A stretch of 64,000 nt of DNA, taken from NCBI RefSeq assembly GCF_003610555.1, contig NZ_RAPQ01000014.1, positions 46,227 to 110,226 of the forward strand, in the 5' to 3' direction. The translations under genes were made by a program, and so were the position numbers. The stretch comes from Marinifilum flexuosum (GTDB taxonomy: Bacteria > Bacteroidota > Bacteroidia > Bacteroidales > Marinifilaceae). Below are positions 1 through 64,000 of this stretch, piece after piece. Numbering within the stretch: the stretch's first letter is position 1; every line of letters begins with the position of its first letter. The notes under the pieces are model-generated. The model ran no database searches and was not told the origin of the DNA. It saw only the letters and a list, made by a program, of their open reading frames with translations.

Positions 1-450
1 CAACACTCCTTTCTTTCCGAACCAGTTCTTCTTTATGAAAGCAAGTATGAAAAATTCCTGGAAGCAGAAGTATTTCAAAGCAAGCCAAAAGCAGCTTATG
101 TCGTACTAAAGAAGACCGATAAGGAACCATACTACTTCCAGGTTAAAGCACCTAGAAAAGGAAGCTACAAACTAAGCTTCCTTTATACAAACGGGAATGG
201 AGATATTAAAACCGGAGACAAATGCGCCAGCAGAAGTCTCTGGCAAAACAGTGGATACATTGGTTCGATTGTTTTCCCTCAAAGAGGAAAAGGCAAGTGG
301 AATGATTACGGATACTCCAATTCTTTTTATGTAGATCTAAAAAAAGGTTATAACTTCTTCAAAATTAGTTTTGAAGAATTCAACAACAACATGAATGGTG
401 AACGCAATGATGTTCGCATTGATAAAATTAGATTGCTGAGAATAGAATAA
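1..450 (+). CDS. 3' end of secreted protein with CBM6/35-like C-terminal domain (partial)
   Basis: An open frame runs from base 1 to a TAA at 448-450, giving 149 residues with the start outside the window. The visible part reads like a carbohydrate-binding beta-sandwich of the CBM6/CBM35 type: an aromatic and charged pattern YYFQVKAP, then GSYKLSFLYTNGNG, a GSIVFPQRGKGKW strand-loop and a closing VRIDKIRLLRI strand. In Bacteroidota such modules often end large exported glycoside hydrolases. The catalytic part is missing, so no substrate can be named. Only 12 bases separate it from the next ATG, so the two genes may be cotranscribed. Confidence 0.6.
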   Translation, partial: QHSFLSEPVLLYESKYEKFLEAEVFQSKPKAAYVVLKKTDKEPYYFQVKAPRKGSYKLSFLYTNGNGDIKTGDKCASRSLWQNSGYIGSIVFPQRGKGKWNDYGYSNSFYVDLKKGYNFFKISFEEFNNNMNGERNDVRIDKIRLLRIE

Positions 451-462
451 TATATACCGCTT

Positions 463-1278
463 ATGTATTACGACATAGTTAATAATATGGATGATGATAA
501 GGCAACGGAATACGATTGGGAAATTGTTATTGGTAAACCACGATATCGTTGGTACAAATATGCCCTCAACTCCGTTTACATGATTTCTTCCGTGGATGAA
601 AAATTTGATATCGAAGATGTATCTTTCGATGATCTTGATCCATGGTATGAATGTGTCGACTGGGTTGCTAAAAATGATCCTGAAGCTTTAGCACACATCA
701 TGAGCAAGTTGGTAGATCCTGTAAATACAATCGTAAAGAAAAAACTTTTGGAAAACCTGGAGATAAAAGAATACTATTCAGCCTGTCTAATTGTAGACAT
801 CAATCTTAGATCAAAGCCTGAACCTAAAAAAAGAAACTTAAATCGTAAAAAAGAAAAGTACCACAAAATTGTAAGCAAAGACATCGTAAACCAACTGGAA
901 GGCATGTCGCAAATGCTTTATAATATAAAAACAACTGCCAAAGAAAAATTACACAAAAAAGATCTACAAGAACCTTTAAGCTATCTACTCAACACCGAAA
1001 AATTTGCAGGCACTAAAATTGATCTTTACATAGAAGCTTTAGTATGGATGCATACAAATACTCCTGATGAGTTAAGAAAATTGTTCGATTTTGAAATCCT
1101 TATCGAGATTAAAGACAATTTTATAAACTATCTGGCAACAAAAGAACTCTACAAGCTATGTTCATTCTTAAAAAAATACATTCCTGCTAAGGAAATGGAT
1201 TTCTACTTTGATATCCCTCCTTACAGCGAAGAATTTCTAGATGAAGATTCAGACAGTAATTCATATGAAGATGAATAA
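463..1278 (+). CDS. hypothetical protein, acidic C-terminus
   Basis: A 271-residue cytoplasmic-looking protein with no signal peptide or membrane segment. I do not recognise the family. It is rich in charged residues, has a basic stretch around residues 120-140 (KPEPKKRNLNRKKEKY) and ends in a very acidic tail (EEFLDEDSDSN). The middle looks alpha-helical. The start at 463 follows the upstream stop by 12 bases; an in-frame ATG at 487 (MDDDKA) is an alternative start. Its 3' end overlaps the start of the GNAT gene, which suggests translational coupling. Confidence 0.7.
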   Translation: MYYDIVNNMDDDKATEYDWEIVIGKPRYRWYKYALNSVYMISSVDEKFDIEDVSFDDLDPWYECVDWVAKNDPEALAHIMSKLVDPVNTIVKKKLLENLEIKEYYSACLIVDINLRSKPEPKKRNLNRKKEKYHKIVSKDIVNQLEGMSQMLYNIKTTAKEKLHKKDLQEPLSYLLNTEKFAGTKIDLYIEALVWMHTNTPDELRKLFDFEILIEIKDNFINYLATKELYKLCSFLKKYIPAKEMDFYFDIPPYSEEFLDEDSDSNSYEDE

Positions 1279-1792
1279 AAAACAAAACCTGAAAGCAATA
1301 TTAGAAACCAAGCGATTACAATTAAGAGAATTGACACCTGAGGATGCACAAAGCATGTTTGATCTAAATTCCGATCCTGAGGTGATTAAGTATACCGGAG
1401 ACCCACCATTCGAATCTGTCGAGCAGACCAAAGTATTTCTTCAGAACTACGACGACTACAAAAAGAATGGCTTTGGAAGATGGGCCATGATAAGCAAAGC
1501 TGAAAACGAATTCATTGGCTGGTGTGGATTAAAACTAAACGAAGAAAAACTCATCGATCTTGGCTTTAGAGTCTTCAGGAAACATTGGAACAAAGGATAC
1601 GCCAGCGAAGCAGCAAAAGCTTGCATACACTATGGCTTTGAAACATTAGGATTCGATCAAATCACAGGAAGAGTTCTTTCTGAAAACACAGCCTCCATTA
1701 AAGTTCTTGAAAAGTTAGGAATGCAATATTGGAAAAGTGGTACATGCCACGGATTTGAAAATGCCAGGTACTACCGAATTATTAAAGCATAA
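1265..1792 (+). CDS. GNAT family N-acetyltransferase (RimJ/RimL type)
   Basis: About 175 residues with the full pattern of RimJ/RimL-like acetyltransferases: ETKRLQLRELTPEDA at the N-terminus, a GRWAMI beta-strand, GFRVFRKHWNKGYASEA (the acetyl-CoA pyrophosphate-binding loop with RxxWNKGYA) and SIKVLEKLGM near the C-terminus. These enzymes acetylate amino groups of proteins or small molecules; the substrate cannot be read from sequence. In-frame ATGs occur at 1241, 1265 and 1271. The later two fit the family's usual N-terminus better and still overlap the upstream gene by 8-14 bases. Confidence 0.9.
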   Translation: MKMNKKQNLKAILETKRLQLRELTPEDAQSMFDLNSDPEVIKYTGDPPFESVEQTKVFLQNYDDYKKNGFGRWAMISKAENEFIGWCGLKLNEEKLIDLGFRVFRKHWNKGYASEAAKACIHYGFETLGFDQITGRVLSENTASIKVLEKLGMQYWKSGTCHGFENARYYRIIKA

Positions 1793-1796
1793 AAAC

Positions 1797-1824
1797 ATCC
1801 CTGCAAATCAAAACTCGCAGGGAT
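1797..1824 (+). terminator. hairpin after the GNAT gene
   Basis: Perfect 8-bp inverted repeat ATCCCTGC / GCAGGGAT with a 12-base loop, starting four bases after the stop at 1792. No T-run follows, so it is a weak or factor-assisted terminator, or a 3'-end protecting hairpin. Confidence 0.5.
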
Positions 1825-1959
1825 AAGTTCGATTAGCTAGTGTAGTGCTTAGCTGAACTCACACTTAATTTGTCTCTTTACAAAACAACATGTTTTTCAA
1901 TCTAAAGTAAGTTAATATTACCCCAATTAAATTTAATCCAGGTTAAATATTCATACTTA

Positions 1960-2172
1960 TCACTCTCCCAAAAACCAAGATATATGCGTACAATTCGCAC
2001 ACACAAGACAAGTAGCCGAACGATTTGCCCAATCAAAATTAAAGAAAGAAGCCACTGCCGTATTCAATTGCGCTTCTCGTTCATAAAATAATTCCGCTCC
2101 ACATATCGGACACTTCAGCAGATGTCCCTTTATTTCTACTCTCTGTGGTTCTGATTTTTTAAATAATCCCAT
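1960..2172 (-). CDS. small zinc-ribbon protein
   Basis: A 70-residue protein with two CxxC pairs (KCPICG around residues 20-25 and CLVCANC around residues 55-61), the layout of a zinc ribbon. It ends in a hydrophobic/aromatic tail. Similar small ribbon proteins in Bacteroidota have no assigned role. It starts right downstream of the membrane-protein gene that ends at 2200, in the same direction. Confidence 0.7.
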   Translation of the reverse strand: MGLFKKSEPQRVEIKGHLLKCPICGAELFYEREAQLNTAVASFFNFDWANRSATCLVCANCTHISWFLGE

Positions 2173-2199
2173 AACTATTAAATTTTAGATATCATCACA

Positions 2200-2661
2200 T
2201 TAACTGTCAACACATTGATTTTCCAATTGCAAATCCTCTTTTCTCTTTATATCAAAATATGCCTTTTTATCAAGGAACTGCTTTAAGGTAAAAAACATAG
2301 CAAGTATCAATGGAGAACAATTCAATCCTAAATTATAATAGGCATCGGCACTTTCATTAGTACCAAACCACTTTAAACTCATAAAGAACAATGTCATAAA
2401 AACAGTCATTATCCCACATGCTGCAATGTATATTACCTGACTTTTAAATTTCTTTTCATCCAAAAACAATTTCTCTTCTCTCTTCGAAATATCTGAGACA
2501 TCACCCATGCTACTAAATCCAAATGCAATTCCCATGAACAAAACACCCAGACTAACATCGTTAAGATTAGGCTCAAAAACAGAACCTTTAATAATATAGA
2601 AAACTGTTAAGGCAAAAAATGGCCAAAACAAATACTGCGAATAATAAAACAATCTAATCAT
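2200..2661 (-). CDS. hypothetical membrane protein
   Basis: About 153 residues with four hydrophobic segments: two near the N-terminus (YLFWPFFALTVFYI; LGVLFMGIAFGF), then a charged cytoplasmic loop (SKREEKLFLDEKKFK), then two more (IYIAACGIMTVFMTLFF; LILAMFFTL). I do not recognise the family. The open frame extends upstream to a TTG at 2709, but the ATG at 2661 (MIRLFYYSQ) is the more natural start. Confidence 0.65.
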   Translation of the reverse strand: MIRLFYYSQYLFWPFFALTVFYIIKGSVFEPNLNDVSLGVLFMGIAFGFSSMGDVSDISKREEKLFLDEKKFKSQVIYIAACGIMTVFMTLFFMSLKWFGTNESADAYYNLGLNCSPLILAMFFTLKQFLDKKAYFDIKRKEDLQLENQCVDS

Positions 2662-2818
2662 GTCTTTAATTATTTTGTGAAACGATACAATTCGATATTT
2701 TACAAACAATTATTACTTCGAGAGATACTCCAGTGCACAATCCAACATCATATCAATACCTTTTTCCCATTCTTTTTTTCAAGCGCTTATCATTTTTGTT
2801 TCCGTATCTGCAAAAGAG

Positions 2819-3553
2819 CTATAAGATCTTCTCTATCTCTTTCCTGATTTCATCACCCTTACCCAAAACGACTTCTCCATTTTCACTCACCATACTTTCA
2901 ACACAATCCATCACTTGTCGAACAATGCCATTTCTATCTATTACAATGGTTTTAGGGTAAGCAGTTATTCCTATTTGATCGATAAGTTCTTTTCCCTCCA
3001 CCAAATGATAAAAATCAAATGGATAATCTTGTAATACCTTCTTTACCTGATCTGCACTATTAAAAGTAATGGATACAAAGCGTACTTTTCCCTCATACTC
3101 CTTCTTAATCTGATTCAAAACTGGCATCTCTCTTTTACAGGGTCTACAGCCATTAAACCAAAAGTTCAGTACCAAAGGAGCATTCAATAAGCTATCAGAA
3201 CTGCAAGCATTACCTTCCAAATCACGGAACACAAAGTTTGGAAACTTTTTCCCCACCATTTCATACACCTTCTCGGTACCCGACAAATTAATCTTAACGC
3301 CTCCATTCATAACCATTTGCCTTTTGTAGACAATCACAAGAGAATCATTTCGTCTTGTTTCCTCCACAACAATCAAATTCACATTGATATTAGGTTTTGA
3401 TTTGTTCTTATGAAGCAACACATCTTTTATCTGATCATACTCGGTTTGATCGACAATTCTGCTTTTGCCGAACTCCTTGTAATATTTGGTTTGCGATAAA
3501 GCACCAAACGAAATTGCCATAAAGGATAACAGAAATAATGTAATTCTTTTCAT
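2819..3553 (-). CDS. TlpA/ResA-like thioredoxin-fold protein, exported
   Basis: A 244-residue protein with an N-terminal signal peptide (residues 1-20, ending FGALSQ). The redoxin domain begins near residue 105 (GKKFPNFVFRDLEGN) and carries the active-site CxxC as GCRPCKREMP, followed by FVSITFNSADQ and the cis-Pro region GITAYPKTIVIDRNG. This is the TlpA/AhpC-TSA layout used in periplasmic disulfide reduction, cytochrome maturation or envelope redox repair. Residues 30-95 form a family-specific N-terminal region typical of Bacteroidota redoxins. It lies 14 bases downstream of the serine hydrolase gene ending at 3568, so the two are probably cotranscribed. Confidence 0.88.
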   Translation of the reverse strand: MKRITLFLLSFMAISFGALSQTKYYKEFGKSRIVDQTEYDQIKDVLLHKNKSKPNINVNLIVVEETRRNDSLVIVYKRQMVMNGGVKINLSGTEKVYEMVGKKFPNFVFRDLEGNACSSDSLLNAPLVLNFWFNGCRPCKREMPVLNQIKKEYEGKVRFVSITFNSADQVKKVLQDYPFDFYHLVEGKELIDQIGITAYPKTIVIDRNGIVRQVMDCVESMVSENGEVVLGKGDEIRKEIEKIL

Positions 3554-3567
3554 ATTGCTTTACTTTA

Positions 3568-4662
3568 TCAATTCATTTTACATTCAGGATGCAGCTCCGT
3601 CAACGCCTTTACCAGATATTCCAAGGGAATACATTCATCTTTTGGAATCCTTCTATTATCAGCATTGATTACAATTACCAAATCCAATTCAGGAACAACA
3701 TTTATGATCTGCCCCCCATTTCCTGGAATAAACCACGAATTAAATCCATATTCCGTTTCTATCATCCGCCATTGGTAACAACTGTACAAAGGATGCTTGA
3801 TTTCAATATATGGCTCAAATATTTTGCCCATCCACTCCGACGAAACCACTTGTTTGCCTTGCCACTTTCCCTGATTCAGATGCAACAAACCATATTTTGC
3901 AATATCTCTCACTTTCAGTTTCAAGCCTCCACTAATATCACATACACCATTCTTGAAAAACCAGTCATACTCTTTAATACCCAATGCTTCAAACAGGTTT
4001 TCATTGGCAAACTCATCCACATTCTGCCCCGTTGCTCTTCTGATGATTTCGCCCACAATAATATTATTGGGCCCACTATATACATACCGAGTTCCTGGCA
4101 TGGTATCCATTGGCAATTCCAACGATTCCTTCAACCAATCCTCCTTCTTGTCCATCTGCACACCCATATTTTGCGGATCATCAACAGCCAAAGCGTGCTC
4201 GTCCCATTTAAATCCAGATGTATTGGTTAACAAATGCTTTATACTAACTCTCTGCTTTAATGAATCAGCAGCTAAAACGGAATATTCGGGAAAGAAATTC
4301 AACATCTTTTCATGCTCACTATTAATCCTTCCTTGCTCAATGGCAATACCCGTTAATATGGCAGAAAAACTCTTTGTGGTTGAGGCTAAAAAATGCATCT
4401 CATTTTCATCCCAGTCATTGTAATACTGCTCTACCAACAATTCATTTTTGTGAAGAAGCAAAACCGAATGAACATTTCCATATTTCCCTTTACAAATGTC
4501 TGCATTCACCTGCTCGAATCTAATAGTATCAAAAGCATGCTTTTCCAGTGTCGACACCATCAGACCATCACCCTTATCTTCCGGAATGCGATAAGAGTAA
4601 TCCATCTTCTCTTTGCATCCTGTAAAACCAAAAATGATCAAAACAACAATTAGGATTCTCAT
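3568..4662 (-). CDS. beta-lactamase-fold serine hydrolase, lipoprotein
   Basis: 364 residues. A lipobox FTGC (Cys16) marks an outer-membrane lipoprotein. The class C beta-lactamase/esterase fold is shown by the SxxK nucleophile motif STTK at residues 94-97, the second motif YSG at residues 195-197 (Tyr-Ser-Gly rather than Tyr-x-Asn) and a late GNGGQ replacing the KTG box. YSG and GNGG variants are usual in the EstB/6-aminohexanoate hydrolase-like branch, so peptidase or esterase action on small cyclic amides or esters is more likely than antibiotic resistance. It lies 31 bases downstream of the BatD-like gene and 14 bases upstream of the redoxin gene. Confidence 0.88.
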   Translation of the reverse strand: MRILIVVLIIFGFTGCKEKMDYSYRIPEDKGDGLMVSTLEKHAFDTIRFEQVNADICKGKYGNVHSVLLLHKNELLVEQYYNDWDENEMHFLASTTKSFSAILTGIAIEQGRINSEHEKMLNFFPEYSVLAADSLKQRVSIKHLLTNTSGFKWDEHALAVDDPQNMGVQMDKKEDWLKESLELPMDTMPGTRYVYSGPNNIIVGEIIRRATGQNVDEFANENLFEALGIKEYDWFFKNGVCDISGGLKLKVRDIAKYGLLHLNQGKWQGKQVVSSEWMGKIFEPYIEIKHPLYSCYQWRMIETEYGFNSWFIPGNGGQIINVVPELDLVIVINADNRRIPKDECIPLEYLVKALTELHPECKMN

Positions 4663-4693
4663 GAATTTATTTTTAAATGAAGCGATCCAAGCT

Positions 4694-5353
4694 TTATTTT
4701 ACTTCAAATGTCACAGGCGTAATTTTGATTTGATCCGGCAGATTCACGAACATACTCCTGTTCATTTCAAACACACCTCTTTTCTTCAGGACCACGCTAT
4801 ATTCCGAAGTTGTTGAAGCCACTCCATCTACAACGGTGGTATTTATTGTACTTCCATTCACTTTAAAAATATCAGTCTCCTTTAATACTGCGTTAAAAGA
4901 GGCATTTGAAACCCCACTAATTTTAATCTTTATCTCTTCTCCCACTCTTCCTTCCTTGGGCATTTTAATTTCGAATGACTCCTCAGGCTGTTCTATCACC
5001 TCAACACTTACTGTATTCGAAACAAACTCCCTGCCCATCATCTTTATGGTATAAGGCCCCAATACATTCTTTCCTAACTCATTGGGCACTTCGCTTACAA
5101 AAGTTCTAAAGTCATGATTCTGATGATAGTCACCAAAGAAACCATCACTACTTTTTGTATTTCTACCTTTGAAAATATCACTATCGATTCCTTCCAGTGT
5201 CAAACGCACCTTTACACTCTTGCCCACTATAATAGTATCACTTAAGGCTTTCGCTTTCAAACTAACATCCCTTTGTGCACATGCTACCATGCTACAGCAA
5301 ACGAGCATCAACAACAGTAAATTCAATTTATTTTTCATTCTATACAGTTTCAT
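4694..5353 (-). CDS. BatD-like exported lipoprotein
   Basis: 219 residues with a signal sequence and a possible lipobox MVAC. The first domain has the pattern of BatD (aerotolerance) proteins: a VSLKAKALSDTIIVGKSVKVRLTLEG strand series seen here in shorter pieces, then FVSEVPNELGKN and GPYTIKMMGREFVSN followed by VSVEVIEQP. BatD proteins are periplasmic multi-domain proteins of the Bat operon. Here only about two beta domains are present, far shorter than full BatD (about 550-600 residues), and no BatA/B/C gene is adjacent. In-frame starts are at 5353 and 5338 (MKNKLN). Confidence 0.7.
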   Translation of the reverse strand: MKLYRMKNKLNLLLLMLVCCSMVACAQRDVSLKAKALSDTIIVGKSVKVRLTLEGIDSDIFKGRNTKSSDGFFGDYHQNHDFRTFVSEVPNELGKNVLGPYTIKMMGREFVSNTVSVEVIEQPEESFEIKMPKEGRVGEEIKIKISGVSNASFNAVLKETDIFKVNGSTINTTVVDGVASTTSEYSVVLKKRGVFEMNRSMFVNLPDQIKITPVTFEVK

Positions 5354-5398
5354 TAGCCAATCATTCTATTTTAATACACTTTACACAAGAAAGGATCT

Positions 5399-6352
5399 TT
5401 AATGTGTGTTCTTCTTAATTCCAAACCTCTTGTTCTGATAATCAATCACGACTACATCACTTAGAAAGAGAGCATTGCCAGTCAAACCAAACACATTGTT
5501 CGATTCATAGAAAAAATCATACTTGTTCGACGGATCATAGTACACCTTAAGCTGAGGCAATACTTTCTCCCCAAATCTCAACTCAACATTGGATTCCAAA
5601 CCAATGATTTTTTTCTTCTCACCCCAAGAATTGATTAATAATGAATCAACAGCCTGGCTATCGCAAATCATTTTGGCATTCTTCTCGGGTGCTGACAATT
5701 GAAACATACTTGCTCCAGTATCAAACATCACTCTCAACTCCTGTCCATTCGCAGTAAATGGTAACAATAACCTGTTGTCTTCATTTTCCTTTAAAAACTG
5801 AAAAGGGATAAATGAATAATCTGAGGCATTCATTTCCGAAGCATCAGTTATACTCATTCTACTGTTCGGATAATCGATAACCAACACCTTATCCTTCAGA
5901 ACATCTGTTCCAATACTGCCAATCAATATTTCAACTTCAGGACTGAGCGAATCTACTGGAACCTTCACTCCATAGCCTTGCAAGCTTGCTGCATTCACAT
6001 TGCAATCAAATACGTCACCTATCTTTATATCCAAATTGTTGATTTGAGGGTATTCACGCATATGAAACTTGCACAAATTAATGGTATCCAACTTCCTCTT
6101 TAAATCAGGATACTTCTGATAAAAGCTACCAATGGTATTGCCCCTAATTACCGACTGAGTGGAACCAAGATCCAACTGCATTAAAAATCGATTTGGCAAA
6201 TTTTCAATCTGCACAGGCAACAGAATAGCCAATTTCTCAATATACCTTCCCGAAACACTATCGTTTACCCATTTAAACTCAGCAAATTTCTGTCCATTAG
6301 CATTATTTAATAGTAAAACAATAGCAACAATTATAAATACAAGTCTTTTCAT
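5399..6352 (-). CDS. retropepsin-like aspartyl protease domain protein, exported
   Basis: 317 residues with a signal peptide (residues 1-20, ending NANG). Two aspartyl-protease-like halves are visible: LDLGSTQSVI near residue 62 and a canonical flap-and-DTG motif VMFDTGAS near residue 207. In the first half the catalytic triplet is DLG instead of DTG, so either the enzyme acts as a homodimer of the second half or the protein only binds. Related Bacteroidota proteins are annotated as clan AA aspartic proteases. It sits upstream of the BatD-like gene in the same direction with a gap of about 45 bases. Confidence 0.7.
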   Translation of the reverse strand: MKRLVFIIVAIVLLLNNANGQKFAEFKWVNDSVSGRYIEKLAILLPVQIENLPNRFLMQLDLGSTQSVIRGNTIGSFYQKYPDLKRKLDTINLCKFHMREYPQINNLDIKIGDVFDCNVNAASLQGYGVKVPVDSLSPEVEILIGSIGTDVLKDKVLVIDYPNSRMSITDASEMNASDYSFIPFQFLKENEDNRLLLPFTANGQELRVMFDTGASMFQLSAPEKNAKMICDSQAVDSLLINSWGEKKKIIGLESNVELRFGEKVLPQLKVYYDPSNKYDFFYESNNVFGLTGNALFLSDVVVIDYQNKRFGIKKNTH

Positions 6353-6408
6353 TCATTAATAATTTACACAACACTCTAAGAAAATGGGCTCCGTAAGAAT
6401 TATAATAG

Positions 6409-6527
6409 ATACCCTTTGATTTACCTCTACTTTTATTGAGTTATTCCAATACCCTAGATCTTTTGCATCCTTTCCCATCGGTGAGAAAAGGATGAGCCAT
6501 GCGGCTTGAGCAAATCAAAATAGGTAT
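6409..6527. repeat. nested inverted repeat in intergenic region
   Basis: Between the retropepsin-like gene and the STM3941 gene an imperfect outer inverted repeat (ATACCCTTTGATTT at 6409-6422 against AAATCAAAATAGGTAT at 6512-6527) encloses two perfect hairpins: CATCCTTT/AAAGGATG (6466-6473, 6487-6494) and AGCC/GGCT (6495-6506). It could be a terminator, a structured transcript or a small dispersed palindromic repeat. No coding capacity is seen. Confidence 0.5.
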
Positions 6528-6594
6528 ATAGAAAATAGTATTCCATTTTATTTAAATTAATCTAATGACTCATTATATTCCATATAGATCTAAT

Positions 6595-7137
6595 TTACTT
6601 TACTCTTTTCCCAAACTCTTCCATCAGTAATTTTTCCAAATCATCGTACTTAATTTTTAACGAATTGGAAGTAATCAAAATCGGCGTACCATACATTTTA
6701 TAGTTTGCCTTCATGGCTCTACTTATTAATCCATTCTTGGCACGTTCAATATACTTTTCAGGTTTACTGGTTTCAACTAATAAAATTTTATTCGATGCAA
6801 TTTGTATCGTTTTAATATCTGTAATGTCTTCCCAATCTATCAACCCAACACTTGTTGCATTTGAATTATCTATTATTCCATTTTCATAGATACGTAGACC
6901 AACTTTGCTGTCGAATAATTTTGTTGCGATATACACAAAGCACAATCCGAAGAATACAAGCGAAACTACACCCACAATTCGAATGAACTCTAGATTACCA
7001 AACAGGTCACTCTGAATGCTTGCTGGATTTAGAACAAATAAAATCCCCAAGGCTACAAATACCGCCGAACCCAATAAGAGAAAAAGCAATTTTTTCTTGC
7101 TCAATTCTATCTCAATCGTATTTTCCATATGCTTCAT
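6595..7137 (-). CDS. STM3941 family protein
   Basis: 180 residues from the ATG at 7137, placed one base after the TAA of the preceding gene (7139-7141); a second ATG is at 7128. The N-terminus IEIELSKKKLLFLLLGSAVF, two membrane segments, and the following IYENGIIDNSNATSVGLIDWEDI strand series (seen in shorter pieces) are the signature of the STM3941 family. This is a PH-like domain behind two transmembrane helices, with no known biochemical role. The open frame extends upstream into the preceding gene, but that part is a frame shadow. Confidence 0.8.
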   Translation of the reverse strand: MKHMENTIEIELSKKKLLFLLLGSAVFVALGILFVLNPASIQSDLFGNLEFIRIVGVVSLVFFGLCFVYIATKLFDSKVGLRIYENGIIDNSNATSVGLIDWEDITDIKTIQIASNKILLVETSKPEKYIERAKNGLISRAMKANYKMYGTPILITSNSLKIKYDDLEKLLMEEFGKRVK

Positions 7138-7138
7138 T

Positions 7139-8185
7139 TTAAAAATCAAAATCAAATCCACCATCCGAAACAGAATCAAACCAGCCACCGCTGTCCGATT
7201 CAAATGCCGATTCAAACACACCACTATCACTGGTATCCAAAAACGAATCACCTTCAAGCAAAGTACTTCCATCAGAAGCCGATAAGTCTTCAATGCTTAC
7301 ATCCTTATCAAAAATGCTTCCTTCGACAGCATCCATTCCCGATTCTCCAATCTCACCAAACAAATGCCCATCTTCATTAATGATTTCCGCATCAGAAACA
7401 TGAATATTTCGGTCAAAACAAAGCTCCGACCACAGCACAGAGTACAACAAGAAATCACTAAATCCATAGTATGCATAAGGAGTTCCCGCATAACTTGATG
7501 GCTTAGCCTCTTCTCTGCTCTTTTTCGCCTGCACTTTCTGAACAATCAATCGGTTGGTCGATTGAATCTTCACATCATCCACTCGAATTCGCTTTTGCAA
7601 CTCAAAACTCATGTTGTTTAAGAATGAATCAAACTTCTGCTTGCTATCATTGATATAGCGGTCGTAACGCTTTTGATTCTTAAACACGCCATTCAGCTTA
7701 TTTTTCAGCTGTTCACCCTTCAAATCACCAAACTCCTTCAACAATCCACTTACAATAATCTCAATAGGATATTCATTTACCTTGTGGTTTCGATTCACAC
7801 TAATCTCAATCAAATACTTAAACTCCTCATCTTCGTGCTCCAACACCATCCACAAAGAATCAAAGTATTTCGACATGGTCTCATCAATCTCAATGGAGTA
7901 CTTGTCCATGGCAAAATCCAAATCAGCTTTCTCTCCTTTGGTATCGAAATAGATCTCGATATCATCATGATTAATTCGAATCACATTATCAATTCCCATG
8001 CATGCAAATGTGGAATGCATCTGCTGTATGATCGAAATGGCTTTTAAAGTTTCAATCTCTTTCTTATCTCCAACTTTTCCGCCTGTAATATGGTAAAACA
8101 GCTTCCTGAAACTTCCCTCAGGCTTCTCAACCTTGATGTGAGTCAATTGCTCCGGATCTACTGTTACTTTTCCTCTTAAAAACAT
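7139..8185 (-). CDS. hypothetical protein with acidic Ser/Gly-rich tail
   Basis: About 348 residues from the ATG at 8185 (MFLRGKVTVD). The frame continues upstream to 8251, but those residues look like translated 5' leader. No signal peptide or membrane segment. The N-terminal 230 residues are mixed alpha/beta and charged. From about residue 270 the protein becomes low-complexity, rich in Asp, Ser, Gly and Phe, and ends FDFDF. I do not recognise the family. It is followed after one base by the STM3941-family gene, so the two are almost certainly translated as a coupled pair. Confidence 0.75.
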   Translation of the reverse strand: MFLRGKVTVDPEQLTHIKVEKPEGSFRKLFYHITGGKVGDKKEIETLKAISIIQQMHSTFACMGIDNVIRINHDDIEIYFDTKGEKADLDFAMDKYSIEIDETMSKYFDSLWMVLEHEDEEFKYLIEISVNRNHKVNEYPIEIIVSGLLKEFGDLKGEQLKNKLNGVFKNQKRYDRYINDSKQKFDSFLNNMSFELQKRIRVDDVKIQSTNRLIVQKVQAKKSREEAKPSSYAGTPYAYYGFSDFLLYSVLWSELCFDRNIHVSDAEIINEDGHLFGEIGESGMDAVEGSIFDKDVSIEDLSASDGSTLLEGDSFLDTSDSGVFESAFESDSGGWFDSVSDGGFDFDF

Positions 8186-8402
8186 ATCTAATTTCTTTTG
8201 ATTTTCAACAATTAAGCATCCTGATATACAATAACACAGCACACAAAACAACAGCTATAACATTTTAGCATTACATAAATCCCCACTAATTTAAATAACA
8301 TTAATTATACTTCTAATCCATTTCCCTATAGATTCATTTTAAATTAGTAAACAGTAACACATCTATTGCTAATTAAATTCTCCACATCCAATCCCCAGAA
8401 CA
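8186..8402. other. intergenic region, AT-rich
   Basis: Leader of the 7139-8185 gene and 3' spacer of the VIT-VWA gene. I see no gene here; the only clear signal is the terminator at 8403-8434. Confidence 0.5.
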
Positions 8403-8434
8403 ATAAAAAAGAGCCTCCTTATTCGGAGACTCTT
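8403..8434 (-). terminator. Rho-independent terminator of the VIT-VWA-TonB gene
   Basis: Read on the minus strand: AAGAGTCTCC, loop GAATAA, GGAGGCTCTT, then TTTT. It is a 10-bp stem with one G-T wobble, about 80 bases after the stop at 8512. Confidence 0.85.
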
Positions 8435-8511
8435 CCTATTCTTTATCTTCTAAACTTGATAAACATCCTATGCCTTTAATCAATCACCTCTAACTAGAGC
8501 CTGAAGACCGA

Positions 8512-10866
8512 TCAACTTCCAAGCTTAAATTCAATCGGCAATGTGTAGCTTACTCTTACAGGCTTTCCTCTTTGTTTACCTGCTTTCCATTTGGGCATTG
8601 CCTTTATAACACGTAAGGCTTCTGCATCAAGCAAGGCATGAACTCCTCTTACAATTTTCACATCTACAACACTTCCATCTGTATCAATCACGAAATTCAC
8701 GAACACTCTTCCTTGAATCCCATTTTTACGAGCTGCTTCAGGATATTTTACATTTTCATTTAAATACTTGGTCAGAGCAGCAATTCCTCCAGGAAAGGAC
8801 GGCATATCTTCAACCAGCACAAATGGCAAATCCTCATCTTCCTCCTCCTCTTCTTCATACACCTCTTTCATCTCAACCACATACTCTTCATCTGCATCTG
8901 AATCCTCAATCTCTAAACAATCCTCTAAAGCGGCACCTTTTACACCAGGTTTGGTCATTCCTCCAATAGCTGAATTAGAAACACCTTGAGGAAGTGGAAT
9001 AGGTTGTTTCACACTGTTTTGTTTCCCTCCTTTATTCGAGACAATGGTATCGACTGCAATAAACGAAGTGTATTCGGTTAAAAGATTATATTTCAAGCCC
9101 AGATCTGTAATTACTCTTTTTAAGCTATCCCTGTTAACATTATTACTCCAACCATCTTTACCCAAATTATTATAATCCCCCAGAAGGCGAATTTTCTCCC
9201 TTGCCCAAAGATATTTTAAAGCTCTGTTTTCACTCTTATCATTCTTAATCTCTATGGATTGGGAAATGGCTTTTCCTCCACTTACTCCATTAACAATCAA
9301 CTTTCCTTTGGCACTTCCTCTGTACTTTCCCGAGATCACAATAGGACGCTCTGCAAACAGATCCGGCACCACCTCAGGCATAACATCATAAGCATTAAAA
9401 CCATCAAATCGATAAGTGACATTGGTCAGAACCGGCTGCGAAATATATTTTTGAAACTTTTCTGCTACAGACTTTGCCTCCTTTTCGTTTATGGCAACAA
9501 ATGGTTCCCCATAGCCCACATGCGCCATGCCTTCAATAATGTATCGATTCACACCGCTTCCAATTCCAAAAGAGAAAAAGTTAGCATTCCCCAAATTCTG
9601 ACGAATGTAATCGTAGGTTTGCTTTTCCACACTAACATAGCCATCAGTCAAAATCACAAACGAACGGGCAAAATCATCTTTCCGATTCATACCCATTGCG
9701 GTCTGCAATGCATTTAACAACTCGGTCCCTCCATATCCATTACTATTGTCCATAAAATGGATAGCCTTCTCAATGTTTTCTTGTGTAACAGGCAAGGATT
9801 CTTTAGCATAGGTCTGCGAGCCACCCGCAAAAAATACGATATTGAACAGATCGCTTGGTCTCAATCCCCCTAGCAGGTTTCGCATCAACTCCTTAGAAAT
9901 ATCCAATGGAAAACCATTCATCGAACCCGATACATCTACAATAAAAATATACTCACGCGCAGGTATATTTTCAGACTTTACCCTTGCTGGTGGTTGCAAC
10001 ATGGCCAGAAAGAACTTTTCTCCTTCGGCATTGTCATATACCAACACGCCCGTTTCAATCTGCTCACCAGCCAATTTGTACTGCAATATAAAATCCCGAT
10101 CACCACCATATGGATCAGCCATTGTAATACTTGCGCTGCTCTTTCCTGTATATCCAACTTTATTTTCGTGCGTTTCACAAAGTACACTTTGAATTGCAAT
10201 ACCAGCATTCAAATTCACTTTCAAATCAAGTCTCGATCTTGGTTCAACACCCTCCTTTAAATAAGGATTACCATTCCAATTGCTCTTGTTTCCGGATCGA
10301 TACTCTTCCTTACTAACATATCTGGGACCAACAACTGTAGGATATACAAACTCATAAACCTTATCGGTAGGAACAAGCAACTCTGTATACGACATGTCTA
10401 CCTCAACAGTAGCTCCAGGCACAATATTGGCCACACTCATTTTAAAAACATTGGCACGCTCTTCTTCTAGCAAGGATGCTGTTTTCCCCTTCTTCTTTGC
10501 TTTATCGTACATCTTTCTGGCCTTCTTCTTCTCCTCTATCTTTGCCCTGATCTTTCTATCACCAATGCTCATCTCCATATCATAAACCGCAGCTCGCGTT
10601 GATGCCGGAAAAACATAAATGGCTTCAATGGTCGACTTCCCTGTATTTGTATAGATTTGCTTTACATTTACGTCGGCAATTACCCCCGATACATTCACAT
10701 CTACTTTCGTAGATTTCAAGGGCAATCTAGCAAGCTCTCCCTCTCCGGTAAGCACAACAAAGTAAGGCGATTCTCCTTTGCCTGTATCTTTTGCAAAAAC
10801 AATACAAATACAATTAATCATTATCAAAGCCAGCAATACAATCTTCCTTTTCCAGTTCATCTTCAT
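8512..10866 (-). CDS. VIT-VWA domain protein with C-terminal TonB-like domain, exported
   Basis: 784 residues. A signal peptide (residues 1-25) is followed by a VIT domain (about 35-165; LPLKSTKVDVNVSG, AIYVFPAS, ERANVFKMSVANIVPG). A VWA domain starts at about 305 with the metal-site motif DVSGS at 311-315 and TDGY later. A helical and low-complexity acidic linker (EEEEEDED) leads to a TonB C-terminal-like domain over about the last 85 residues (PSFPGGIAALTKYL, YPEAARKNGIQGRVFV, KWKAGKQRGKPV). VIT-VWA pairs act in surface adhesion and stress or co-translocation roles; the TonB-type domain suggests contact with an outer-membrane partner. No TonB N-terminal membrane anchor is present, so it cannot act as a normal energy transducer. 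Confidence 0.9.
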   Translation of the reverse strand: MKMNWKRKIVLLALIMINCICIVFAKDTGKGESPYFVVLTGEGELARLPLKSTKVDVNVSGVIADVNVKQIYTNTGKSTIEAIYVFPASTRAAVYDMEMSIGDRKIRAKIEEKKKARKMYDKAKKKGKTASLLEEERANVFKMSVANIVPGATVEVDMSYTELLVPTDKVYEFVYPTVVGPRYVSKEEYRSGNKSNWNGNPYLKEGVEPRSRLDLKVNLNAGIAIQSVLCETHENKVGYTGKSSASITMADPYGGDRDFILQYKLAGEQIETGVLVYDNAEGEKFFLAMLQPPARVKSENIPAREYIFIVDVSGSMNGFPLDISKELMRNLLGGLRPSDLFNIVFFAGGSQTYAKESLPVTQENIEKAIHFMDNSNGYGGTELLNALQTAMGMNRKDDFARSFVILTDGYVSVEKQTYDYIRQNLGNANFFSFGIGSGVNRYIIEGMAHVGYGEPFVAINEKEAKSVAEKFQKYISQPVLTNVTYRFDGFNAYDVMPEVVPDLFAERPIVISGKYRGSAKGKLIVNGVSGGKAISQSIEIKNDKSENRALKYLWAREKIRLLGDYNNLGKDGWSNNVNRDSLKRVITDLGLKYNLLTEYTSFIAVDTIVSNKGGKQNSVKQPIPLPQGVSNSAIGGMTKPGVKGAALEDCLEIEDSDADEEYVVEMKEVYEEEEEEDEDLPFVLVEDMPSFPGGIAALTKYLNENVKYPEAARKNGIQGRVFVNFVIDTDGSVVDVKIVRGVHALLDAEALRVIKAMPKWKAGKQRGKPVRVSYTLPIEFKLGS

Positions 10867-11198
10867 ACCAATCTGTTTTTAGTTCAACTCTCGATACCCT
10901 CACCCCTTTTCCCTTCACTCAACGGTATCCTACCACTAATATAAATATTATAAACTAAACTTTTAGTTTAAACTCTTGTAAGAATCATTTTAAATAAACA
11001 CCAACACATCTTTTGATAAATCACAATCCTTTTAATACATTACAAAAAAAGAGCTTCATTACTGAAGCTCTTTTCGTATTTATTCAAATTATAATTCCTA
11101 TCGTATCAATTTTATTTGCAGCCATTTAAAACCGTGAAATATCAGAACCAAGGAGCTGAAACTTAAGCTCAAAACATCCCTCATCCATCAACTTCATG
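10867..11198. other. intergenic region with palindrome and terminator
   Basis: 332 bases without a gene. A perfect AAACTAAA-ct-TTTAGTTT palindrome lies at 10952-10969, 86-103 bases upstream of the VIT-VWA start, and could be an operator. The other element is the terminator at 11044-11074. Confidence 0.5.
11044..11074 (-). terminator. terminator after the DUF3592 gene (bidirectional form)
   Basis: Perfect stem GAGCTTCA / TGAAGCTC with loop TTAC, flanked by A7 on the left and T4 on the right, so it can work on both strands. The gene ending at 11199 (minus) is the one it serves. Confidence 0.85.
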
Positions 11199-11987
11199 TT
11201 AACTGGTACCCATTGCACTTTTCTCAACAATATAATCTCTCATTCTAATCGGCAAATCCTCAAGAACAACTGCCTGGGTATGATTATGCGAATCAACAAG
11301 CATAGTACTCATACGAATCCTACTCATACTATATTCATCCTGAATCGCATAAAGCTCTTTCGTGTAGACAGAACCCGAAACTTCATAAGAATACTGTAAT
11401 CGGTAAAATGATTTAGAATTTCCAATCTGAAAACTTGGTAACTTAATCTCCGACTGAATCTTTGCAGGTAGTATTTTGAATCCAGACTTTAGCGTTTTTA
11501 ACAACATCACCTTTTTATAGATTGGAACACTAACAATCACAAAACCAGGCGCTATCAAAACAAACAAAAGACTGATAATATCAATTCCAAAAGCACCATT
11601 CTTTGTTCCATTAATTCTTGATATATCCAACTCATCCTTTACATACACAACAGCAACCGTATCCCCCACACCAATCGATTCTTCGTAGCCAAACGATTCT
11701 CCTGTAACTCTAGCATCCTCTAGGTAAAACTCATACTTGTATTTCAAAGCCCTTTTACCATTCAGCGAAGAATTCGTTTCCTGCACAGCCAACACAACTC
11801 CTTTTGTTTCAGATACCGATTCAGCATCATACTTTGAATCTTGAAAATCAACACTAGGCAAAAAAGCCATTAATATGATCGTTGGTACAAATAATACAAA
11901 CAATCCCATTGTAACCAACTTTCCTGAAAACAATGTCTTCACTTTTAATCCAAATGGAATTTTATTCAATTGCTTCACTTTTTGCAT
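11199..11987 (-). CDS. DUF3592 domain membrane protein
   Basis: 262 residues with transmembrane helices near residues 28-48 and 135-155. Between them is a beta-rich exposed domain (TKGVVLAVQETN, YKYEFYLEDARVTG, GVGDTVAVVYVKD) that matches the DUF3592 pattern of a small extracytoplasmic fold between two helices. The C-terminal half is a second beta-rich domain. Function unknown. The minus-strand leader GGAGAAAGGAAGAA before the ATG at 11987 is a good purine-rich ribosome site. The gene follows the 12002 gene by 14 bases. Confidence 0.7.
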   Translation of the reverse strand: MQKVKQLNKIPFGLKVKTLFSGKLVTMGLFVLFVPTIILMAFLPSVDFQDSKYDAESVSETKGVVLAVQETNSSLNGKRALKYKYEFYLEDARVTGESFGYEESIGVGDTVAVVYVKDELDISRINGTKNGAFGIDIISLLFVLIAPGFVIVSVPIYKKVMLLKTLKSGFKILPAKIQSEIKLPSFQIGNSKSFYRLQYSYEVSGSVYTKELYAIQDEYSMSRIRMSTMLVDSHNHTQAVVLEDLPIRMRDYIVEKSAMGTS

Positions 11988-12001
11988 TTCTTCCTTTCTC
12001 C

Positions 12002-13138
12002 TTATTCCCTTCTCTTCAATTCAACCTTTAAGGATTTTCCTTCAGTATTGGTCCAAACCCCTACAATACTTTTGTTGTCATCCGATACACTTAAACTAAA
12101 CTCTCCTGTATTATCATCATTCTCATTGTACTCACTTAAAACAAGCCCATTATCTTTCGCTTCTCCGCTCAAGTGAATTGTTCTGCCTACATTATTGTAC
12201 AAATAAACCCCACTCACATATTCATCCGAATACTTATCAAGCACCAATGTAATAGGATACTTTCCAGCAATATGACCGTAGAATATTTTATCAGAGTAAT
12301 GCGTTTCAAAATCCCCAGGCTTTTCATCGAAAAGAAGATTCAAACCATACTTCGACAAAAGCGGCTTAATCAGTGAATATTTCATTGTATTTTCAAAATC
12401 TCCAATAGCATCCAAGGCTCTCATGGCATGGTTCGAACATCTTCCACGATAAACAACCAACTCCTCTTTCTTTAAACAAAACTCTTTTGAGAAGCTATAT
12501 TCTTCAATTGTCTTTATACAATCCTCATAAATGGAAACTTCATCATAAGAGTCTTCAAGATCACTTTTTAAACTCTCAATTAAGCTTTCATCATTTGATG
12601 CTTGAATTTCTTTATAGATTTCCGAAATCCCCTGGTAAGAAGATGCAATAGCAGCCTGAAGACTCAACTTCCTCTCATTATTGATCATCTTCTTAAAAAT
12701 TTCATAACCATCTACAGTAAAAAGATCCGGCAGATAAACCACCTCTCCATTGCGCAAATCAAAATTCTCATGATCAGTAGAATAAGAGCTATAAGCCCCC
12801 ATAAACTCTTCATTCAATTCAACTGACAAGAACGCCTTATTATTCTCAATAATTCTATAATCAACCGATTGCCTCCCATGAAAACGATCTTCTTGTGGCC
12901 AATCCTTTTCAAACACATGCTCTTTCTCTTTCCCAACAAGCAGACCAAGTCTATTCATCTGAAGAAACTGATTAACAGCATTCGACACCTTTGAATCTTC
13001 CGAAGCCCCAAAAACAGGAAAGGATGATGTCATTCGATTATAAGCATTTTGCTTACGATAAACCTTCTCCACTTTCAATTGTGCAATACCTACAGCAGAA
13101 TAACACAACAAAACCATTAGCATTAAATTATATTTCAT
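12002..13138 (-). CDS. exported protein, RsiV/DUF3298-like
   Basis: 378 residues from the ATG at 13138 (MKYNLMLM); the frame continues to a TTG at 13156. Signal peptide of about 18 residues ending VGIAQ. The layout of a FPVFGASEDSKVSNAVNQF segment followed by NFDLRNGEVVYLPDLF recalls the DUF4163/DUF3298 pair of RsiV-like proteins. The C-terminal 120 residues are a beta-rich domain (GHIAGKYPITLVLDK, GEFSLSVSDDNKSIVGVW). No catalytic motif is seen. The pairing with the DUF3592 gene 14 bases downstream suggests a common envelope role. Confidence 0.65.
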   Translation of the reverse strand: MKYNLMLMVLLCYSAVGIAQLKVEKVYRKQNAYNRMTSSFPVFGASEDSKVSNAVNQFLQMNRLGLLVGKEKEHVFEKDWPQEDRFHGRQSVDYRIIENNKAFLSVELNEEFMGAYSSYSTDHENFDLRNGEVVYLPDLFTVDGYEIFKKMINNERKLSLQAAIASSYQGISEIYKEIQASNDESLIESLKSDLEDSYDEVSIYEDCIKTIEEYSFSKEFCLKKEELVVYRGRCSNHAMRALDAIGDFENTMKYSLIKPLLSKYGLNLLFDEKPGDFETHYSDKIFYGHIAGKYPITLVLDKYSDEYVSGVYLYNNVGRTIHLSGEAKDNGLVLSEYNENDDNTGEFSLSVSDDNKSIVGVWTNTEGKSLKVELKRRE

Positions 13139-13199
13139 TCTATTTAAAATTATCAACTCATCCCATTACTCAAATTCTTGCAGTTACCTCCCCTTCTCC

Positions 13200-13241
13200 T
13201 TTCTCCTTATTACTTTCTCCTTATTACTTTCTCCTTATTAC
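13200..13241. repeat. three perfect 14-bp tandem repeats at a gene end
   Basis: TTTCTCCTTATTAC is repeated three times without a mismatch at 13200-13213, 13214-13227 and 13228-13241, with a partial copy on each side. On the minus strand it covers the last codons and the stop of the 13224-13547 gene. Confidence 0.9.
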
Positions 13242-13547
13242 TTTCTCTTTCTCCAACATCAAAAGAGCAAATACTACAACACCCAAGAGCGGATAAAACA
13301 GTGCAGCAACACAAGCCAAGACCACATGCTTCAAATTCTCCTTTCTAAAGTCTACAATCAACAAAACAATCACAATCAGGCGAATTAAATAATTAACGAA
13401 ATTAGGAATGCTTTGAAGCAAGTCATAAGTTGCACGATCTAAAGAATCCAATATGAAAACATTAACATAGATCCACGGTATTACAAATAGAGATGAAATG
13501 ATTAATAAAATGATATACTTATTCAATACTTTCAATAACTTACTCAT
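13224..13547 (-). CDS. small membrane protein (paralogue of the upstream gene)
   Basis: 107 residues from the ATG at 13547 (MSKLLKVLNKY); the frame runs upstream to a TTG at 13592 inside the neighbouring gene. Three hydrophobic segments. The region NYLIRLIVIVLLIVDFRKEN then YPLLGVVVFALLMLEK lines up with the neighbour's EYLINIAFVVLLYKEMKKEN then SSLMGVLFFLFVVAYEK, so the two arose by tandem duplication. The start overlaps the upstream gene's end (13540) by 8 bases. Confidence 0.7.
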   Translation of the reverse strand: MSKLLKVLNKYIILLIISSLFVIPWIYVNVFILDSLDRATYDLLQSIPNFVNYLIRLIVIVLLIVDFRKENLKHVVLACVAALFYPLLGVVVFALLMLEKEKVIRRK

Positions 13548-13884
13548 AACGATTATATTTAACCAAACCCATTTTCTCATAGGCCACAACAAACAGAAAG
13601 AACAACACTCCCATTAAGGATGAAAAGAAAGTCAATACCAGAATAGGAATGGATTTGATATTTTCTTTTTTCATTTCCTTATACAACAAAACCACAAAGG
13701 CAATATTGATTAAATACTCTATTGTCGAAAACAAGAATCCCGTTCCTAAACTTTTCACTATTCCCCCTGGCAATTCCCTTGACAATAGATCTGGCCAAAT
13801 CGTCATTATAACGTTGGGCAATAAATGAGATAGAATCAACGCAGACACCAATAAAATGGCATACTTTTTAATGTATGGTATCAT
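13540..13884 (-). CDS. small membrane protein
   Basis: 114 residues with three hydrophobic segments (residues about 8-28, 47-67, 80-103). It is paralogous to the next gene, as shown by the shared YLI...VVLL...KKEN...GV...EK pattern. I do not recognise the family. The ATG at 13884 lies 3 bases before the stop of the larger membrane-protein gene at 13888, so the three genes form a tightly packed operon. Confidence 0.7.
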   Translation of the reverse strand: MIPYIKKYAILLVSALILSHLLPNVIMTIWPDLLSRELPGGIVKSLGTGFLFSTIEYLINIAFVVLLYKEMKKENIKSIPILVLTFFSSLMGVLFFLFVVAYEKMGLVKYNRYE

Positions 13885-13887
13885 ATT

Positions 13888-14979
13888 TTAGCTTAAATTT
13901 CGTCTATATTCTTGTCCGCCTTGAATTCCGCCAATCGCCTCCATCACCATTTCTTGTTCCAAATCACTTTTCCAGCCCATTTTCGACAATTCATGCTTTA
14001 CAGCCAGTTCATTTTTTCCTTTCACAAAATGATACATTGCATAATCAATCACCTCAACAGGTACTCTCTCGATAGAAATGTTTACGATAGCAGCAACTGT
14101 TCTTAAAAATCCAATCAAGTATGATAGGCCAATCTGAATAGCCCACGAAACAACAAGACCAATAGCACCAACATTCATACTTTTGATTGTTAAACCTTGT
14201 TCCATGCGCAATTTTATAAATTCAAAGAATCCAATCGGATCATTTCCATACCTTGTCAGTACAAGCTGATACTGAAACACCTGATTCATCAAAAAGGTAA
14301 GAACAATCCCACCGATCAACACATATTTAATTTTGCCCCAATCAGTATAATTACCCTGTTTCATTAAAAGCTTCAAAACAAATGCAAGACTAACGCCCAC
14401 GCCCAATTCAAATAAAAAGATCACGTACATTCCTTCAAGCGACAACAGCGCAATCACAAATGCCAGGAATAACGATACAACACCAACTCCAAGCAAAGGC
14501 ACCCATAACTGTGGCTCTTTGTATTTTTCAGGAACAGGCAAAGATTCAGGCACTTCATAATCATCCCAATTGTCCTTTCTCTCAACCTCTTTCTCAAGCT
14601 CAACAAGTTTGTCAGCATCGTAGTCTTTCAAAACTTCATTAAAGGCGAAAATAAACAGCTTCACTCTTTTTGAGTTTTTACCCATATCCCACATTTCATT
14701 CCCAAGCGATTCACTCTTTACCTCTACTTCGCCCGAATGATTGGCTTTGGCAACAATACTATGTGTCGAACTTCCAAAGCTATTAGCCCTTTTGGCTTCA
14801 ATCTGATGGTCATCAAAATAAACAAGCTCCCAGTCCAAAGCTTCAAAAGCCATTTTCGCAATCTCAACAAAAACCCTTGCTTTTATCCCTATCCTAAACT
14901 CTTCTTTATACTTCGGCGTAAAAGCAAACGAATGCTTTCCCTTTATATCAGCTTCAAAATCTTTATACTTCTTATCCAT
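13888..14979 (-). CDS. hypothetical membrane protein with soluble N-terminal domain
   Basis: 363 residues. Residues 1-150 form a soluble alpha/beta domain containing EALDWELVYFDDHQIEAKR and EVKSESLGNEMWDMGKNS, a pattern seen in small domains that precede membrane regions in Bacteroidota unknowns. Four hydrophobic segments follow between about residues 165 and 320, then a short helical tail. The role is unknown. First gene of a packed operon with the two small membrane proteins. Confidence 0.7.
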   Translation of the reverse strand: MDKKYKDFEADIKGKHSFAFTPKYKEEFRIGIKARVFVEIAKMAFEALDWELVYFDDHQIEAKRANSFGSSTHSIVAKANHSGEVEVKSESLGNEMWDMGKNSKRVKLFIFAFNEVLKDYDADKLVELEKEVERKDNWDDYEVPESLPVPEKYKEPQLWVPLLGVGVVSLFLAFVIALLSLEGMYVIFLFELGVGVSLAFVLKLLMKQGNYTDWGKIKYVLIGGIVLTFLMNQVFQYQLVLTRYGNDPIGFFEFIKLRMEQGLTIKSMNVGAIGLVVSWAIQIGLSYLIGFLRTVAAIVNISIERVPVEVIDYAMYHFVKGKNELAVKHELSKMGWKSDLEQEMVMEAIGGIQGGQEYRRNLS

Positions 14980-15042
14980 TTGTGATATCTGTTTTTTTAA
15001 TTAGCGGTGAATATTCCTTCAAACTCTGACATAAACATTAGC

Positions 15043-15498
15043 TCATTCCTTTGCATAGATTCTAATCATTCCTCCAACTTTTTTCATGCCATGCTTCATC
15101 ACTGCTTTAAGCGGAGGAACAACAATTATTGAATCAACCAATTCTGGATTAACAGCATTAAAACCATTTGGTCCACTTGCTTTATCATTAATAAACACAT
15201 CAGGATTGGCTTTAAAATAAAGAATAGGAAAAACTTGTTTCATAATCACTTTCTTAGGCAATCTTGTTTGAATCACATACAATCCCCCCTTGCCATAATC
15301 GCCCATGAACACACAAGCCGAATCTGGTTCAATAAAAAAGCTTTCTACAATATCACTTTCATTAAAATCTTTCAGGAATTCTTCTTTCGATAGATTGATA
15401 AAATATCCATCAACAGCCACAATCGGCACTTCTTGCGAATATGCAATAACGGATACAAACAAAAATAAAATCGTGTAAACTTGTTTCGTAAAATTCAT
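15043..15498 (-). CDS. small exported protein
   Basis: 151 residues with a clear signal peptide (residues 1-21, ending VIAYSQ). The stretch FFIEPDSACVFMGDYGKGGLYVIQTR and the late VGGMIRIYAK weakly recall the small plug-like domain (IDSI...GRGGVIIITTK) found in Bacteroidota TonB-related proteins. No other motif. I do not assign a function. Confidence 0.65.
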   Translation of the reverse strand: MNFTKQVYTILFLFVSVIAYSQEVPIVAVDGYFINLSKEEFLKDFNESDIVESFFIEPDSACVFMGDYGKGGLYVIQTRLPKKVIMKQVFPILYFKANPDVFINDKASGPNGFNAVNPELVDSIIVVPPLKAVMKHGMKKVGGMIRIYAKE

Positions 15499-15647
15499 AT
15501 GCTAATTATTTTCAATCATTCTGCTCGGTTAAAACCTGTGCCTTATTACTCACAACCCTCTTTGCAATAAAATCACAAAGCACTCTTCTCATGCCACTTT
15601 AACATCTCATCCCCTTCTAACCCTAACTCAATTTGTTGCGGTCAACT

Positions 15648-15671
15648 CCCCTTCTCCTCGAGGAGAAGGGG
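15648..15671. repeat. 24-bp perfect palindrome (REP-like)
   Basis: CCCCTTCTCCTC followed directly by GAGGAGAAGGGG, then CTGGGGGTTGAGG. It sits alone in the 212-base gap between two genes. GC-rich palindromes of this form recur between genes in Bacteroidota genomes; only one copy is in this window. Confidence 0.75.
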
Positions 15672-15710
15672 CTGGGGGTTGAGGTATTTTCCCAACACAA
15701 AATCAAACAA

Positions 15711-16418
15711 CTACTCTTCTTCATCCAAATCAATTAAAAAGTCGATGCAAAGCTCAACTGTTTCTTTTTGGTCATTATACCCCCAATAAGTTGGATAGTA
15801 ACCATCACCCCAACCTGATGCAAACATCATAACATTCATTTCTGATTCACCGCTAAGAACATGGTTGTTCCAATCTCCTAAATCTCTTGAATATTGATGC
15901 GAAGCAGAGTACTTCTCAAACTCCTGAGCCAATAAATCATCGTAATAGTTTTGATCCGGATTCTTTTCATAGAACTCATCCATCTTATTCAGATACCTTA
16001 CATTGGTTTCCTCATCAAGAAAACAAGCCAAGCCAGCATCAACAGGAAAGCCAAAGTATTCACCATCCTTTATACTGCTTAAATCATCAATCTTCATATC
16101 ATCAGTCACAGCAAGTATCCAGCTTGTAGCTTTCTCTGCTCGGAACTTAATTTTAGCAAAAGCCACTCTGTAATGTTCAGGTTCAACTTCAGCAATATAA
16201 ATACACACAGGATATGTACCCGGATGAACCGTACGAGAAAACGGCTTTATGCTATGAGTAAAAAAAGGATCGCTTGCTATAATTCTACCTGTAGGCAAAT
16301 GAATATTTCCAATCTCTATTTCCTTCAGCTCATCCGAATTCGAATCAGACAATTCATAACGAATCTCCAAGTCGCGATGTGCTAACTTCTGTTTTTTAAA
16401 TAAATCGAATAATCCCAT
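15711..16418 (-). CDS. DUF4241 domain protein
   Basis: 235 residues, cytoplasmic. The core matches DUF4241: PTGRIIASDPFF, then RTVHPGTYPVCIYIAEV, VAFAKIKF, FPVDAGLACFLDE and, near the C-terminus, FASGWGDGYYPTYWGYN. DUF4241 proteins are often found among polymorphic-toxin immunity genes, but no toxin gene is adjacent here, so this stays a family call only. The acidic C-terminus ends LDEEE. Confidence 0.85.
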   Translation of the reverse strand: MGLFDLFKKQKLAHRDLEIRYELSDSNSDELKEIEIGNIHLPTGRIIASDPFFTHSIKPFSRTVHPGTYPVCIYIAEVEPEHYRVAFAKIKFRAEKATSWILAVTDDMKIDDLSSIKDGEYFGFPVDAGLACFLDEETNVRYLNKMDEFYEKNPDQNYYDDLLAQEFEKYSASHQYSRDLGDWNNHVLSGESEMNVMMFASGWGDGYYPTYWGYNDQKETVELCIDFLIDLDEEE

Positions 16419-16429
16419 GTTTTCTGATT

Positions 16430-16508
16430 AGGACTAACACTGCGTATATGCACAGTATGCCTTTGTTGCACCTGCGGCAGGCATATTGGTTATATACATT
16501 ATAGGCAA
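16430..16508. repeat. attC-like imperfect inverted repeat 3' of the transglutaminase-like gene
   Basis: GACTAAC (16432-16438) is followed by GTATAT (16444-16449) and TATGCCT (16456-16462). The right arm has AGGCATA (16479-16485), ATATAC (16492-16497) and ATAGGC (16501-16506). The two inner pairs are perfect and nested. This is the layout of an integron attC site (outer AAC/GTT boxes and inner boxes with a spacer), but the right outer box is poor. Confidence 0.35.
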
Positions 16509-16511
16509 GCT

Positions 16512-17582
16512 TTATATTTTAATTAGTTTAATCACGTCTTTGTTAATAAATGGTCCTCCTGGGTAATTTTTTGTATAGTCAAAACTTAACCAAATACCAT
16601 CTTCATTTTGTACTACACCAAAATCATCGTCATAAATATCAGTGAAAAGCTTATTTAAAAGAGGTTTAACTTTCAAATTGAAATCGTATTTATTTTCAGC
16701 AACAAGAACCACAGGAAAAGCGTGTTGTTCAACCCAAACTATCCTTGTTTTTCCACCTACTGCTTTTATACACGCTGACATTAAAATTGAATAGTCATCA
16801 CAATCTCCAGCCATTGAATTTAAACTTTCGGAAGCTTTTGCGTAATGCTCTACCTCTGATGGGTCTGAAACATATTTCCATGAACCATTAATTGTTTTAA
16901 ATACAGAAAAATACCTTATAATATCTCCATAGTTTTTAAACAATTCATCTTCATTCTCAGAAAAATATTCAATCGATGCCTTATTCGAAAACTGTTTAAT
17001 TTCAGAACTATTATAGTCAACTGAACTTACTAAGTCACTTTCGACACTTAAAACAATAGCTTCATTAACATCCTTAATCAGATTTGGATTGTTCTCAAAT
17101 TTCTTTTCTACTAATGATAAATAACTTCTAAAAGCTTTCTCATAAGTTAATCCTCTTTTGTTAAAATATTGATTATATCCCATTTTCAAAAGCATGAAAA
17201 CTAATAAACCAAATGCAAACCTTTTAAACTTATAAACAATGAAGTATAATACTAAAGCAAAAATAATAGCAATCACAATCATTCTGGTCTCTATCGATTC
17301 AATAGGTATCCACATTAGATATTGGTAATAACCAACGACTAAAGGAATAGCTATAACTAAGGCTATTAAAAGCAGAACAACATGTCCGAAACAACCTATA
17401 CCATTTTTGTTCTCCTCAATAATTGTCTCATTTTCTGATTTATCCTGTATATCACACTCTAGTCTATCGTTATATTCTAGTTCTTCGTTGCAAGAAGGAC
17501 ATGTGAATTTCACACGTTTACCAGTTGGTACGTTAACTTTCTTTGAACACTTTGGGCAACTAACTACTTTTTTTTCTGTCAT
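16512..17582 (-). CDS. zinc-ribbon, membrane-anchored transglutaminase-like protein
   Basis: 356 residues. An N-terminal zinc ribbon has Cys9, Cys12, Cys28 and Cys31 (the MJ0042-type layout). Two to three transmembrane helices follow (about 65-85, 100-130). The C-terminal transglutaminase-like domain has the nucleophile in AGDCDDYS (Cys261) and the His in EQHAFPV (His287), with a candidate Asp in SFDYT. Such domains act as cysteine peptidases or cross-linkers. The gene is more AT-balanced than its neighbours to the right of base 2000, and it is followed by an attC-like repeat, both hints of transfer. Confidence 0.8.
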   Translation of the reverse strand: MTEKKVVSCPKCSKKVNVPTGKRVKFTCPSCNEELEYNDRLECDIQDKSENETIIEENKNGIGCFGHVVLLLIALVIAIPLVVGYYQYLMWIPIESIETRMIVIAIIFALVLYFIVYKFKRFAFGLLVFMLLKMGYNQYFNKRGLTYEKAFRSYLSLVEKKFENNPNLIKDVNEAIVLSVESDLVSSVDYNSSEIKQFSNKASIEYFSENEDELFKNYGDIIRYFSVFKTINGSWKYVSDPSEVEHYAKASESLNSMAGDCDDYSILMSACIKAVGGKTRIVWVEQHAFPVVLVAENKYDFNLKVKPLLNKLFTDIYDDDFGVVQNEDGIWLSFDYTKNYPGGPFINKDVIKLIKI

Positions 17583-17627
17583 TTATTTTAAATCTATTGT
17601 TTTTATTAGGTTGTGTTTTTAATGTTT

Positions 17628-17757
17628 GCCAACGGTAAATTGTATAAGTAGTGGCAAATTGCGTGGTATTTTTCTATCGAATCCCAATGCAGTTTGAGTG
17701 GGCTACAAACCATGATATTTACTACATTGCCTATCATTCTTTAAACAAAATGTTAGC
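17628..17757. repeat. attC-like imperfect inverted repeat 3' of the caspase gene
   Basis: GCCAAC (17628-17633) faces GTTAGC (17752-17757), and an inner GGCAA (17653-17657) faces TTGCC (17728-17732). The element fills the space between the caspase stop (17768) and the next gene and has the size (about 130 bp) and box order of an attC site. No integrase gene is in the window. Confidence 0.35.
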
Positions 17758-17767
17758 GTTTCGTATT

Positions 17768-19495
17768 TTATTTATTTGAATAATCCAATAGTCTTTCATA
17801 CCCGATAATATCTAGCTCAATTCCTTTATCCTCTTTGTCATAATTTAGATGGATCCCATAAAGCATTTCCTCTCCATTGCTATCCATATCGTATATTTGA
17901 TGTTGAATGTTTAAATCCCAACTTCTTCCAGTCCAATAGTAATCTTCTTTTATGTCTTGTTCTTCAATACCAGATAAATATCCTTCTCCTGCCCTATCAG
18001 TTCCATAAATTGAGGTGAGTTTAAATACAAGATTATTTAATACAGTAACACTCGGGTTATTTATTTTGGAACTACTTAAAAACACACTACTTGTAGACTT
18101 AGACTCTTTTGTTGAGGTAAAAATTCTTACCACTGCTTTGTCAAAAAAATCAAACTCTGGTTTTTCTAAGATGATATGATGGTCAATAAATTTACCTTCA
18201 TACTCGCCTTCTGGATATTCTTTTAAAGCATATGGTAACAAGTCATAAAAATCATTCACAATAAGTTCCGCAATTGATTTTTCTATTATTTGTTTGAGTG
18301 GTTTGATATTTACCTTAAAAACTAATTGTCTTTTAGGTGAAACTAGATAATTGAGATGGAATGACACATTATCAAAATACCACATATTAAAGCATTGTTC
18401 TGATATAACTTTCGATTTTCCTTTGGCAATTCTTTTGATATTATTTAAATCAAAAAAAGGTTTACGTCTCTCATCGTCGTAATTACCACCTCCAAGCTTT
18501 TTACATAAACTATTGTAAATAAATTGCACTTGATTTGCATCACGAGTAGTGGTGAAAAGGTTGTAATCACGTTCACCATTTTCATATATGTGAATTTCTA
18601 ACTCCTTAAAGGTCTCAAAATAATTCACTTTATTTTTATAGTAAACTTCAATAACACCAGCTTCTTTATCTTCTTTTGAAATTGGAATTCCAAGCTTTGT
18701 TATTTTTTGAATATCCCACAGTTTTAATTTAAGCTGATTTAGTACTACATCTCTTTCGTGATTATATAAAATAGCTTGACAGAATGTTGAAATCGAAATA
18801 TATCTATCGTCATTAAAAACGTAGTCATTTAGTAATGACGTCGATTCCCACGGTACTTGCTGTCCGCCAGACAATCTAATTAGTTTATTTCTAACGTTTT
18901 GCAGCACTTGTATTATCGTTAGATTTGGTGTAAGAATTTCATCGATTAGAACAGAAGTATAAAGACCATTCTCTCCTTCACCGTCAGATGCAGTTTTATC
19001 TGGAGCTGTTGAATATGCTATTAAAGTTCCATATGGTGCACTCATATATGATAATCCTTCAACTGTTTGTGACCGATTCCAAGACCTTTCAAATGGATTA
19101 TTTCTACATGCATCAAGTATGATAAAATTAGTTTCATTTATTGAATCACTCATTAAAGAAAGAATCTGATTCGCATTAATACAATCAAATTCAACTTGAT
19201 TCTCACTTAAAGGATTTGCATCAGTTGGAATTAAATAATTTAATCCTTTTACTTGTATTCCATGTCCTGCATAATAAAATAAACCAGAGTCATATTCATT
19301 AAGATTCTCACCAAACTCATTAAGTGCCAGTTTAAGCTCTTTATAAGTAGGATTCTTAAGCACAACTGTTTCAAACCCCAATTTTGACAAAACATTGTCC
19401 ATAGAGATAGCATCATTTACAGGGTTTTTCAATTTTGAGGCAAATTGATAATCAGAGATTCCTATTAACAATGCTAATCGTTTGTCTTTTTCCAT
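17768..19495 (-). CDS. caspase family (peptidase C14) protein
   Basis: 575 residues. The N-terminal 225 residues are a p20-like caspase domain: RLALLIGISDYQ, NPVNDAISM, the catalytic His in YYAGHG (His78) and the catalytic Cys in ILDACRNNPF (Cys130), then YSTAPDKTASDG and GLYTSVLIDEIL. Both catalytic residues are intact, so it should be an active cysteine protease of the metacaspase/paracaspase group. Residues about 240-575 are a second domain I do not recognise, with no transmembrane helix. Bacterial caspases with C-terminal sensor domains act in programmed cell death and phage defence; that role is only inferred here. Confidence 0.87.
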   Translation of the reverse strand: MEKDKRLALLIGISDYQFASKLKNPVNDAISMDNVLSKLGFETVVLKNPTYKELKLALNEFGENLNEYDSGLFYYAGHGIQVKGLNYLIPTDANPLSENQVEFDCINANQILSLMSDSINETNFIILDACRNNPFERSWNRSQTVEGLSYMSAPYGTLIAYSTAPDKTASDGEGENGLYTSVLIDEILTPNLTIIQVLQNVRNKLIRLSGGQQVPWESTSLLNDYVFNDDRYISISTFCQAILYNHERDVVLNQLKLKLWDIQKITKLGIPISKEDKEAGVIEVYYKNKVNYFETFKELEIHIYENGERDYNLFTTTRDANQVQFIYNSLCKKLGGGNYDDERRKPFFDLNNIKRIAKGKSKVISEQCFNMWYFDNVSFHLNYLVSPKRQLVFKVNIKPLKQIIEKSIAELIVNDFYDLLPYALKEYPEGEYEGKFIDHHIILEKPEFDFFDKAVVRIFTSTKESKSTSSVFLSSSKINNPSVTVLNNLVFKLTSIYGTDRAGEGYLSGIEEQDIKEDYYWTGRSWDLNIQHQIYDMDSNGEEMLYGIHLNYDKEDKGIELDIIGYERLLDYSNK

Positions 19496-20246
19496 TGTGA
19501 TTCTTTATTAACATAGACACTAACTTCTAAAATGTGCACCAGCGCACTTATTTTTCTCATCTCAACTTAAAAAGCTGAAAACAAATACCAAATCGGTCAG
19601 CATCATGCACCTTTCCTTCGGTATATTCTCATATCCCTTTTGTTCGTGCAAGGAACAAATCCTTTCTAGATTTTCTTTTCTCAAAACTGCCGAACTCCCC
19701 CAAATCTACCAAACCCCACCCTCAATTCAAAACTTATGCTCAACTAATTTCACTCACAAATCTATTGCCCATTCAAATTATCCAGTTAAACCAAATCAAT
19801 CCAAAACAATCCCAATTAAAATACCCACAAACGCCCCCTAATTGCAAACAAAATACAAAAAACAACAAGTAAGTTGACAAACAGAGAAAATACATTCACA
19901 CCAACCAAATACACTTTCATCATGATTAATTGAACTTTAGGATGACCAAGAGTTCATTTTTGGTAAAAACACACCCAATCCATCAATTATCATATTTTGA
20001 ATGATTCTAAACAGCATTTGTTTAAGTTTTCTTAATATTATCTAGAACAGCAGTAAATTCAATAAATGCAGGTTAAACATCTCAACCTTTTAAAACCTCA
20101 CACTCCAAATTTATTTTGTATTGTTAATTATTCTTTCATACATTCGATATGAGTTTAGCTAAACAATACGATATATATTATCAATTTACTGCATTAGCGA
20201 AGAACAAGAGAAGGATTTGTGAGAAGGAAATGAATGCATAATTAAT
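19496..20246. other. long AC-rich intergenic region
   Basis: About 750 bases without a convincing gene. A 78-codon frame at 19605-19841 has no family features. A 30-codon frame at 20150-20242 (MSLAKQYDIYY) begins shortly before the tandem array and has no clear ribosome site. Composition is rich in A and C on the plus strand. Confidence 0.5.
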
Positions 20247-20792
20247 TGCGACCCCTTACATGACTGACAGATCAATTTAAAATTGATCCAAAACAAATTA
20301 CACAGTCATTTAGACCTCTTACTCATGTTTTAGATACATTAAATCAATTTACAAGTACACTTACACGTGCTACAGGTACACTTAACCTGACAATCAGTCC
20401 TCTTCATCATTGTCCAGATCCATTTAATCTGACAATTAGTCCTCTTAACGGTACTCCAGATACCCTTAATCAGTTTACAGGTACACTTACACATGGTCCA
20501 AATCCAATGAATTTGTAAATCCGCCTGCTTCATCATTGTACAGATCCATATGATCTAACAATTGGTACTCTTGCTTTTACTACAGATAATCCTGATCAGT
20601 ATACAAGCACATTTACAGGGAATCCAGGTACTCTTAACTTGTAAATCAGTCCCCTTCATCGTGGTACAGATCCATTAAATAATACAATTGATCCTTTTAA
20701 TGTTAGTACAGATGCTCTTAATCAGTTTACAACTAGCCTTACACGAAGTTCAGGCATATCTAATTTGCAAATCGGAACTGGCATTCCATATA
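20247..20792. repeat. degenerate 42-bp tandem array with 126-bp higher-order and 21-bp sub-period
   Basis: Thirteen 42-bp units can be laid out without gaps from 20247. They fall into three types that alternate: A (starts 20331, 20457, 20583, 20709; like CAGATACCCTTAATCAGTTT), B (20373, 20499, 20625, 20751; like CAGGTACACTTAACCTGACA) and C (20415, 20541, 20667; like CAGATCCATTTAATCTGACA). Each unit also splits into two related 21-mers. One plus-strand frame gives a seven-residue pattern such as DPFNLTI / SPLNGTP / DTLNQFT, but it is cut by TAA at the same place in two B units, so it is not translated as it stands. Confidence 0.85.
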
Positions 20793-20958
20793 TATTCTCC
20801 CTTTAAACCTTAGGCAACCACTGCTTCCATAAGGATACAGGCAACTGTATCAAACTACTACCCTCCTCACACTTTTGTGAGTTGAATACCAATTTACTTT
20901 CTTAATTTCCGGTAAGTGCTAAAAACAACAGATCACTTATTGGACAAATTTTAAATAA

Positions 20959-21876
20959 ATGATCGCAAGACAATCAAGTAAGCTAGCAAGCTATCAACAC
21001 CTCGAAGAGGCGTTGAACGACAACCAATCGGTATTCGAAACCGATGAATCTACAAAAGCTCAAATCATGGTATTTACAGGCTATCATACCAGATTGCGCA
21101 CATTACGTAACGATTTGAATGAGCCAACACAGTGGATCACCAAGGCAAAGCGAGAATTGTTCGAAGAACTTTCAGACAATTCCAAGCTGGTAATCGTAGC
21201 GCTAATACGTTTCGCCAACGATACCAACAACCAGGAGCTGATCAATAAGCTGGATACCATACAGGAAAAATTATTAAGAACCTCTCAAAGCATACGTCTC
21301 GATGCTGCAGGACAATTGCACGATTTGGCACTTGAAAACCAAACCGAATTGGCCAACTACTCTATTACAGCCGAATTCATCACTGCATACAAGAAGTGCA
21401 TAGATGATATCGAGGACAAAAATGCAGAGAGAATTCGCATCAAAGAACAGAATAAGCTCAACAAAAAGGAGTTTGAAGACTTGATTCGAACTACCGATAT
21501 CTTTCTGAAAGAAAAGCTCGACTGGTCTATCGAAAGCTATCGTGTTTCTCATCCCGATATGGTAAATGCCTACTTTAGCGCTCGCAAACTACAAAAGGCT
21601 AACACCTCCCACATCGATGTACGGGGATTTATTGTAGACAAGGTAACAGGATCGGCCGTTTCCTATGGTAAGGTAAGTGTTGTTGAGAACGAAATGCAAA
21701 CCAAAATCACCGAGAAAGGAAACTTCACGTTCAAGAATTTCCCTGAAGGTGAATTCACGCTTAAGATAGAAAACATCAATTTCGAAACTACAATGATTAC
21801 CATTCGTCGTTACAGCAACCAATACCTTAACATTAAAGTAGAGATGCAGCCACAACCGGTTCCGCATCCAGCATAA
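20959..21876 (+). CDS. helical protein with C-terminal carboxypeptidase-regulatory-like domain
   Basis: 305 residues, no signal peptide. Residues 1-205 are alpha-helical and charged (coiled-coil-like around 145-180). Residues 215-300 form a CarboxypepD_reg-like beta-sandwich: VRGFIVDKVTGSAVSYGKVSV, TEKGNFTFKNFPEGEFTLKI (both seen in shorter pieces) and a final IKVEMQP strand. In Bacteroidota this domain usually sits in exported proteins, so its place in a protein without a visible signal is odd. The gene stands alone, preceded by the tandem array and followed by a strong terminator. Confidence 0.75.
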   Translation: MIARQSSKLASYQHLEEALNDNQSVFETDESTKAQIMVFTGYHTRLRTLRNDLNEPTQWITKAKRELFEELSDNSKLVIVALIRFANDTNNQELINKLDTIQEKLLRTSQSIRLDAAGQLHDLALENQTELANYSITAEFITAYKKCIDDIEDKNAERIRIKEQNKLNKKEFEDLIRTTDIFLKEKLDWSIESYRVSHPDMVNAYFSARKLQKANTSHIDVRGFIVDKVTGSAVSYGKVSVVENEMQTKITEKGNFTFKNFPEGEFTLKIENINFETTMITIRRYSNQYLNIKVEMQPQPVPHPA

Positions 21877-21913
21877 AGCAAATATCCTTACTGATATTAA
21901 AATTAATAATTGT

Positions 21914-21940
21914 AAAGCCAAGGCATCCCCTTGGCTTTTT
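21914..21940 (+). terminator. Rho-independent terminator
   Basis: AAAGCCAAGG, loop CATC, CCTTGGCTTTTT: a 7-bp GC-rich stem followed by T5, 38 bases after the stop at 21876. Confidence 0.9.
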
Positions 21941-22037
21941 CAGTAAAATAATTTGTAAATGAATAAGCTAAGCTCTAAAAATGATAAACATAGCATTTGC
22001 ACCCTCTTTACAAACTTTAATGTCACCTTCGGGCATT

Positions 22038-22404
22038 TATCAAATAAAAAGATAATTCTCAATCGGGAGCCGCCAATCGGACGCGAGTCGGGGAACACCG
22101 TAACCATGGAAGGGCGAGCAGTATCCGATTGGCTTGACCTTTTTGCTTACTTTTCTCATCTAAGGAACCGAGCTATGCGAGCTCATGAATACCCATGAAA
22201 ATTATGAATGAATAAAAAAGTAAGAGCCCGTCTGGCTTGAAGACAAAAACAAATCACATTACCGTCGCAATAAACACACCACACAAAACAACATTCCCAA
22301 TTGCGACGATTCCATTTAAAACACATTAACCCAGGGCGGCCGTCATTATCACTCCCTTCCCCTGGGCTATATGATCTTTACCCTTCAGGCAAAAGCAATA
22401 AAAA
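22038..22404. repeat. 367-bp tandem duplication, copy 1
   Basis: Nearly identical to 22405-22771, with about eight differences plus a diverging end. It contains a series of inverted repeats: CCAATCGGA/TCCGATTGG (22073-22081, 22124-22132), CTTACTTTT/AAAAGTAAG (22146-22154, 22216-22224) around GAGCT/AGCTC (22170-22184), CGTCGCAAT/ATTGCGACG (22263-22271, 22300-22308) and CCCAGGG/CCCTGGG (22330-22336, 22360-22366). A short frame ending RAMRAHEYP is open in both copies, but most base differences between the copies change the residue (N-D, N-H, G-W, L-S), which argues against coding. Confidence 0.9.
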
Positions 22405-22771
22405 TATCAAATAAAAAGATAATTCTCGATCGGGAGCCGCCAATCGGACGCGAGTCGGGGCACACCGTAACCATGGAATGGCGAGCAGTATCCGATTGGC
22501 TTGATTCTTTTGCTTACTTTTCTCATCTAAGGAACCGAGCTATGCGAGCTCATGAATACCCATGAAAATTATGAATGAATAAAAAAGTAAGAGCCCGTCT
22601 GGCTTGAAGACAAAAACAAATCACATTACCGTCGCAATAAACACACCACACAAAACAACATTCCCAATTGCGACGATTCCATTTAAAACACATTAACCCA
22701 GGGCGGCCGTCATTATCACTCCCTTCCCCTGGGCTATATGTTCTTTGCCCTTCAGGCAAAACCAATACTCA
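22405..22771. repeat. 367-bp tandem duplication, copy 2
   Basis: Second copy, directly abutting copy 1 and ending just before the ovoA stop codon at 22780. The last hairpin (TTTGCC-cttca-GGCAAA, 22745-22760) is perfect here and has one mismatch in copy 1. It may serve as the 3'-end structure of the ovoA transcript read from the minus strand. Confidence 0.9.
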
Positions 22772-22779
22772 AAGAATAA

Positions 22780-24927
22780 TTATTTCTTTCTCCAAACCGT
22801 TATTTCCGCTACCGTATGCTGAAACTTACGCGATGTTTCCCTTATCACGAAAGGCACATCTTTGGGTTCTTCCACCATTTCAAACTGATCAGATAAGATA
22901 TCCTTCAAGCCCAGAAGCGTAGAGTAAGGCTCACCATCTTTTCTGAAGCCACCAATCCAGTTTTCAACTTCTGTAAACTCCTCTAACCAGGTATACGGTG
23001 AAGTCAATACCAACAAACCATCCTTATTGATTCTTTTGGCAATCTCTTTCAGGAATTTCTTCGGATCATAAAGTCTGTCCAGCAAGTTTCCTGCAAAAAC
23101 CAAGTCGTAACCCGAATACAAAGTCTTCAAGTTACAAGCATCGGCTTGATAAAACTCTACCTTATCTCGATATTGGTCCAAACCAAAATCACTCAATTTA
23201 AACTCCTGGTACGAATTCAGTTGCCCCTCCTCTTGTCGGATGTAATTTAATTTCCCGCTCTCTTTAAGCTGCGTACCAATTCGGATGAAACGAGCTGAAA
23301 AATCAAGTCCCGTAACATGGTCGAAATACTTTGCCAGTTCGAAGGTCATGCGTCCGGTTGCACATCCCAAATCCAAAGCATTACTTCTCTTTACATCCTT
23401 TATATGACTTTTGATCAAACCAATACACGAAAGCGCATAATTTTCTACTCCAAAGTATTTTTGTCCGTACTGGAACTCACAATATTGCGATACCAACTCA
23501 TCCGTTTCATAATAATCCGATTTGATTTCTACCTCCTCTTCCGATTCGATATATCGGAACCCGGCATGCTGAAAGAAGTGACGACGAAATGCGTACCGCG
23601 AATCCCGAATCGCAAGATTCCCCGTTGAAATCCACGATCCTCCTTTTATCAGGTTGTGCTTGGCATCAAAAGTAGGAGTCGAAAAATCATCATAGAAAGG
23701 ATGCACCTCAAAACCATCTAAACCTGAAATCGGCATTTCGGTCCATTGCCACACATTCCCCACCACATCGTAAAAACCAGCCGCTTCGAATTGATCTACA
23801 GGGCATGGTGATGCATAATACTCCAGATTGATGTTTCCAGGCGCTTGCTCCCATTCCGGTTGATCCGGAATTTGCACCCTATCGTAAAGACGGTAATACT
23901 CCGCTTCGGTCGGCATTCTCAGTTTCTTTCCCACTTGCGCCGATTTCCAATTGCAAAAAGCCTTGGCCTCTAAATAATTTACTTCCACTGGCCAATTCCA
24001 TGGCATTTCAACCTCCTCACTCATCAAACGAAGCTTCCAATGTTCTCCATCCTTCAACCAAAAAAACGGATAGCTGCACTGCTTGTATTGCACCCAATTC
24101 CAGCCCTCTTCGGTCCACCATTTTTTGTTTCCATAGCCATCATCATCCACAAATGCTTTAAACTCCTGATTCGAAACCAAGTACTTCGAGGCATTAAAAG
24201 ATTTGATTTCAGATGTAAAGCTTCCAAATTCATTGTCCCAACCATAAAGGGCATCATCGCGATCCTTTCCAATGCTCACCTTCCCTGCCTCTATTTTTTG
24301 CAATATATTTTCAGGAGCCACAGCACTCTCTGTGCAGCTTTCAAACAAATCAATTTGTTGAACCTCATCAATAGACAGCTGCCTGATCAATACCGATGAT
24401 GTCTCGATGTGAATACGTTGATGCTCAATCCCCATTAAAATTACCCAAAATTGAGATTCCCAGTTGATAGGCATTTGCAGGGGAAGTTCAAGAATCAGAT
24501 TCTCGATGATTTGCCTCACTTGCATGCGATATTGCTTCACATCCTCCAGCTTAGGCCAGTCGTAATGCTGTTCATTCAAATCGTCCCACGACATTTCATC
24601 CACACCAACCGCAAACATCGATTCAAATTTGGGATTCAGCCTCTCGTTTAGAATTCCCGCCAGAATCAACTTGTTAATGTAAAAGGTAGCCGTATGTCCA
24701 ATGTAAAATATCAATGGATGGCGAAGCGGATCAGCTCTCATGTAGAAAGCCTCCTCTGTTTTCAGGCTATCGTACAATCTATCATCCAACTCCCAGGTGA
24801 CTTGAAAATATTTTAAAATCTCCGCCCTCTTTTCCTCAGGCCTTCCCTCGTTTAAAATTGGAGATTTGTTTACAAGGATGTCATTATTTAGTAGAATATC
24901 TTTCTTATTTTCCATTACAAATTTCAT
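22780..24927 (-). CDS. ovoA: 5-histidylcysteine sulfoxide synthase / mercaptohistidine methyltransferase OvoA
   Basis: 715 residues, the full three-domain OvoA. The N-terminal DinB-like domain carries the iron ligands His78, His169, His173 and Glu175 (HxxxHxE as HQRIHIE). A formylglycine-generating-enzyme-like domain follows (about 210-460; GGSWISTG, RYAFRRHFFQHAGFRYI). The C-terminal SAM methyltransferase domain has motif I ALDLGCATG at 516-524. The enzyme joins cysteine to histidine C5 with oxygen to give the sulfoxide, and after C-S cleavage methylates the imidazole to form ovothiol A, an antioxidant thiol. Starts at 24927 or 24915 (MENKKD). No separate PLP lyase gene is adjacent. Confidence 0.95.
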   Translation of the reverse strand: MKFVMENKKDILLNNDILVNKSPILNEGRPEEKRAEILKYFQVTWELDDRLYDSLKTEEAFYMRADPLRHPLIFYIGHTATFYINKLILAGILNERLNPKFESMFAVGVDEMSWDDLNEQHYDWPKLEDVKQYRMQVRQIIENLILELPLQMPINWESQFWVILMGIEHQRIHIETSSVLIRQLSIDEVQQIDLFESCTESAVAPENILQKIEAGKVSIGKDRDDALYGWDNEFGSFTSEIKSFNASKYLVSNQEFKAFVDDDGYGNKKWWTEEGWNWVQYKQCSYPFFWLKDGEHWKLRLMSEEVEMPWNWPVEVNYLEAKAFCNWKSAQVGKKLRMPTEAEYYRLYDRVQIPDQPEWEQAPGNINLEYYASPCPVDQFEAAGFYDVVGNVWQWTEMPISGLDGFEVHPFYDDFSTPTFDAKHNLIKGGSWISTGNLAIRDSRYAFRRHFFQHAGFRYIESEEEVEIKSDYYETDELVSQYCEFQYGQKYFGVENYALSCIGLIKSHIKDVKRSNALDLGCATGRMTFELAKYFDHVTGLDFSARFIRIGTQLKESGKLNYIRQEEGQLNSYQEFKLSDFGLDQYRDKVEFYQADACNLKTLYSGYDLVFAGNLLDRLYDPKKFLKEIAKRINKDGLLVLTSPYTWLEEFTEVENWIGGFRKDGEPYSTLLGLKDILSDQFEMVEEPKDVPFVIRETSRKFQHTVAEITVWRKK

Positions 24928-25042
24928 TAAGCTTAATACTCATCTGAAGTTAATGAAAAAACAAGCCATCGCAAATCAAACTCACAAACCCCTACTCATT
25001 TAAGAGAAAATTAACAGTTCGAAAACAAAGCAATCCATTATC

Positions 25043-25164
25043 CATCGCACCAAACAACACACACAAAACAACAATCCCAGTTGCGACGATTCCATTTAAA
25101 ACACATTAACCCAAGGTGACCTCCTTTACCCTAGGCCATTAAGATATTTGCCCTTCAGGCAAAA
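25043..25164. repeat. diverged relic of the 367-bp repeat
   Basis: From CACCAAACAACACACAC through TTGCGACGATTCCATTTAAA to TTTGCCCTTCAGGCAAAA this stretch matches the second half of the 367-bp unit. The module that precedes this part in the full unit (GCCCGTCTGGCTTGAAGAC) appears here after it, at 25250-25270, so the modules are shuffled. The rest of the 24928-25318 gap holds nothing else I recognise. Confidence 0.8.
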
Positions 25165-25318
25165 CCCGTTTAAACAACGTTTATTTATTGCACCAACAGT
25201 GACATTCAAAAATTTGTTGGGACCCATAGACGAGAAAGTCGTAAAGAACAGCCCGTCTGGCTTGAAGACAAAAACCACATATTTTTTCGTATCTTAATAA
25301 AAACCAACACAAAACAAC

Positions 25319-25558
25319 ATGACCTACATTCTCTTCATTATCATTGGAATCATTGCCGGCTGGCTGGGCAGCATCATTGTTAAAGGAAAAGGCCAGGGAC
25401 TTCTCATCAACATGATCGTAGGAATCATCGGAGCCTTCATTGGTGGAAGCATTTTGGATCTTCTCAACATCAACATGCCTGGCTTTTTTGGAGTTCTGGT
25501 CGCATCAACACTAGGGGCCGTTGTTTTAATTTGGCTCATCAGCTTAATTCGAAGGTAA
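25319..25558 (+). CDS. GlsB/YeaQ/YmgE family membrane protein
   Basis: 79 residues, three hydrophobic segments rich in Gly, with the family pattern GIIAGWLGSIIVKGKGQGL, then MIVGIIGAFIGG and a terminal TLGAVVLIWLISLIRR. Members (also called transglycosylase-associated proteins) are small stress-induced membrane proteins of unknown mechanism. It is monocistronic on the plus strand and its 3' end meets the convergent ABM gene with a 3-base gap. Confidence 0.9.
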   Translation: MTYILFIIIGIIAGWLGSIIVKGKGQGLLINMIVGIIGAFIGGSILDLLNINMPGFFGVLVASTLGAVVLIWLISLIRR

Positions 25559-25561
25559 GCC

Positions 25562-25879
25562 TCATTTCTCAAAAAAGTAATCCGAATCTACCTTACAGAT
25601 CCGAACGGCATATTTCTCATACCAATCTTCCTTTCCTCGTTTCTGTGCAATTTTATGCGCCGGATGCTCCTGCCATTTCTTAATTGCCTCCAAACCCTCC
25701 CAATACGAAACCGTTATACCCAATTCATTTCGTGCCGATTCCACTCCCAGGAACCCTGCCTGTGTTTGAGCCAGATCTATCATTGTATCAGCCATTTCCG
25801 AATACCCATTGTCTCCTTCTGCCCTTACCGATGAGAAAATCACAGCGTAATATGGCGTTTTAAATGTCTTGGCAATCAT
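25562..25879 (-). CDS. ABM-domain monooxygenase-like protein
   Basis: 105 residues with the dimeric alpha-beta barrel pattern of antibiotic-biosynthesis monooxygenase (ABM) proteins: YYAVIFSSVR, MIDLAQTQAGFLGVESAR, ITVSYWEGLEAIKKWQEHPAH and a final WYEKYAVRICKVD. Members include haem-degrading and quinol-oxidising enzymes and many of unknown substrate. The ATG at 25877-25879 overlaps the stop of oxyR by 4 bases (ATGA), so it is translated with the oxidative-stress regulator and may act in oxidant or quinone detoxification. Confidence 0.85.
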   Translation of the reverse strand: MIAKTFKTPYYAVIFSSVRAEGDNGYSEMADTMIDLAQTQAGFLGVESARNELGITVSYWEGLEAIKKWQEHPAHKIAQKRGKEDWYEKYAVRICKVDSDYFFEK

Positions 25880-26823
25880 TGTTCTGTAAAATTTGTTTTA
25901 ACCACTTCCTTATTCTCTTTATTCAGCATTTGCTTGGGAATACAATCCTTAATGGTACCAATCACAGAGGTCAGAAGATTCTTTCTCACCTCGCTTTTCA
26001 GTTGAATCAAACTAATCTCCCTTACCTTATCACTTCCTTTGATCTCTTTCAACAAATCCTCCTGATCCGCAGGAATCATTAATGTTGCCAGTTCAGGAAC
26101 AAAAGTAATTCCGCCTTTGTATTCCACAATTCTTCGCAAAGCATCTATATTATTGCTTTCATAAACCAGTTCACTCTCCTCTTTTTTGTTTAAAGAACAG
26201 ATATTGCTTACCTGATCCATAAAACAATTCCCTTCCTTAAGCATCCATATGCTGTTATGATCTATCTCATCAATGCCAATTTCATCTTCTTCAAACAAAT
26301 CGTGCTTATCAGATACATAGAGATAGAACTTCTCGTAAAAAATCGAACAAACTTCCAAATTGCTCTTCAGTTGAATTGGGGTTGATATGATTCCTCCATG
26401 CAAACTACCATCTTTCACTCCTTGTAAAACCTCTTCGGTAATCATCTCCTTAACGGTGAGTTTCAATTTCGGATAGCGCTGATTGAGTTCATCCACAAAC
26501 AAAGGCACCAAATATGGCGCAAGGGTTGGAATAATTCCCAAACAAAGCTCTCCCTGAATGTCTTCAGATAAATTCACAGCAAAATCTTCCAAATGCTTCG
26601 ATTCTGTAATCAGCAACTGTGCTTTCTCCAGAAAAAGATTTCCATTTGTGGTGGGTTCCACCTGCTTTCTGCTTCTGTCGAAAAGCTTTATTCCCAGTTC
26701 ATCTTCCAATGCTTGTATTTGCAAGCTAACCGCAGGTTGCGACACTCCCATAAACTTGGCCACCTTACCATATCCTCCTAGTTTTTGCAAAGCCAAAGCA
26801 TATTCAAGCTGTTTTAAGGTCAT
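25876..26823 (-). CDS. oxyR: OxyR-type LysR regulator (peroxide sensor)
   Basis: 315 residues. The N-terminal LysR helix-turn-helix (LKQLEYALALQKLGGYGKVA; SQPAVSLQIQALE) is followed by a substrate-binding-type domain with the redox pair Cys200 and Cys209 in EGNCFMDQVSNIC. This spacing of nine and the surrounding EGxC...DQ...C match the disulfide-forming Cys199/Cys208 of E. coli OxyR. It should sense H2O2 by disulfide formation and control catalase/peroxiredoxin-type genes, none of which are adjacent. The C-terminal 15 residues are an extra charged tail. A 4-base overlap with the ABM gene indicates an operon. Confidence 0.92.
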   Translation of the reverse strand: MTLKQLEYALALQKLGGYGKVAKFMGVSQPAVSLQIQALEDELGIKLFDRSRKQVEPTTNGNLFLEKAQLLITESKHLEDFAVNLSEDIQGELCLGIIPTLAPYLVPLFVDELNQRYPKLKLTVKEMITEEVLQGVKDGSLHGGIISTPIQLKSNLEVCSIFYEKFYLYVSDKHDLFEEDEIGIDEIDHNSIWMLKEGNCFMDQVSNICSLNKKEESELVYESNNIDALRRIVEYKGGITFVPELATLMIPADQEDLLKEIKGSDKVREISLIQLKSEVRKNLLTSVIGTIKDCIPKQMLNKENKEVVKTNFTEQ

Positions 26824-26964
26824 TCTTTAATAATTATTTTTAATTACAAACCTAAATTTAATTAAATTATCTAATACCACTAACCAATTATCGACAATGT
26901 CCATAATTTCAAGCAAAATCTACTTTTATTAAATGGTAAAAGATAAAAAAACACGAATTGTTTA

Positions 26965-26972
26965 TAACTTTG
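26965..26972 (+). promoter_or_regulatory. Bacteroidota -7 box upstream of mtnN-luxS
   Basis: TAACTTTG matches the TAnnTTTG -7 consensus of the Bacteroidota housekeeping sigma factor, about 75 bases before the mtnN ATG. A clear -33 TTG at the usual distance is not evident. Confidence 0.45.
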
Positions 26973-27045
26973 AGGGCTCTAAATAAATCGAACAATAAAG
27001 GCATTAGAACTTTATTCTTCAAACTTTGAACATTATACTGTATCC

Positions 27046-27744
27046 ATGAAAATAGGTATTATAGGGGCAATGGAAATTGAGGTTGTAAGACTTCGAGCAT
27101 TATTGTCGGATAAAAATGAACAAAAAAAAGGCGGTTTTGTTTTCTATACTGGAAAGCTAAACGGAAATGATATTGTTCTGTTACAATCAGGCATTGGAAA
27201 AGTAAATGCTGCAATTGGTGCGGCAATCATGATCGATAACTACTCTCCTGATTTTGTAATTAACACAGGTGCAGCCGGAGGATTTCCTGGTGATTTAAAA
27301 GTTGGCGATATTGTAATTTCGAAAGAATTGATTCATCACGACATGGACTGTACTGTTTTTGGATACAAAACCGGTCAAGTTCCTGGGATGCCTGCGAGCT
27401 TTGTTGCTGATGAAAAATTAATCGATTTGGCTGATAAGTGCATTCACAAATTGATTGATGTAAAAACCAAGACAGCAACAATTCTTACCGGCGATCAGTT
27501 TATGAATAATCCTGAAGCCACTAAAAATATTAAAGATACCTTCCCATCTGCCGAAGCTGTGGAAATGGAAGGTGCTGCAATCGCTCAAACTTGCTTTCAA
27601 TTCAAAGTTCCTTTTGTTGTTATCCGATCAATTTCGGATATTGCAGGACAAGAGAATGCAGTTGAGTATGAAGAATTTGTTGAAACCGCTGCTGTAAACT
27701 CAGCAAATATGGTTGTTGAAATGACCAAAGAATTAGCAAAATAG
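27046..27744 (+). CDS. mtnN: 5'-methylthioadenosine/S-adenosylhomocysteine nucleosidase
   Basis: 232 residues, the usual length. Family motifs: KIGIIGAMEIEV at the start (acid catalyst Glu region), INTGAAGGFP, the nucleoside-binding VEMEGAAIAQTC and the catalytic Asp in RSISDIAG. The enzyme cleaves the N-glycosidic bond of MTA and SAH, giving adenine and S-ribosylhomocysteine. It lies 15 bases upstream of luxS, whose enzyme uses that S-ribosylhomocysteine, so the pair forms the activated-methyl-cycle operon. Confidence 0.96.
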   Translation: MKIGIIGAMEIEVVRLRALLSDKNEQKKGGFVFYTGKLNGNDIVLLQSGIGKVNAAIGAAIMIDNYSPDFVINTGAAGGFPGDLKVGDIVISKELIHHDMDCTVFGYKTGQVPGMPASFVADEKLIDLADKCIHKLIDVKTKTATILTGDQFMNNPEATKNIKDTFPSAEAVEMEGAAIAQTCFQFKVPFVVIRSISDIAGQENAVEYEEFVETAAVNSANMVVEMTKELAK

Positions 27745-27759
27745 TTTAAATAAAAGAAT

Positions 27760-28239
27760 ATGGAAAAGATAGATAGCTTTACGGTTGATCACAATAAATT
27801 AAAAAGAGGAATTTACGTATCAAGAAAAGATCAGTTTGGTGACGAAACCATTACAACATTCGACATCAGAACCAAATTGGCCAACCAGGAACCTGCTATG
27901 GATATTCCTGCAATGCATACCATGGAACATCTTGGTGCAACCTTTTTAAGAAACAGCAAAGAGTGGGCAGACAAAACAGTTTACTTTGGCCCAATGGGAT
28001 GTAGAACTGGATTTTACATTATCTTCCATGGAGATCTAAAATCAGAAGATATTATTGATGTTACCAAAGAAATGTTCGATTTTATGGCTGATTTCCAAGG
28101 TGAGATACCAGGAACCAACAAAATTGAATGTGGTAACTATGTAAGCCACGATCTAACAGTTGCAAAATGGGAATCGGATAAGTACAGAAAAGAAGTGCTT
28201 TCTAATCTTACTGAAGAAAATTTGAATTACCCACAATAA
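27760..28239 (+). CDS. luxS: S-ribosylhomocysteine lyase LuxS
   Basis: 159 residues. The metal-binding HTMEH (His53, His57), the active-site Cys81 in GPMGCRTGFY and the late metal Cys in ECGNYVSHD are all present. LuxS splits S-ribosylhomocysteine into homocysteine and DPD, the precursor of AI-2. Together with mtnN directly upstream it completes SAH recycling; quorum signalling by AI-2 is possible but not shown. A strong terminator follows. Confidence 0.97.
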   Translation: MEKIDSFTVDHNKLKRGIYVSRKDQFGDETITTFDIRTKLANQEPAMDIPAMHTMEHLGATFLRNSKEWADKTVYFGPMGCRTGFYIIFHGDLKSEDIIDVTKEMFDFMADFQGEIPGTNKIECGNYVSHDLTVAKWESDKYRKEVLSNLTEENLNYPQ

Positions 28240-28261
28240 TTCAAACCACATAAAAAAAGCT

Positions 28262-28290
28262 AAGGTCGTCATTCACTGACGACCTTTTTT
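28262..28290 (+). terminator. Rho-independent terminator of mtnN-luxS
   Basis: AAGGTCGTCA, loop TTCAC, TGACGACCTT, then TTTT: perfect 10-bp stem, 23 bases after the luxS stop. Confidence 0.95.
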
Positions 28291-28338
28291 ATTTCCTAAT
28301 TTTCATTAAATTTATGGAAAATGAAATTGCATTAATCC

Positions 28339-28788
28339 ATGAAAATTACAGGTTTTCGATTCTTTATTATTACTGCTTTAATACTACTTATTCCTATTTA
28401 CAGCAATTGGAGATTGTTATTGAATGGTGATAAAACGGAAGGAATCGTTATTAAAACCAGTAAGGACAATATGGGGCAACTCTATTCCATTTATTCCATC
28501 ATTCAATATGAAGTTAAAGGTAAAAACTACCAATTAAAAGGATTGGAAAATGTTGAATACCCGCTTGGGAAAAATTTTACCATACTATTTGATCCTAATA
28601 ATCCTAATGATGCAATTCTATATAATTTCAAAGGCATTTACTTTAATCGCTCGACCTCTGTTGCCATTGTCATGTTCGTTTTGTGGGTAGCTTTTTATTT
28701 AAGCTTTAGTCCCAAAAGTGATAAAAGAAGATCTCAAAGAGAGAAGTTCAACTCCAATGGAAAACTCTCCCATCACAAATTAAACTAA
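28339..28788 (+). CDS. DUF3592-like small membrane protein
   Basis: 149 residues with a transmembrane helix at each side (about 7-27 and 108-128) and a beta-rich exposed middle: GDKTEGIVIKTSKD, IIQYEVKGKNYQLKG, LGKNFTILFDPNNPNDAIL. This is the DUF3592 layout, also seen in the longer protein at 11199-11987. The basic tail (KSDKRRSQREKF) should be cytoplasmic. Function unknown. Confidence 0.75.
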   Translation: MKITGFRFFIITALILLIPIYSNWRLLLNGDKTEGIVIKTSKDNMGQLYSIYSIIQYEVKGKNYQLKGLENVEYPLGKNFTILFDPNNPNDAILYNFKGIYFNRSTSVAIVMFVLWVAFYLSFSPKSDKRRSQREKFNSNGKLSHHKLN

Positions 28789-28847
28789 GCCCTTGCATTT
28801 CATCAGATAACTAATTTTCAATCTTTTTAAGATTTGTTGACATTTAA

Positions 28848-28864
28848 TTGGCACGCATCTTGCA
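28848..28864 (+). promoter_or_regulatory. sigma-54 (RpoN) promoter
   Basis: TTGGCAC-GCATC-TTGCA matches the -24/-12 consensus TTGGCAC-N5-TTGCA at every defined base, with the invariant GG and GC 10 bases apart. It lies 56 bases before the ATG at 28920, giving a leader of about 45 bases. An enhancer-binding activator would be required; no such gene is in the window. Confidence 0.85.
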
Positions 28865-28919
28865 ATTCTGTGATCGACTGCAGTAAAATTATTTGGGTTA
28901 GAAATATTATTTAATAGTT

Positions 28920-29510
28920 ATGAAACGAAATACATTAACATTAATAGCGATTTTAATATTGGGAGCAATCTCATTTTCAAGTTTTGCAGAAGGAAAAGAA
29001 TTAACCAAGCAAGAAAAGAAAGAACTTAGGAAAGAAAAAAGAGCGGCTCGAAAGGCCGAAAGAAAAATGTATAACAGCGAAATGCATAAAATAGCCTATC
29101 AAGCATTAAAAGATCTGGATTTTGTACTGGAAGCAAATACTTTATATGGAAAAAGAGGGAAAACAATAATGGTTTCAGACCACTTGAATTTCATCTCTGT
29201 AGATAAGGATAAAGCAGTATTACAATTGGCTTTTATGGGTTATAGAGGTCCCAATGGATTAGGAGGTATAACACTTAACGGAAGAGTTTCCAACAAAGAA
29301 TATTCCACAGACAAACATGGAAATCAGTTTTTGAAATTTAATGTATTGGGAGCAGCTCTAAACGCGGAAGTTAGAATTACCCTTAATGCATCAGGCAATA
29401 CAGCCGATGCATATGTAAATGCTAATACATCAAGTGGTAAGATCCAATTTCGCGGAAGCCTGGTACCAAAAGTTGATACCAGAACCTACAAAAGTGGATT
29501 CGATATTTAA
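28920..29510 (+). CDS. DUF4251 domain protein, exported
   Basis: 196 residues. Signal peptide (residues 1-23, ending SSFAEG), then a strongly basic/acidic helical stretch (KQEKKELRKEKRAARKAERK), then the DUF4251 domain from about residue 55: LEANTLYGKRGKTIMVSDHLNFI, LQLAFMGYRGPNGLGGITLNG and VRITLNASGNTADAYVN (seen in shorter pieces). The family is confined to Bacteroidota and has a calycin-like beta fold of unknown role. Expression under a sigma-54 promoter suggests that it responds to envelope or nutrient state. Confidence 0.85.
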   Translation: MKRNTLTLIAILILGAISFSSFAEGKELTKQEKKELRKEKRAARKAERKMYNSEMHKIAYQALKDLDFVLEANTLYGKRGKTIMVSDHLNFISVDKDKAVLQLAFMGYRGPNGLGGITLNGRVSNKEYSTDKHGNQFLKFNVLGAALNAEVRITLNASGNTADAYVNANTSSGKIQFRGSLVPKVDTRTYKSGFDI

Positions 29511-29530
29511 TTGACATTAGTTTACAACTT

Positions 29531-29564
29531 TAAAACCGTTCTTTTATAAAGCAGCGGTTTTTTT
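29531..29564 (+). terminator. terminator after the DUF4251 gene
   Basis: AAACCG ... CGGTTT stem with an AU-rich loop, followed by a run of T (29558-29564), about 20 bases after the stop. Confidence 0.7.
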
Positions 29565-29598
29565 GTGTACAAAAATCGTTAAGCCCAATTTTCAATTC

Positions 29599-29606
29599 TA
29601 TCTTTG
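29599..29606 (+). promoter_or_regulatory. -7 box of the U32 peptidase gene
   Basis: TATCTTTG fits TAnnTTTG, 23 bases before the ATG at 29629, giving a short leader. Confidence 0.5.
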
Positions 29607-29628
29607 CAACAGAACAAATTTTTAAAGA

Positions 29629-31602
29629 ATGAATAAACCTGAACTATTACTACCTGTTGGAAATCCTGAAATGTTTCATGCTGCCGTTAAAGGTGGAGCT
29701 GATGCTGTATACCTGGGATTGCGTCAATTTAATGCACGTGGAAGAGCATCAAACTTTACAAGCTCACAACTGCTAGCACTCATTAAAATTGCAAAGAAAA
29801 ATAACATCAAGGTTTATCTTACTTTAAATACGGTAATTAAAAATGAAGAATTACCCGACTTGTTGGATACTTTAAATTTAATTCAGAAAACTGGAATTGA
29901 TGCCATCATCATTCAGGATTGGGGCGTATACTACCTGGTAAAAAAGCATTTTCCTAAAATTACGGTACATGCAAGTACACAGATGGCTCACCACAATTCA
30001 TTGGGAGCTATTTACTGCAAAAGCAAGGATTTCGAAAGAGTTGTAATGGCAAGGGAATTGACTCTTCCTGAATTAAAAGAAATTCGTAAGAAATCTGATA
30101 TTGAATTAGAGATATTCATGCATGGAGCTCTATGCTACTCTTTCTCTGGCATGTGCTTATTTAGTAGCTTTCTTGGCGGAAGTGGTGCAAACAGAGGTTT
30201 GTGTGCCCAACCTTGCCGCAGGTTCTATGAAACAGGAAAAGAGAAAAGCTACGTCTTTAGTCTAAAAGACAATCAGGCTGTGGATGTATTGCCTGAGCTT
30301 ATGAAAATGGGTGTAGAATCCATTAAGGTAGAAGGAAGATTAAAACCAGCAGAGTTTGTATATAATGTTTCAAGAGCTTATCGAAAAGTAATTGACAATA
30401 ACGACTTAAAAACAGCCAAGGAAATTCTCGCCTATGATATGGGACGTGAGAAGACTGGTTATTTTCTTGCCGGAAATGTAAACAAAGCCATTACAGAAAA
30501 TACAAATACTGGAATTTTGATTGGTACTGTTGAAAAGAGATCTAGAAACTCTGTTATTTTCACCTCCTCTCATGAAATACAAATGGGAAACAGAATCAGG
30601 TTTAAGCAAAAGAATGGTGAACCTCAAAAAGCCGTTAAAGTAAAGGAATTTAAAGAACTTAGCAATGGTACTTATCAACTTGAAATTGGAAATGTTGTAG
30701 CTGAGAAAGGCGACCAGGTATATTTGGCTGGAATGATGCAGGAAAAATTTCCCAACAAGTTCCGTGAGGAAGGTAAACCACTCAAAGCTAACATGCATAG
30801 AACTGAGAAAGCTAAAATTTTAAACTCTTTAGGAAAAAAGAATATTCCACAAAAAGAGCAAATCTATGTTCGCATTGATTCCTTAGCCTGGTTGCGTAAA
30901 GTAAACTTAAACGAGCTAAACTATTTAACACTTAACCTTAAAAAATCGGAATGGGAAGAGTTGAAATGGGATGTTCCTTTTCTTCAAAAGAATGCAAACA
31001 AACTAATTATTGAATTGCCAAAATTCATTCAGGAAAAAGATTTGGAATTCTACAAGCAGCTTTGCAAAAAAGCCATGCGAAATGGATATCAGAACTTTAT
31101 GCTGAGTCATCTTTCTCAAAAGCTATTGCTTCCAAACAAAGCTCGCATTTCTTGCAACGAGAATGTTTACCTGTTTAACGATGCTGCAATAGCTCACCTG
31201 CGAGATGAAAAAATCAACCTATTCTGTCATCCACAGGAAAATGATCTGGAAAACTTGTTGAAGAGCAATGATCGTTTTGGAATTGTTCCCGTGTACTTCT
31301 ACCCTCAATTATTCTACTCACGTATGCCAGTTAAAACGGTAAATGATGAGTTAATTGATGATATGCAAGGTGAATACAACAAGGAGCTTCGCGATGGAAT
31401 GACCATTGTTTATCCAAAACACCCAGTTACCTGGATGCAACAGAAAAACAACTTGTACAAGGAAGGATTCAGAAGATTTTTAATTGACTTGAGCAATGAG
31501 AAAGTATCATCAAACACTTTTAAAAGACTGATGAAGAACTTCCAGCAATCAAAACAAGTACAGCCATCAACCAGCTTTAACTTGAAAAAAGGACTGAAAT
31601 AA
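29629..31602 (+). CDS. U32 family peptidase, RlhA-like (23S rRNA hydroxylation)
   Basis: 657 residues. The N-terminal TIM-barrel-type U32 domain starts PELLLPVGNPEMFHAAVKGGADAVYLG and carries the FeS cysteines Cys169, Cys176, Cys192 and Cys196 in EIFMHGALCYSFSGMC and LCAQPCRR. The middle has the SLKDNQAVDVLPELMKMG and SIKVEGRLKP motifs. Length and domain layout match E. coli RlhA (about 650 residues), which makes 5-hydroxycytidine at C2501 of 23S rRNA, rather than the short UbiU/UbiV/TrhP forms. No protease active site is known for this branch. Starts 23 bases after a -7 box. Confidence 0.88.
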   Translation: MNKPELLLPVGNPEMFHAAVKGGADAVYLGLRQFNARGRASNFTSSQLLALIKIAKKNNIKVYLTLNTVIKNEELPDLLDTLNLIQKTGIDAIIIQDWGVYYLVKKHFPKITVHASTQMAHHNSLGAIYCKSKDFERVVMARELTLPELKEIRKKSDIELEIFMHGALCYSFSGMCLFSSFLGGSGANRGLCAQPCRRFYETGKEKSYVFSLKDNQAVDVLPELMKMGVESIKVEGRLKPAEFVYNVSRAYRKVIDNNDLKTAKEILAYDMGREKTGYFLAGNVNKAITENTNTGILIGTVEKRSRNSVIFTSSHEIQMGNRIRFKQKNGEPQKAVKVKEFKELSNGTYQLEIGNVVAEKGDQVYLAGMMQEKFPNKFREEGKPLKANMHRTEKAKILNSLGKKNIPQKEQIYVRIDSLAWLRKVNLNELNYLTLNLKKSEWEELKWDVPFLQKNANKLIIELPKFIQEKDLEFYKQLCKKAMRNGYQNFMLSHLSQKLLLPNKARISCNENVYLFNDAAIAHLRDEKINLFCHPQENDLENLLKSNDRFGIVPVYFYPQLFYSRMPVKTVNDELIDDMQGEYNKELRDGMTIVYPKHPVTWMQQKNNLYKEGFRRFLIDLSNEKVSSNTFKRLMKNFQQSKQVQPSTSFNLKKGLK

Positions 31603-31811
31603 TTAATTACAAATTAAGAATGAGTAATTGCGAATTTTGCAAATACCTTTGACATTAGATCTAATATTTCTATTACAATCGTAATTCGTAATTGCCAATT
31701 CGTAATTAAATAAAACATGTTGCTAAATGGGTAAAAACCCTTAGTAAAGACAGAGTTTTTTTACTATTTTGGCGATCGAACAATTTTAATATTAACACTA
31801 AACCTAACAAA

Positions 31812-33926
31812 GTGAAAAAGACGTTCCTTTATTTACTTGTAGCAGGTATGGCATTTACAGCCTGCGATGGAAAAAAAAGCGAGCAAAAGACTGACAATCC
31901 GTTTTTTGCTGAGTACAACACTCCATATCAAACTCCTCCGTTTGATTTAATTAAATTCGAACATTTCGAGCCAGCTTTCATGAAAGGTATGGAAGAAGGT
32001 CGTGCGGAAATTGATGCAATTGCAAACAGCAAAGAAGCTCCAACTTTCGAAAACACAATTTTAGCATACGAAAAATCAGGTGCTTTATTGGATAAAGTAG
32101 GAAATGTATTCTACAATATTAAAGGATCGGAAAACAACGATTCTATTGCTGCATTAGCTAAAAGATTATCTCCAATTACAACTAAGTATTATGGTGATAT
32201 TAGCTTAAACGAAAACTTATTCAAAAGAATTAAGGCAGTTTACGAACAAAAAGATCAACTTGAACTTTCTGTTGAAGAACAAACTATGCTAGATAAAATC
32301 TACAAAGGATTTGTTCGTGGTGGCGCTAATCTTCCAGCTGACAAGAAAGATCAATTGCGTAAGATCGATGAAGAACTTGCTTCATTAACTCTTCAATTTG
32401 GTGAAAATGTATTGAAAGAAACCAATAATTTTGAATTGGTTATCGATAATGAAAAAGATCTTGCTGGTCTTCCTGCTGGTGTTGTTGCTGCTGCTGCTGA
32501 AACTGCAAAAGCTGCTGGCAAAGAAGGAAAATGGCTGTTCACTACTCAAAAGCCAAGCATGTTACCTTTCCTACAGTATGCTGATAATCGTGATCTTCGT
32601 AAGAAGCTTTACATGGGATATGTAAACCGTGGTAACAACAACAACGAGTACGACAACAAAGAGATTGCCAAGAAATTGGTAAATCTGCGTATTCAACGTG
32701 CTAAATTATTCGGATACAACAACTATGCAGAATATGTTCTTGAAAAGAACATGGCTAAGAATCCTGAAAATGCTTTCAAATTATTGAACAAGCTTTGGAA
32801 AGCTGCTCTTCCTAATGCGAAGAAAGAAGTGAAGGAAATGCAAAAAATCATCAACAAAGAAGGTGGTAAATTCAAGCTAGCTTCTTGGGACTGGTGGTAC
32901 TATGCTGACAAAGTAAAGAAAGCAAAATACGATCTTGACGAAGAAGAATTGCGTCCATATTTCGAAATTAACAACGTTCGTGAAGGTGCATTTGCATTGG
33001 CTAATAAGCTTTGGGGTGTTAAATTTGTTGAACGTAATGATATTGCGAAATTCAACCCTGAAAACCAGGTATTCGAAATGCAGGAAGCTGATGGAACTCA
33101 CATTGGTATTTTCTATATGGATTTCCACCCACGTGCTTCAAAACGTAGTGGTGCCTGGATGAGTTCATTCCGTAAACAATCAGGTTTTGGTACCGATAAA
33201 GAAGTTACTCCAATCATCATGAACATCTGTAACTTTACTAAGCCTGTTGGCGATACTCCTGCATTGTTAACTCCAGATGAAGTTGAAACTTTATTCCACG
33301 AATTTGGTCACGCTTTACACGGATTCTTCTCGAAGTGTAAGTACAACTACCTTTCAGGAACTTCTGTATCTCGTGATTTTGTAGAGCTTCCTTCTCAGGT
33401 AATGGAAAACTGGTGTTTCGAACCAGAAATGTTAGCAATTTACGCGAAGCATTACAAAACTGGTGAAGTAATTCCTGCTGAATTGGTTAAGAAAATTCAA
33501 AATGCTGGTAAATTCAACCAAGGATTTGCTACTGTTGAGTATTTGGCAGCTTCAATGTTAGATATGAAATATCATACTTTAACTGAACCATTGACTGAAG
33601 ATGTAATGACTTTCGAAAAGAACTACCTTGAAGGTTTAGGTTTGATTCCTGAAATCTACTCAAGATATCGTTCAACTTACTTCAAGCACATTTTTGCTGG
33701 TGGTTATTCAGCTGGTTACTATGCTTACATTTGGGCTGGTGTTCTTGATTCAGATGCTTTCCAGGCATTTAAAGAAACTAGCTTATTCGACAAGCAAACA
33801 GCTAAATTATTCCGCGACAATGTATTGTCTAAAGGTGGTACTGAAGACCCAATGGAATTGTACAAGCGATTCAGAGGTGCAGAGCCAAACGAAGATGCTC
33901 TATTGGTGAAGAGAGGATTAAAATAA
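31812..33926 (+). CDS. M3 family metallopeptidase (Dcp-like), lipoprotein
   Basis: 704 residues from a GTG start (GTGAAAAAGACG). A lipobox AFTAC makes it a lipoprotein. The Dcp/oligopeptidase A-type fold is seen in NTPYQTPPFDLIKFEHFEPAF at the mature N-terminus (seen in parts) and the zinc motif HEFGH at residues 496-500 within TLFHEFGHALHG, followed by ENWCFEPEM. Members remove dipeptides or cleave short oligopeptides. The AT-rich 209-base gap upstream holds imperfect inverted copies of a TTCGTAATTG-like sequence and no gene. Confidence 0.93.
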   Translation: MKKTFLYLLVAGMAFTACDGKKSEQKTDNPFFAEYNTPYQTPPFDLIKFEHFEPAFMKGMEEGRAEIDAIANSKEAPTFENTILAYEKSGALLDKVGNVFYNIKGSENNDSIAALAKRLSPITTKYYGDISLNENLFKRIKAVYEQKDQLELSVEEQTMLDKIYKGFVRGGANLPADKKDQLRKIDEELASLTLQFGENVLKETNNFELVIDNEKDLAGLPAGVVAAAAETAKAAGKEGKWLFTTQKPSMLPFLQYADNRDLRKKLYMGYVNRGNNNNEYDNKEIAKKLVNLRIQRAKLFGYNNYAEYVLEKNMAKNPENAFKLLNKLWKAALPNAKKEVKEMQKIINKEGGKFKLASWDWWYYADKVKKAKYDLDEEELRPYFEINNVREGAFALANKLWGVKFVERNDIAKFNPENQVFEMQEADGTHIGIFYMDFHPRASKRSGAWMSSFRKQSGFGTDKEVTPIIMNICNFTKPVGDTPALLTPDEVETLFHEFGHALHGFFSKCKYNYLSGTSVSRDFVELPSQVMENWCFEPEMLAIYAKHYKTGEVIPAELVKKIQNAGKFNQGFATVEYLAASMLDMKYHTLTEPLTEDVMTFEKNYLEGLGLIPEIYSRYRSTYFKHIFAGGYSAGYYAYIWAGVLDSDAFQAFKETSLFDKQTAKLFRDNVLSKGGTEDPMELYKRFRGAEPNEDALLVKRGLK

Positions 33927-33952
33927 AAATCGCATTTAGCAATATTCAATAT

Positions 33953-33983
33953 AAAAACGACTCACAATGTGAGTCGTTTTTTT
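33953..33983 (+). terminator. Rho-independent terminator after the M3 peptidase gene
   Basis: AAACGACTCAC, loop AAT, GTGAGTCGTTT, then TTTT: perfect 11-bp stem. Confidence 0.95.
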
Positions 33984-34017
33984 GTTACCCATTATTCAAT
34001 GATAATTTTTAATGGGT

Positions 34018-34617
34018 TTATTCCTCGTATTCTGCTTTGGTGATATACATATTCAAAACCTTCTGTTGCATGGCCTCAATCGGATATCCTTCTGGCTCTA
34101 ATACAAAATTCATAGCAATACCATCCAACATAGAAGTCAAAAATTCTGTTTCCATTTCCGGATCGGCAGCTCCAGTTTTACTGAAATATTCATTCAGTAC
34201 ATCAAATTTCATACTTACAATTTCATCTAACTCTTGCTGATACAAAGGCAAAACTCCGGGTTGTAATCTTAAAGCATAAAACAGCTTAAAGAATTTTAAA
34301 TTCTTCTCGATAGAATCAACGTAATCATTAATAAAGAATAGTAATTCTACTTCCTGAAGATCTCCATCTTCATTTGGATCCAAACCGTCGTATAATACAT
34401 GAACAGCTTCGTCCACTATGGTATGCAGCAAATCTTCCTTGGTTTCAAAGTAAGAGAATAATTGATCTTCTGAAATCTCGGCAGCTTTTGCAATTTTTGC
34501 TCCTTTTGCGGCAAAATACCCCTCCTGCACGAAAATCTCTAAGGCGGCATTTAGGATCTCCCTCCTTTTCTCAACATCTTGTGGTAATATATTTTTAGAA
34601 GCCATAACAACAATCAT
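34018..34617 (-). CDS. TetR/AcrR family regulator
   Basis: 199 residues. The N-terminal helix-turn-helix reads RREILNAALEIFVQEGYFAAKGAKIAKAAEISEDQLFSYFETKEDLLHTIVDEA in family order (seen here as one continuous domain, residues 17-70). The ligand domain is all-helical and very acidic. Starts at 34617 or 34605 (MASKNIL). The neighbour is a repeat array, not a transporter, so the target is unknown. It converges with the M3 peptidase gene. Confidence 0.9.
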   Translation of the reverse strand: MIVVMASKNILPQDVEKRREILNAALEIFVQEGYFAAKGAKIAKAAEISEDQLFSYFETKEDLLHTIVDEAVHVLYDGLDPNEDGDLQEVELLFFINDYVDSIEKNLKFFKLFYALRLQPGVLPLYQQELDEIVSMKFDVLNEYFSKTGAADPEMETEFLTSMLDGIAMNFVLEPEGYPIEAMQQKVLNMYITKAEYEE

Positions 34618-34757
34618 TTAGATGAAAAACATCGGTTTTTACCTAAGTTACAACAGAAATTCGCTTACTTCCAAAAAATTATAATCGCAAAAAGACATTC
34701 AATCCTCTGCAATAGGTTTAAAACTCATGTATTTTATTGATTTTTTTGAGAAAATGT

Positions 34758-35120
34758 AACATACTTGAACTCGTACAAGTATTTTTTTCACAAAACGGAA
34801 CGTACGACATCCGTACGGCATTTCTGGTTGGCCGGAAGTGCCATACGAATCTCGTACAACACTTTCGGCTGACCAGATGGCATATACTGAACTCATACGA
34901 GCAATTTTGTTCAGAAGATATATCGTACTAAACTCTTACACTACATTTGGTGAACCAGAACTTCCGTACGAGAGTAGCACAAAGGATTTTTTTGACCGGA
35001 TAACTTGTACCAGACTCGTACACAACATTTGGTCGACCGGAAGCTCTTTACGAGTGTAGTATAAAAGATTTTTCAGTTTGGATGGCACTTACTAGGTTCG
35101 TTCACTTGATTTGGTTGCCG
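34758..35120. repeat. degenerate 41-bp tandem array with 82-bp higher-order period
   Basis: Nine units: starts 34758, 34799 (short, 37), 34836, 34877, 34918, 34959, 35000, 35041, 35082 (39). A rough consensus is a GTACGA/CTCGTAC core followed by ACATTTGGT and GACCGG. Units starting at 34918 and 35000 resemble each other most, and units at 34959 and 35041 form the other pair (both with AGATTTTT or GGATTTTTTT), so the larger period is 82. No two units are identical. The flanking parts of the 34618-35146 gap show one more possible unit before 34758 and nothing else. Confidence 0.85.
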
Positions 35121-35146
35121 AATAACTTTTGTAAAACTTATAAAGT

Positions 35147-35518
35147 TCAATTACATACCCAATTCATTGCAGCTTTAAGGCTTGCAAATGGTTTTAATTT
35201 CGCTTCCTTCAATTTTGCTTGAGCTATTATAGGGAATACAGTCTTTTTAGGTGTATCAACAACAATTGCCAATTTAATATTCTTATAAATTCCTTCATTG
35301 TTGATGTGTTTGACAACAATCTCCAGGTCACTTAGTTTAAAATTCAAATTGGCTGATTCAAAATCAGTAACAATACCAATTACATTTTTACAAATTAAAC
35401 TGTCTCTCATGTGTAAAAATGAATCCAACACTTCATGAATCTCAACAAAACCATAAAAACTTCTGATTATTACACAGGAGTTTTTAACTTCTACTTTGTC
35501 ATATACTACATCTGCCAT
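35147..35518 (-). CDS. SpoIIAA-like (STAS-fold) small protein
   Basis: 123 residues, cytoplasmic, alternating strands and helices, ending in PFASLKAAMNWV, which resembles the F.....EA..WL end of SpoIIAA-like/STAS proteins. No catalytic motif. It lies downstream of the NrfD gene but beyond a terminator, so it has its own promoter or is expressed by read-through. Confidence 0.55.
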   Translation of the reverse strand: MADVVYDKVEVKNSCVIIRSFYGFVEIHEVLDSFLHMRDSLICKNVIGIVTDFESANLNFKLSDLEIVVKHINNEGIYKNIKLAIVVDTPKKTVFPIIAQAKLKEAKLKPFASLKAAMNWVCN

Positions 35519-35530
35519 AAATCAACATAT

Positions 35531-35562
35531 AAAAAAGAGGATACAAATACTTGTACCCTCTG
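35531..35562 (-). terminator. terminator of the sulfur-respiration gene series
   Basis: On the minus strand: AGAGGGTACAA, loop GTAT, TTGTATCCTCT, then TTTTTT. 11-bp stem with one mismatch, about 55 bases after the NrfD stop at 35618. Confidence 0.85.
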
Positions 35563-35617
35563 ATCATTACGTGATTAAACCGCTTAGGTTTCCTAAACTA
35601 CAATTAAAACCTAACCT

Positions 35618-36559
35618 TTAATATAGATATTTACTTAACTGTCCTGCATCTACCATGATAAAACGGAATATCATTCCACCAAGCAAAATAAGGAAAGCAG
35701 GAAAAGCAACCGGGATTTTCTTCCCTCTCAATTCCATAATTTCCAAAATGGCTGGAACCAGTAATCCCAGTACAACTACTCCGCCCCAGAAAGGCAAGGT
35801 GTATGCTCCTCCAAGGAATAATTGAGCGGCTTCAATTTGAGCAGCATTACTAGCTAAAAATCCCATAAACAGGTGAATAATAAAGAAGATTTCTATTCCA
35901 ATCAATATCAAATCAATTTTACTGAACAGCGTTCTTTCCAAATGATCTTTCGACATACACATGATAACCGCAGCTCCTGTAGATAGCCCAGACACTAGGA
36001 ACAAAGGCCCTAAAATAGATGTATTCCACAATGGTCTTGCATTAAAAGCTGAAAGCAATATTCCAGTATAAATTCCAAGAATAACTGATGATACAATCAT
36101 TACCCAAGCCAATGGCTTACGGTATTTATTCACTTGCTCTTCTATAAATTCCAACCATTCTACTTTGAATTTCCAATTTGGTACTAGATCTCTCCAGTAG
36201 GCAACACACCAAACTATTGATAATGGTGTAACGAGCATTAATACCCATGCTCCCCATGACATTGGGGATTCTAATCGGATAGTAGTATACAATTGCCAGA
36301 AATACAGCTTGTTTTTTAAATCAAGGAATAAGGCAAATAAACCAATTACTAAAATTGCAGGCACCAAGAAAGTAGCTTTCCGAACTGCTGTTGGAAGTTC
36401 TTTTTCTCTACCCAAAATGGTGTAAAGTGCTGCAAAAAACAATATTCCTGCGGCCAAACCACCTAAAAACAAATACAATGGAATTTCCCATCCCCAAATT
36501 GCCAAAACAGGATCAATTTTTGGATTCATTCTTCCACTTATAATAATTTCTTCGTTCAT
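35618..36559 (-). CDS. NrfD/PsrC-type membrane subunit of molybdo-oxidoreductase
   Basis: 313 residues with eight to nine transmembrane helices. PLYLFLGGLAAGILF near residue 28 is the family's first-helix motif, and WGAWVLM and LSTGAAVIM occur later. NrfD/PsrC proteins bind menaquinol and pass electrons to the FeS subunit on the outer face of the membrane; they do not bind haem. The gene is the last of the series psrA-like, psrB-like, psrC-like. A strong hairpin at 36576-36628 lies in the 160-base gap that separates it from the FeS subunit gene. Confidence 0.92.
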   Translation of the reverse strand: MNEEIIISGRMNPKIDPVLAIWGWEIPLYLFLGGLAAGILFFAALYTILGREKELPTAVRKATFLVPAILVIGLFALFLDLKNKLYFWQLYTTIRLESPMSWGAWVLMLVTPLSIVWCVAYWRDLVPNWKFKVEWLEFIEEQVNKYRKPLAWVMIVSSVILGIYTGILLSAFNARPLWNTSILGPLFLVSGLSTGAAVIMCMSKDHLERTLFSKIDLILIGIEIFFIIHLFMGFLASNAAQIEAAQLFLGGAYTLPFWGGVVVLGLLVPAILEIMELRGKKIPVAFPAFLILLGGMIFRFIMVDAGQLSKYLY

Positions 36560-36575
36560 AATTTGATTGTTTTTA

Positions 36576-36628
36576 GATTCCGTTCATCAGAATTACCCCA
36601 GCGCAAAAGAATTCTGACAAACGGAATC
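36576..36628 (-). promoter_or_regulatory. long hairpin between FeS-subunit and NrfD genes
   Basis: GATTCCGTT/AACGGAATC (36576-36584, 36620-36628) encloses TCAGAATT/AATTCTGA (36587-36594, 36610-36617). No T-run follows on the minus strand, so it looks more like an mRNA processing or stability element that sets unequal expression of the two subunits than a full terminator. Confidence 0.55.
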
Positions 36629-36719
36629 CGTTATAAAACTTGAACTTGTTAAAACCTGCCAACCAACCACCATACAAAAACCAACTTGAATAGGCTGATC
36701 AACATTATCTTGAATATCA

Positions 36720-37253
36720 TTAAATCAGATAGTAAACATGTGGCTTTGTTCCAACCTCGGGAGCCAACACTTTCCAATCTCTGTTTTGTAACAATTGATA
36801 TACTTTGCTTTCCTTATCATCCAAGTCGCCAAAGTACATACACTCAGTTGGACAAACCGATACACATGAAGGAAGTTTACCTTCTTGTAGCCTATGGTGG
36901 CAGAAAGTACACTTATCAACAAATCCATCGGGATGAGAATAACGAGCATCGTAAGGACAAGACTGCACACAAGCACCACAACCAATACATTCATGGCGAG
37001 TAACTTTTACCAATCCTCCCTCTTCGTAATGACTTGCCCCTGTAGGACAACATCTTACACATGGTGAGTTTTCACAATGATTACAACGCTCCGATCTTAA
37101 TTCGATACTTACATTTGGAAATGTACCCTTTGCATGTTCAATCACCCAATCGCGACAATACCCAATTGGCACACGGTTTTCGTTTTGGCAAGCTACAACA
37201 CAGTCGCTACAGCCAACACATTTCTTTGTATCAATTACCATTGCATATCTCAT
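36720..37253 (-). CDS. 4Fe-4S ferredoxin-type electron-transfer subunit (PsrB/PhsB-like)
   Basis: 177 residues with four cysteine clusters: CVGCSDCVVAC near residue 14, CNHCENSPCVRCC near residue 57, CIGCGACVQSCP near residue 89 and CTFCHHRL...CVSVCP near residue 116. That gives four [4Fe-4S] sites as in PsrB, PhsB, DmsB and NrfC. It should relay electrons between the NrfD-type subunit and the molybdopterin subunit. Its ATG overlaps the stop of the molybdopterin gene by 4 bases (37250-37253). No Tat signal, so it is exported with its partner. Confidence 0.94.
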   Translation of the reverse strand: MRYAMVIDTKKCVGCSDCVVACQNENRVPIGYCRDWVIEHAKGTFPNVSIELRSERCNHCENSPCVRCCPTGASHYEEGGLVKVTRHECIGCGACVQSCPYDARYSHPDGFVDKCTFCHHRLQEGKLPSCVSVCPTECMYFGDLDDKESKVYQLLQNRDWKVLAPEVGTKPHVYYLI

Positions 37254-39484
37254 GATACTACCTCGCTTTCTGGTTTATCGGTTACAAAACTTACAAAGTT
37301 ACCACGCATTCCGGTTCCTCCCATTACTGGATCAACCATTACATTCGTAATCAATTGAGAATCGCTTATTCCTTTACCAAATGATCTCTTTAGTTTCTTA
37401 TTGGCTCTACCAAATCCATGAACCATATAGACATTGTCTTTACCTATTCGTTCCGTTACTCGTACTTTAATAGGAAAGTCTGAAACTACACCATCCTGAT
37501 TCTTCAACCAAACTTCCTGACCATTCTCCAAATTGTTATCGGCAGCAACAAAAGGATTTACCCAAAGACTATTCTCACTCATCAACTCATTCAAATTTGG
37601 GTTATTGGCAGTTCTGCCAAAAGTATGCATTGGTGCTCTACCGTAATTCAAACGATAGTATCCAGTTGGTGGCTCAGGGTGTGGTGTGTAATTTGGAATC
37701 GGATCAAATCCTTCCATTTCCAAATCCAATGAATACAGTTCAATCATTCCTGTAGATGTACCAAACTCATGATAATCGTCCGCTTCAATAAACATTGGAG
37801 TTTTACGTTCCATTTTAAGAACTCCCTTTTCTTTCATTTCTGCTAATGAAGAACCCATTTGCTTCAATTGCCAATCAATTACTTCACCATAGCTTTCATA
37901 ATTGAAATGCTTCGATAGTTTTAATTTCTTAGCTAATTTTCTAACAATCCAATCTGATGGTTTTGATAGATATTTTGGCTTAACAGCAGGAACTCTTACC
38001 GCCACATTTGGGAACCTGTTCGGAGACACTCGCATATCATCGTAACGTTCCAAATAGGTGCATTCAGGCAGAATAATATCTGCATAACCTGTAATTTCCA
38101 TAGGCATTGTATCTACCACTACCAATAAATCAAGATTCTGAATTGCCTCTAAGGTTCTCTTGGTATCAGGAATTGTTGAGATTAAATTCGTACCTACAAC
38201 AAACCAACCTTTAATCTTATAATCAGATTCATTATTAGGATGAGACATATCCACAAATACATTTGCTATCGATGATCCTGCCAATGCATATGTACCATCC
38301 AAATGATCTTTCCAGGTCCAGTTTACAGGTGGATATCCAGGGTGTGGATAAGAAGCTACCTTTGCTTTTTCCGGGAAATAGAAACCACCCTTTCTTCCCC
38401 AGGAACCTAACAATGCATTAAGCATGGCCATTGCTCTCAATCTTTGTGTATCATCGCCGTACCATGTTACATGTCGTCCAGGATGAATTAAAGTTGCTGG
38501 AGCATGGAATGCCATTTCTCGTGCTGTCTGTCGAATTACATCAGCACTAATGCTTGTAATTTTTTCTGCCCACTCAGGCGTTTTGTCAGCAACATGAGCC
38601 TGCAAATCTTCCAGGCCGTAAGCATATTGCTCTATATATTTCTTATCGTATAATTCTTCGCTAACAATTACGTTCATCCATGCCAGAAGCAAAGCGATAT
38701 CAGTAGCTGGTTTAATCGGCAACCAATACTTCGATTTACTTGCTGCTGTTGATAATCTTGGATCAACAGTAATAATTGTAGCTCCACGATCAATGGCTTT
38801 CGACATTTCCTGCACATGAGAGTTGTGCATGTTCTCTCCAATATGATTTCCGATTAATACCAGGCATTTGGTATTCTCAAGATCGACTGGTTCAGGAGAG
38901 TTGATATTTGATCCGAATGTAGTATTGAACCCAACTTCACGTGGACCACGACATTGTGCATAAGAAGGAGCTGTAATGTTTTTAGAACCAAAAGCTTTAA
39001 AAAGTTTTCCAAAATGTGCACCACCTGATCCATGTTTGAACAAGGCAAGACTCTCTGGCCCACTTTCTTCCTTAATTTCATTCATTTTTTCTGCGATAAA
39101 GCGGAAAGCCTTATCCCAGCTAACTTCCTTAAAAGTTTGTTTTCCATTTTCTTCAACTCTCATTAAAGGAGTCTTCAAACGATCAGGATCGTTGTACATT
39201 CCTAAACCGCCAGTACCACGAGGACAGAACCTTCCGTTTGAATGCGGATCATCCTCATTTCCTTCTATTTTCCAGATTTCACCTTTTTCGTCGGTGTAAA
39301 CCCAACCGGCACACTTCCAGAAACAAACTTCGCAGTATGTTGGGAAGCGCTTTATTTTCGAAGCATCCATTGGTTCAGCAGCATTTACTTGCCCTATCAT
39401 GGCATTTAAAAGCGGATTGGCCAATACCAATCCTCCTGCGCCAATTGCGGATAACTTAATAAATTCTCTTCTCGATTTGTTCAT
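37250..39484 (-). CDS. molybdopterin oxidoreductase catalytic subunit (PsrA/PhsA-like), Tat-exported
   Basis: 744 residues. The Tat signal has the twin-arginine motif SRREFIK at residues 4-10. The [4Fe-4S] motif CEVCFWKC...FCPRG begins near residue 51, and a candidate Mo-ligand Cys occurs in SYAQCRGPREVGFN near residue 183. The later motifs NHIGEN, DPRLSTAASKSKYWLPIKPATD and FGRTANNPNL fit the polysulfide/thiosulfate reductase branch of the DMSO reductase superfamily. Exact substrate (polysulfide, thiosulfate or tetrathionate; arsenate not excluded) cannot be fixed by eye. The rhodanese genes upstream in the same series favour sulfane-sulfur compounds. Confidence 0.9.
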   Translation of the reverse strand: MNKSRREFIKLSAIGAGGLVLANPLLNAMIGQVNAAEPMDASKIKRFPTYCEVCFWKCAGWVYTDEKGEIWKIEGNEDDPHSNGRFCPRGTGGLGMYNDPDRLKTPLMRVEENGKQTFKEVSWDKAFRFIAEKMNEIKEESGPESLALFKHGSGGAHFGKLFKAFGSKNITAPSYAQCRGPREVGFNTTFGSNINSPEPVDLENTKCLVLIGNHIGENMHNSHVQEMSKAIDRGATIITVDPRLSTAASKSKYWLPIKPATDIALLLAWMNVIVSEELYDKKYIEQYAYGLEDLQAHVADKTPEWAEKITSISADVIRQTAREMAFHAPATLIHPGRHVTWYGDDTQRLRAMAMLNALLGSWGRKGGFYFPEKAKVASYPHPGYPPVNWTWKDHLDGTYALAGSSIANVFVDMSHPNNESDYKIKGWFVVGTNLISTIPDTKRTLEAIQNLDLLVVVDTMPMEITGYADIILPECTYLERYDDMRVSPNRFPNVAVRVPAVKPKYLSKPSDWIVRKLAKKLKLSKHFNYESYGEVIDWQLKQMGSSLAEMKEKGVLKMERKTPMFIEADDYHEFGTSTGMIELYSLDLEMEGFDPIPNYTPHPEPPTGYYRLNYGRAPMHTFGRTANNPNLNELMSENSLWVNPFVAADNNLENGQEVWLKNQDGVVSDFPIKVRVTERIGKDNVYMVHGFGRANKKLKRSFGKGISDSQLITNVMVDPVMGGTGMRGNFVSFVTDKPESEVVS

Positions 39485-39672
39485 CAGATTGTTGTTTTAT
39501 AATTGAACTGATGCTGTTAGAACAAACACCTGTTTATTCAATTTCGTTGAGTCTTTCAACTTTCAACAGGACTTAAAGCCTCTACAATTTCTATTAATTT
39601 GTGTAATAGCAGAATAGCTTAAACTCATACCCCCCGAGTACGAAGGGCATGAATTGAATTTATGAAAAGAAA

Positions 39673-40518
39673 CTACTTTTGAACAGTTTCAGTAGCGGTC
39701 CACTCAAATAGAGCACCGTCATATACTTTTACTTTAGGATAAGCTAAAGCCGATTTTAATGCCATGTAAACCACACCGGCACGAACGCTAGATTCACAGT
39801 ATAAGATAACTTCCTTATCCTTGGTAATACCAGCAGCATTGAATAAAGCCTGTAATTCTTCTTTAGACTTCAACTTGCTTTTGCTAGTCATAACCTTTTT
39901 GAATTCAAGGTTAATGGCATTTGGTATGTGTCCTTTAGGCAATTTTGATTCCTTAATTCCCTTGTACTCATCAGCTGAACGAACATCTACAACAACAGCA
40001 GCTGAAGAATTTGATGCTTTTTTCACCTGTACGATATCAGCAATAGCAGCCTTATTAAGAGCTACATTAAAAGTTGTTGCTTTTCTTTTAACAGGATTTT
40101 TGGTTACCGGCTTACGAGCCATTCTCCAGGCTTTCATATGTCCGTCAAGAATTTTCACATCTTTTGCGCCTAAATATTTCAAAATCCAGTATACACGTCC
40201 TGAATATTTCCCAGATCCATTATCATACAAAACAATTGTATTGGTATTACTAATACCTTTCGCTCCTAGAATCTTAGCAATTTCAGCAGTTGATTTTAAT
40301 GTACTTTTGGGTTCAGCTTTGTAAAGATCCTTGTGATTTACATGAATTGCGCCATCAATATGAACCTTAGCGTAATCAGTAGCTTTACGTGTACTCACAA
40401 GTACTACATTATCATTCCCTTTAATTTTCAAGAATTCCTTAACTGAAATTACATCTTGAGCAAATGTCATTTGAATGCCTAAAAAGCAAACAAAAACAAG
40501 TAATAATATCTTTTTCAT
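39673..40518 (-). CDS. exported two-domain rhodanese (SseA-like)
   Basis: 281 residues with a signal peptide (residues 1-20, ending MTFAQ). Two rhodanese domains: the first (about 25-140) has DNGSGKYSGR at the catalytic-loop position and no Cys, so it is inactive; the second (about 155-275) has the active loop YCESSVRAG with its Cys. This is the thiosulfate/mercaptopyruvate sulfurtransferase layout. It should transfer sulfane sulfur in the periplasm. The 188-base gap to the molybdopterin gene may hold a separate promoter. Confidence 0.92.
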   Translation of the reverse strand: MKKILLLVFVCFLGIQMTFAQDVISVKEFLKIKGNDNVVLVSTRKATDYAKVHIDGAIHVNHKDLYKAEPKSTLKSTAEIAKILGAKGISNTNTIVLYDNGSGKYSGRVYWILKYLGAKDVKILDGHMKAWRMARKPVTKNPVKRKATTFNVALNKAAIADIVQVKKASNSSAAVVVDVRSADEYKGIKESKLPKGHIPNAINLEFKKVMTSKSKLKSKEELQALFNAAGITKDKEVILYCESSVRAGVVYMALKSALAYPKVKVYDGALFEWTATETVQK

Positions 40519-40582
40519 AATCTTTAGTTTTTAACAGTTCAATGAATTATTGGGAGCCAAATTGGCTCCCTTGTAATAATTT

Positions 40583-41623
40583 TTAAAATTTAACAGTTAC
40601 CTGCAACATGAAAATATCGTTATCAATTTCATCGGCTCTTTCAGCACGATACACATAGTTTGCCTGAATTTTTGTCCAATCGTTTAAGAAGTAGTTTAAA
40701 CCATAAGTAGTACAGAATTCTGTATTGTTACCCATATCTTTATCTGAATCAAAAAATTCACATTTAAATACTGGCTGCAGGTTGTTTTTAAACTTGTACA
40801 TTGCCATGATAAATCCACCATCGCGCTTAACACTACCTTGATGCAGTGTTAGCTCTTCGCCACAACCACCACCGGTTGTATAAGATCCAACATCTTTACC
40901 ATACAAGTATTCAGCTTGCAACATAAAAGCTCCTGTTTTGTACTGAAGGTCAGCACCCCATCTGGTTCTTTCATCATCTGGCATGCCAGCTGTTGCTGAA
41001 GCTGATTCTCCATACTTATAACTTGCACCAATTTTGAAATTCTTGTGAGGATTTACCACCACACGTGCAGCATAATCTTTCTTTTTATTGTCATCCTTAT
41101 CAAACAATCCGTTACCATTGGTTACGGCAACACTGTATTGGAATAATGTAGTGTCTGATCCACCAAGAACCATAAAACCACGGTCGCGATCAGGAGTTGC
41201 CAATTGCTCAACTACTCTTGAACGGTTAATTGTGTGCAATTTGTGACATGGAGTGTTTAATTCCAATGAAATAGGCGACTTGAAAGACCCCATAGAGATA
41301 CGAGCGAAATCGTAGCGTGAATAAGTTACAAATGCATCCAACAGGTAAGCATCTCCATCATGTCTTTGGTTATCAGGACTTGCTTCCAGCACTACATAGT
41401 AACTGATATCATAAGGGATTTTCCCCATTACACCAATTCTAGCTCTATTAAAATCAAAAGTATTGGTATCATCATTTGCAGCATTTTCGTTATACTGATA
41501 TTTAGGTTGAATAAAACCAAAAACATTAACTCCCTCATCTGATGGCTCATCACATCCTTGCGCATTTACCAGCATAGGAATACAAAAAGCAAGTGCAAAT
41601 AGTAATGCATATAATTTTTTCAT
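40583..41623 (-). CDS. outer-membrane porin (OprO/OprP-type fold)
   Basis: 346 residues. Signal peptide (residues 1-21, ending VNAQG), then an alternating beta-strand pattern typical of 16-stranded porins: VNVFGFIQPKYQYN, FNRARIGVMGKIPYDISYYVVLEASPD, ending in a strand with terminal Phe (IFMLQVTVKF). Porins of this type pass anions. Placed inside the rhodanese/molybdo-oxidoreductase series, it may admit thiosulfate or another sulfur oxyanion; that is inference from context. Confidence 0.85.
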   Translation of the reverse strand: MKKLYALLFALAFCIPMLVNAQGCDEPSDEGVNVFGFIQPKYQYNENAANDDTNTFDFNRARIGVMGKIPYDISYYVVLEASPDNQRHDGDAYLLDAFVTYSRYDFARISMGSFKSPISLELNTPCHKLHTINRSRVVEQLATPDRDRGFMVLGGSDTTLFQYSVAVTNGNGLFDKDDNKKKDYAARVVVNPHKNFKIGASYKYGESASATAGMPDDERTRWGADLQYKTGAFMLQAEYLYGKDVGSYTTGGGCGEELTLHQGSVKRDGGFIMAMYKFKNNLQPVFKCEFFDSDKDMGNNTEFCTTYGLNYFLNDWTKIQANYVYRAERADEIDNDIFMLQVTVKF

Positions 41624-41713
41624 GATTATCTTTTTTTTAGGTTATGGGAATTATATCGGTGAAATACAATTCCCGATATTCGGTTAGTTGTATGAATATA
41701 TCTTGTTCCTGTA

Positions 41714-43591
41714 CTAGTTTACTAATGGTAAATCAGTTGTTGGAGCAACAAACTTATGGCTCTCTAATGATGGATAAATCATTTTGTTAGAACCAAACTT
41801 TAATGATACAGCATCATAACCAAGTACATTTAAATATGCCGTAATCATAGAAGAAGTTTGACCTGTCCAACAATAGGTACAAATTTGAGCACTTGCATCA
41901 AGATTAGCCAATTCACCACCTTCTATGCTTAATGGTTGAACTCTATATGCACCAGCAATATGCCCGTAATGGTCAACATCGGTTTGCGCCCAATAGTTGT
42001 TTATGAAATAGTTCGATGGTGATGTCAAAACATCTGTAGCATTAACACCTTTAAATCCATTCGTTGTCATAGCAGTTACTCTTTCCTGAAGAATATTAGC
42101 TCCATCAGTATATGTTGACATTACGCTTGGGTAATCGAAAGATTGATTGCTTTCTACAGCAGAGGTAACCCAATTTGAATGACCTTCGGCAACTGCACCG
42201 TTGGTAGCACCTGAATTACTTTCCCAAGATCCTGATAAAGTTGAATTCCATCCACTCATTCCCCATTTTAATACCTTAGCGTCTGTGTATCCGCTTAAGC
42301 GAAGTGCAACTACTGCATGAGAAGCTGTTTGTCCTGTATAACAAGCTACCAATATTGGCTTTGTTGTACTTGCTGCATCTGATACAATATTTCCTAAAGT
42401 AGAATTGATTGCACCTTCGATATGGCCGGCATTGTATGCATCTGCAGATCGAATATCTATAATATCATAAGTTGAAAGGAAAGTTGCTAAGTCAGCCTGT
42501 GCCGGAGCTCCTGTAATCCATCCGGTTAAAACATCCGGTAAATCAAGATCATTAGCTACCAGGTAATCGGTTAAGGTTCCAAAAACATTTGTTGGTGTAG
42601 ATGTAACAAGCGGTAAATCAACGGTAGGAGTAACAAACTTATGGCTTTCTAATGTTGGGTAAATCATATTATTTGAACCAAATTTCAACGAAACAGCATT
42701 ATACCCAACAACATTTAAGTATGCTGTAATCATTGATGAAGTTTGACCTGTCCAGCAATAAGTACAAATTGTAGCATCAGGATCAAGATTAGCTATCTCA
42801 TTGTTTTCAAGACTTAAAGGTTGAATTCTGTATGCACCGGCAATATGTCCATAATGATCAACATCATCTTGCGACCAATAATTATTAATAAAATAATTAG
42901 ATGGAGTAGTTAATACATCAGAAGCATTAACACCTTTAAAACCTCCCAAAATCATTGCATTCACTCTCTCTTCAAGAATAGCAGCTCCACTTGTAGCTGT
43001 TGTATTGAATCCAGGATAGTTGAAAGTTTGGTTGTTTGCAATTGCAGGAGTAGTTAACCAATTTGCATGACCTTCACCAACAGCACCATTTTCGGCACCT
43101 GATTTTCCTTGCCAAGGTCCTGATAATGTTGAGTTCCAACCACTCATCCCCCATTTTAAAACTTTTGCATCTGTGTAACCACTCAAACGAAGAGCAACTA
43201 CTGCATGAGATGCTGTTTGTCCTGTATAACAGGCAACCAAAATAGGCTTAGTTGTATTACCTGCAGTATTTAAAATATTCTCCAATGATGAATTAACTGC
43301 ACCTTCAATATGACCAGCAGCATAAGCATCTGCAGATCGAATATCAATAATATCATAAGTATCAAGGAAAGTAGCCAAATCAGCCTGCGCTGGAGCTGCT
43401 GTAATCCACCCAGTTAAAACATCTGGAAGATCAAGATCGTTAGCAACCATGTAATCCTTTAAGGTTTCAAAGTTTTCCGATAGATCAGGACCTGGTTCAG
43501 GGGTATAAACATCATTTTCTTCCTTACAAGAGGACAGAAATAATGTCGGCACCAATGTAAAAATAAAGAAATACTTCATTAATTTTTTCAT
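41714..43591 (-). CDS. lipoprotein with four rhodanese-like domains (tandem duplication)
   Basis: 625 residues. Lipobox LSSC (Cys22). Residues 41-336 and 337-625 are two close copies of one module. Each copy holds a first rhodanese domain with loop CYTGQTAS (Cys121, Cys417) and a second with CWTGQTSS (Cys279, Cys574); the second loop is preceded by another Cys (CTYC). All four loops keep their Cys. Copies stay nearly identical over long stretches (for example LVANDLDLPDVLTGWIT in the second copy against MVANDLDLPDVLTGWIT), which shows recent duplication or gene conversion. The protein probably sits on the outer membrane and binds or hands on sulfane sulfur. Confidence 0.9.
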   Translation of the reverse strand: MKKLMKYFFIFTLVPTLFLSSCKEENDVYTPEPGPDLSENFETLKDYMVANDLDLPDVLTGWITAAPAQADLATFLDTYDIIDIRSADAYAAGHIEGAVNSSLENILNTAGNTTKPILVACYTGQTASHAVVALRLSGYTDAKVLKWGMSGWNSTLSGPWQGKSGAENGAVGEGHANWLTTPAIANNQTFNYPGFNTTATSGAAILEERVNAMILGGFKGVNASDVLTTPSNYFINNYWSQDDVDHYGHIAGAYRIQPLSLENNEIANLDPDATICTYCWTGQTSSMITAYLNVVGYNAVSLKFGSNNMIYPTLESHKFVTPTVDLPLVTSTPTNVFGTLTDYLVANDLDLPDVLTGWITGAPAQADLATFLSTYDIIDIRSADAYNAGHIEGAINSTLGNIVSDAASTTKPILVACYTGQTASHAVVALRLSGYTDAKVLKWGMSGWNSTLSGSWESNSGATNGAVAEGHSNWVTSAVESNQSFDYPSVMSTYTDGANILQERVTAMTTNGFKGVNATDVLTSPSNYFINNYWAQTDVDHYGHIAGAYRVQPLSIEGGELANLDASAQICTYCWTGQTSSMITAYLNVLGYDAVSLKFGSNKMIYPSLESHKFVAPTTDLPLVN

Positions 43592-43650
43592 GACTCAATA
43601 GTTTAGATTTGTATTAGTTTAGGTTATAATTCAGGTTAGATAGTTCAAGT

Positions 43651-44184
43651 TTAGCATCCGCCGGAATCTTCTTCTTCGGAGGCAGCATATTCCATCCCAC
43701 CTTCTTCAATATTATCTTCGCTGATTTCGGGATAAGCTTCGTGCCAGCCATGCCAACCTCCACTTATTACCTTTACATTTTTGTAGCCCAATTGCTGTAA
43801 GCGCAATGCTGCCAATGGACTGCGGTTACTTTTCTTACAATAAAGAATAAGTAGTTCCTCTTTTTCCGGCACATAAAGTCCTTCCTCATCCCATACCTTT
43901 TCGCTTCCAATTCTGAATTCAAGAACACCACGCGGAATAGAAACCGAACCAGGTATATAACCTTTATCGTGTTCCTTAGGGAGTCGCACATCCAATAGTA
44001 CATATGGATCTTCACCATTCATTAAGCTGTGAAAATCACTCACAGATATCTCAGTAACATTTTTACGGATATCAGCTACCATTTCATCAACACTTTCGTA
44101 AGACTTAACAGGACCATTTGAATCGCTGTTACATCCAACTAAAGCAATAAGGCAGATAAAGAAAAAAGCCTTGATTGTTTTCAT
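43651..44184 (-). CDS. rhodanese-domain lipoprotein
   Basis: 177 residues from the ATG at 44184 (MKTIKAFFF); the frame reaches 44217 but the extra N-terminus would spoil the signal. Lipobox ALVGC. One rhodanese domain: PYVLLDVRLPKEHDKGYIPGSVSIP and active loop LYCKKSNRS with its Cys. The C-terminus is acidic and ends EEEDSGGC, with a final Cys that could carry sulfur or a metal. First gene of the series that runs to the NrfD gene, divergent from the Fnr-type regulator. Confidence 0.9.
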   Translation of the reverse strand: MKTIKAFFFICLIALVGCNSDSNGPVKSYESVDEMVADIRKNVTEISVSDFHSLMNGEDPYVLLDVRLPKEHDKGYIPGSVSIPRGVLEFRIGSEKVWDEEGLYVPEKEELLILYCKKSNRSPLAALRLQQLGYKNVKVISGGWHGWHEAYPEISEDNIEEGGMEYAASEEEDSGGC

Positions 44185-44218
44185 AGATTCAATATTTAAG
44201 TTCAAAAACTGTAACATT

Positions 44219-44232
44219 TTGATAAGAATTAT
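44219..44232 (-). promoter_or_regulatory. candidate Fnr-type operator
   Basis: TTGAT-AAGA-ATTAT agrees with TTGAT-N4-ATCAA at eight of ten defined bases (one half-site perfect), 35-48 bases upstream of the rhodanese lipoprotein start at 44184. The regulator gene next to it has the ExxSR recognition helix that reads TTGAT. Confidence 0.45.
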
Positions 44233-44490
44233 TAATTTTGTGCACCTTTAAAACGATTGCAATTATTTTGTTAAAAAAATCTTTACCAGATTAAATACTG
44301 TTACAATTGGCTGATTAAAGATTTATTTCTCTATTACAATATTACAGGATTCCTACATCCAATTCGAGAAAATCATACCGCAATCCCTCAACCCGGAATT
44401 GGTAATTTGAAACAAATAATTTGACGTCGGAAAGATGTTTTCTTGATCTATTACATGTTTTTTTCTGACTTATAACATGTTTTTATACTC

Positions 44491-44498
44491 TAAATTTG
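44491..44498 (+). promoter_or_regulatory. -7 box of the Fnr-type regulator gene
   Basis: TAAATTTG matches TAnnTTTG, 46 bases before the ATG at 44545. Confidence 0.6.
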
Positions 44499-44544
44499 TA
44501 TATATTTACAGGACTAGATACAAAAACCAAAACCCCCTAGGCCT

Positions 44545-45240
44545 ATGGCAATGCCAGTAAAAACAACCTGTTGCAAAGAATGCGTCAGCAAATCTGCTTG
44601 CTTCAAAGAACTATCTGAAGAAGAACTAGTTCTGATCGACCAAGGACGCTTCGAAGTCACTTTTAAAAAAGGAGAAGTAGTATGCAAGCAAGGAATGCTT
44701 GCCTCACATTTGATCTATATTAAGAAGGGATTTGTAAAATTATACATCGAAGGAGGCCATAACAAGAACATCATTTTAACTATCGAAAAGGATGGCTACA
44801 TGATCGGATTACAGTCTCTTTTCGGTAATAGTGTTTTTCATTACACGACGGTGGCTTATGAAGATACTTCCGTATGTTTATTCGAGATGAGTACCATTAG
44901 TAAAATCATTGAACAGAATTCTGGATTCGCTTCAAAATTAATTGCTCGCTTAAACGAAAATACCATTCGCGGTTACGGACGATTGTTCTGTTTGACCCAG
45001 AAACAAGCAAGTGGACGATTGGCAGATATTCTTCTTTGCTTGTCTGATCGCCTCTACAAAAGCAATAATTTTGAAATGGCCTTATCACGAAAAGACTTGG
45101 CAGAAATTACTGTGATGTCTGTAGAAAGCCTTTCTCGTGTAATCAAAGAATTTAAAGAAGATAAAATCATATCCTTAGAAGGAAGAAATCTTGAAATTTT
45201 AGATCGAGAAAGATTAGAACGAATTTGTGAAACAGGATAA
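44545..45240 (+). CDS. Fnr-type oxygen-sensing transcription regulator
   Basis: 231 residues. N-terminal cysteines C10-x2-C13-x5-C19 have the exact spacing of E. coli FNR (C20-x2-C23-x5-C29), and Cys111 in TSVCLFEM lines up with FNR Cys122, so all four ligands of an oxygen-labile [4Fe-4S] cluster are present. A cNMP-type beta-roll follows. The C-terminal helix-turn-helix has VESLSRVIKEF (Glu194, Ser197, Arg198), the FNR pattern that reads TTGAT half-sites. Most Bacteroidota Crp/Fnr proteins lack these cysteines. Divergent from the rhodanese/molybdo-oxidoreductase series and probably its anaerobic activator. The start could also be the ATG at 44551. Confidence 0.9.
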   Translation: MAMPVKTTCCKECVSKSACFKELSEEELVLIDQGRFEVTFKKGEVVCKQGMLASHLIYIKKGFVKLYIEGGHNKNIILTIEKDGYMIGLQSLFGNSVFHYTTVAYEDTSVCLFEMSTISKIIEQNSGFASKLIARLNENTIRGYGRLFCLTQKQASGRLADILLCLSDRLYKSNNFEMALSRKDLAEITVMSVESLSRVIKEFKEDKIISLEGRNLEILDRERLERICETG

Positions 45241-45256
45241 TCTTCTTCAAGATACA

Positions 45257-45284
45257 AAAAGGGTTCTGTTAAGAACCCTTTTCT
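45257..45284. terminator. bidirectional terminator between convergent genes
   Basis: AAGGGTTCT, loop GTTA, AGAACCCTT with A-run before and TTC after, in the gap between the Fnr-type gene (ends 45240) and the AraC-TPR gene (ends 45286). Confidence 0.9.
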
Positions 45285-45285
45285 T

Positions 45286-47337
45286 CTATATCAACTTTTG
45301 ATCTTTTAGTGTTTTCTTCAACCTTTCGTGTCGTTTGTTAAATTTATCCTTTAAAATATCAATAAACTGCCTATACTCTTTCGTTTCCAGAATATCATCA
45401 AACAACGGATCATCCTCCAAAAACATGATCACCCACAAAGAATACTGATCTTCTTCAGCAAATAGATTCAGTTCTTTAAAGGCTCTTTCTTGATCTCCCT
45501 CTTGCACTGCACAAACTGCCAAACTTAAATGCTTGTATATTGAACTGTGTGTGTTCGCAAATTCCCGATAGGAATCAAATAGCAATTTGGCTTCTTGATA
45601 TTTGCCCACTTTTGCATATACATGAGCAATTTTAGAATCCTCACCTGGGTAGATATCTAATTTCCGATCCTTTCTGGCTTTTACAAAAATGCTGTAGTAC
45701 TTATAAGCTTCTTCATAGTCTCGTTGAGCGTAACAAACTTTTCCTATTTCCTGCAAAATATCCAATCGTGTCTGATCTTTATTCCAGGCAGCAATAAGCA
45801 GTTGTTTCGTTTCATTAAAATCTTTGTTTTTTGCCAACAATATATATGCCTTTAAATATTCAGAAAATAAATTAGTCGGATTGTGATTCAGAGATTTGTT
45901 GATGTACATCTCTGACTCCTCTATAAATCCAGATTGTATTAACGCATTACTAACATGTAAGTAAATGAAACTGGCTGTTACAGAATCATTGGCCGCAATG
46001 TTTAATTGTATCCCTTTCAATGCATATTCCAGATATTTCTCAGAATTAGGCATATAATTCGCATAGAAATTCGACAGGTAATTTAAAACGTAAGCAGAAT
46101 TGGGATTATACTCTAAAGCTCTTTCAAAATAAGGCACTGCTGCTTCATTTTCTCCCTTTGCCAAATACGATAAAGCCTTTGATATCAAACTCTGATAATC
46201 CTTGGAATCATAAAGCATGGCCTTATCAGCATTGACAACAACCCTATCAACGTATACTTTCTCAGCTTTAAAAATGTCTAAATAGTAATAACCAATTGAC
46301 TTAAATGCATATGCACGAGCAAATTTATCATCCAATTCAATTGCTTTATCAAGGTGAGAAATTGCCTCAAGCAATACTTCTCTCTTTTCCTGTCGCATTA
46401 ATTCCAGGGCTTTTAGATACTCGTCATATGCCTCGAGATTATCCGTAGGTGTTTTGGCTATTAATGATTCCTCTTCAGGAGTAATAATAGCTTCCACGCT
46501 TGTGGCAATCTTTTTGGCCACTTCCCTTTGCAGATTAAATATATCTTTTGCCTTTCGATCGTACTGTTCTGCCCACAAATGCTTATCGTTACTGGCTTTA
46601 ATCAGCTGAATATTCAACAAGATCTGATCTCCAATTTTCTGACCACTTCCCTCTACAAAATAACTTACACCCAATTCCTCCGCAATTTCTGGAATCGTCA
46701 GGTTTGAATTTCTATACTTCTCAACCGATGTTCTACTAATTACCCTAACATCCTTAATTTTCTGTAAATGATTCAAAACAGATTCCATCAATCCATTTAC
46801 AATATAAACATTGGCTGAATCTTTACTATCGTTCTTAAATGGAAGCACTGCAATTGACTTATCCTCCTCTTTGTGATTAAACTGAAATGGATTTATAATA
46901 AAATAAGTTGACACAATACTCAGTATAACAGCTAATGCAATAATTACACGACCTTTGCGCTTTTTTGGTTTCTCTACTTCAATTTCATTCTCTGGTGTTT
47001 CATGTTTGCCTTCTTCTCCTGGAGGATATCCATACAATTCCCTATAGCACTTTATAAAGTATGATGTGCTGCTAAAACCAACCTGATAGGCAACTTCAGA
47101 TACATTAGAATCTCCGCCTAATAAAATATCCTTCGCATTTTCAAGTCTGATTTGCCTGATAAACTGACTAACGGAAAGATTGCATTGCTTTTTTACTTTC
47201 CGTAGGAGATTAGAACGACTCATTCCTATTGCATCAGCCAATTCGGAAACACCAAAACTCTCATTGGATAAGTTTTCTTCAACAATTTCCTTTAGCTTCA
47301 ATAAAAAATCATTCTCTTCAAATTGGTTCGTTGCCAT
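45286..47337 (-). CDS. AraC-type regulator fused to membrane anchor, FlgO-like domain and TPR repeats
   Basis: 683 residues. Residues 1-110 are an AraC helix-turn-helix pair (SFGVSELADAIGMSRSNLLRKV; NVSEVAYQVGFSSTSYFIKCYRELYG). A transmembrane helix follows (about 131-150). Residues 155-270 are the KSIAVLPFKNDSKD ... VRVISRTSVEKYR domain found in adenylyl-cyclase-like and FlgO-type proteins. Residues 300-660 are TPR repeats. Having the DNA-binding domain at the N-terminus of a membrane protein suggests a one-component sensor reading the periplasm by its TPR part. Target unknown; it faces away from the plus-strand ankyrin gene. Confidence 0.88.
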   Translation of the reverse strand: MATNQFEENDFLLKLKEIVEENLSNESFGVSELADAIGMSRSNLLRKVKKQCNLSVSQFIRQIRLENAKDILLGGDSNVSEVAYQVGFSSTSYFIKCYRELYGYPPGEEGKHETPENEIEVEKPKKRKGRVIIALAVILSIVSTYFIINPFQFNHKEEDKSIAVLPFKNDSKDSANVYIVNGLMESVLNHLQKIKDVRVISRTSVEKYRNSNLTIPEIAEELGVSYFVEGSGQKIGDQILLNIQLIKASNDKHLWAEQYDRKAKDIFNLQREVAKKIATSVEAIITPEEESLIAKTPTDNLEAYDEYLKALELMRQEKREVLLEAISHLDKAIELDDKFARAYAFKSIGYYYLDIFKAEKVYVDRVVVNADKAMLYDSKDYQSLISKALSYLAKGENEAAVPYFERALEYNPNSAYVLNYLSNFYANYMPNSEKYLEYALKGIQLNIAANDSVTASFIYLHVSNALIQSGFIEESEMYINKSLNHNPTNLFSEYLKAYILLAKNKDFNETKQLLIAAWNKDQTRLDILQEIGKVCYAQRDYEEAYKYYSIFVKARKDRKLDIYPGEDSKIAHVYAKVGKYQEAKLLFDSYREFANTHSSIYKHLSLAVCAVQEGDQERAFKELNLFAEEDQYSLWVIMFLEDDPLFDDILETKEYRQFIDILKDKFNKRHERLKKTLKDQKLI

Positions 47338-47594
47338 TATAGTGGGATAAAAGGGTCATCAATAATTCGTGAAAAAGATACAAATAATATCAACATCCTG
47401 ACTTAAATAATTCGTCTGTAATTCCACCAAATTGGGGCTTAGTAAGCAAGGCTTGCATCATATTTTATACATGTGCGTCATAATTTACACTGGTTGTCAA
47501 AAGCTTATACACTTCGATTTTTAAATCATATGACCTGCATCACGATTTCCCAGACCTTTACATCAGATAAATGTTGAACTAAAAATCAGTAAAA

Positions 47595-48182
47595 ATGAAA
47601 GCACATAAATTATTAGCATTTGGAATGTATTTCCTATTTGTATTGGCAGTTTATTCATGCGAAAACAAGAATTCTAAATCATCAGACAGTAAATCAAATA
47701 CTGCTGTAAAAGTAAAAGCTCCTAAAACCGATATTCATGCAGCTACATTCATGGGTAAATTAGAAATGGTAGAGCAACACATTGCAGCTGGAACAAATTT
47801 AAACAGCAAAGAACCAATTGGTGGATCTACTCCTTTAATTACTGCATGTTTATTTGGCAAAACTGAAGTTGCAAAAGCTCTTATTAATGCTGACGCAGAT
47901 TTAAGTATTAAAAACAATGACGGCTCAACCGCACTTCATGTGGCTGCATTCTTTTGTAGAACCGAGATTGTTAAGGCGCTTATTGAAAAGGGCGCTGATC
48001 AGAGTATAAAAAACAATGCTGGTGCAACTGCATTGGAAAGTGTTTCTGCTCCATTCGCTCAAGTAAAAGGTGTTTATGAATTCTTTAATAAGGAATTAGG
48101 TCCTCTAGGCTTAAGGTTAGATTTTGAAAGAATTGAAAAGGCTAGACCTGAAGTTGCTGAATTATTAAGCAATCAGGGCTAA
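47595..48182 (+). CDS. ankyrin-repeat lipoprotein
   Basis: 195 residues. Lipobox AVYSC (Cys22). A Ser/Lys-rich spacer is followed by about three ankyrin repeats (residues 50-150): DIHAATFMGKLEMVEQHIAAG, GSTPLITACLFGKTEVAKALINADAD and GSTALHVAAFFCRTEIVKALIEKGAD (each seen as one repeat). It should bind a protein partner in the periplasm. It is followed after about 80 bases by an acyltransferase gene, with a hairpin between them. Confidence 0.88.
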   Translation: MKAHKLLAFGMYFLFVLAVYSCENKNSKSSDSKSNTAVKVKAPKTDIHAATFMGKLEMVEQHIAAGTNLNSKEPIGGSTPLITACLFGKTEVAKALINADADLSIKNNDGSTALHVAAFFCRTEIVKALIEKGADQSIKNNAGATALESVSAPFAQVKGVYEFFNKELGPLGLRLDFERIEKARPEVAELLSNQG

Positions 48183-48210
48183 GCTTAGAATTAATTAAAT
48201 TGGAAAATTA

Positions 48211-48247
48211 TACTGATATAGAATCATTCTTCGATTCTATATCGGTA
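48211..48247 (+). terminator. hairpin between ankyrin and acyltransferase genes
   Basis: TACTGATATAGAATC / GATTCTATATCGGTA, 15-bp stem with one G-T wobble, loop ATTCTTC, followed by only TTT. Likely a partial terminator or attenuator 17 bases before the acyltransferase ATG. Confidence 0.6.
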
Positions 48248-48263
48248 TTTAAAAACACAAATC

Positions 48264-49349
48264 ATGACAACGACAGAAAGAAGATACGATATAGATTGGT
48301 TAAGAGTGATTACCATAGGATTGTTATTGATTTACCACATAGCAATTGTATTTCAACCTTGGGCGCCATTTATAGGTTTTATTAAAAGTGAAACCTCAAT
48401 GGAAAGCATCTGGATTCCCATGTCAGCACTGAATATCTGGAGAATACCTTTACTATTTTTCGTTTCGGGAATGGGCGTTTGCTTTGCCATGCGCAAAAGA
48501 TCTGGAGTACAATTGCTTCAGGAACGTAGTATTCGAATATTAATTCCTTTTCTATTTGGGATGCTTTGTGTTGTACCACTACATTTTATAGTTTGGCAGC
48601 ATTATTACAATCAGGATATAGAATATATGGCAAACCCAAGTCACTTATGGTTTCTGGGGAATATATTCGCCTATGTATTGATATTATTGCCTCTGTTCCT
48701 CTATATGAAAAAGAATCATTTCGTGATAAAAAGTTTGTTGAATAAAATATTCAAAACACCTTTAGGATTACTAGCAGTAATAATCCCTTTTGTATTGGAA
48801 GCCATCCTAATCAATCCGAATCCATTTGAAATGTATGCAATGACTGTGCATGGATTTGTTTTGGGTCTGTTAGCATTTTTCTTTGGTTTTGTATTCATTC
48901 TGGCTGGAGAAACCCTTCGAAGAACTTTGGTCAAATGGAAATGGCTCTTCCTATTTCTTGCTGTAGGTTTGTATACAAGCCGTTTGGTAGCTTTCGAATT
49001 ACAAGCACCAAACTACCTGATGGCAATAGAGTCAAACATATGGATTTTTGCTGTATTTGGATTTGCTTTCCAATACCTAAACAAAGCGAGCAAAGTTTTG
49101 ACTTACCTAAGTGAGGCTGCCTATCCGATTTATATTCTTCACATGGTGATGCTATTTGGTGCATCTTACCTGATAATTCCTTTGCAAATGCCGGTATTCT
49201 TACAGTTTGTATTTATCAATCTGATCACATTTACAGGATGTTTTGCATTGTATGAGTTTGTAATTAAACGAAGTATTGTATTGAGACCTTTGTTTGGTTT
49301 GAAAATAAAGTTGAAACCAAAATTAGAATTACAAAAACAAATTCCGTAA
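48264..49349 (+). CDS. acyltransferase family 3 membrane protein
   Basis: 361 residues, about ten transmembrane helices. The N-terminus RRYDIDWLRVITIGLLLIYH has the family's catalytic His region, and FFVSGMGVCFAMRKRSG and a later YPIYILHMVMLFG follow the acyltransferase-3 (OafA/OpgC) pattern. These enzymes move acyl groups to envelope glycans or lipids. The substrate is not evident. The long basic tail (KIKLKPKLELQKQ) is cytoplasmic. Confidence 0.9.
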   Translation: MTTTERRYDIDWLRVITIGLLLIYHIAIVFQPWAPFIGFIKSETSMESIWIPMSALNIWRIPLLFFVSGMGVCFAMRKRSGVQLLQERSIRILIPFLFGMLCVVPLHFIVWQHYYNQDIEYMANPSHLWFLGNIFAYVLILLPLFLYMKKNHFVIKSLLNKIFKTPLGLLAVIIPFVLEAILINPNPFEMYAMTVHGFVLGLLAFFFGFVFILAGETLRRTLVKWKWLFLFLAVGLYTSRLVAFELQAPNYLMAIESNIWIFAVFGFAFQYLNKASKVLTYLSEAAYPIYILHMVMLFGASYLIIPLQMPVFLQFVFINLITFTGCFALYEFVIKRSIVLRPLFGLKIKLKPKLELQKQIP

Positions 49350-49378
49350 TCTCAAAAAGAATAATGGAATCATATTAC

Positions 49379-49521
49379 GGTGCTCCGCACCTAATGATTT
49401 GGTAATATCTTAGCATCTATAAATATGACGCAACTCCGTTGCTTGATTCTATATCTTGGTGCAGAGCACCATGATCTTTATAGAGAAAGAATTATTATAT
49501 GAAGAAAAGGTACAGAGTACC
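49379..49521. repeat. four small triloop hairpins
   Basis: GGTGC-tcc-GCACC (49379-49391), GCAAC-tcc-GTTGC (49430-49442), GGTGC-aga-GCACC (49458-49470) and GGTAC-aga-GTACC (49509-49521): five-base stems with a TCC or AGA loop (reverse-complement-like classes) repeated through a non-coding stretch. Confidence 0.7.
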
Positions 49522-49608
49522 GCAATATATTATAATCAATGCAATCAGTAATTTCACCATGATGAGTGAAGTGATATAAATCAAGAGTTAAAATTCGAAT
49601 CCAACCAT

Positions 49609-49795
49609 ATATAGGGGCGTTAGCCCCGACATCTTCGTAATTGTTTTGTTACCAATTGCAATATAGGGGCGCTAGCCCTGACATCTGTTTATTCCATACC
49701 AATTATTCTGCATTCAGATATCAGGGCTAACGCCCCTATCCTATTCATATGAACTATTTTGCTACTACTAAGATTACAGGGCTAGCGCGCCTTTT
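49609..49795. repeat. four copies of a GGGGCGTTAGCCCC-type palindromic repeat
   Basis: Direct copies at 49609 and 49661 (ATATAGGGGCG[T/C]TAGCCC[C/T]GACATC) and inverted copies at 49717-49739 and 49776-49795. Each has the palindrome GGGGC-GTTA-GCCCC or a close variant. Dispersed REP-like family; no gene. Confidence 0.8.
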
Positions 49796-49806
49796 TACTT
49801 GATACT

Positions 49807-49845
49807 CTCACTCACAGTGTTATTGGTAATCTCACTGTGAGTGAG
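49807..49845. repeat. 13-bp perfect inverted repeat
   Basis: CTCACTCACAGTG and CACTGTGAGTGAG separated by 13 bases, in the repeat cluster between the acyltransferase and hutU. Confidence 0.85.
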
Positions 49846-49899
49846 AATACCAAGTTGTAGTGCTATTTATTCGGAATACGAAGTACTGCTTGCCTACTT

Positions 49900-49993
49900 T
49901 GCGTTAGGGATTGAAGTGGATACCCCACAGCGAGGAACGAGCGAGGAGTAGAAACGGAAAGCCCGACCGACGAAGGAGGGAACGCCCTAATGA
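49900..49993. repeat. GC-rich dispersed repeat (REP/BIME-like)
   Basis: Begins GCGTTAGGGATTGAAG and ends ACGCCCTAATG, so the ends are inverted (TTAGGG/CCCTAA). The inside is purine- and GC-rich (GCGAGGAACGAGCGAGGAG; GAAAGCCCGACCGACG), unlike the AT-rich surroundings. Repeats with this wording are common between genes in Bacteroidota. Confidence 0.7.
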
Positions 49994-50005
49994 GAATATT
50001 AAGAA

Positions 50006-50035
50006 TGAAAAAAGCTCAGGAAAATCCCGAGCCTT
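50006..50035 (-). terminator. terminator of hutH-hutU
   Basis: On the minus strand: GGCTCGGG, loop ATTTT, CCTGAGC, then TTTTTT; one G-T wobble. About 30 bases after the hutU stop. Confidence 0.85.
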
Positions 50036-50060
50036 TATATCTTAAATTGAAATGCTTGTA

Positions 50061-52058
50061 TTAGAACAAGTTTTCCAATAATGAATCTTCAACCAAGTTT
50101 GGAAGCGTAACTTTTAGGTCTGGACGACGTTCCATTTCGCGTTTGATAGCGAACATGGCCTCATCGTTTCTGGCCCAACTTCTTCTTGCAATACCGTTGT
50201 TCACATCGTAGAACAACATGTTCTTCAAGCGAGCATCAGCTTCAGGAGTTCCATCAAGCAGCATACCAAAACCACCGTTGATTACTTCTCCCCAACCTAC
50301 ACCACCACCATTGTGGATCGATACCCAGGTTGCACCTCTAAAGCTATCACCAATTACATTATGGATGGCCATATCAGCAGTAAACTTACTTCCATCGTAA
50401 ATGTTCGAAGTTTCTCTAAATGGAGAATCCGTACCACTCACATCATGATGATCGCGACCAAGAACTACAGGTCCAATCTTTCCTTCTGCAATGGCATTGT
50501 TGAATGCTTCAGCAATTTTAGCTCTACCTTCAGCATCAGCATATAGAATACGAGCCTGAGAACCAACAACCATTTTGTTTTTCTTCGCATCCTTAATCCA
50601 GGTAATGTTATCCTGCATTTGCAACTGAATTTCTTCTGGAGATGATTCCATGATTTCCTGCAATACATTCATTGCAATCTCATCGGTCATATCCAAATCT
50701 TCTGGTTTACCCGAAGTACAAACCCAACGGAATGGACCAAATCCGTAATCGAAACACATAGGACCTAAGATATCCTGAACGTATGATTTGTATCTGAAGT
50801 CGATGCCATTTTCAGCCATGATATCAGCACCAGCTCTTGAAGCTTCCAAAAGGAATGCATTTCCGTAATCGAAAAAATAAGTTCCTTTGGCTGTGTGATT
50901 ATTGATTGCAGCAGCATGACGACGCAATGATGCTTGTACTTTTTCCTTGAATACCTCTGGTTCTTCACGAATCAATCTGTTCGATTCCTCGAAAGTAACA
51001 TCAACAGGATAGTAACCACCTGTCCATGGAATATGAAGTGAAGTTTGATCAGATCCTACGTGAATGAAGATCTCTTCTTTATCGAAACGTTCCCAAACAT
51101 CAACAACATTACCAATGTATGCGATAGAAACCACTTCGTTATTAGCCTGAGCTTCTTTTACACGGCTTACCAAATCGTCCATATTGTCTACCAAAACATC
51201 AACCCATCCTTGTTCGTGACGCTTGGTTGCTGCTTTTGGATTTACTTCAGCAGCAATGGTAATACAACCTGAAATGTTACCCGCTTTAGGCTGAGCACCA
51301 CTCATTCCACCTAAACCTGCGGTTAGGAAAATCTTACCTGATGGCGTTTCACCTTTTTTCAACATTTTACGGAAAGCGTTCATTACCGTAATGGTAGTCC
51401 CGTGAACGATTCCCTGTGGGCCGATGTACATGAATGAACCTGCAGTCATCTGACCATATTGTGATACACCTAGTGCATTAAATTTCTCCCAATGATCAGG
51501 CTTCGAGTAATTCGGAATGACCATACCGTTGGTAACAATTACACGAGGAGCACCTTTCGAAGATGGGAACAATCCCATAGGGTGACCTGAATACATGTGC
51601 AAAGTTTGCTCATCGGTCATTGTAGCCAAATACTTCATACAAAGCAAGTACTGCGCCCAGTTTTGGAAAACCGCACCATTTCCCCCGTAAGTAATTAGCT
51701 CTTCCGGGTGCTGAGCTACAGCAGGGTCAAGGTTATTCTGCATCATTAGCATGATACCTGCAGCTTGCTTCGATTTTGCTGGATACTCTTCGATTGGACG
51801 AGCATACATCTTGTATTCCGGCTTGAAGCGATACATGTAAATACGACCAAAATCCAATAGTTCCTGTGCAAATTCAGGAGCCAATTCGGCATGCCACTCT
51901 ACCGGAAAGTAACGCAATGCGTTGCGAATAGCCAATTGCTTTTCTTCTACCGATAAAATGTCTTTACGTTTAGGAGCTCTGTTGGCATCCTTTGGATATT
52001 CTCTTTTTGCAGGCAATTCTGATGGAATTCCCTGTAATATTAATTCTTGAAATGTCAT
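50061..52058 (-). CDS. hutU: urocanate hydratase
   Basis: 665 residues, the long Bacteroidota/eukaryote-like form rather than the 555-residue Pseudomonas form. Family motifs: ITYGGNGAVFQNWAQY, HMYSGHPMGLFPS, YIGPQGIVHGTTITVMNA (seen in pieces), GLGGMSGAQPKA and the late CFDYGFGPFRWVCTSG that carries the conserved Cys near bound NAD. It hydrates urocanate to imidazolonepropionate, step two of histidine degradation. It is 10 bases downstream of hutH and surely cotranscribed. Confidence 0.97.
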   Translation of the reverse strand: MTFQELILQGIPSELPAKREYPKDANRAPKRKDILSVEEKQLAIRNALRYFPVEWHAELAPEFAQELLDFGRIYMYRFKPEYKMYARPIEEYPAKSKQAAGIMLMMQNNLDPAVAQHPEELITYGGNGAVFQNWAQYLLCMKYLATMTDEQTLHMYSGHPMGLFPSSKGAPRVIVTNGMVIPNYSKPDHWEKFNALGVSQYGQMTAGSFMYIGPQGIVHGTTITVMNAFRKMLKKGETPSGKIFLTAGLGGMSGAQPKAGNISGCITIAAEVNPKAATKRHEQGWVDVLVDNMDDLVSRVKEAQANNEVVSIAYIGNVVDVWERFDKEEIFIHVGSDQTSLHIPWTGGYYPVDVTFEESNRLIREEPEVFKEKVQASLRRHAAAINNHTAKGTYFFDYGNAFLLEASRAGADIMAENGIDFRYKSYVQDILGPMCFDYGFGPFRWVCTSGKPEDLDMTDEIAMNVLQEIMESSPEEIQLQMQDNITWIKDAKKNKMVVGSQARILYADAEGRAKIAEAFNNAIAEGKIGPVVLGRDHHDVSGTDSPFRETSNIYDGSKFTADMAIHNVIGDSFRGATWVSIHNGGGVGWGEVINGGFGMLLDGTPEADARLKNMLFYDVNNGIARRSWARNDEAMFAIKREMERRPDLKVTLPNLVEDSLLENLF

Positions 52059-52068
52059 TTTTTTTCTC

Positions 52069-53559
52069 CTATTTTACGATAAAAGCTCTGTTTTTCACAA
52101 ACTCAACCATTGCGTTGATATCATCTTTCAACACGCGGTCGTCTTCCAATTTGTCAACCTTAGATCTGATAATGTCAAAGTTCTTTTCGATGATATCAGA
52201 CAATCTGTTTGGTCTTCTGAATTCGATTGCTTGAGCAGCATACATCAACTCAATGGCAAAGATTTTCTCAATATTACCCAAAATCTGGTTGAACTTACGT
52301 CCAGAGATAGATCCCATAGAAACATGATCTTCCTGACCCAATGAAGTTGGAACACTATCAGCTGATGGAGGGAAACACAATGATTTGTTTTCAGTTACCA
52401 ATGCTGCAGTTGTATATTGAGGAATCATGAAACCTGAGTTCAAACCTCCACCGTTTGTCAACAAACGTGGTAAGCCATATTTACCTTCCAATAGCAAGTA
52501 ACATCTTCTATCTGCAATGTTACCTAGCTCCGATGCTGCCAATGCACAGTAATCAATTGCCATAGCCAAAGGCTGACCGTGGAAGTTACCACCTGAAATT
52601 GCCTCTGTTTCGCTCAATACGATTGGGTTATCAGTAACAGAGTTCATTTCGATTTCTGCCATTTCATTTACGTGAGCAAATGCATTTCTTGATGCTCCGT
52701 GAACCTGAGGGATACAACGCAATGAATAAGGATCCTGTACACGCTCACAATTGCTATGCAATGCCAGATTTTCTGATTCATCCAATAACATGCGCATGCG
52801 CTCTGCTACTTTTTTATTTCCAGGGAATGGACGAATTTCGTGCAATGCCGATTTGTAAGGAGCAGCACTACCCATAAATCCTTCCAAGCTCATTGCTCCG
52901 GCAACATCTGCCAAGTCAAGCAAGTATTCCATTCTGTGCAAACCTTTAATGGTATGTGCCAAAATGAACTGAGTACCATTAATCAGTCCTAAACCTTCTT
53001 TTGCTGCAAGACTAATTGCCTCCAAACCATGATTAGCCAATACTTCTTTGGCAGGTTTAATTTCATCATTCACCCAAAATTCTCCTTCTCCCAGTAATGG
53101 TAAGAATAGGTGTGACAATGGAGCCAAGTCTCCCGATGCTCCTACAGAACCCTGCTCTGGAACAACAGGCAAAATATCATTTTCAATAAAGAATAAAATA
53201 CGCTCGATTACTTCCAAACGAACACCTGAGAATCCTTGCGACAAAGCTTGCACCTTACAAATCATCATGATTTTCGATAACTCTTTGTCAATTGGATTAC
53301 CAACACCTACGGCATGAGTAATGATCAAGTTCTCCTGAAGTTTGCTTGTTTCTTCCGGTGAAATCTGAGTATCACAAAGAGGTCCGAATCCAGTATTTAC
53401 ACCGTAAACCGCTTTGTCTGAATTTGCCATGGTCTCAACCTTAGCTCTACATTCATTTACTTTAGCAATAGCTTCTTCAGTTAAGACAGCTTTTAGCTCT
53501 CCACGAGCAATCTGTATTGTTTTATCAACTGTTAGTCGATCAATCCCGTATTTAAACAT
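52069..53559 (-). CDS. hutH: histidine ammonia-lyase
   Basis: 496 residues, usual length. The Ala141-Ser142-Gly143 triad in GSVGASGDLAPLSH forms the MIO electrophile. Tyr in VYGVNTGFG near residue 52 and FMGSAAPYKSALHEIRPFPGN later are family motifs. It removes ammonia from histidine to give urocanate. First gene of hutH-hutU, with a -7 box upstream. The imidazolonepropionase gene (hutI) is not in the window; ftcD, the next enzyme set, is 2.4 kb away in the same direction. Confidence 0.97.
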   Translation of the reverse strand: MFKYGIDRLTVDKTIQIARGELKAVLTEEAIAKVNECRAKVETMANSDKAVYGVNTGFGPLCDTQISPEETSKLQENLIITHAVGVGNPIDKELSKIMMICKVQALSQGFSGVRLEVIERILFFIENDILPVVPEQGSVGASGDLAPLSHLFLPLLGEGEFWVNDEIKPAKEVLANHGLEAISLAAKEGLGLINGTQFILAHTIKGLHRMEYLLDLADVAGAMSLEGFMGSAAPYKSALHEIRPFPGNKKVAERMRMLLDESENLALHSNCERVQDPYSLRCIPQVHGASRNAFAHVNEMAEIEMNSVTDNPIVLSETEAISGGNFHGQPLAMAIDYCALAASELGNIADRRCYLLLEGKYGLPRLLTNGGGLNSGFMIPQYTTAALVTENKSLCFPPSADSVPTSLGQEDHVSMGSISGRKFNQILGNIEKIFAIELMYAAQAIEFRRPNRLSDIIEKNFDIIRSKVDKLEDDRVLKDDINAMVEFVKNRAFIVK

Positions 53560-53610
53560 TGTTTAAGTATTTTATATCGTTTATTCTAAACCACTCAGTT
53601 TTATTTATTG

Positions 53611-53618
53611 CAAATGTA
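53611..53618 (-). promoter_or_regulatory. -7 box of hutH
   Basis: On the minus strand TACATTTG matches TAnnTTTG, with GTTGGG about 18 bases further upstream as a -33 element. It is about 52 bases before the ATG. Confidence 0.6.
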
Positions 53619-53730
53619 AATGGTATTTTAATACCCAACAAGACTAGTTTTATCAAGATATAATAACCCAGAGTTATCAATTGCTATTGAGCAATGAGCA
53701 ATTAATAATGAGTAATAGATAAAGTAGCCT

Positions 53731-54067
53731 TTGCAAGCAAACATTTGTATCCACAATACATTGACGAAGTGATTACAAGAATGCAATTAATAGAAAAAAG
53801 TTTTCCTGTACTGTTTGCAAGCGTGTAAAGCTTGCCATGTATTTGTTAAAGTGGTGATTGCAAGCCTGTATTCTATACTTTGCTTTTTTCCTGAATCCTT
53901 TGCACTCAACCAAACAATACAGAATTTAGTTAAACCACTCATTACAAGTTTGCATTCTTCTTGGTAATTCGTTGAGATATTCAATGCATGCTTGTTATTT
54001 CCTAATTATCGTTTTTGAATTCGGTTTGTCGATTTTTATCTATAGTTTCTTTTTTCGCTATTGTAAT
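53731..54067. repeat. degenerate 42-bp tandem array with 84-bp higher-order period
   Basis: Unit starts at 53731, 53773, 53815 (43 long), 53858, 53900, 53942, 53984 and 54026. Most begin TT[G/A]CAAG or a close variant. Units 1, 3 and 5 share the end AAGTGA / AAGTGGTGA / AACCACTCA, while units 2 and 4 share a TTTTCCTG near the end, giving an 84-bp larger period. Units are only loosely alike, so this is easy to miss. The next part of the gap (54068-54423) has REP-like fragments such as GATTCTTTCGGAGTC and ATTCCTTTGGGATT but no gene. Confidence 0.7.
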
Positions 54068-54423
54068 GGTTTGATATAGTAAGTCTAGCAAAGAAAAGAA
54101 GTTATGCAGCGCATTGAATTGTTCCTGTTTTTGGATCAGTCTGATTTTAATATTTATAGATACTAAGATGTAAATAAGATATGATTCTTTCGGAGTCGTA
54201 AACTTACAAAATACATTTTGCTATAGATATGTAATTCCTTTGGGATTAATTCCCTTGTGCTTTGAGGGTCTAACTCAATGGAGTATCAAATATACAATAA
54301 AGGAACAATTACTCATTAACAATCCTACAACCTCCTATCTAAAAATAACTTAAATAGCATTTAAAAACATAGTAGTTGGCATAATATTTGATACATAAAA
54401 GTCCTTAACTAAACTTACCAACA

Positions 54424-55746
54424 ATGAAAGTAAAACTTACCTTAATTCTTATTGCTTTTTGCTCCCTATCAGCAATAGCAAACAATTCCAAGTATAGTTT
54501 TTGGACACAAAAATGGATGGACAATGCAAGTGCATATGAAAAAGAATCCGGGAATTATCAGCAAACGCTTCATAATCATTCCTGGAATTACAAGAATCGT
54601 AAATTACTGCACGATGCAGCTCAAGAGTACCTTATCCAGTTAGAGCAACAAAATGCTTTTTACATCGATCCTGAATTGGAAGATTATTTGTATCAATTAA
54701 TCAATCAAATTCGTCCAAAAGCTTTTCCTGCCCAACAAAAAATCAATTTGAATATTAAAGTGATCAAATCTGCGATTCCAGAAACATTTTCATTTGCCAA
54801 TGGAACTATTATTACCAGTACTGGGATGCTATCATTATTGCAATCGGAAGATGAATTAATGGCAATTTTAGCCAGAGAAATTGCCCATTTAACCTTAGAT
54901 CATAATGTAGAAACTTACACTGCGATGCAAACCAAAAAAACCATTTCTGCTATAATTGGTGCGGGTATTTATGTTGCAAGTACAGCAAATAGAATAGATA
55001 AAGGTGATAGCTATTGGGAAGCGGATTACCTGGGAAGCTTTATGAGTGCAAGCTCTGAACTTCTTTCTTATGGAATTTTAAGTGCTTTAGGTGTAGGATA
55101 CAATCGTTCAAGAATATATGAGGCTGATGAGATTGCTCAGGAGTGGATGATGAAAAACAATCGAAACGCCTATGCTTTGCCTCAAGCCATAAGAAGGTTA
55201 CAATTTTATGAAGCTCAATCCAGAGGAACCATTAATGAACTTTCAGAAAATCGTTTTTTCCTTAAAAATAGATTTGAAAACATCTTGAATAAAAAGAAGT
55301 ATCATTTAAATCCTACTGGAATTAAAATGACTATTCTTGATAAAGAATACGACACCAACATTTCAGACTGTTTAAAAACCAATGCCAAATTATTGGTAGC
55401 CAATGAGTGTTATGCAGAAGCTCTTCCACTATTGAATCGCTCAATTCAATCACATTGGACTGAAGGTGAAGCTTACTTGCTAAAAGCTGTTGCATTGCGA
55501 CACACCAAATATAGCGAGAAGGATAACCACAACATTCTTACAATTCTTGACAAAGCAGAAAATAATGCTGTTGCCGATTTACCATGGGTTTGGTCTGAAC
55601 GAGCATTGATTCACCTGAGATTGAATGAAAAGAAGAAAGCTCTAGATGCATTAATTAGATACGAAGAATATTTTGCTCAGGAACAATCGGAAAACATGTT
55701 TTGGGCCAGAAGAATGATTGCCAAGTTAAATAAAGTAACAAATTAA
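54424..55746 (+). CDS. M48-like peptidase-fold protein with degenerate zinc motif
   Basis: 440 residues, signal peptide (residues 1-19). The M48 pattern is clear: IKVIKSAIPETFSFANGTIITSTGMLSLLQSEDELMAILA leads into the metal site and the late EADEIAQEWM supplies the third ligand region. However, the HExxH motif reads REIAH at residues 151-155 (codon AGA at 54874), so the first zinc-binding His is lost. A C-terminal TPR-like helical part follows (about 310-430). It is probably a non-catalytic BepA/LoiP-like chaperone, or a pseudo-enzyme, of the periplasm. The promoter region has TTGGCAT-AATAT-TTGAT, a poor sigma-54-like match. Confidence 0.85.
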   Translation: MKVKLTLILIAFCSLSAIANNSKYSFWTQKWMDNASAYEKESGNYQQTLHNHSWNYKNRKLLHDAAQEYLIQLEQQNAFYIDPELEDYLYQLINQIRPKAFPAQQKINLNIKVIKSAIPETFSFANGTIITSTGMLSLLQSEDELMAILAREIAHLTLDHNVETYTAMQTKKTISAIIGAGIYVASTANRIDKGDSYWEADYLGSFMSASSELLSYGILSALGVGYNRSRIYEADEIAQEWMMKNNRNAYALPQAIRRLQFYEAQSRGTINELSENRFFLKNRFENILNKKKYHLNPTGIKMTILDKEYDTNISDCLKTNAKLLVANECYAEALPLLNRSIQSHWTEGEAYLLKAVALRHTKYSEKDNHNILTILDKAENNAVADLPWVWSERALIHLRLNEKKKALDALIRYEEYFAQEQSENMFWARRMIAKLNKVTN

Positions 55747-55765
55747 TCGATTTATTTGATAAAAC

Positions 55766-55804
55766 AATGAGAGCCATACAGTTGTATGGCTCTCATTATT
55801 TTTG
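55766..55804 (+). terminator. Rho-independent terminator
   Basis: AATGAGAGCCATAC, loop AGTT, GTATGGCTCTCATT, then ATTTTT: perfect 14-bp stem. Confidence 0.95.
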
Positions 55805-55944
55805 TACAACTTACAAGTTAGCCAAACTTCAAAAAAAGGATTTATTAGAAACCTCTTGAGGGTCTCACTCAAAGTGAAGTTCTCAATTAATTCTGTATTG
55901 ATACCCTCACAACAAGTGAGATCATCAAAAGCCTGTAGTTTTGA

Positions 55945-55976
55945 AACAAAAAAACCTGCCAGAAAACTGGCAGGTT
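55945..55976 (-). terminator. terminator of ftcD
   Basis: On the minus strand AACCTGCCAG, loop TTTT, CTGGCAGGTT, then TTTTT: perfect 10-bp stem, 26 bases after the ftcD stop. Confidence 0.95.
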
Positions 55977-56001
55977 CAACAACAACATAGTAATTCACTA
56001 A

Positions 56002-57702
56002 TTAAATTTTAGCATTCACTATATCAACAATTTCTTTTTCGTAAGCCACTGCTTTGTCTACAATTGCTTGTCCTTTAGCGATGATGTCTTCAGCCCAAGC
56101 CTTATCAGTAAGGTCAGCAGCATTGATCTTCACGTTCATGAATGCACCAATTACACCCGAACGAGCAGCTAATGCTCCTACTCCAGCATCGGTAACCGAG
56201 TTAGGGTTTCCGATTTCAGCCATTGCTTTGCAAACATCCATACAGCCTAAACAAAGCTCCATGGTTTGGAAAGGAACCATAGTTGCAAACTTGGTAGCCT
56301 CTTCCATTGCTTCAGCACGAGCAGCTTTTTCTTCTTCGCTTCCTTTTGGCATACGAACCGCATCCATAATTTTGTTGAATGCATTGGTATCTTCATCTAC
56401 CAACCAAGTTAGTTTGGTGTGGTATTCTTTTCCTTTTTCAGCCCAATCAGAGAACTCTTCCCAACGCTCATCCCATCCTGGTTTGTGAGCAGAAAGGTTC
56501 GCAACCATTGAACCAAGAGCAGCACCCATAGCACCCATATAAGCAGAGATTGATCCTCCACCTGGAGCCATAGACTCAGAAGCTGTTTCTTCAACGAATT
56601 CAGTTAGGGTCATGTCAACCAATTTCTTCTGACCTTTCTTCGCTTCGTTTTCTAAAATGTACTCAATGATTTTCTTATCTGCATCGAATGGATACAGTTC
56701 ATCCAAACCAAGAGATTTAACAGCGATCTTAATGATTTCACGATCAGCAATACCAGTAGAACGACCTTGCATGCGTAGGTAATGCTTACCTGCATCCAAC
56801 ATTGCTTTCAATGGCACAACACCTACCAACTCTGATCCAGTTACACGGATACCGCGAGCTTGAGCTTTTGCACATACTTCATCAAATGCCTTGTGAATAG
56901 AAGTCACAGAGATGTCAGTCATGTTCATAGAGATCTGAGCCACTCCGAATTCTTCAATAAACCATCCGATTGCCTTGGTGGCTTTCAAAGTACCAGGAGT
57001 CATAACCGGCTTACCGTTTTCATCTTTCACAATTTTACCTGTGATAGGATGTCCTTCACGCTTGGTACGACCACGCTCACGTACGTCGAATGCAATTGCA
57101 TTTGCACGACGAGTAGAAGTAGTGTTCAAGTTGAAGTTATATGCAATTAGGAAATTACGAGCACCAACAGCAGTAACACCTGATTTTGCTACTTCATCAG
57201 TAAATGCAGCAGGACCAAAATCTGGCTTCCACTCTTCTGTTCCAATTCTTTCTTTTACAGCTTCGTACTCACCTTCACGACAAACAGCAAGGTTCTTGCG
57301 GTCTGCCTTACGAGCTGCATGCTCATAACAGTAAACTGGTACGCCAGCTTCTTCACCAATACGCTGAGCCAATTTGTGTGCATACTCAACCGTTTCTTCC
57401 ATGGTAATGTTCGCTACAGGAACCAATGGACAAACATCGGTAGCACCAAAACGTGGATGAGCACCAGTGTGTTTGCTCATGTCAATTAATTCAGCTGCTT
57501 TTTTAACAGCACGAAAAGCTGCTTCACAAACCTCATCAGGAGTTCCAACCATAGTAACAACTGTACGGTTAGTAGCTTTTCCCGGATCAACGTCAATTAG
57601 GCTAACGCCTTCTACAGATTCAATTTCGTTAGTAATCTGCTTAATGATATTCATGTCGTTCCCTTCAGAAAAATTAGGAACACATTCGATTAATTGCTTC
57701 AT
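56002..57702 (-). CDS. ftcD: bifunctional glutamate formiminotransferase / formiminotetrahydrofolate cyclodeaminase
   Basis: 566 residues. The N-terminal formiminotransferase domain (1-330) has IECVPNFSEGND and KHTGAHPRFGATDVCPLVP with the catalytic His. The C-terminal cyclodeaminase domain (about 355-560) has TLTEFVEETAS, PGGGSISAYMGAMGAALGSMVANLS (seen in pieces) and VDEDTNAFNKIM. The enzyme moves the formimino group from formiminoglutamate to tetrahydrofolate and then releases ammonia, the last step of this histidine route. Divergent from a LysR gene. Confidence 0.97.
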   Translation of the reverse strand: MKQLIECVPNFSEGNDMNIIKQITNEIESVEGVSLIDVDPGKATNRTVVTMVGTPDEVCEAAFRAVKKAAELIDMSKHTGAHPRFGATDVCPLVPVANITMEETVEYAHKLAQRIGEEAGVPVYCYEHAARKADRKNLAVCREGEYEAVKERIGTEEWKPDFGPAAFTDEVAKSGVTAVGARNFLIAYNFNLNTTSTRRANAIAFDVRERGRTKREGHPITGKIVKDENGKPVMTPGTLKATKAIGWFIEEFGVAQISMNMTDISVTSIHKAFDEVCAKAQARGIRVTGSELVGVVPLKAMLDAGKHYLRMQGRSTGIADREIIKIAVKSLGLDELYPFDADKKIIEYILENEAKKGQKKLVDMTLTEFVEETASESMAPGGGSISAYMGAMGAALGSMVANLSAHKPGWDERWEEFSDWAEKGKEYHTKLTWLVDEDTNAFNKIMDAVRMPKGSEEEKAARAEAMEEATKFATMVPFQTMELCLGCMDVCKAMAEIGNPNSVTDAGVGALAARSGVIGAFMNVKINAADLTDKAWAEDIIAKGQAIVDKAVAYEKEIVDIVNAKI

Positions 57703-57793
57703 ATTGATTTAGATCTAAATTTGTTGCTTAAATTTTTCTCCAAGCTCACTTGAGTAATGCATCAGAGAATTTCTAATTGTGTAAAGTTATCAC

Positions 57794-57801
57794 TAAGTTT
57801 G
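57794..57801 (+). promoter_or_regulatory. -7 box of the LysR gene
   Basis: TAAGTTTG fits TAnnTTTG, with TTG at 57777-57779 as a short-spaced -33 candidate, 39 bases before the ATG at 57840. It lies in the shared region with ftcD. Confidence 0.5.
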
Positions 57802-57839
57802 ATACCTAACAATACTATTTAATTTAGGGATTCATAACT

Positions 57840-58733
57840 ATGAGTTATCAAACGGAATTTAGGCATTTCAGGTATTTTTTAGCTTTGGCCGAGGACTTGC
57901 ATTTTAGAAAAGCTTCGGAAAGATTGTTCATCTCTCAACCTGGTTTGAGCAGACAGATTAAGCAAATGGAGGAAGCTTTGGGAGTTAATCTGTTTGAAAG
58001 GCACAATAGAAAAGTAAAGTTGACCAAAGCTGGGGAATACATGCAACGAGAGTTAATCAACAACTTTCAACGCTTGGATGATATCATTTCGCATGCCAAA
58101 TTGCTGAACGATGGTATGGATGGCCATTTAAAGCTGGGCTATGTGGGTTCGGCCATGCAAAGGGTAATTCCTGATTTATTACTAAAGTTCAAAGAGGAAC
58201 ATCCCAATGTATTGTTCGACATCAACGAAATGGACAACAACAAGCAAATTAAAGCTTTGCTGAAACAGGAAATTGATGTTGGTTTTGTTAGAATGGAACG
58301 TGTACCCAGAGGTTTGAATATTCTTCCTCTTTTCGAGGATACTTTCTCACTGGTTCTGCCTGCTGATCACAAGGTGGATGCAAGCAAGTTCGAAAGCTTA
58401 GCACAATTTAAAGATGAACCGTTTATTCTGTTTGATTCCTCCTATAGTCAGTCCTATTACGAAAAGGTGATGCAGATTTTCGATGATGCTGGATTTGCTC
58501 CAATTATCTCGCACAATACGGTAAATGCAAGTTCCATATTCCGATTAATCGAAAACAATTTTGGGGTATCCATTGTTCCAACCTCTTTAAAACTGGGTTT
58601 CGATATGAATATCAAGTTTATTGAGTTGGATGAAATTCCTCAGCGCACTACCTTAAAGCTGGTATGGAATTCGGTGAACACCAATCCCCTGTTGGAGAAT
58701 TTCCTGAACATTGCGGAAGAGGTTGATATCTAG
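57840..58733 (+). CDS. LysR family regulator
   Basis: 297 residues. Helix-turn-helix at the N-terminus (FRHFRYFLALAEDLHFRKASERLFISQPGLSRQIKQME, seen as one domain), then a periplasmic-binding-type effector domain (HLKLGYVGSAMQRVIPDLL; VGFVRMERVPRGLNI). Of the CatR/BenM-like branch by sequence feel. It is divergent from ftcD and near hutH-hutU, so it may control histidine degradation, although hut genes elsewhere are usually under HutC; this is inference from position. Confidence 0.9.
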   Translation: MSYQTEFRHFRYFLALAEDLHFRKASERLFISQPGLSRQIKQMEEALGVNLFERHNRKVKLTKAGEYMQRELINNFQRLDDIISHAKLLNDGMDGHLKLGYVGSAMQRVIPDLLLKFKEEHPNVLFDINEMDNNKQIKALLKQEIDVGFVRMERVPRGLNILPLFEDTFSLVLPADHKVDASKFESLAQFKDEPFILFDSSYSQSYYEKVMQIFDDAGFAPIISHNTVNASSIFRLIENNFGVSIVPTSLKLGFDMNIKFIELDEIPQRTTLKLVWNSVNTNPLLENFLNIAEEVDI

Positions 58734-58747
58734 CAAATATAATTTGT

Positions 58748-59140
58748 TTATTGTTTCCCAAGTTTAATCGTCACCCAGTTCTTGTCGATCATGTATTTTG
58801 CAAATTCGGATTCTCCTTTTTCCTTTATCATTTCAATCCCTTTTCTCCGATTTGTACGTGTTATAAACTGACCGAATCTAATCATAAGCGGATTATAGAT
58901 TTTACAATCTTTTATAGATGTATATTCATCACAATCTGCACATGAGTTGATTCCTTTCTCGATGCAACATGGTCTCACTTTACATGCTTTGTATCCTATG
59001 GCACATTTGTGACTTTCTCCTTTACATCCCTGGCAATCTCCTTTTATATATTTTGGACATGCACCACAATAAAATCCGCAGTATGAAATTAAGCCAATCT
59101 GAGTTGATCTATCAATTTGATTTGCAACATTTTCTTCCAT
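58748..59140 (-). CDS. DUF3795 cysteine-rich protein
   Basis: 130 residues with ten or more Cys in the first 80: ISYCGFYCGACP, DCQGCKG, CAIGYKACKVRPCC, SCADCDEY. This is the DUF3795 pattern, a small metal- or FeS-binding domain of unknown role common in anaerobes. It overlaps nothing and sits 4 bases before the next gene's stop (59145), so the two are likely cotranscribed. Confidence 0.88.
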   Translation of the reverse strand: MEENVANQIDRSTQIGLISYCGFYCGACPKYIKGDCQGCKGESHKCAIGYKACKVRPCCIEKGINSCADCDEYTSIKDCKIYNPLMIRFGQFITRTNRRKGIEMIKEKGESEFAKYMIDKNWVTIKLGKQ

Positions 59141-59144
59141 GCTA

Positions 59145-60269
59145 TTATTGTTTAAAATTAATAATCTCTATTTCATCTAAATCCTCGACCTTAGCAATAA
59201 AGCCCCAACCAAATTTATCTTCGGATATTTCAATAATTAACTCATTCTCTCCTTTTTCCAGAGGCAATTCTATGGTTTCATGCCTATCTAAAACATAGCC
59301 TCTATCATCATACTTCCCCGATTCATAGAAGCCATTGTCTCCCGTAAACAATTCTTTCGAGTTTAGGTAAACCTTTATTTTATCGCTATATCCAAAATGA
59401 ATTATTTTCTTTTGTGCCTTTTCTGAATTCAAAATCGTTTTTGCGAGAACAGTATTTTTGGTTTCAGTTTTGGTAAAATATCTGTTCAGGTTTACTAAAT
59501 AATTTTCTTCAACACTTATTTTATGCCATTTGCTTATTAAGTCATTATTTAAAAATGGTCTTTCAATTGCAAAATCGTAATTGTCGTATGGTTCAGATAC
59601 AAGCCAGTTTGAAATATAAGTTTCATCTTCGATATTTGGAAGAGGTCTTATAAAAAGCATATTTGTAGGAGCGTGTTTGGTAATTTTAAGATTTGTAAAA
59701 ATGGCAGGATGGTAGCTACAAACACCAACACCACCAGAAATAGATTCGTGTTTTAATTTTACAGATAGAACTGATTTTGGATTGTTATCAAGATAAACCT
59801 TTGCTGAGTCGTCTGCTACCTCAATTTTTACATGAAACCACTCTTTTGTTGGAATATTCGCACTCGCTTGATATGCTTTCCCATTATAAAGTTGCCATGT
59901 GGCTGAACTGTTAAAAATTGGGTCATATTGTACTGCATCCCATTTTCCGCTTGTATGAGGTTGAAAATAGATGTACTCAAAGTTGGTAAGTGAACCAATC
60001 CGAAAAACAATCCCTAAATACGCTTTATGTGAAGGGGAATATAAATCGCATTCAATTATTCCATTTTGAAAATCTATGCCATCCAAATATGCAATTCCAG
60101 TTCCATTGGAAACACATGTGGATAATTTCGAATCAAATTCTTTTACCTCTACAGAGCCTAAAGTTTTCCAATCATTAGATGAAAAATCAACGTCTATCGT
60201 ATCTTTTTGTGCCAAACAAATGTTTGTGCTTATAATCAAAAGTAGGATGGTAATCAATTTGTATTTCAT
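59145..60269 (-). CDS. exported LamG/DUF1080-like glycan-binding protein
   Basis: 374 residues, signal peptide (residues 1-20, ending ICLAQ). Residues 25-200 form a concanavalin-like domain: DVDFSSNDWKTLGSVEVKEF, GIIECDLYSPSHKAYLGIVFR, WFHVKIEVADDSAKVYLDN (in pieces). Residues 225-370 are a second beta-sandwich of the galactose-binding type (ENELIIEISEDKFGWGFIAKV). No catalytic residues seen. It probably binds a polysaccharide. Confidence 0.75.
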   Translation of the reverse strand: MKYKLITILLLIISTNICLAQKDTIDVDFSSNDWKTLGSVEVKEFDSKLSTCVSNGTGIAYLDGIDFQNGIIECDLYSPSHKAYLGIVFRIGSLTNFEYIYFQPHTSGKWDAVQYDPIFNSSATWQLYNGKAYQASANIPTKEWFHVKIEVADDSAKVYLDNNPKSVLSVKLKHESISGGVGVCSYHPAIFTNLKITKHAPTNMLFIRPLPNIEDETYISNWLVSEPYDNYDFAIERPFLNNDLISKWHKISVEENYLVNLNRYFTKTETKNTVLAKTILNSEKAQKKIIHFGYSDKIKVYLNSKELFTGDNGFYESGKYDDRGYVLDRHETIELPLEKGENELIIEISEDKFGWGFIAKVEDLDEIEIINFKQ

Positions 60270-60689
60270 TCGTCTAGAATTATTTGTTTTATTGGCGACT
60301 CATGTAACTCGCACGACTGTCATGTTCCTGTGTTTATCGTTATTTACATGTTCGTTTCATTTTATCACCATTCTTTTAATTGGACATTAATCAGTTTAAT
60401 CTTAAAAGTAATTAATATTTTTCATCCTTCAATTTATTATTGAATACGTTTGCCAGCGTGTATGTATTGGAAGATCCTTAGCTTAATTAAACACCTCACA
60501 TTTCTGTTTAAAAAAGCATATTTGGCTCACTCATATTTGTTTGAGGCACTCAATAATTTGAAATAAAATCAACTGTAAAAACAAAGCCTTAAAAGCTTGT
60601 GAATCCAAATACTTTTAAGGCTATTGTCTCTTTTTTCTTAGAGCTATTACTTGCTTGTGCTAATGTTACTTTTGTTATAGGATCGCATT
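60270..60689. other. intergenic region with inverted repeat
   Basis: 420 bases without a gene. AGCCTTAAAAG/CTTTTAAGGCT (60585-60595, 60612-60622) is a perfect 11-bp inverted repeat flanked by ACAA/TTGT and T-rich on both strands; a bidirectional terminator for the gene ending at 60690 is likely. Confidence 0.6.
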
Positions 60690-61262
60690 TTATAATACCA
60701 ATTCATTTTTAATTTTTCTATGTATCAATCCATAGGTCAAGGGCAGAATGAAAAACAAAATAATTGTCATACTTCTCTCTTTTCCATTTTTCTCATAAAT
60801 GTCGTTGAGTGTCTTTGTAAGAATCCAAAAACCATAAATCCACGAATAAAAAAGATATAACTGAACAACAATAAGTATATATGAAATATACTTAATTATC
60901 TGAGTAATAATTTTTGGATATTCAATCATTTGGGGAATTATTGAGTTTATTATAATCCAAAAAAGAAGAATTATAAATATCACTTTTGAATGACCAATCA
61001 GTTTATTGTATTTTTTAATTGAAGTCATATCAATGTTATTTGCTGTTCCTAATCGGTTTGCAGAATAATGCATCCAATATATCCACAATACTAATTGAAG
61101 GTATGGATAAAATAAGGCAATAATTGAGAATTTCATTTCCTTTGGAATCCCAATATTTTGTCCATTTGTCATTACCAACATTGCAATGATAAAAGGGAAA
61201 AAAAGAAATAGAAATGCTATTAACGTTCTTGATTCAATAATCTTTTTAAGTAGTTGTTCCAT
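60690..61262 (-). CDS. hypothetical membrane protein
   Basis: 190 residues with four to five transmembrane helices (about 15-32, 46-66, 92-112, 125-150, 165-183) and short charged loops. Many Ile and Lys codons are AT-rich. No motif recognised. The stretch 58.7-63.8 kb looks more AT-rich than the hut region, consistent with accessory DNA. Confidence 0.65.
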   Translation of the reverse strand: MEQLLKKIIESRTLIAFLFLFFPFIIAMLVMTNGQNIGIPKEMKFSIIALFYPYLQLVLWIYWMHYSANRLGTANNIDMTSIKKYNKLIGHSKVIFIILLFWIIINSIIPQMIEYPKIITQIIKYISYILIVVQLYLFYSWIYGFWILTKTLNDIYEKNGKERSMTIILFFILPLTYGLIHRKIKNELVL

Positions 61263-61327
61263 TATTACAGTTTTATTCTGGGTGATGTGTTTTGTTTATT
61301 ATATCATCCCTTCCCTAATTCGAACTT

Positions 61328-61399
61328 GTAGCCCATACCTCTGCCATTGGGCAGAAAAGCATTCTGCTACGCAGAACACGAGCTACTAGCTCGCGCTAC
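61328..61399. repeat. cloverleaf-like repeat (three hairpins inside an outer stem)
   Basis: Outer stem GTAGC (61328-61332) / GCTAC (61395-61399). Inside are TCTGCC/GGCAGA (61340-61345, 61350-61355), TTCTGC-tac-GCAGAA (61362-61376) and CGAGCT-act-AGCTCG (61379-61393). It is not a tRNA (no anticodon or T-arm consensus). REP-like. Confidence 0.75.
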
Positions 61400-61416
61400 C
61401 AGGAGTAATTTTACAT

Positions 61417-62418
61417 TCACTTTACAATTTTTCTTATTGCAAGCTTATATTTTTCTGATTCTGACCAAGGATCATACTTATCAATGATTTTAATTATAAC
61501 AGAATCTGATTCTATATTCTTGAAATAATTACTAATCGTAGGTTCTAGTGCTGAACATTCATTACTAAGAGATATACTATCGTTTAGAGGAAATTTTGTT
61601 ACATATGTAATAGCAGGATATACATTATTATAAGATATTGTTGGAAATATCTTTACTATCTTTGGTTTTGAACTTAGTTCTTCAATAGAGCTAGGGAGTT
61701 TAAATTTTCTGTTAATTTTCCTTCTTAAAATCTGAGAAGATTCCAAAATTTCTTTTTCATTCTCATATTTCCAGAATTCATTTGCAGGCTTTAATAACCA
61801 ACTGGATAGCTTTAAACAATAATCAGCCATTATATAATCACCCTGTTCAAACCAATACTCTGCTTCGTTTAACCAGTCATCTGCATCTTTATCATTTACT
61901 TTAAGAAGTCCAATAAGAAATGCATCTATTTTCCACTCATTATCATATTTGCCCATAATAGTAGTCAAGCAATTTTGAACAGCTTCCTGACCTATAATTG
62001 CAGTTGTAAAAGCGGATTCATTACAGTTTGCAACGTACTTGATTGAAAAGGGGCTTATTTCAGGATCATTAAAATTTGTACTAACTACTGAATTTGAAAT
62101 AAAACTTTTTTGATAAAAACTATTCTGTGTATTAAATTCAAATCTTATCAAAAGTGCCTGGAATTTAGAAAATATTGGCTGTAATTCTTCATTGTTACTA
62201 GTGCAAAAAACTGACTCATTCAGAAAATGTTTTGATTTCGCAAAATCACCTTTTATTATTGACACATAAAAATCAGAAGTTAGTTTCCATATTGGTTTGC
62301 TAATTTGGGGAGGGATTTCAGGTCCTTTTTTTCTTTCAACAAAACTACAACTTACAATTACACAAGCTAGTGTAATAATGCTTAATAGTTTCCAAAATTC
62401 TTTTTTTTTAATTTCCAT
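61417..62418 (-). CDS. hypothetical lipoprotein
   Basis: 333 residues with a lipobox VIVSC (Cys24). The N-terminal half resembles an NTF2-like/DUF4878 fold (GDFAKSKHFLNESVFC ... GQEAVQNCLTTIMGKYDNEWKIDAF) used in small lipoproteins. The C-terminal half is unknown. No neighbour gives a clue. Confidence 0.65.
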   Translation of the reverse strand: MEIKKKEFWKLLSIITLACVIVSCSFVERKKGPEIPPQISKPIWKLTSDFYVSIIKGDFAKSKHFLNESVFCTSNNEELQPIFSKFQALLIRFEFNTQNSFYQKSFISNSVVSTNFNDPEISPFSIKYVANCNESAFTTAIIGQEAVQNCLTTIMGKYDNEWKIDAFLIGLLKVNDKDADDWLNEAEYWFEQGDYIMADYCLKLSSWLLKPANEFWKYENEKEILESSQILRRKINRKFKLPSSIEELSSKPKIVKIFPTISYNNVYPAITYVTKFPLNDSISLSNECSALEPTISNYFKNIESDSVIIKIIDKYDPWSESEKYKLAIRKIVK

Positions 62419-62509
62419 CTTAAATCCTTATACAATAATTTTAATTAGAGGTAGGTGATTGATTATGCTTTCATATCATTCCCTAACCACTTGTTTTGAA
62501 GATATTACA

Positions 62510-62640
62510 CACAACGACTCGAATATGGGGCGTTTGGCATTTTGAAACACCAACCTGTCAAACCGCTATATATTTTATTAATTGTACTCATTTCAAATAT
62601 AGGCCTATCTGCCAAATGACCTATATTTATTGTTAGGGGC
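62510..62640. repeat. attC-like inverted repeat 3' of the YwqK/TonB-like gene
   Basis: CACAAC (62510-62515) ... GTTAGGGGC (62632-62640) outside; AATATGGG (62522-62529) against CCTATATT (62620-62628); TTTGGCA (62533-62539) against TGCCAAA (62610-62616, perfect). Nested order and 130-bp length are as in attC sites. A second GTTAGGGGCA, inverted, lies on the other side of the gene at 63899-63908. Confidence 0.45.
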
Positions 62641-62647
62641 AGTTTTA

Positions 62648-63835
62648 TTAATTTAGCATGTTTGAAATATTTATTCTTTGATTATCAAAATTATATTGAG
62701 GAATGTATAATTTCCCATTATCACCTATAATACACATATACACATGACAATCAATAGTTTCACTCTCGTTTCTACATGCCTGAAAATGTCTGTTAGTAGA
62801 AATAAAATTAGTCATGCAATTTTGGATAGTAACGGAATTACAATGTACTTGTATATTAGTTATAGTATTGTCTTTACTAACTGTAAATTGAATTAATGCG
62901 CCAAAGTTTAATTTACTCTTATCAGATATATTTCTATGAAGACATTCTTTTATATCTTGAATAAATAATGAGTCAAGATCTAATGAGTTTTTATACTTAA
63001 GTTGATTTTTCAGATCTCTTGAGTGAAAAGAAAACGTTGAGCTACTAAATTCTATTGGTACTTGTGGAACAAGAGATGCTTTTTTTGTGCTCTTGTAATT
63101 TTTAGTTGGAATAGCTATAAATTTAAAAACATCAATATTTTCGTGAATATCAAATCCCAATAATGAAATAAATCTCGAATCTTTAAGTCCATATATTTCT
63201 TCTTTTTCTACATATTTTCCATCTTTAAAAAAGTCATAACCACCAGTTGAGTTTCCTTTCCAAGACCATTTCCCATGAATCTTACCATCTTTAATTTTCC
63301 CCCAAATATAATATTGTATGGGTTGTTTTCTAACCGCAAATATTTTATCCTTATATTTTCCATTTCCATTAGTAAAAACATTCTTCCCATTACGCTTATA
63401 AAACTCTAAAACAAGAGGTTGGTTGTTTTTAAATATGATTTTTTTTTGCAAATTTCCATTATCATAGAAATAAGTCCATAAACTATCAGGATAAGATTGG
63501 TTTAAAAATCCTTCATAGCGCAATTTACCATTATTATGATATGCTTTCGCTTTATAAAATATACAATTAGAATCCTTGTAGCATTCATAAGCTAGATTGC
63601 CAGTTGAAAAATAGTCTTCTATTTTTCCAATATAAGAAAACTGGTCATCCAGTTGCGATATCCTATGATATTGTGCTTTATCTTTTGTTGTGATATCTCC
63701 AACATTATCTAAATAGAAATGTATTTTATTATCAATAACTTTGAAAAATATATGATTACTATTGTTTTGTGAAAAGATTATAGTTGAATACATCAGAAAG
63801 CCAAGCGTTATCCAAAATTTCATTTTCATCTTCAT
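62648..63835 (-). CDS. exported YwqK/MORN-like protein with TonB-C-like domain
   Basis: 395 residues, signal peptide (residues 1-22, ending IIFSQ). Residues 60-200 hold YwqK/MORN-type repeats: YFSTGNLAYECYKD, AYHNNGKLRYEGFLN, YFYDNGNLQKKI, FYKRNGKNVF. The last 100 residues have a TonB-C-like pattern (FGALIQFTVSKDNTITNIQVHC, CHVYMCI). Such fusions are frequent in Bacteroidota and of unknown role. The gene lies between two GTTAGGGGC boxes and is AT-rich, in line with a cassette-like origin. Starts at 63835 or 63823. Confidence 0.75.
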   Translation of the reverse strand: MKMKMKFWITLGFLMYSTIIFSQNNSNHIFFKVIDNKIHFYLDNVGDITTKDKAQYHRISQLDDQFSYIGKIEDYFSTGNLAYECYKDSNCIFYKAKAYHNNGKLRYEGFLNQSYPDSLWTYFYDNGNLQKKIIFKNNQPLVLEFYKRNGKNVFTNGNGKYKDKIFAVRKQPIQYYIWGKIKDGKIHGKWSWKGNSTGGYDFFKDGKYVEKEEIYGLKDSRFISLLGFDIHENIDVFKFIAIPTKNYKSTKKASLVPQVPIEFSSSTFSFHSRDLKNQLKYKNSLDLDSLFIQDIKECLHRNISDKSKLNFGALIQFTVSKDNTITNIQVHCNSVTIQNCMTNFISTNRHFQACRNESETIDCHVYMCIIGDNGKLYIPQYNFDNQRINISNMLN

Positions 63836-64000
63836 ATTTGTTGTATTTTTTAATTCTTTAGTTAACTAGACAATATTTATTGAAATACATATCGAAATTG
63901 CCCCTAACGTAAAAGTGTTTTATCCTTTCGTTTGATAAAATTAACAAAACATTATTAAGAGAGTTGAATTTTCTTCGCAGAATAATTCCAAATAAAGGAT
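63836..64000. other. right end of window, second cassette-like boundary
   Basis: TGCCCCTAAC at 63899-63908 is the inverted copy of the box at 62632-62641. The rest is AT-rich with no gene; the partner arm would lie outside the window. Confidence 0.5.

Follow-up and report, generated by a model that had tools for sequence, protein, structure and literature searches.

Bacteria that respire elemental sulfur or polysulfide use acceptors of poor solubility or large size, and it is a largely open question how these get through the outer membrane. In Wolinella succinogenes, an exported rhodanese works alongside the Psr-type reductase PsrABC, and this rhodanese, Sud, is one soluble single-domain protein. 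The Psr of Thermus thermophilus (2vpw/2vpz) has A, B, and C subunits, and we know of no rhodanese or porin that is part of that complex. In Geobacter sulfurreducens, extHIJKL encodes a rhodanese lipoprotein, ExtH, beside an outer-membrane porin, ExtI (PMC5877670, PMC6148476, available sections), and the phenotypes studied for ExtHI are selenite/tellurite and metal reduction. In the available text of two further articles, a porin and a rhodanese near Ttr genes are proposed as an entry point for polysulfide in Deferribacter autotrophicus (PMC6896113), and OprD-like porins are proposed for sulfur uptake in Sulfurovum, with the conversion of S8 to polysulfide called unknown and a porin route merely possible (PMC10045233).

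Here, we analyzed a 64,000-nucleotide stretch of the Marinifilum flexuosum genome (the window). Like Wolinella, it combines exported rhodaneses with a Psr-type reductase, but it carries seven rhodanese domains in three proteins, two of which are lipoproteins, plus a porin; as in Thermus, the A, B, and C subunits are all present. The rhodanese lipoprotein beside an outer-membrane porin recalls extHIJKL, although the relationship is distant (38/38 cassette porins match only NF040900). Unlike ExtHI, where ExtH is a single protein, the window encodes surface-type and periplasmic rhodaneses in separate genes, has PsrABC and no Ext cytochromes, and has a porin with three cysteines compared to the one described for ExtI in the available text (PMC5877670). 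The Deferribacter and Sulfurovum proposals likewise have a porin (with a rhodanese in Deferribacter) admitting polysulfide to the periplasm, but their available text gives no conserved cassette with psrABC and no signal or cysteine evidence, and the Sulfurovum porin belongs to another family. The gene types of the YTD cluster (yedE, tusA, and dsrE) of sulfur disproportionators occur beside the cassette elsewhere in Bacteroidales, whereas the reductase in the window is periplasmic; none of these three genes was found among the window ORFs of at least 90 aa scanned at 34018-47337. The initial annotation was aware of no described system of this make-up. We found no description of the rhoA-porin-rhoB cassette in the literature searched (most subscription journals lay outside its coverage), but ExtH/ExtI, the Sulfurovum porins, and Deferribacter are precedents.

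Results

A seven-gene cluster encodes a Psr/Phs-type reductase

Table 1. Features of the cluster and its flanks (window coordinates)
Feature	Position	Strand	Description
Cluster of seven genes	35618-44184	minus	order rho1, rhoA, porin, rhoB, psrA, psrB, psrC
rho1	43651-44184	minus	one-domain rhodanese lipoprotein; LVG-C lipobox; loop CKKSNR
rhoA	41714-43591	minus	four-domain rhodanese lipoprotein; KEEND directly after the lipobox Cys (C-KEEND)
porin	40583-41623	minus	Porin_O_P/Porin_4 (Pfam); OprO/OprP fold, 16 strands
rhoB	39673-40518	minus	two-domain exported rhodanese, no lipobox
psrA	37250-39484	minus	Molybdopterin (Pfam); Tat motif SRREFIK (by eye)
psrB	36720-37253	minus	ferredoxin domains (Pfam); four cysteine clusters (by eye); iron-sulfur subunit
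psrC	35618-36559	minus	NrfD (Pfam); NrfD/PsrC membrane subunit
Crp/Fnr-type regulator gene	44545-45240	plus	divergent from the cluster
15-base element CATGTAATAGATCAA	44443-44457	minus	between the regulator and rho1; candidate operator
Terminator-like hairpin	35536-35561	minus	after psrC; consensus scan

All seven ORFs and their Pfam families were found as the initial annotation had them, separated from rho1 to psrC by 59, 90, 64, 188, -4, and 160 bases. A rhodanese scan of the organism's own genome placed seven separate stretches in the cluster (1 + 4 + 2), and the loop cysteine, judged by eye, is kept in six of the seven domains, which bears out the proposed count of seven exported domains and six active loops. 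There are six cysteine loops and not seven because the N-terminal domain of rhoB has YDNGSGK without a Cys; its C-terminal domain has CESSVR, and the four rhoA domains have CYTGQT, CWTGQT, CYTGQT, and CWTGQT. Seven Marinifilum/Ancylomarina loci and two further ones (L048 and L139) show the same whole gene order, divergent Crp/Fnr gene included, so the cluster is not a chance arrangement. The rho1 ORF spans 43651-44217 (Pfam Rhodanese), and the start at 44184 suits the lipobox better; its best PDB match is 6mxv (97 bits), with Sud (1qxn) further down (E 7e-4). Neither small rhodanese is built like Sud: a lipobox precedes the single domain of rho1, while rhoB lacks a lipobox but has two domains.

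Compared to the PDB, PsrA scored 643 bits with Thermus Psr, 166 with its next relative, and 128 with ArrA. The alignment with Thermus Psr covers residues 4-733, and the Mo-ligand Cys is conserved, pairing with Thermus Cys173, which we take to be the Mo ligand. The claimed PsrABC-type reductase is thus supported, and PsrA does not group with ArrA, the affiliation that would have spoken for a non-sulfur enzyme; arsenate, formate, and nitrate reductase identities were rejected on scores far under that of Psr. The best NCBIfam match of PsrA is PhsA, at 471.6 bits and below the curated cut-off of 694 (equivalog NF012032). With PsrA closest to PsrA/PhsA, a retained Mo-ligand Cys, a four-cluster B subunit, and an NrfD/PsrC subunit, PsrABC is by sequence a Psr/Phs-type reductase, its activity being predicted.

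The divergent Crp/Fnr gene lies within 6.5 kb upstream in 20/34 rhoA-seeded cassettes, and the candidate operator is identical in 8/8 aligned regions (the window included, and L039 being nearly the same strain). The terminator proposed at 35531-35562 corresponds to a hairpin, but shuffled sequence yields matches of this kind just as often (6 found, 6.6 expected), and the promoter and terminator scan as a whole did not rise above shuffles.

The rhodanese lipoproteins differ in their export signals

The lipoprotein export consensus K-(D/E)2 (LES) is known in Capnocytophaga, not in Marinifilum (PMC5080379). The rhoA of the window carries such a signal behind its lipobox cysteine. By a looser rule and against a crude control, a surface-export-like signal was present in 32/41 rhoA compared to 2/100 other lipoproteins, and in 0/17 rho1; no lipobox was called for 4/45 rhoA rows (among these, L048 is masked and L122 cut) or for 4/21 rho1 rows. 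Judging from this Capnocytophaga-like signal, rhoA would sit outside the cell, while rho1 likely faces the periplasm. Since rho1 lacks a surface-type signal, the rhodanese lipoproteins are probably not all outside, which corrects the initial annotation. A looser lipobox pattern marked 4/39 rhoB, with matches inside the mature protein that disappeared under a stricter rule.

Domains 2 and 4 of rhoA are weak (27.8 and 22.1 bits; cut-off 22.2), and domain 4 passes only with its neighbors. The predicted structure, a confident model (pLDDT 88.6), has rhodanese folds as its best matches; good matches of the four-domain model were to single domains only, with the VIA list essentially covering residues ~58-332, and phmmer against the PDB returned no match at 1e-6. 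The two halves of rhoA are 80% identical to each other and Ancylomarina rhoA is a two-domain form, so the count of seven domains partly reflects duplication. From these sequences, four-domain rhoA arose by tandem duplication of a two-domain unit, and this doubling is seen in several lineages. The halves cluster by lineage in the Marinifilum set, L119, L120, and L121, with no clear grouping for L123, which implies that the doubling arose repeatedly or that gene conversion keeps the halves alike. We rejected the seven-domain system as a conserved unit; what is conserved is the two-domain rhoA.

Loop cysteines of rhoA are invariant across the aligned cassettes (33 two-domain rhoA out of 45), and the C-terminal loop Cys of rhoB is invariant in 33/33 aligned proteins (the window and 32 of 39 rhoB; two omitted rhoB end before this loop). 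The matches of these 33 rhoA did not include ExtH.

The porin carries three invariant cysteines

Structure comparison gave the porin the fold of the anion porins OprO/OprP, in agreement with its proposed identity, while a sequence search of the PDB gave no credible match. Its invariant cysteines, which the initial annotation did not mention, are Cys24, Cys126 in the long loop L3, and Cys254 in loop L6, with loops assigned by combining the DSSP string with standard porin topology. The alignment of cassette porins, made up of the window porin and 37 of 48 porin ORFs, has all three in every row (38/38), and so do the 120 best relatives in the database. In the 11 omitted ORFs, which are near-duplicates, cut, or split, a cysteine stands at each of the three positions that the ORF reaches; one or two positions are missing in L119, L120, L043, L151, and the two L149 pieces, which lie in two frames and were counted once. 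In the porin control, L177 yielded no usable ORF. These cysteines may merely form disulfides.

rhoA-porin-rhoB forms a portable cassette

A rhodanese lies within 6 kb in 54/54 related psr loci having at least 3 kb beyond nrfD (L052, a psrA locus split in two pieces, is outside this count); synteny of rhodanese and reductase in relatives is thereby confirmed, with the whole order in Marinifilum/Ancylomarina. The genes rhoA, porin, and rhoB adjoin in many Bacteroidales. Among 34 cassettes found through rhoA, whose rows are related so that neither counts nor p-values are independent, the same fetched locus held psrABC in 3 and other sulfur or electron modules in 14, namely YedE with or without TusA/DsrE/Hdr genes in 7, octahaem Otr with cytochrome b in 6, and an Ext-like cytochrome without psr in 1; no module was recognized in 17, of which 7 are on loci shorter than 12 kb. 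This census rules out Psr as the sole partner. Since psrABC accompanies so few of these loci, we conclude from gene neighborhoods that rhoA-porin-rhoB is a portable cassette not dedicated to Psr, contrary to the dedicated porin of the initial annotation.

No PsrA match was found in 11/35 cassette genomes. These 35 include G250, whose locus L143 (at a contig end, with no porin visible) is outside the 34 cassettes, and they do not count weaker rhoA matches or a contig-edge match in G187. Genes of the yedE/tusA/dsrE type lie beside the cassette in L131, L133, L145, and L147. Multihaem Ext cytochromes lie near it in L059, L063, L086, L118, L120, L130, and L138, and the scan of window ORFs over 34018-47337 found none.

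Discussion

We lean towards the view that the predicted outer-membrane rhodanese-porin cassette and PsrABC form a relay taking surface sulfane sulfur through a pore to the reductase, a view in which we infer the surface location, the direction, and the substrate. In such a relay, rhoA on the outer face would bind sulfane sulfur, from polysulfide or elemental-sulfur chains, in persulfide form and pass it on to the OprP-like pore; at the inner face, rhoB and rho1 would receive it and offer it to PsrA for reduction to sulfide with quinol electrons arriving through PsrC. Counting against the relay are the 17/34 cassettes that lack a recognized sulfur module, the scarcity of psrABC (3/34), the 11/35 genomes without a PsrA match, and a top NCBIfam match to PhsA, a thiosulfate enzyme, that is itself under its cut-off.

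The system could instead be a thiosulfate (or tetrathionate) reductase whose anion diffuses through the porin, with the rhodaneses splitting or recycling sulfane sulfur in the periplasm and no relay across the outer membrane. The PhsA match, the anion-channel fold of the porin, and the tabulation of thiosulfate reductase for Marinifilaceae genomes in the available part of one survey (PMC9765461) speak for it, but the PhsA score stays under the curated threshold, and a surface-type rhodanese and porin cysteines would be needless for thiosulfate yet are strongly conserved. We therefore regard it as unlikely, while giving it some weight.

An outward or oxidative flow, in which sulfide or persulfide is oxidized or detoxified and sulfur exported to the surface (for tolerance, disproportionation, or storage), seems improbable to us, as Thermus-type PsrABC is a quinol-driven reductase and no Sqr, Sox, or DsrAB model matched the ORFs scanned at 34018-47337. 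Cassettes do also lie beside YedE/TusA/DsrE/Hdr genes, and in the available text of the reports concerned, these gene types are used in models of disproportionation (PMC12998232) and Hdr in models of sulfur oxidation (PMC11129491); Ancylomarina and Labilibaculum strains from the Black Sea grew with as much as 7 mM sulfide, but sulfide oxidation was not seen in their culture (PMC11129491).

That the cluster handles chalcogen oxyanions (selenite/tellurite) in the manner of Geobacter ExtHI, its rhodaneses giving protection from Se/Te or trapping them, is very improbable, for although ExtI is the sole NCBIfam model matched by the 38 porins (best E 1.9e-20), 33/33 rhoB match ExtH, and ExtM/ExtP-like cytochromes adjoin some cassettes, the window scores are under the curated cut-offs (porin against ExtI, 62.6 of 150 bits; rhoB against ExtH, 73.9 of 200, with the SseA model scoring higher), the window cluster has no multihaem cytochromes, ExtI is described with one cysteine (PMC5877670, available text), and recognized cassette neighbors are mostly sulfur genes.

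Returning to the relay, a bolder and rather doubtful version of it is that the porin cysteines form a ladder, with Cys254 in an outer loop, Cys126 in the constriction loop L3, and the periplasmic N-terminal Cys24 passing persulfide from the surface to the periplasmic rhodaneses. If so, sulfur atoms would traverse the outer membrane protein-bound, in a trans-envelope persulfide relay of which we know no earlier example, and several sulfur respirations of Bacteroidota would share the cassette as their entry module.

The cassette itself is probably a general sulfur importer, paired elsewhere with cytoplasmic YedE/TusA/DsrE/Hdr or octahaem Otr instead of Psr. These findings, together with ExtI homologues named in Desulfocapsa sulfexigens, among other sulfur bacteria (PMC5877670, available text), suggest a second look at Geobacter ExtHI as a sulfur system. 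Altogether, this conserved and movable cassette offers concrete candidate genes for the sulfur entry step, and it would mark hidden sulfur metabolism in Bacteroidota.

A Psr/Phs-type reductase adjoins exported rhodaneses in Marinifilum flexuosum

Seven consecutive genes on the minus strand, running from 44184 to 35618 of the window, encode three exported rhodaneses, a porin of the OprO/OprP fold with three invariant cysteines, and a predicted sulfur reductase. The host genome is 5.17 Mb, with the window on its contig C7, and its PsrA shares 99% identity with that of Marinifilum sp. D737.

Genes of the rhodanese-reductase cluster and the divergent regulator gene (window positions)
Gene	Position	Strand	Description
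rho1	43651-44184	-	one-domain rhodanese lipoprotein
rhoA	41714-43591	-	four-domain rhodanese lipoprotein
porin	40583-41623	-	
rhoB	39673-40518	-	two-domain exported rhodanese
psrA	37250-39484	-	catalytic subunit
psrB	36720-37253	-	
psrC	35618-36559	-	
Crp/Fnr-type gene	44545-45240	+	divergent from the seven genes

When compared with solved structures, PsrA matched the Thermus thermophilus Psr complex over residues 4-733 at 643 bits, versus 166 bits for the next-best solved relative and 128 bits for ArrA, so the grouping with arsenate reductases that the initial annotation had named as fatal to its reading was not found. The position of Thermus Cys173, the molybdenum-binding cysteine, is also a cysteine in the window PsrA. 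Among NCBIfam models, PhsA ranked first at 471.6 bits, below its cutoff of 694, followed by formate dehydrogenase alpha (264.5), while ArrA scored 155. Together, the Thermus match, the aligned ligand cysteine, and the sub-cutoff PhsA score indicate that the window enzyme is, by sequence, a Psr/Phs reductase, a class assignment that does not name the substrate.

Rhodanese genes accompany psrA in relatives

We used the best 80 of 439 psrA relatives confirmed in the species genomes, chosen by likeness to the window PsrA, a selection that is not random with respect to Psr enzymes as a whole; psrA was whole by the set threshold in 79 of the 80 loci. A rhodanese gene lay within 6 kb in 64 of these 79 loci and in all 54 of those reaching at least 3 kb beyond nrfD, bearing out the proposal that rhodanese genes adjoin the reductase in relatives. 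The order psrABC, two YedE-like half transporters, and one-domain rhodanese was present in 52 of 73 loci showing both psrA and nrfD, and the rhoA-porin-rhoB cassette in 13 of the best 80. Seven Marinifilum/Ancylomarina loci (L039-L042 and L044-L046) share the full window order and divergent regulator, as do two more distant loci, L048 and L139, the latter from a rhoA search.

The host genome also carries a second psrA (contig C2:500064-502298), 64% identical to the window copy. Relatives' loci of this second type include L049, L050, and L057; L057 has the order psrABC, two YedE/TsuA-like half transporters, and one-domain rhodanese, and in a family scan one transporter half matched TsuA/YedE models while the other matched no family model.

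Between the Crp/Fnr-type gene and rho1, CATGTAATAGATCAA (44443-44457) is identical in 8/8 aligned Marinifilum/Ancylomarina regions, window included, and is a candidate operator. The Crp/Fnr-type protein has several N-terminal cysteines (CCKECVSKSAC), as do several such regulators adjoining other cassettes, perhaps for redox or sulfur sensing.

Rhodaneses are predicted on both sides of the porin

Between the two halves of rhoA, identity is 79.6% over 289 protein residues and 78.0% over 860 bases of DNA. A tree of such halves places those of Marinifilum in one clade and pairs those of L119, L120, and L121 with one another; this grouping suggests that the doubling arose several times or that conversion keeps the halves alike. 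Ancylomarina has a two-domain form at the rhoA position, and all nine whole four-domain relatives keep all four loop cysteines. Repeated doubling suggests that extra surface sulfurtransferase sites may be useful.

In Capnocytophaga, a K-(D/E)2 signal after the lipid-bearing cysteine suffices for surface transport of lipoproteins (PMC5080379). A looser form (lysine at position +2 or +3 plus two or more acidic residues within +2 to +7) was present in 32 of 41 rhoA lipoproteins, compared with 0 of 17 rho1 and 2 of 100 lipoprotein-like ORFs other than rhodaneses in these loci. This control is crude because it takes in unproven ORFs, and the rows compared are related to one another. None of 39 rhoB proteins was a lipoprotein. 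From these signals, RhoA is likely outside and Rho1 likely at the inner face, so the lipoprotein rhodaneses of the earlier reading probably do not all face outward. RhoB is predicted to be soluble in the periplasm, where the Tat signal would also place PsrA.

The sequence itself shows the genes and their order, how they are conserved, their cysteines and types of signal, and the kinship of the reductase. We propose that RhoA would take up sulfane sulfur at the cell surface, that this sulfur would pass the porin to be accepted by RhoB and Rho1, and that PsrABC would reduce it with quinol electrons. The main rivals to this inward route are that thiosulfate may be the reductase substrate and that sulfur could flow outward in some hosts.

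A precedent for a rhodanese alongside Psr is Sud of Wolinella. Geobacter ExtH/ExtI are a rhodanese lipoprotein and a porin (PMC6148476 and PMC5877670); all 38 porins and all 33 rhoB proteins hit the corresponding two NCBIfam models, yet the window porin and RhoB score far below the cutoffs. One sentence of PMC6896113 suggests a porin and rhodanese for polysulfide entry in Deferribacter, and PMC10045233 proposes OprD-like porins as a route of sulfur uptake in Sulfurovum. The claim that no such system had been described therefore narrows: in the portions of the literature available, we found no description of separate surface-type and periplasmic rhodaneses, a triple-cysteine porin, a cassette spread over several sulfur modules, or repeated rhodanese domain doubling. 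The L179 and L183 porins, which score in between against the cassette profile (93 and 100 bits), lack the QGC motif and carry three cysteines of their own; they are perhaps a sister family.

The cassette occurs with several sulfur modules

A rhoA-seeded search of 295 Bacteroidales genomes gave some match in 138, and 40 of the strongest places were retrieved together with flanking DNA (at most 20 kb per place, often truncated by contig ends). RhoA of the window kind was present at 35, with the porin beside 34; the other five (L154-L158) encode rhoA-like proteins without a porin of cassette type. Among the 34 cassettes, 25 had the complete triplet and 20 a divergent Crp/Fnr gene upstream. Neighbor families were checked on examples. 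YedE, alone or along with TusA, DsrE, FlpD, and Hdr-like genes, accompanied seven cassettes (in L129 as a distinct unit nearby); six had an octahaem cytochrome of the Otr family and a cytochrome b; and psrABC stood on the fetched locus of only three, which argues against a porin dedicated to the reductase, as initially annotated. An ExtM/ExtP-like cytochrome was found in three, two of them with psrABC; in the third (L120, genome G216), psrA lies ~15 kb off on the same contig, beyond the fetched stretch. At least one of these modules was present in 17 of 34 cassettes, and none on the fetched locus in the other 17, seven of which lie on loci shorter than 12 kb. Across 294 genomes (own excluded), psrA occurred in 24 of the 35 that have the cassette versus 61 of the 259 that lack it (odds ratio 7.1, Fisher p = 2.3e-7, uncorrected for kinship and draft status).

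In four Bacteroidales loci (L145, L131, L133, and L147), genes for YedE, rhodaneses, the porin, DsrE, FlpD, and HdrA-like proteins are packed into one compact cluster, which also includes TusA in L145 and L147; here the cassette may feed a cytoplasmic sulfur route. In L130 (12017-15122), L063, L086, and L138, a fused cytochrome b/multihaem protein resembling ExtP plus ExtM and a Rieske protein gene lie divergently between cassette and psrABC.

Across the wider phylum, a strong rhoA-like match was present in 29 of 395 genomes (own included). Of 20 places fetched, two had the porin, one of them also with psrABC, and at 18 (L208-L225, e.g., L210:9438-11824) a multihaem cytochrome gene adjoins a rhoA-like two-domain rhodanese lipoprotein without a porin, possibly an electron-conduit version; one of the 18 also bears a psrABC-like set. 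Three cytochromes counted have 10 CxxCH motifs each. Larger multihaem genes lie beside the pair in L210.

Altogether, the genes that accompany the cassette, those of cytoplasmic sulfur carriers (YedE, TusA, DsrE, and Hdr) and Otr, are more in keeping with a general module for sulfur entry than with a component of a single enzyme.
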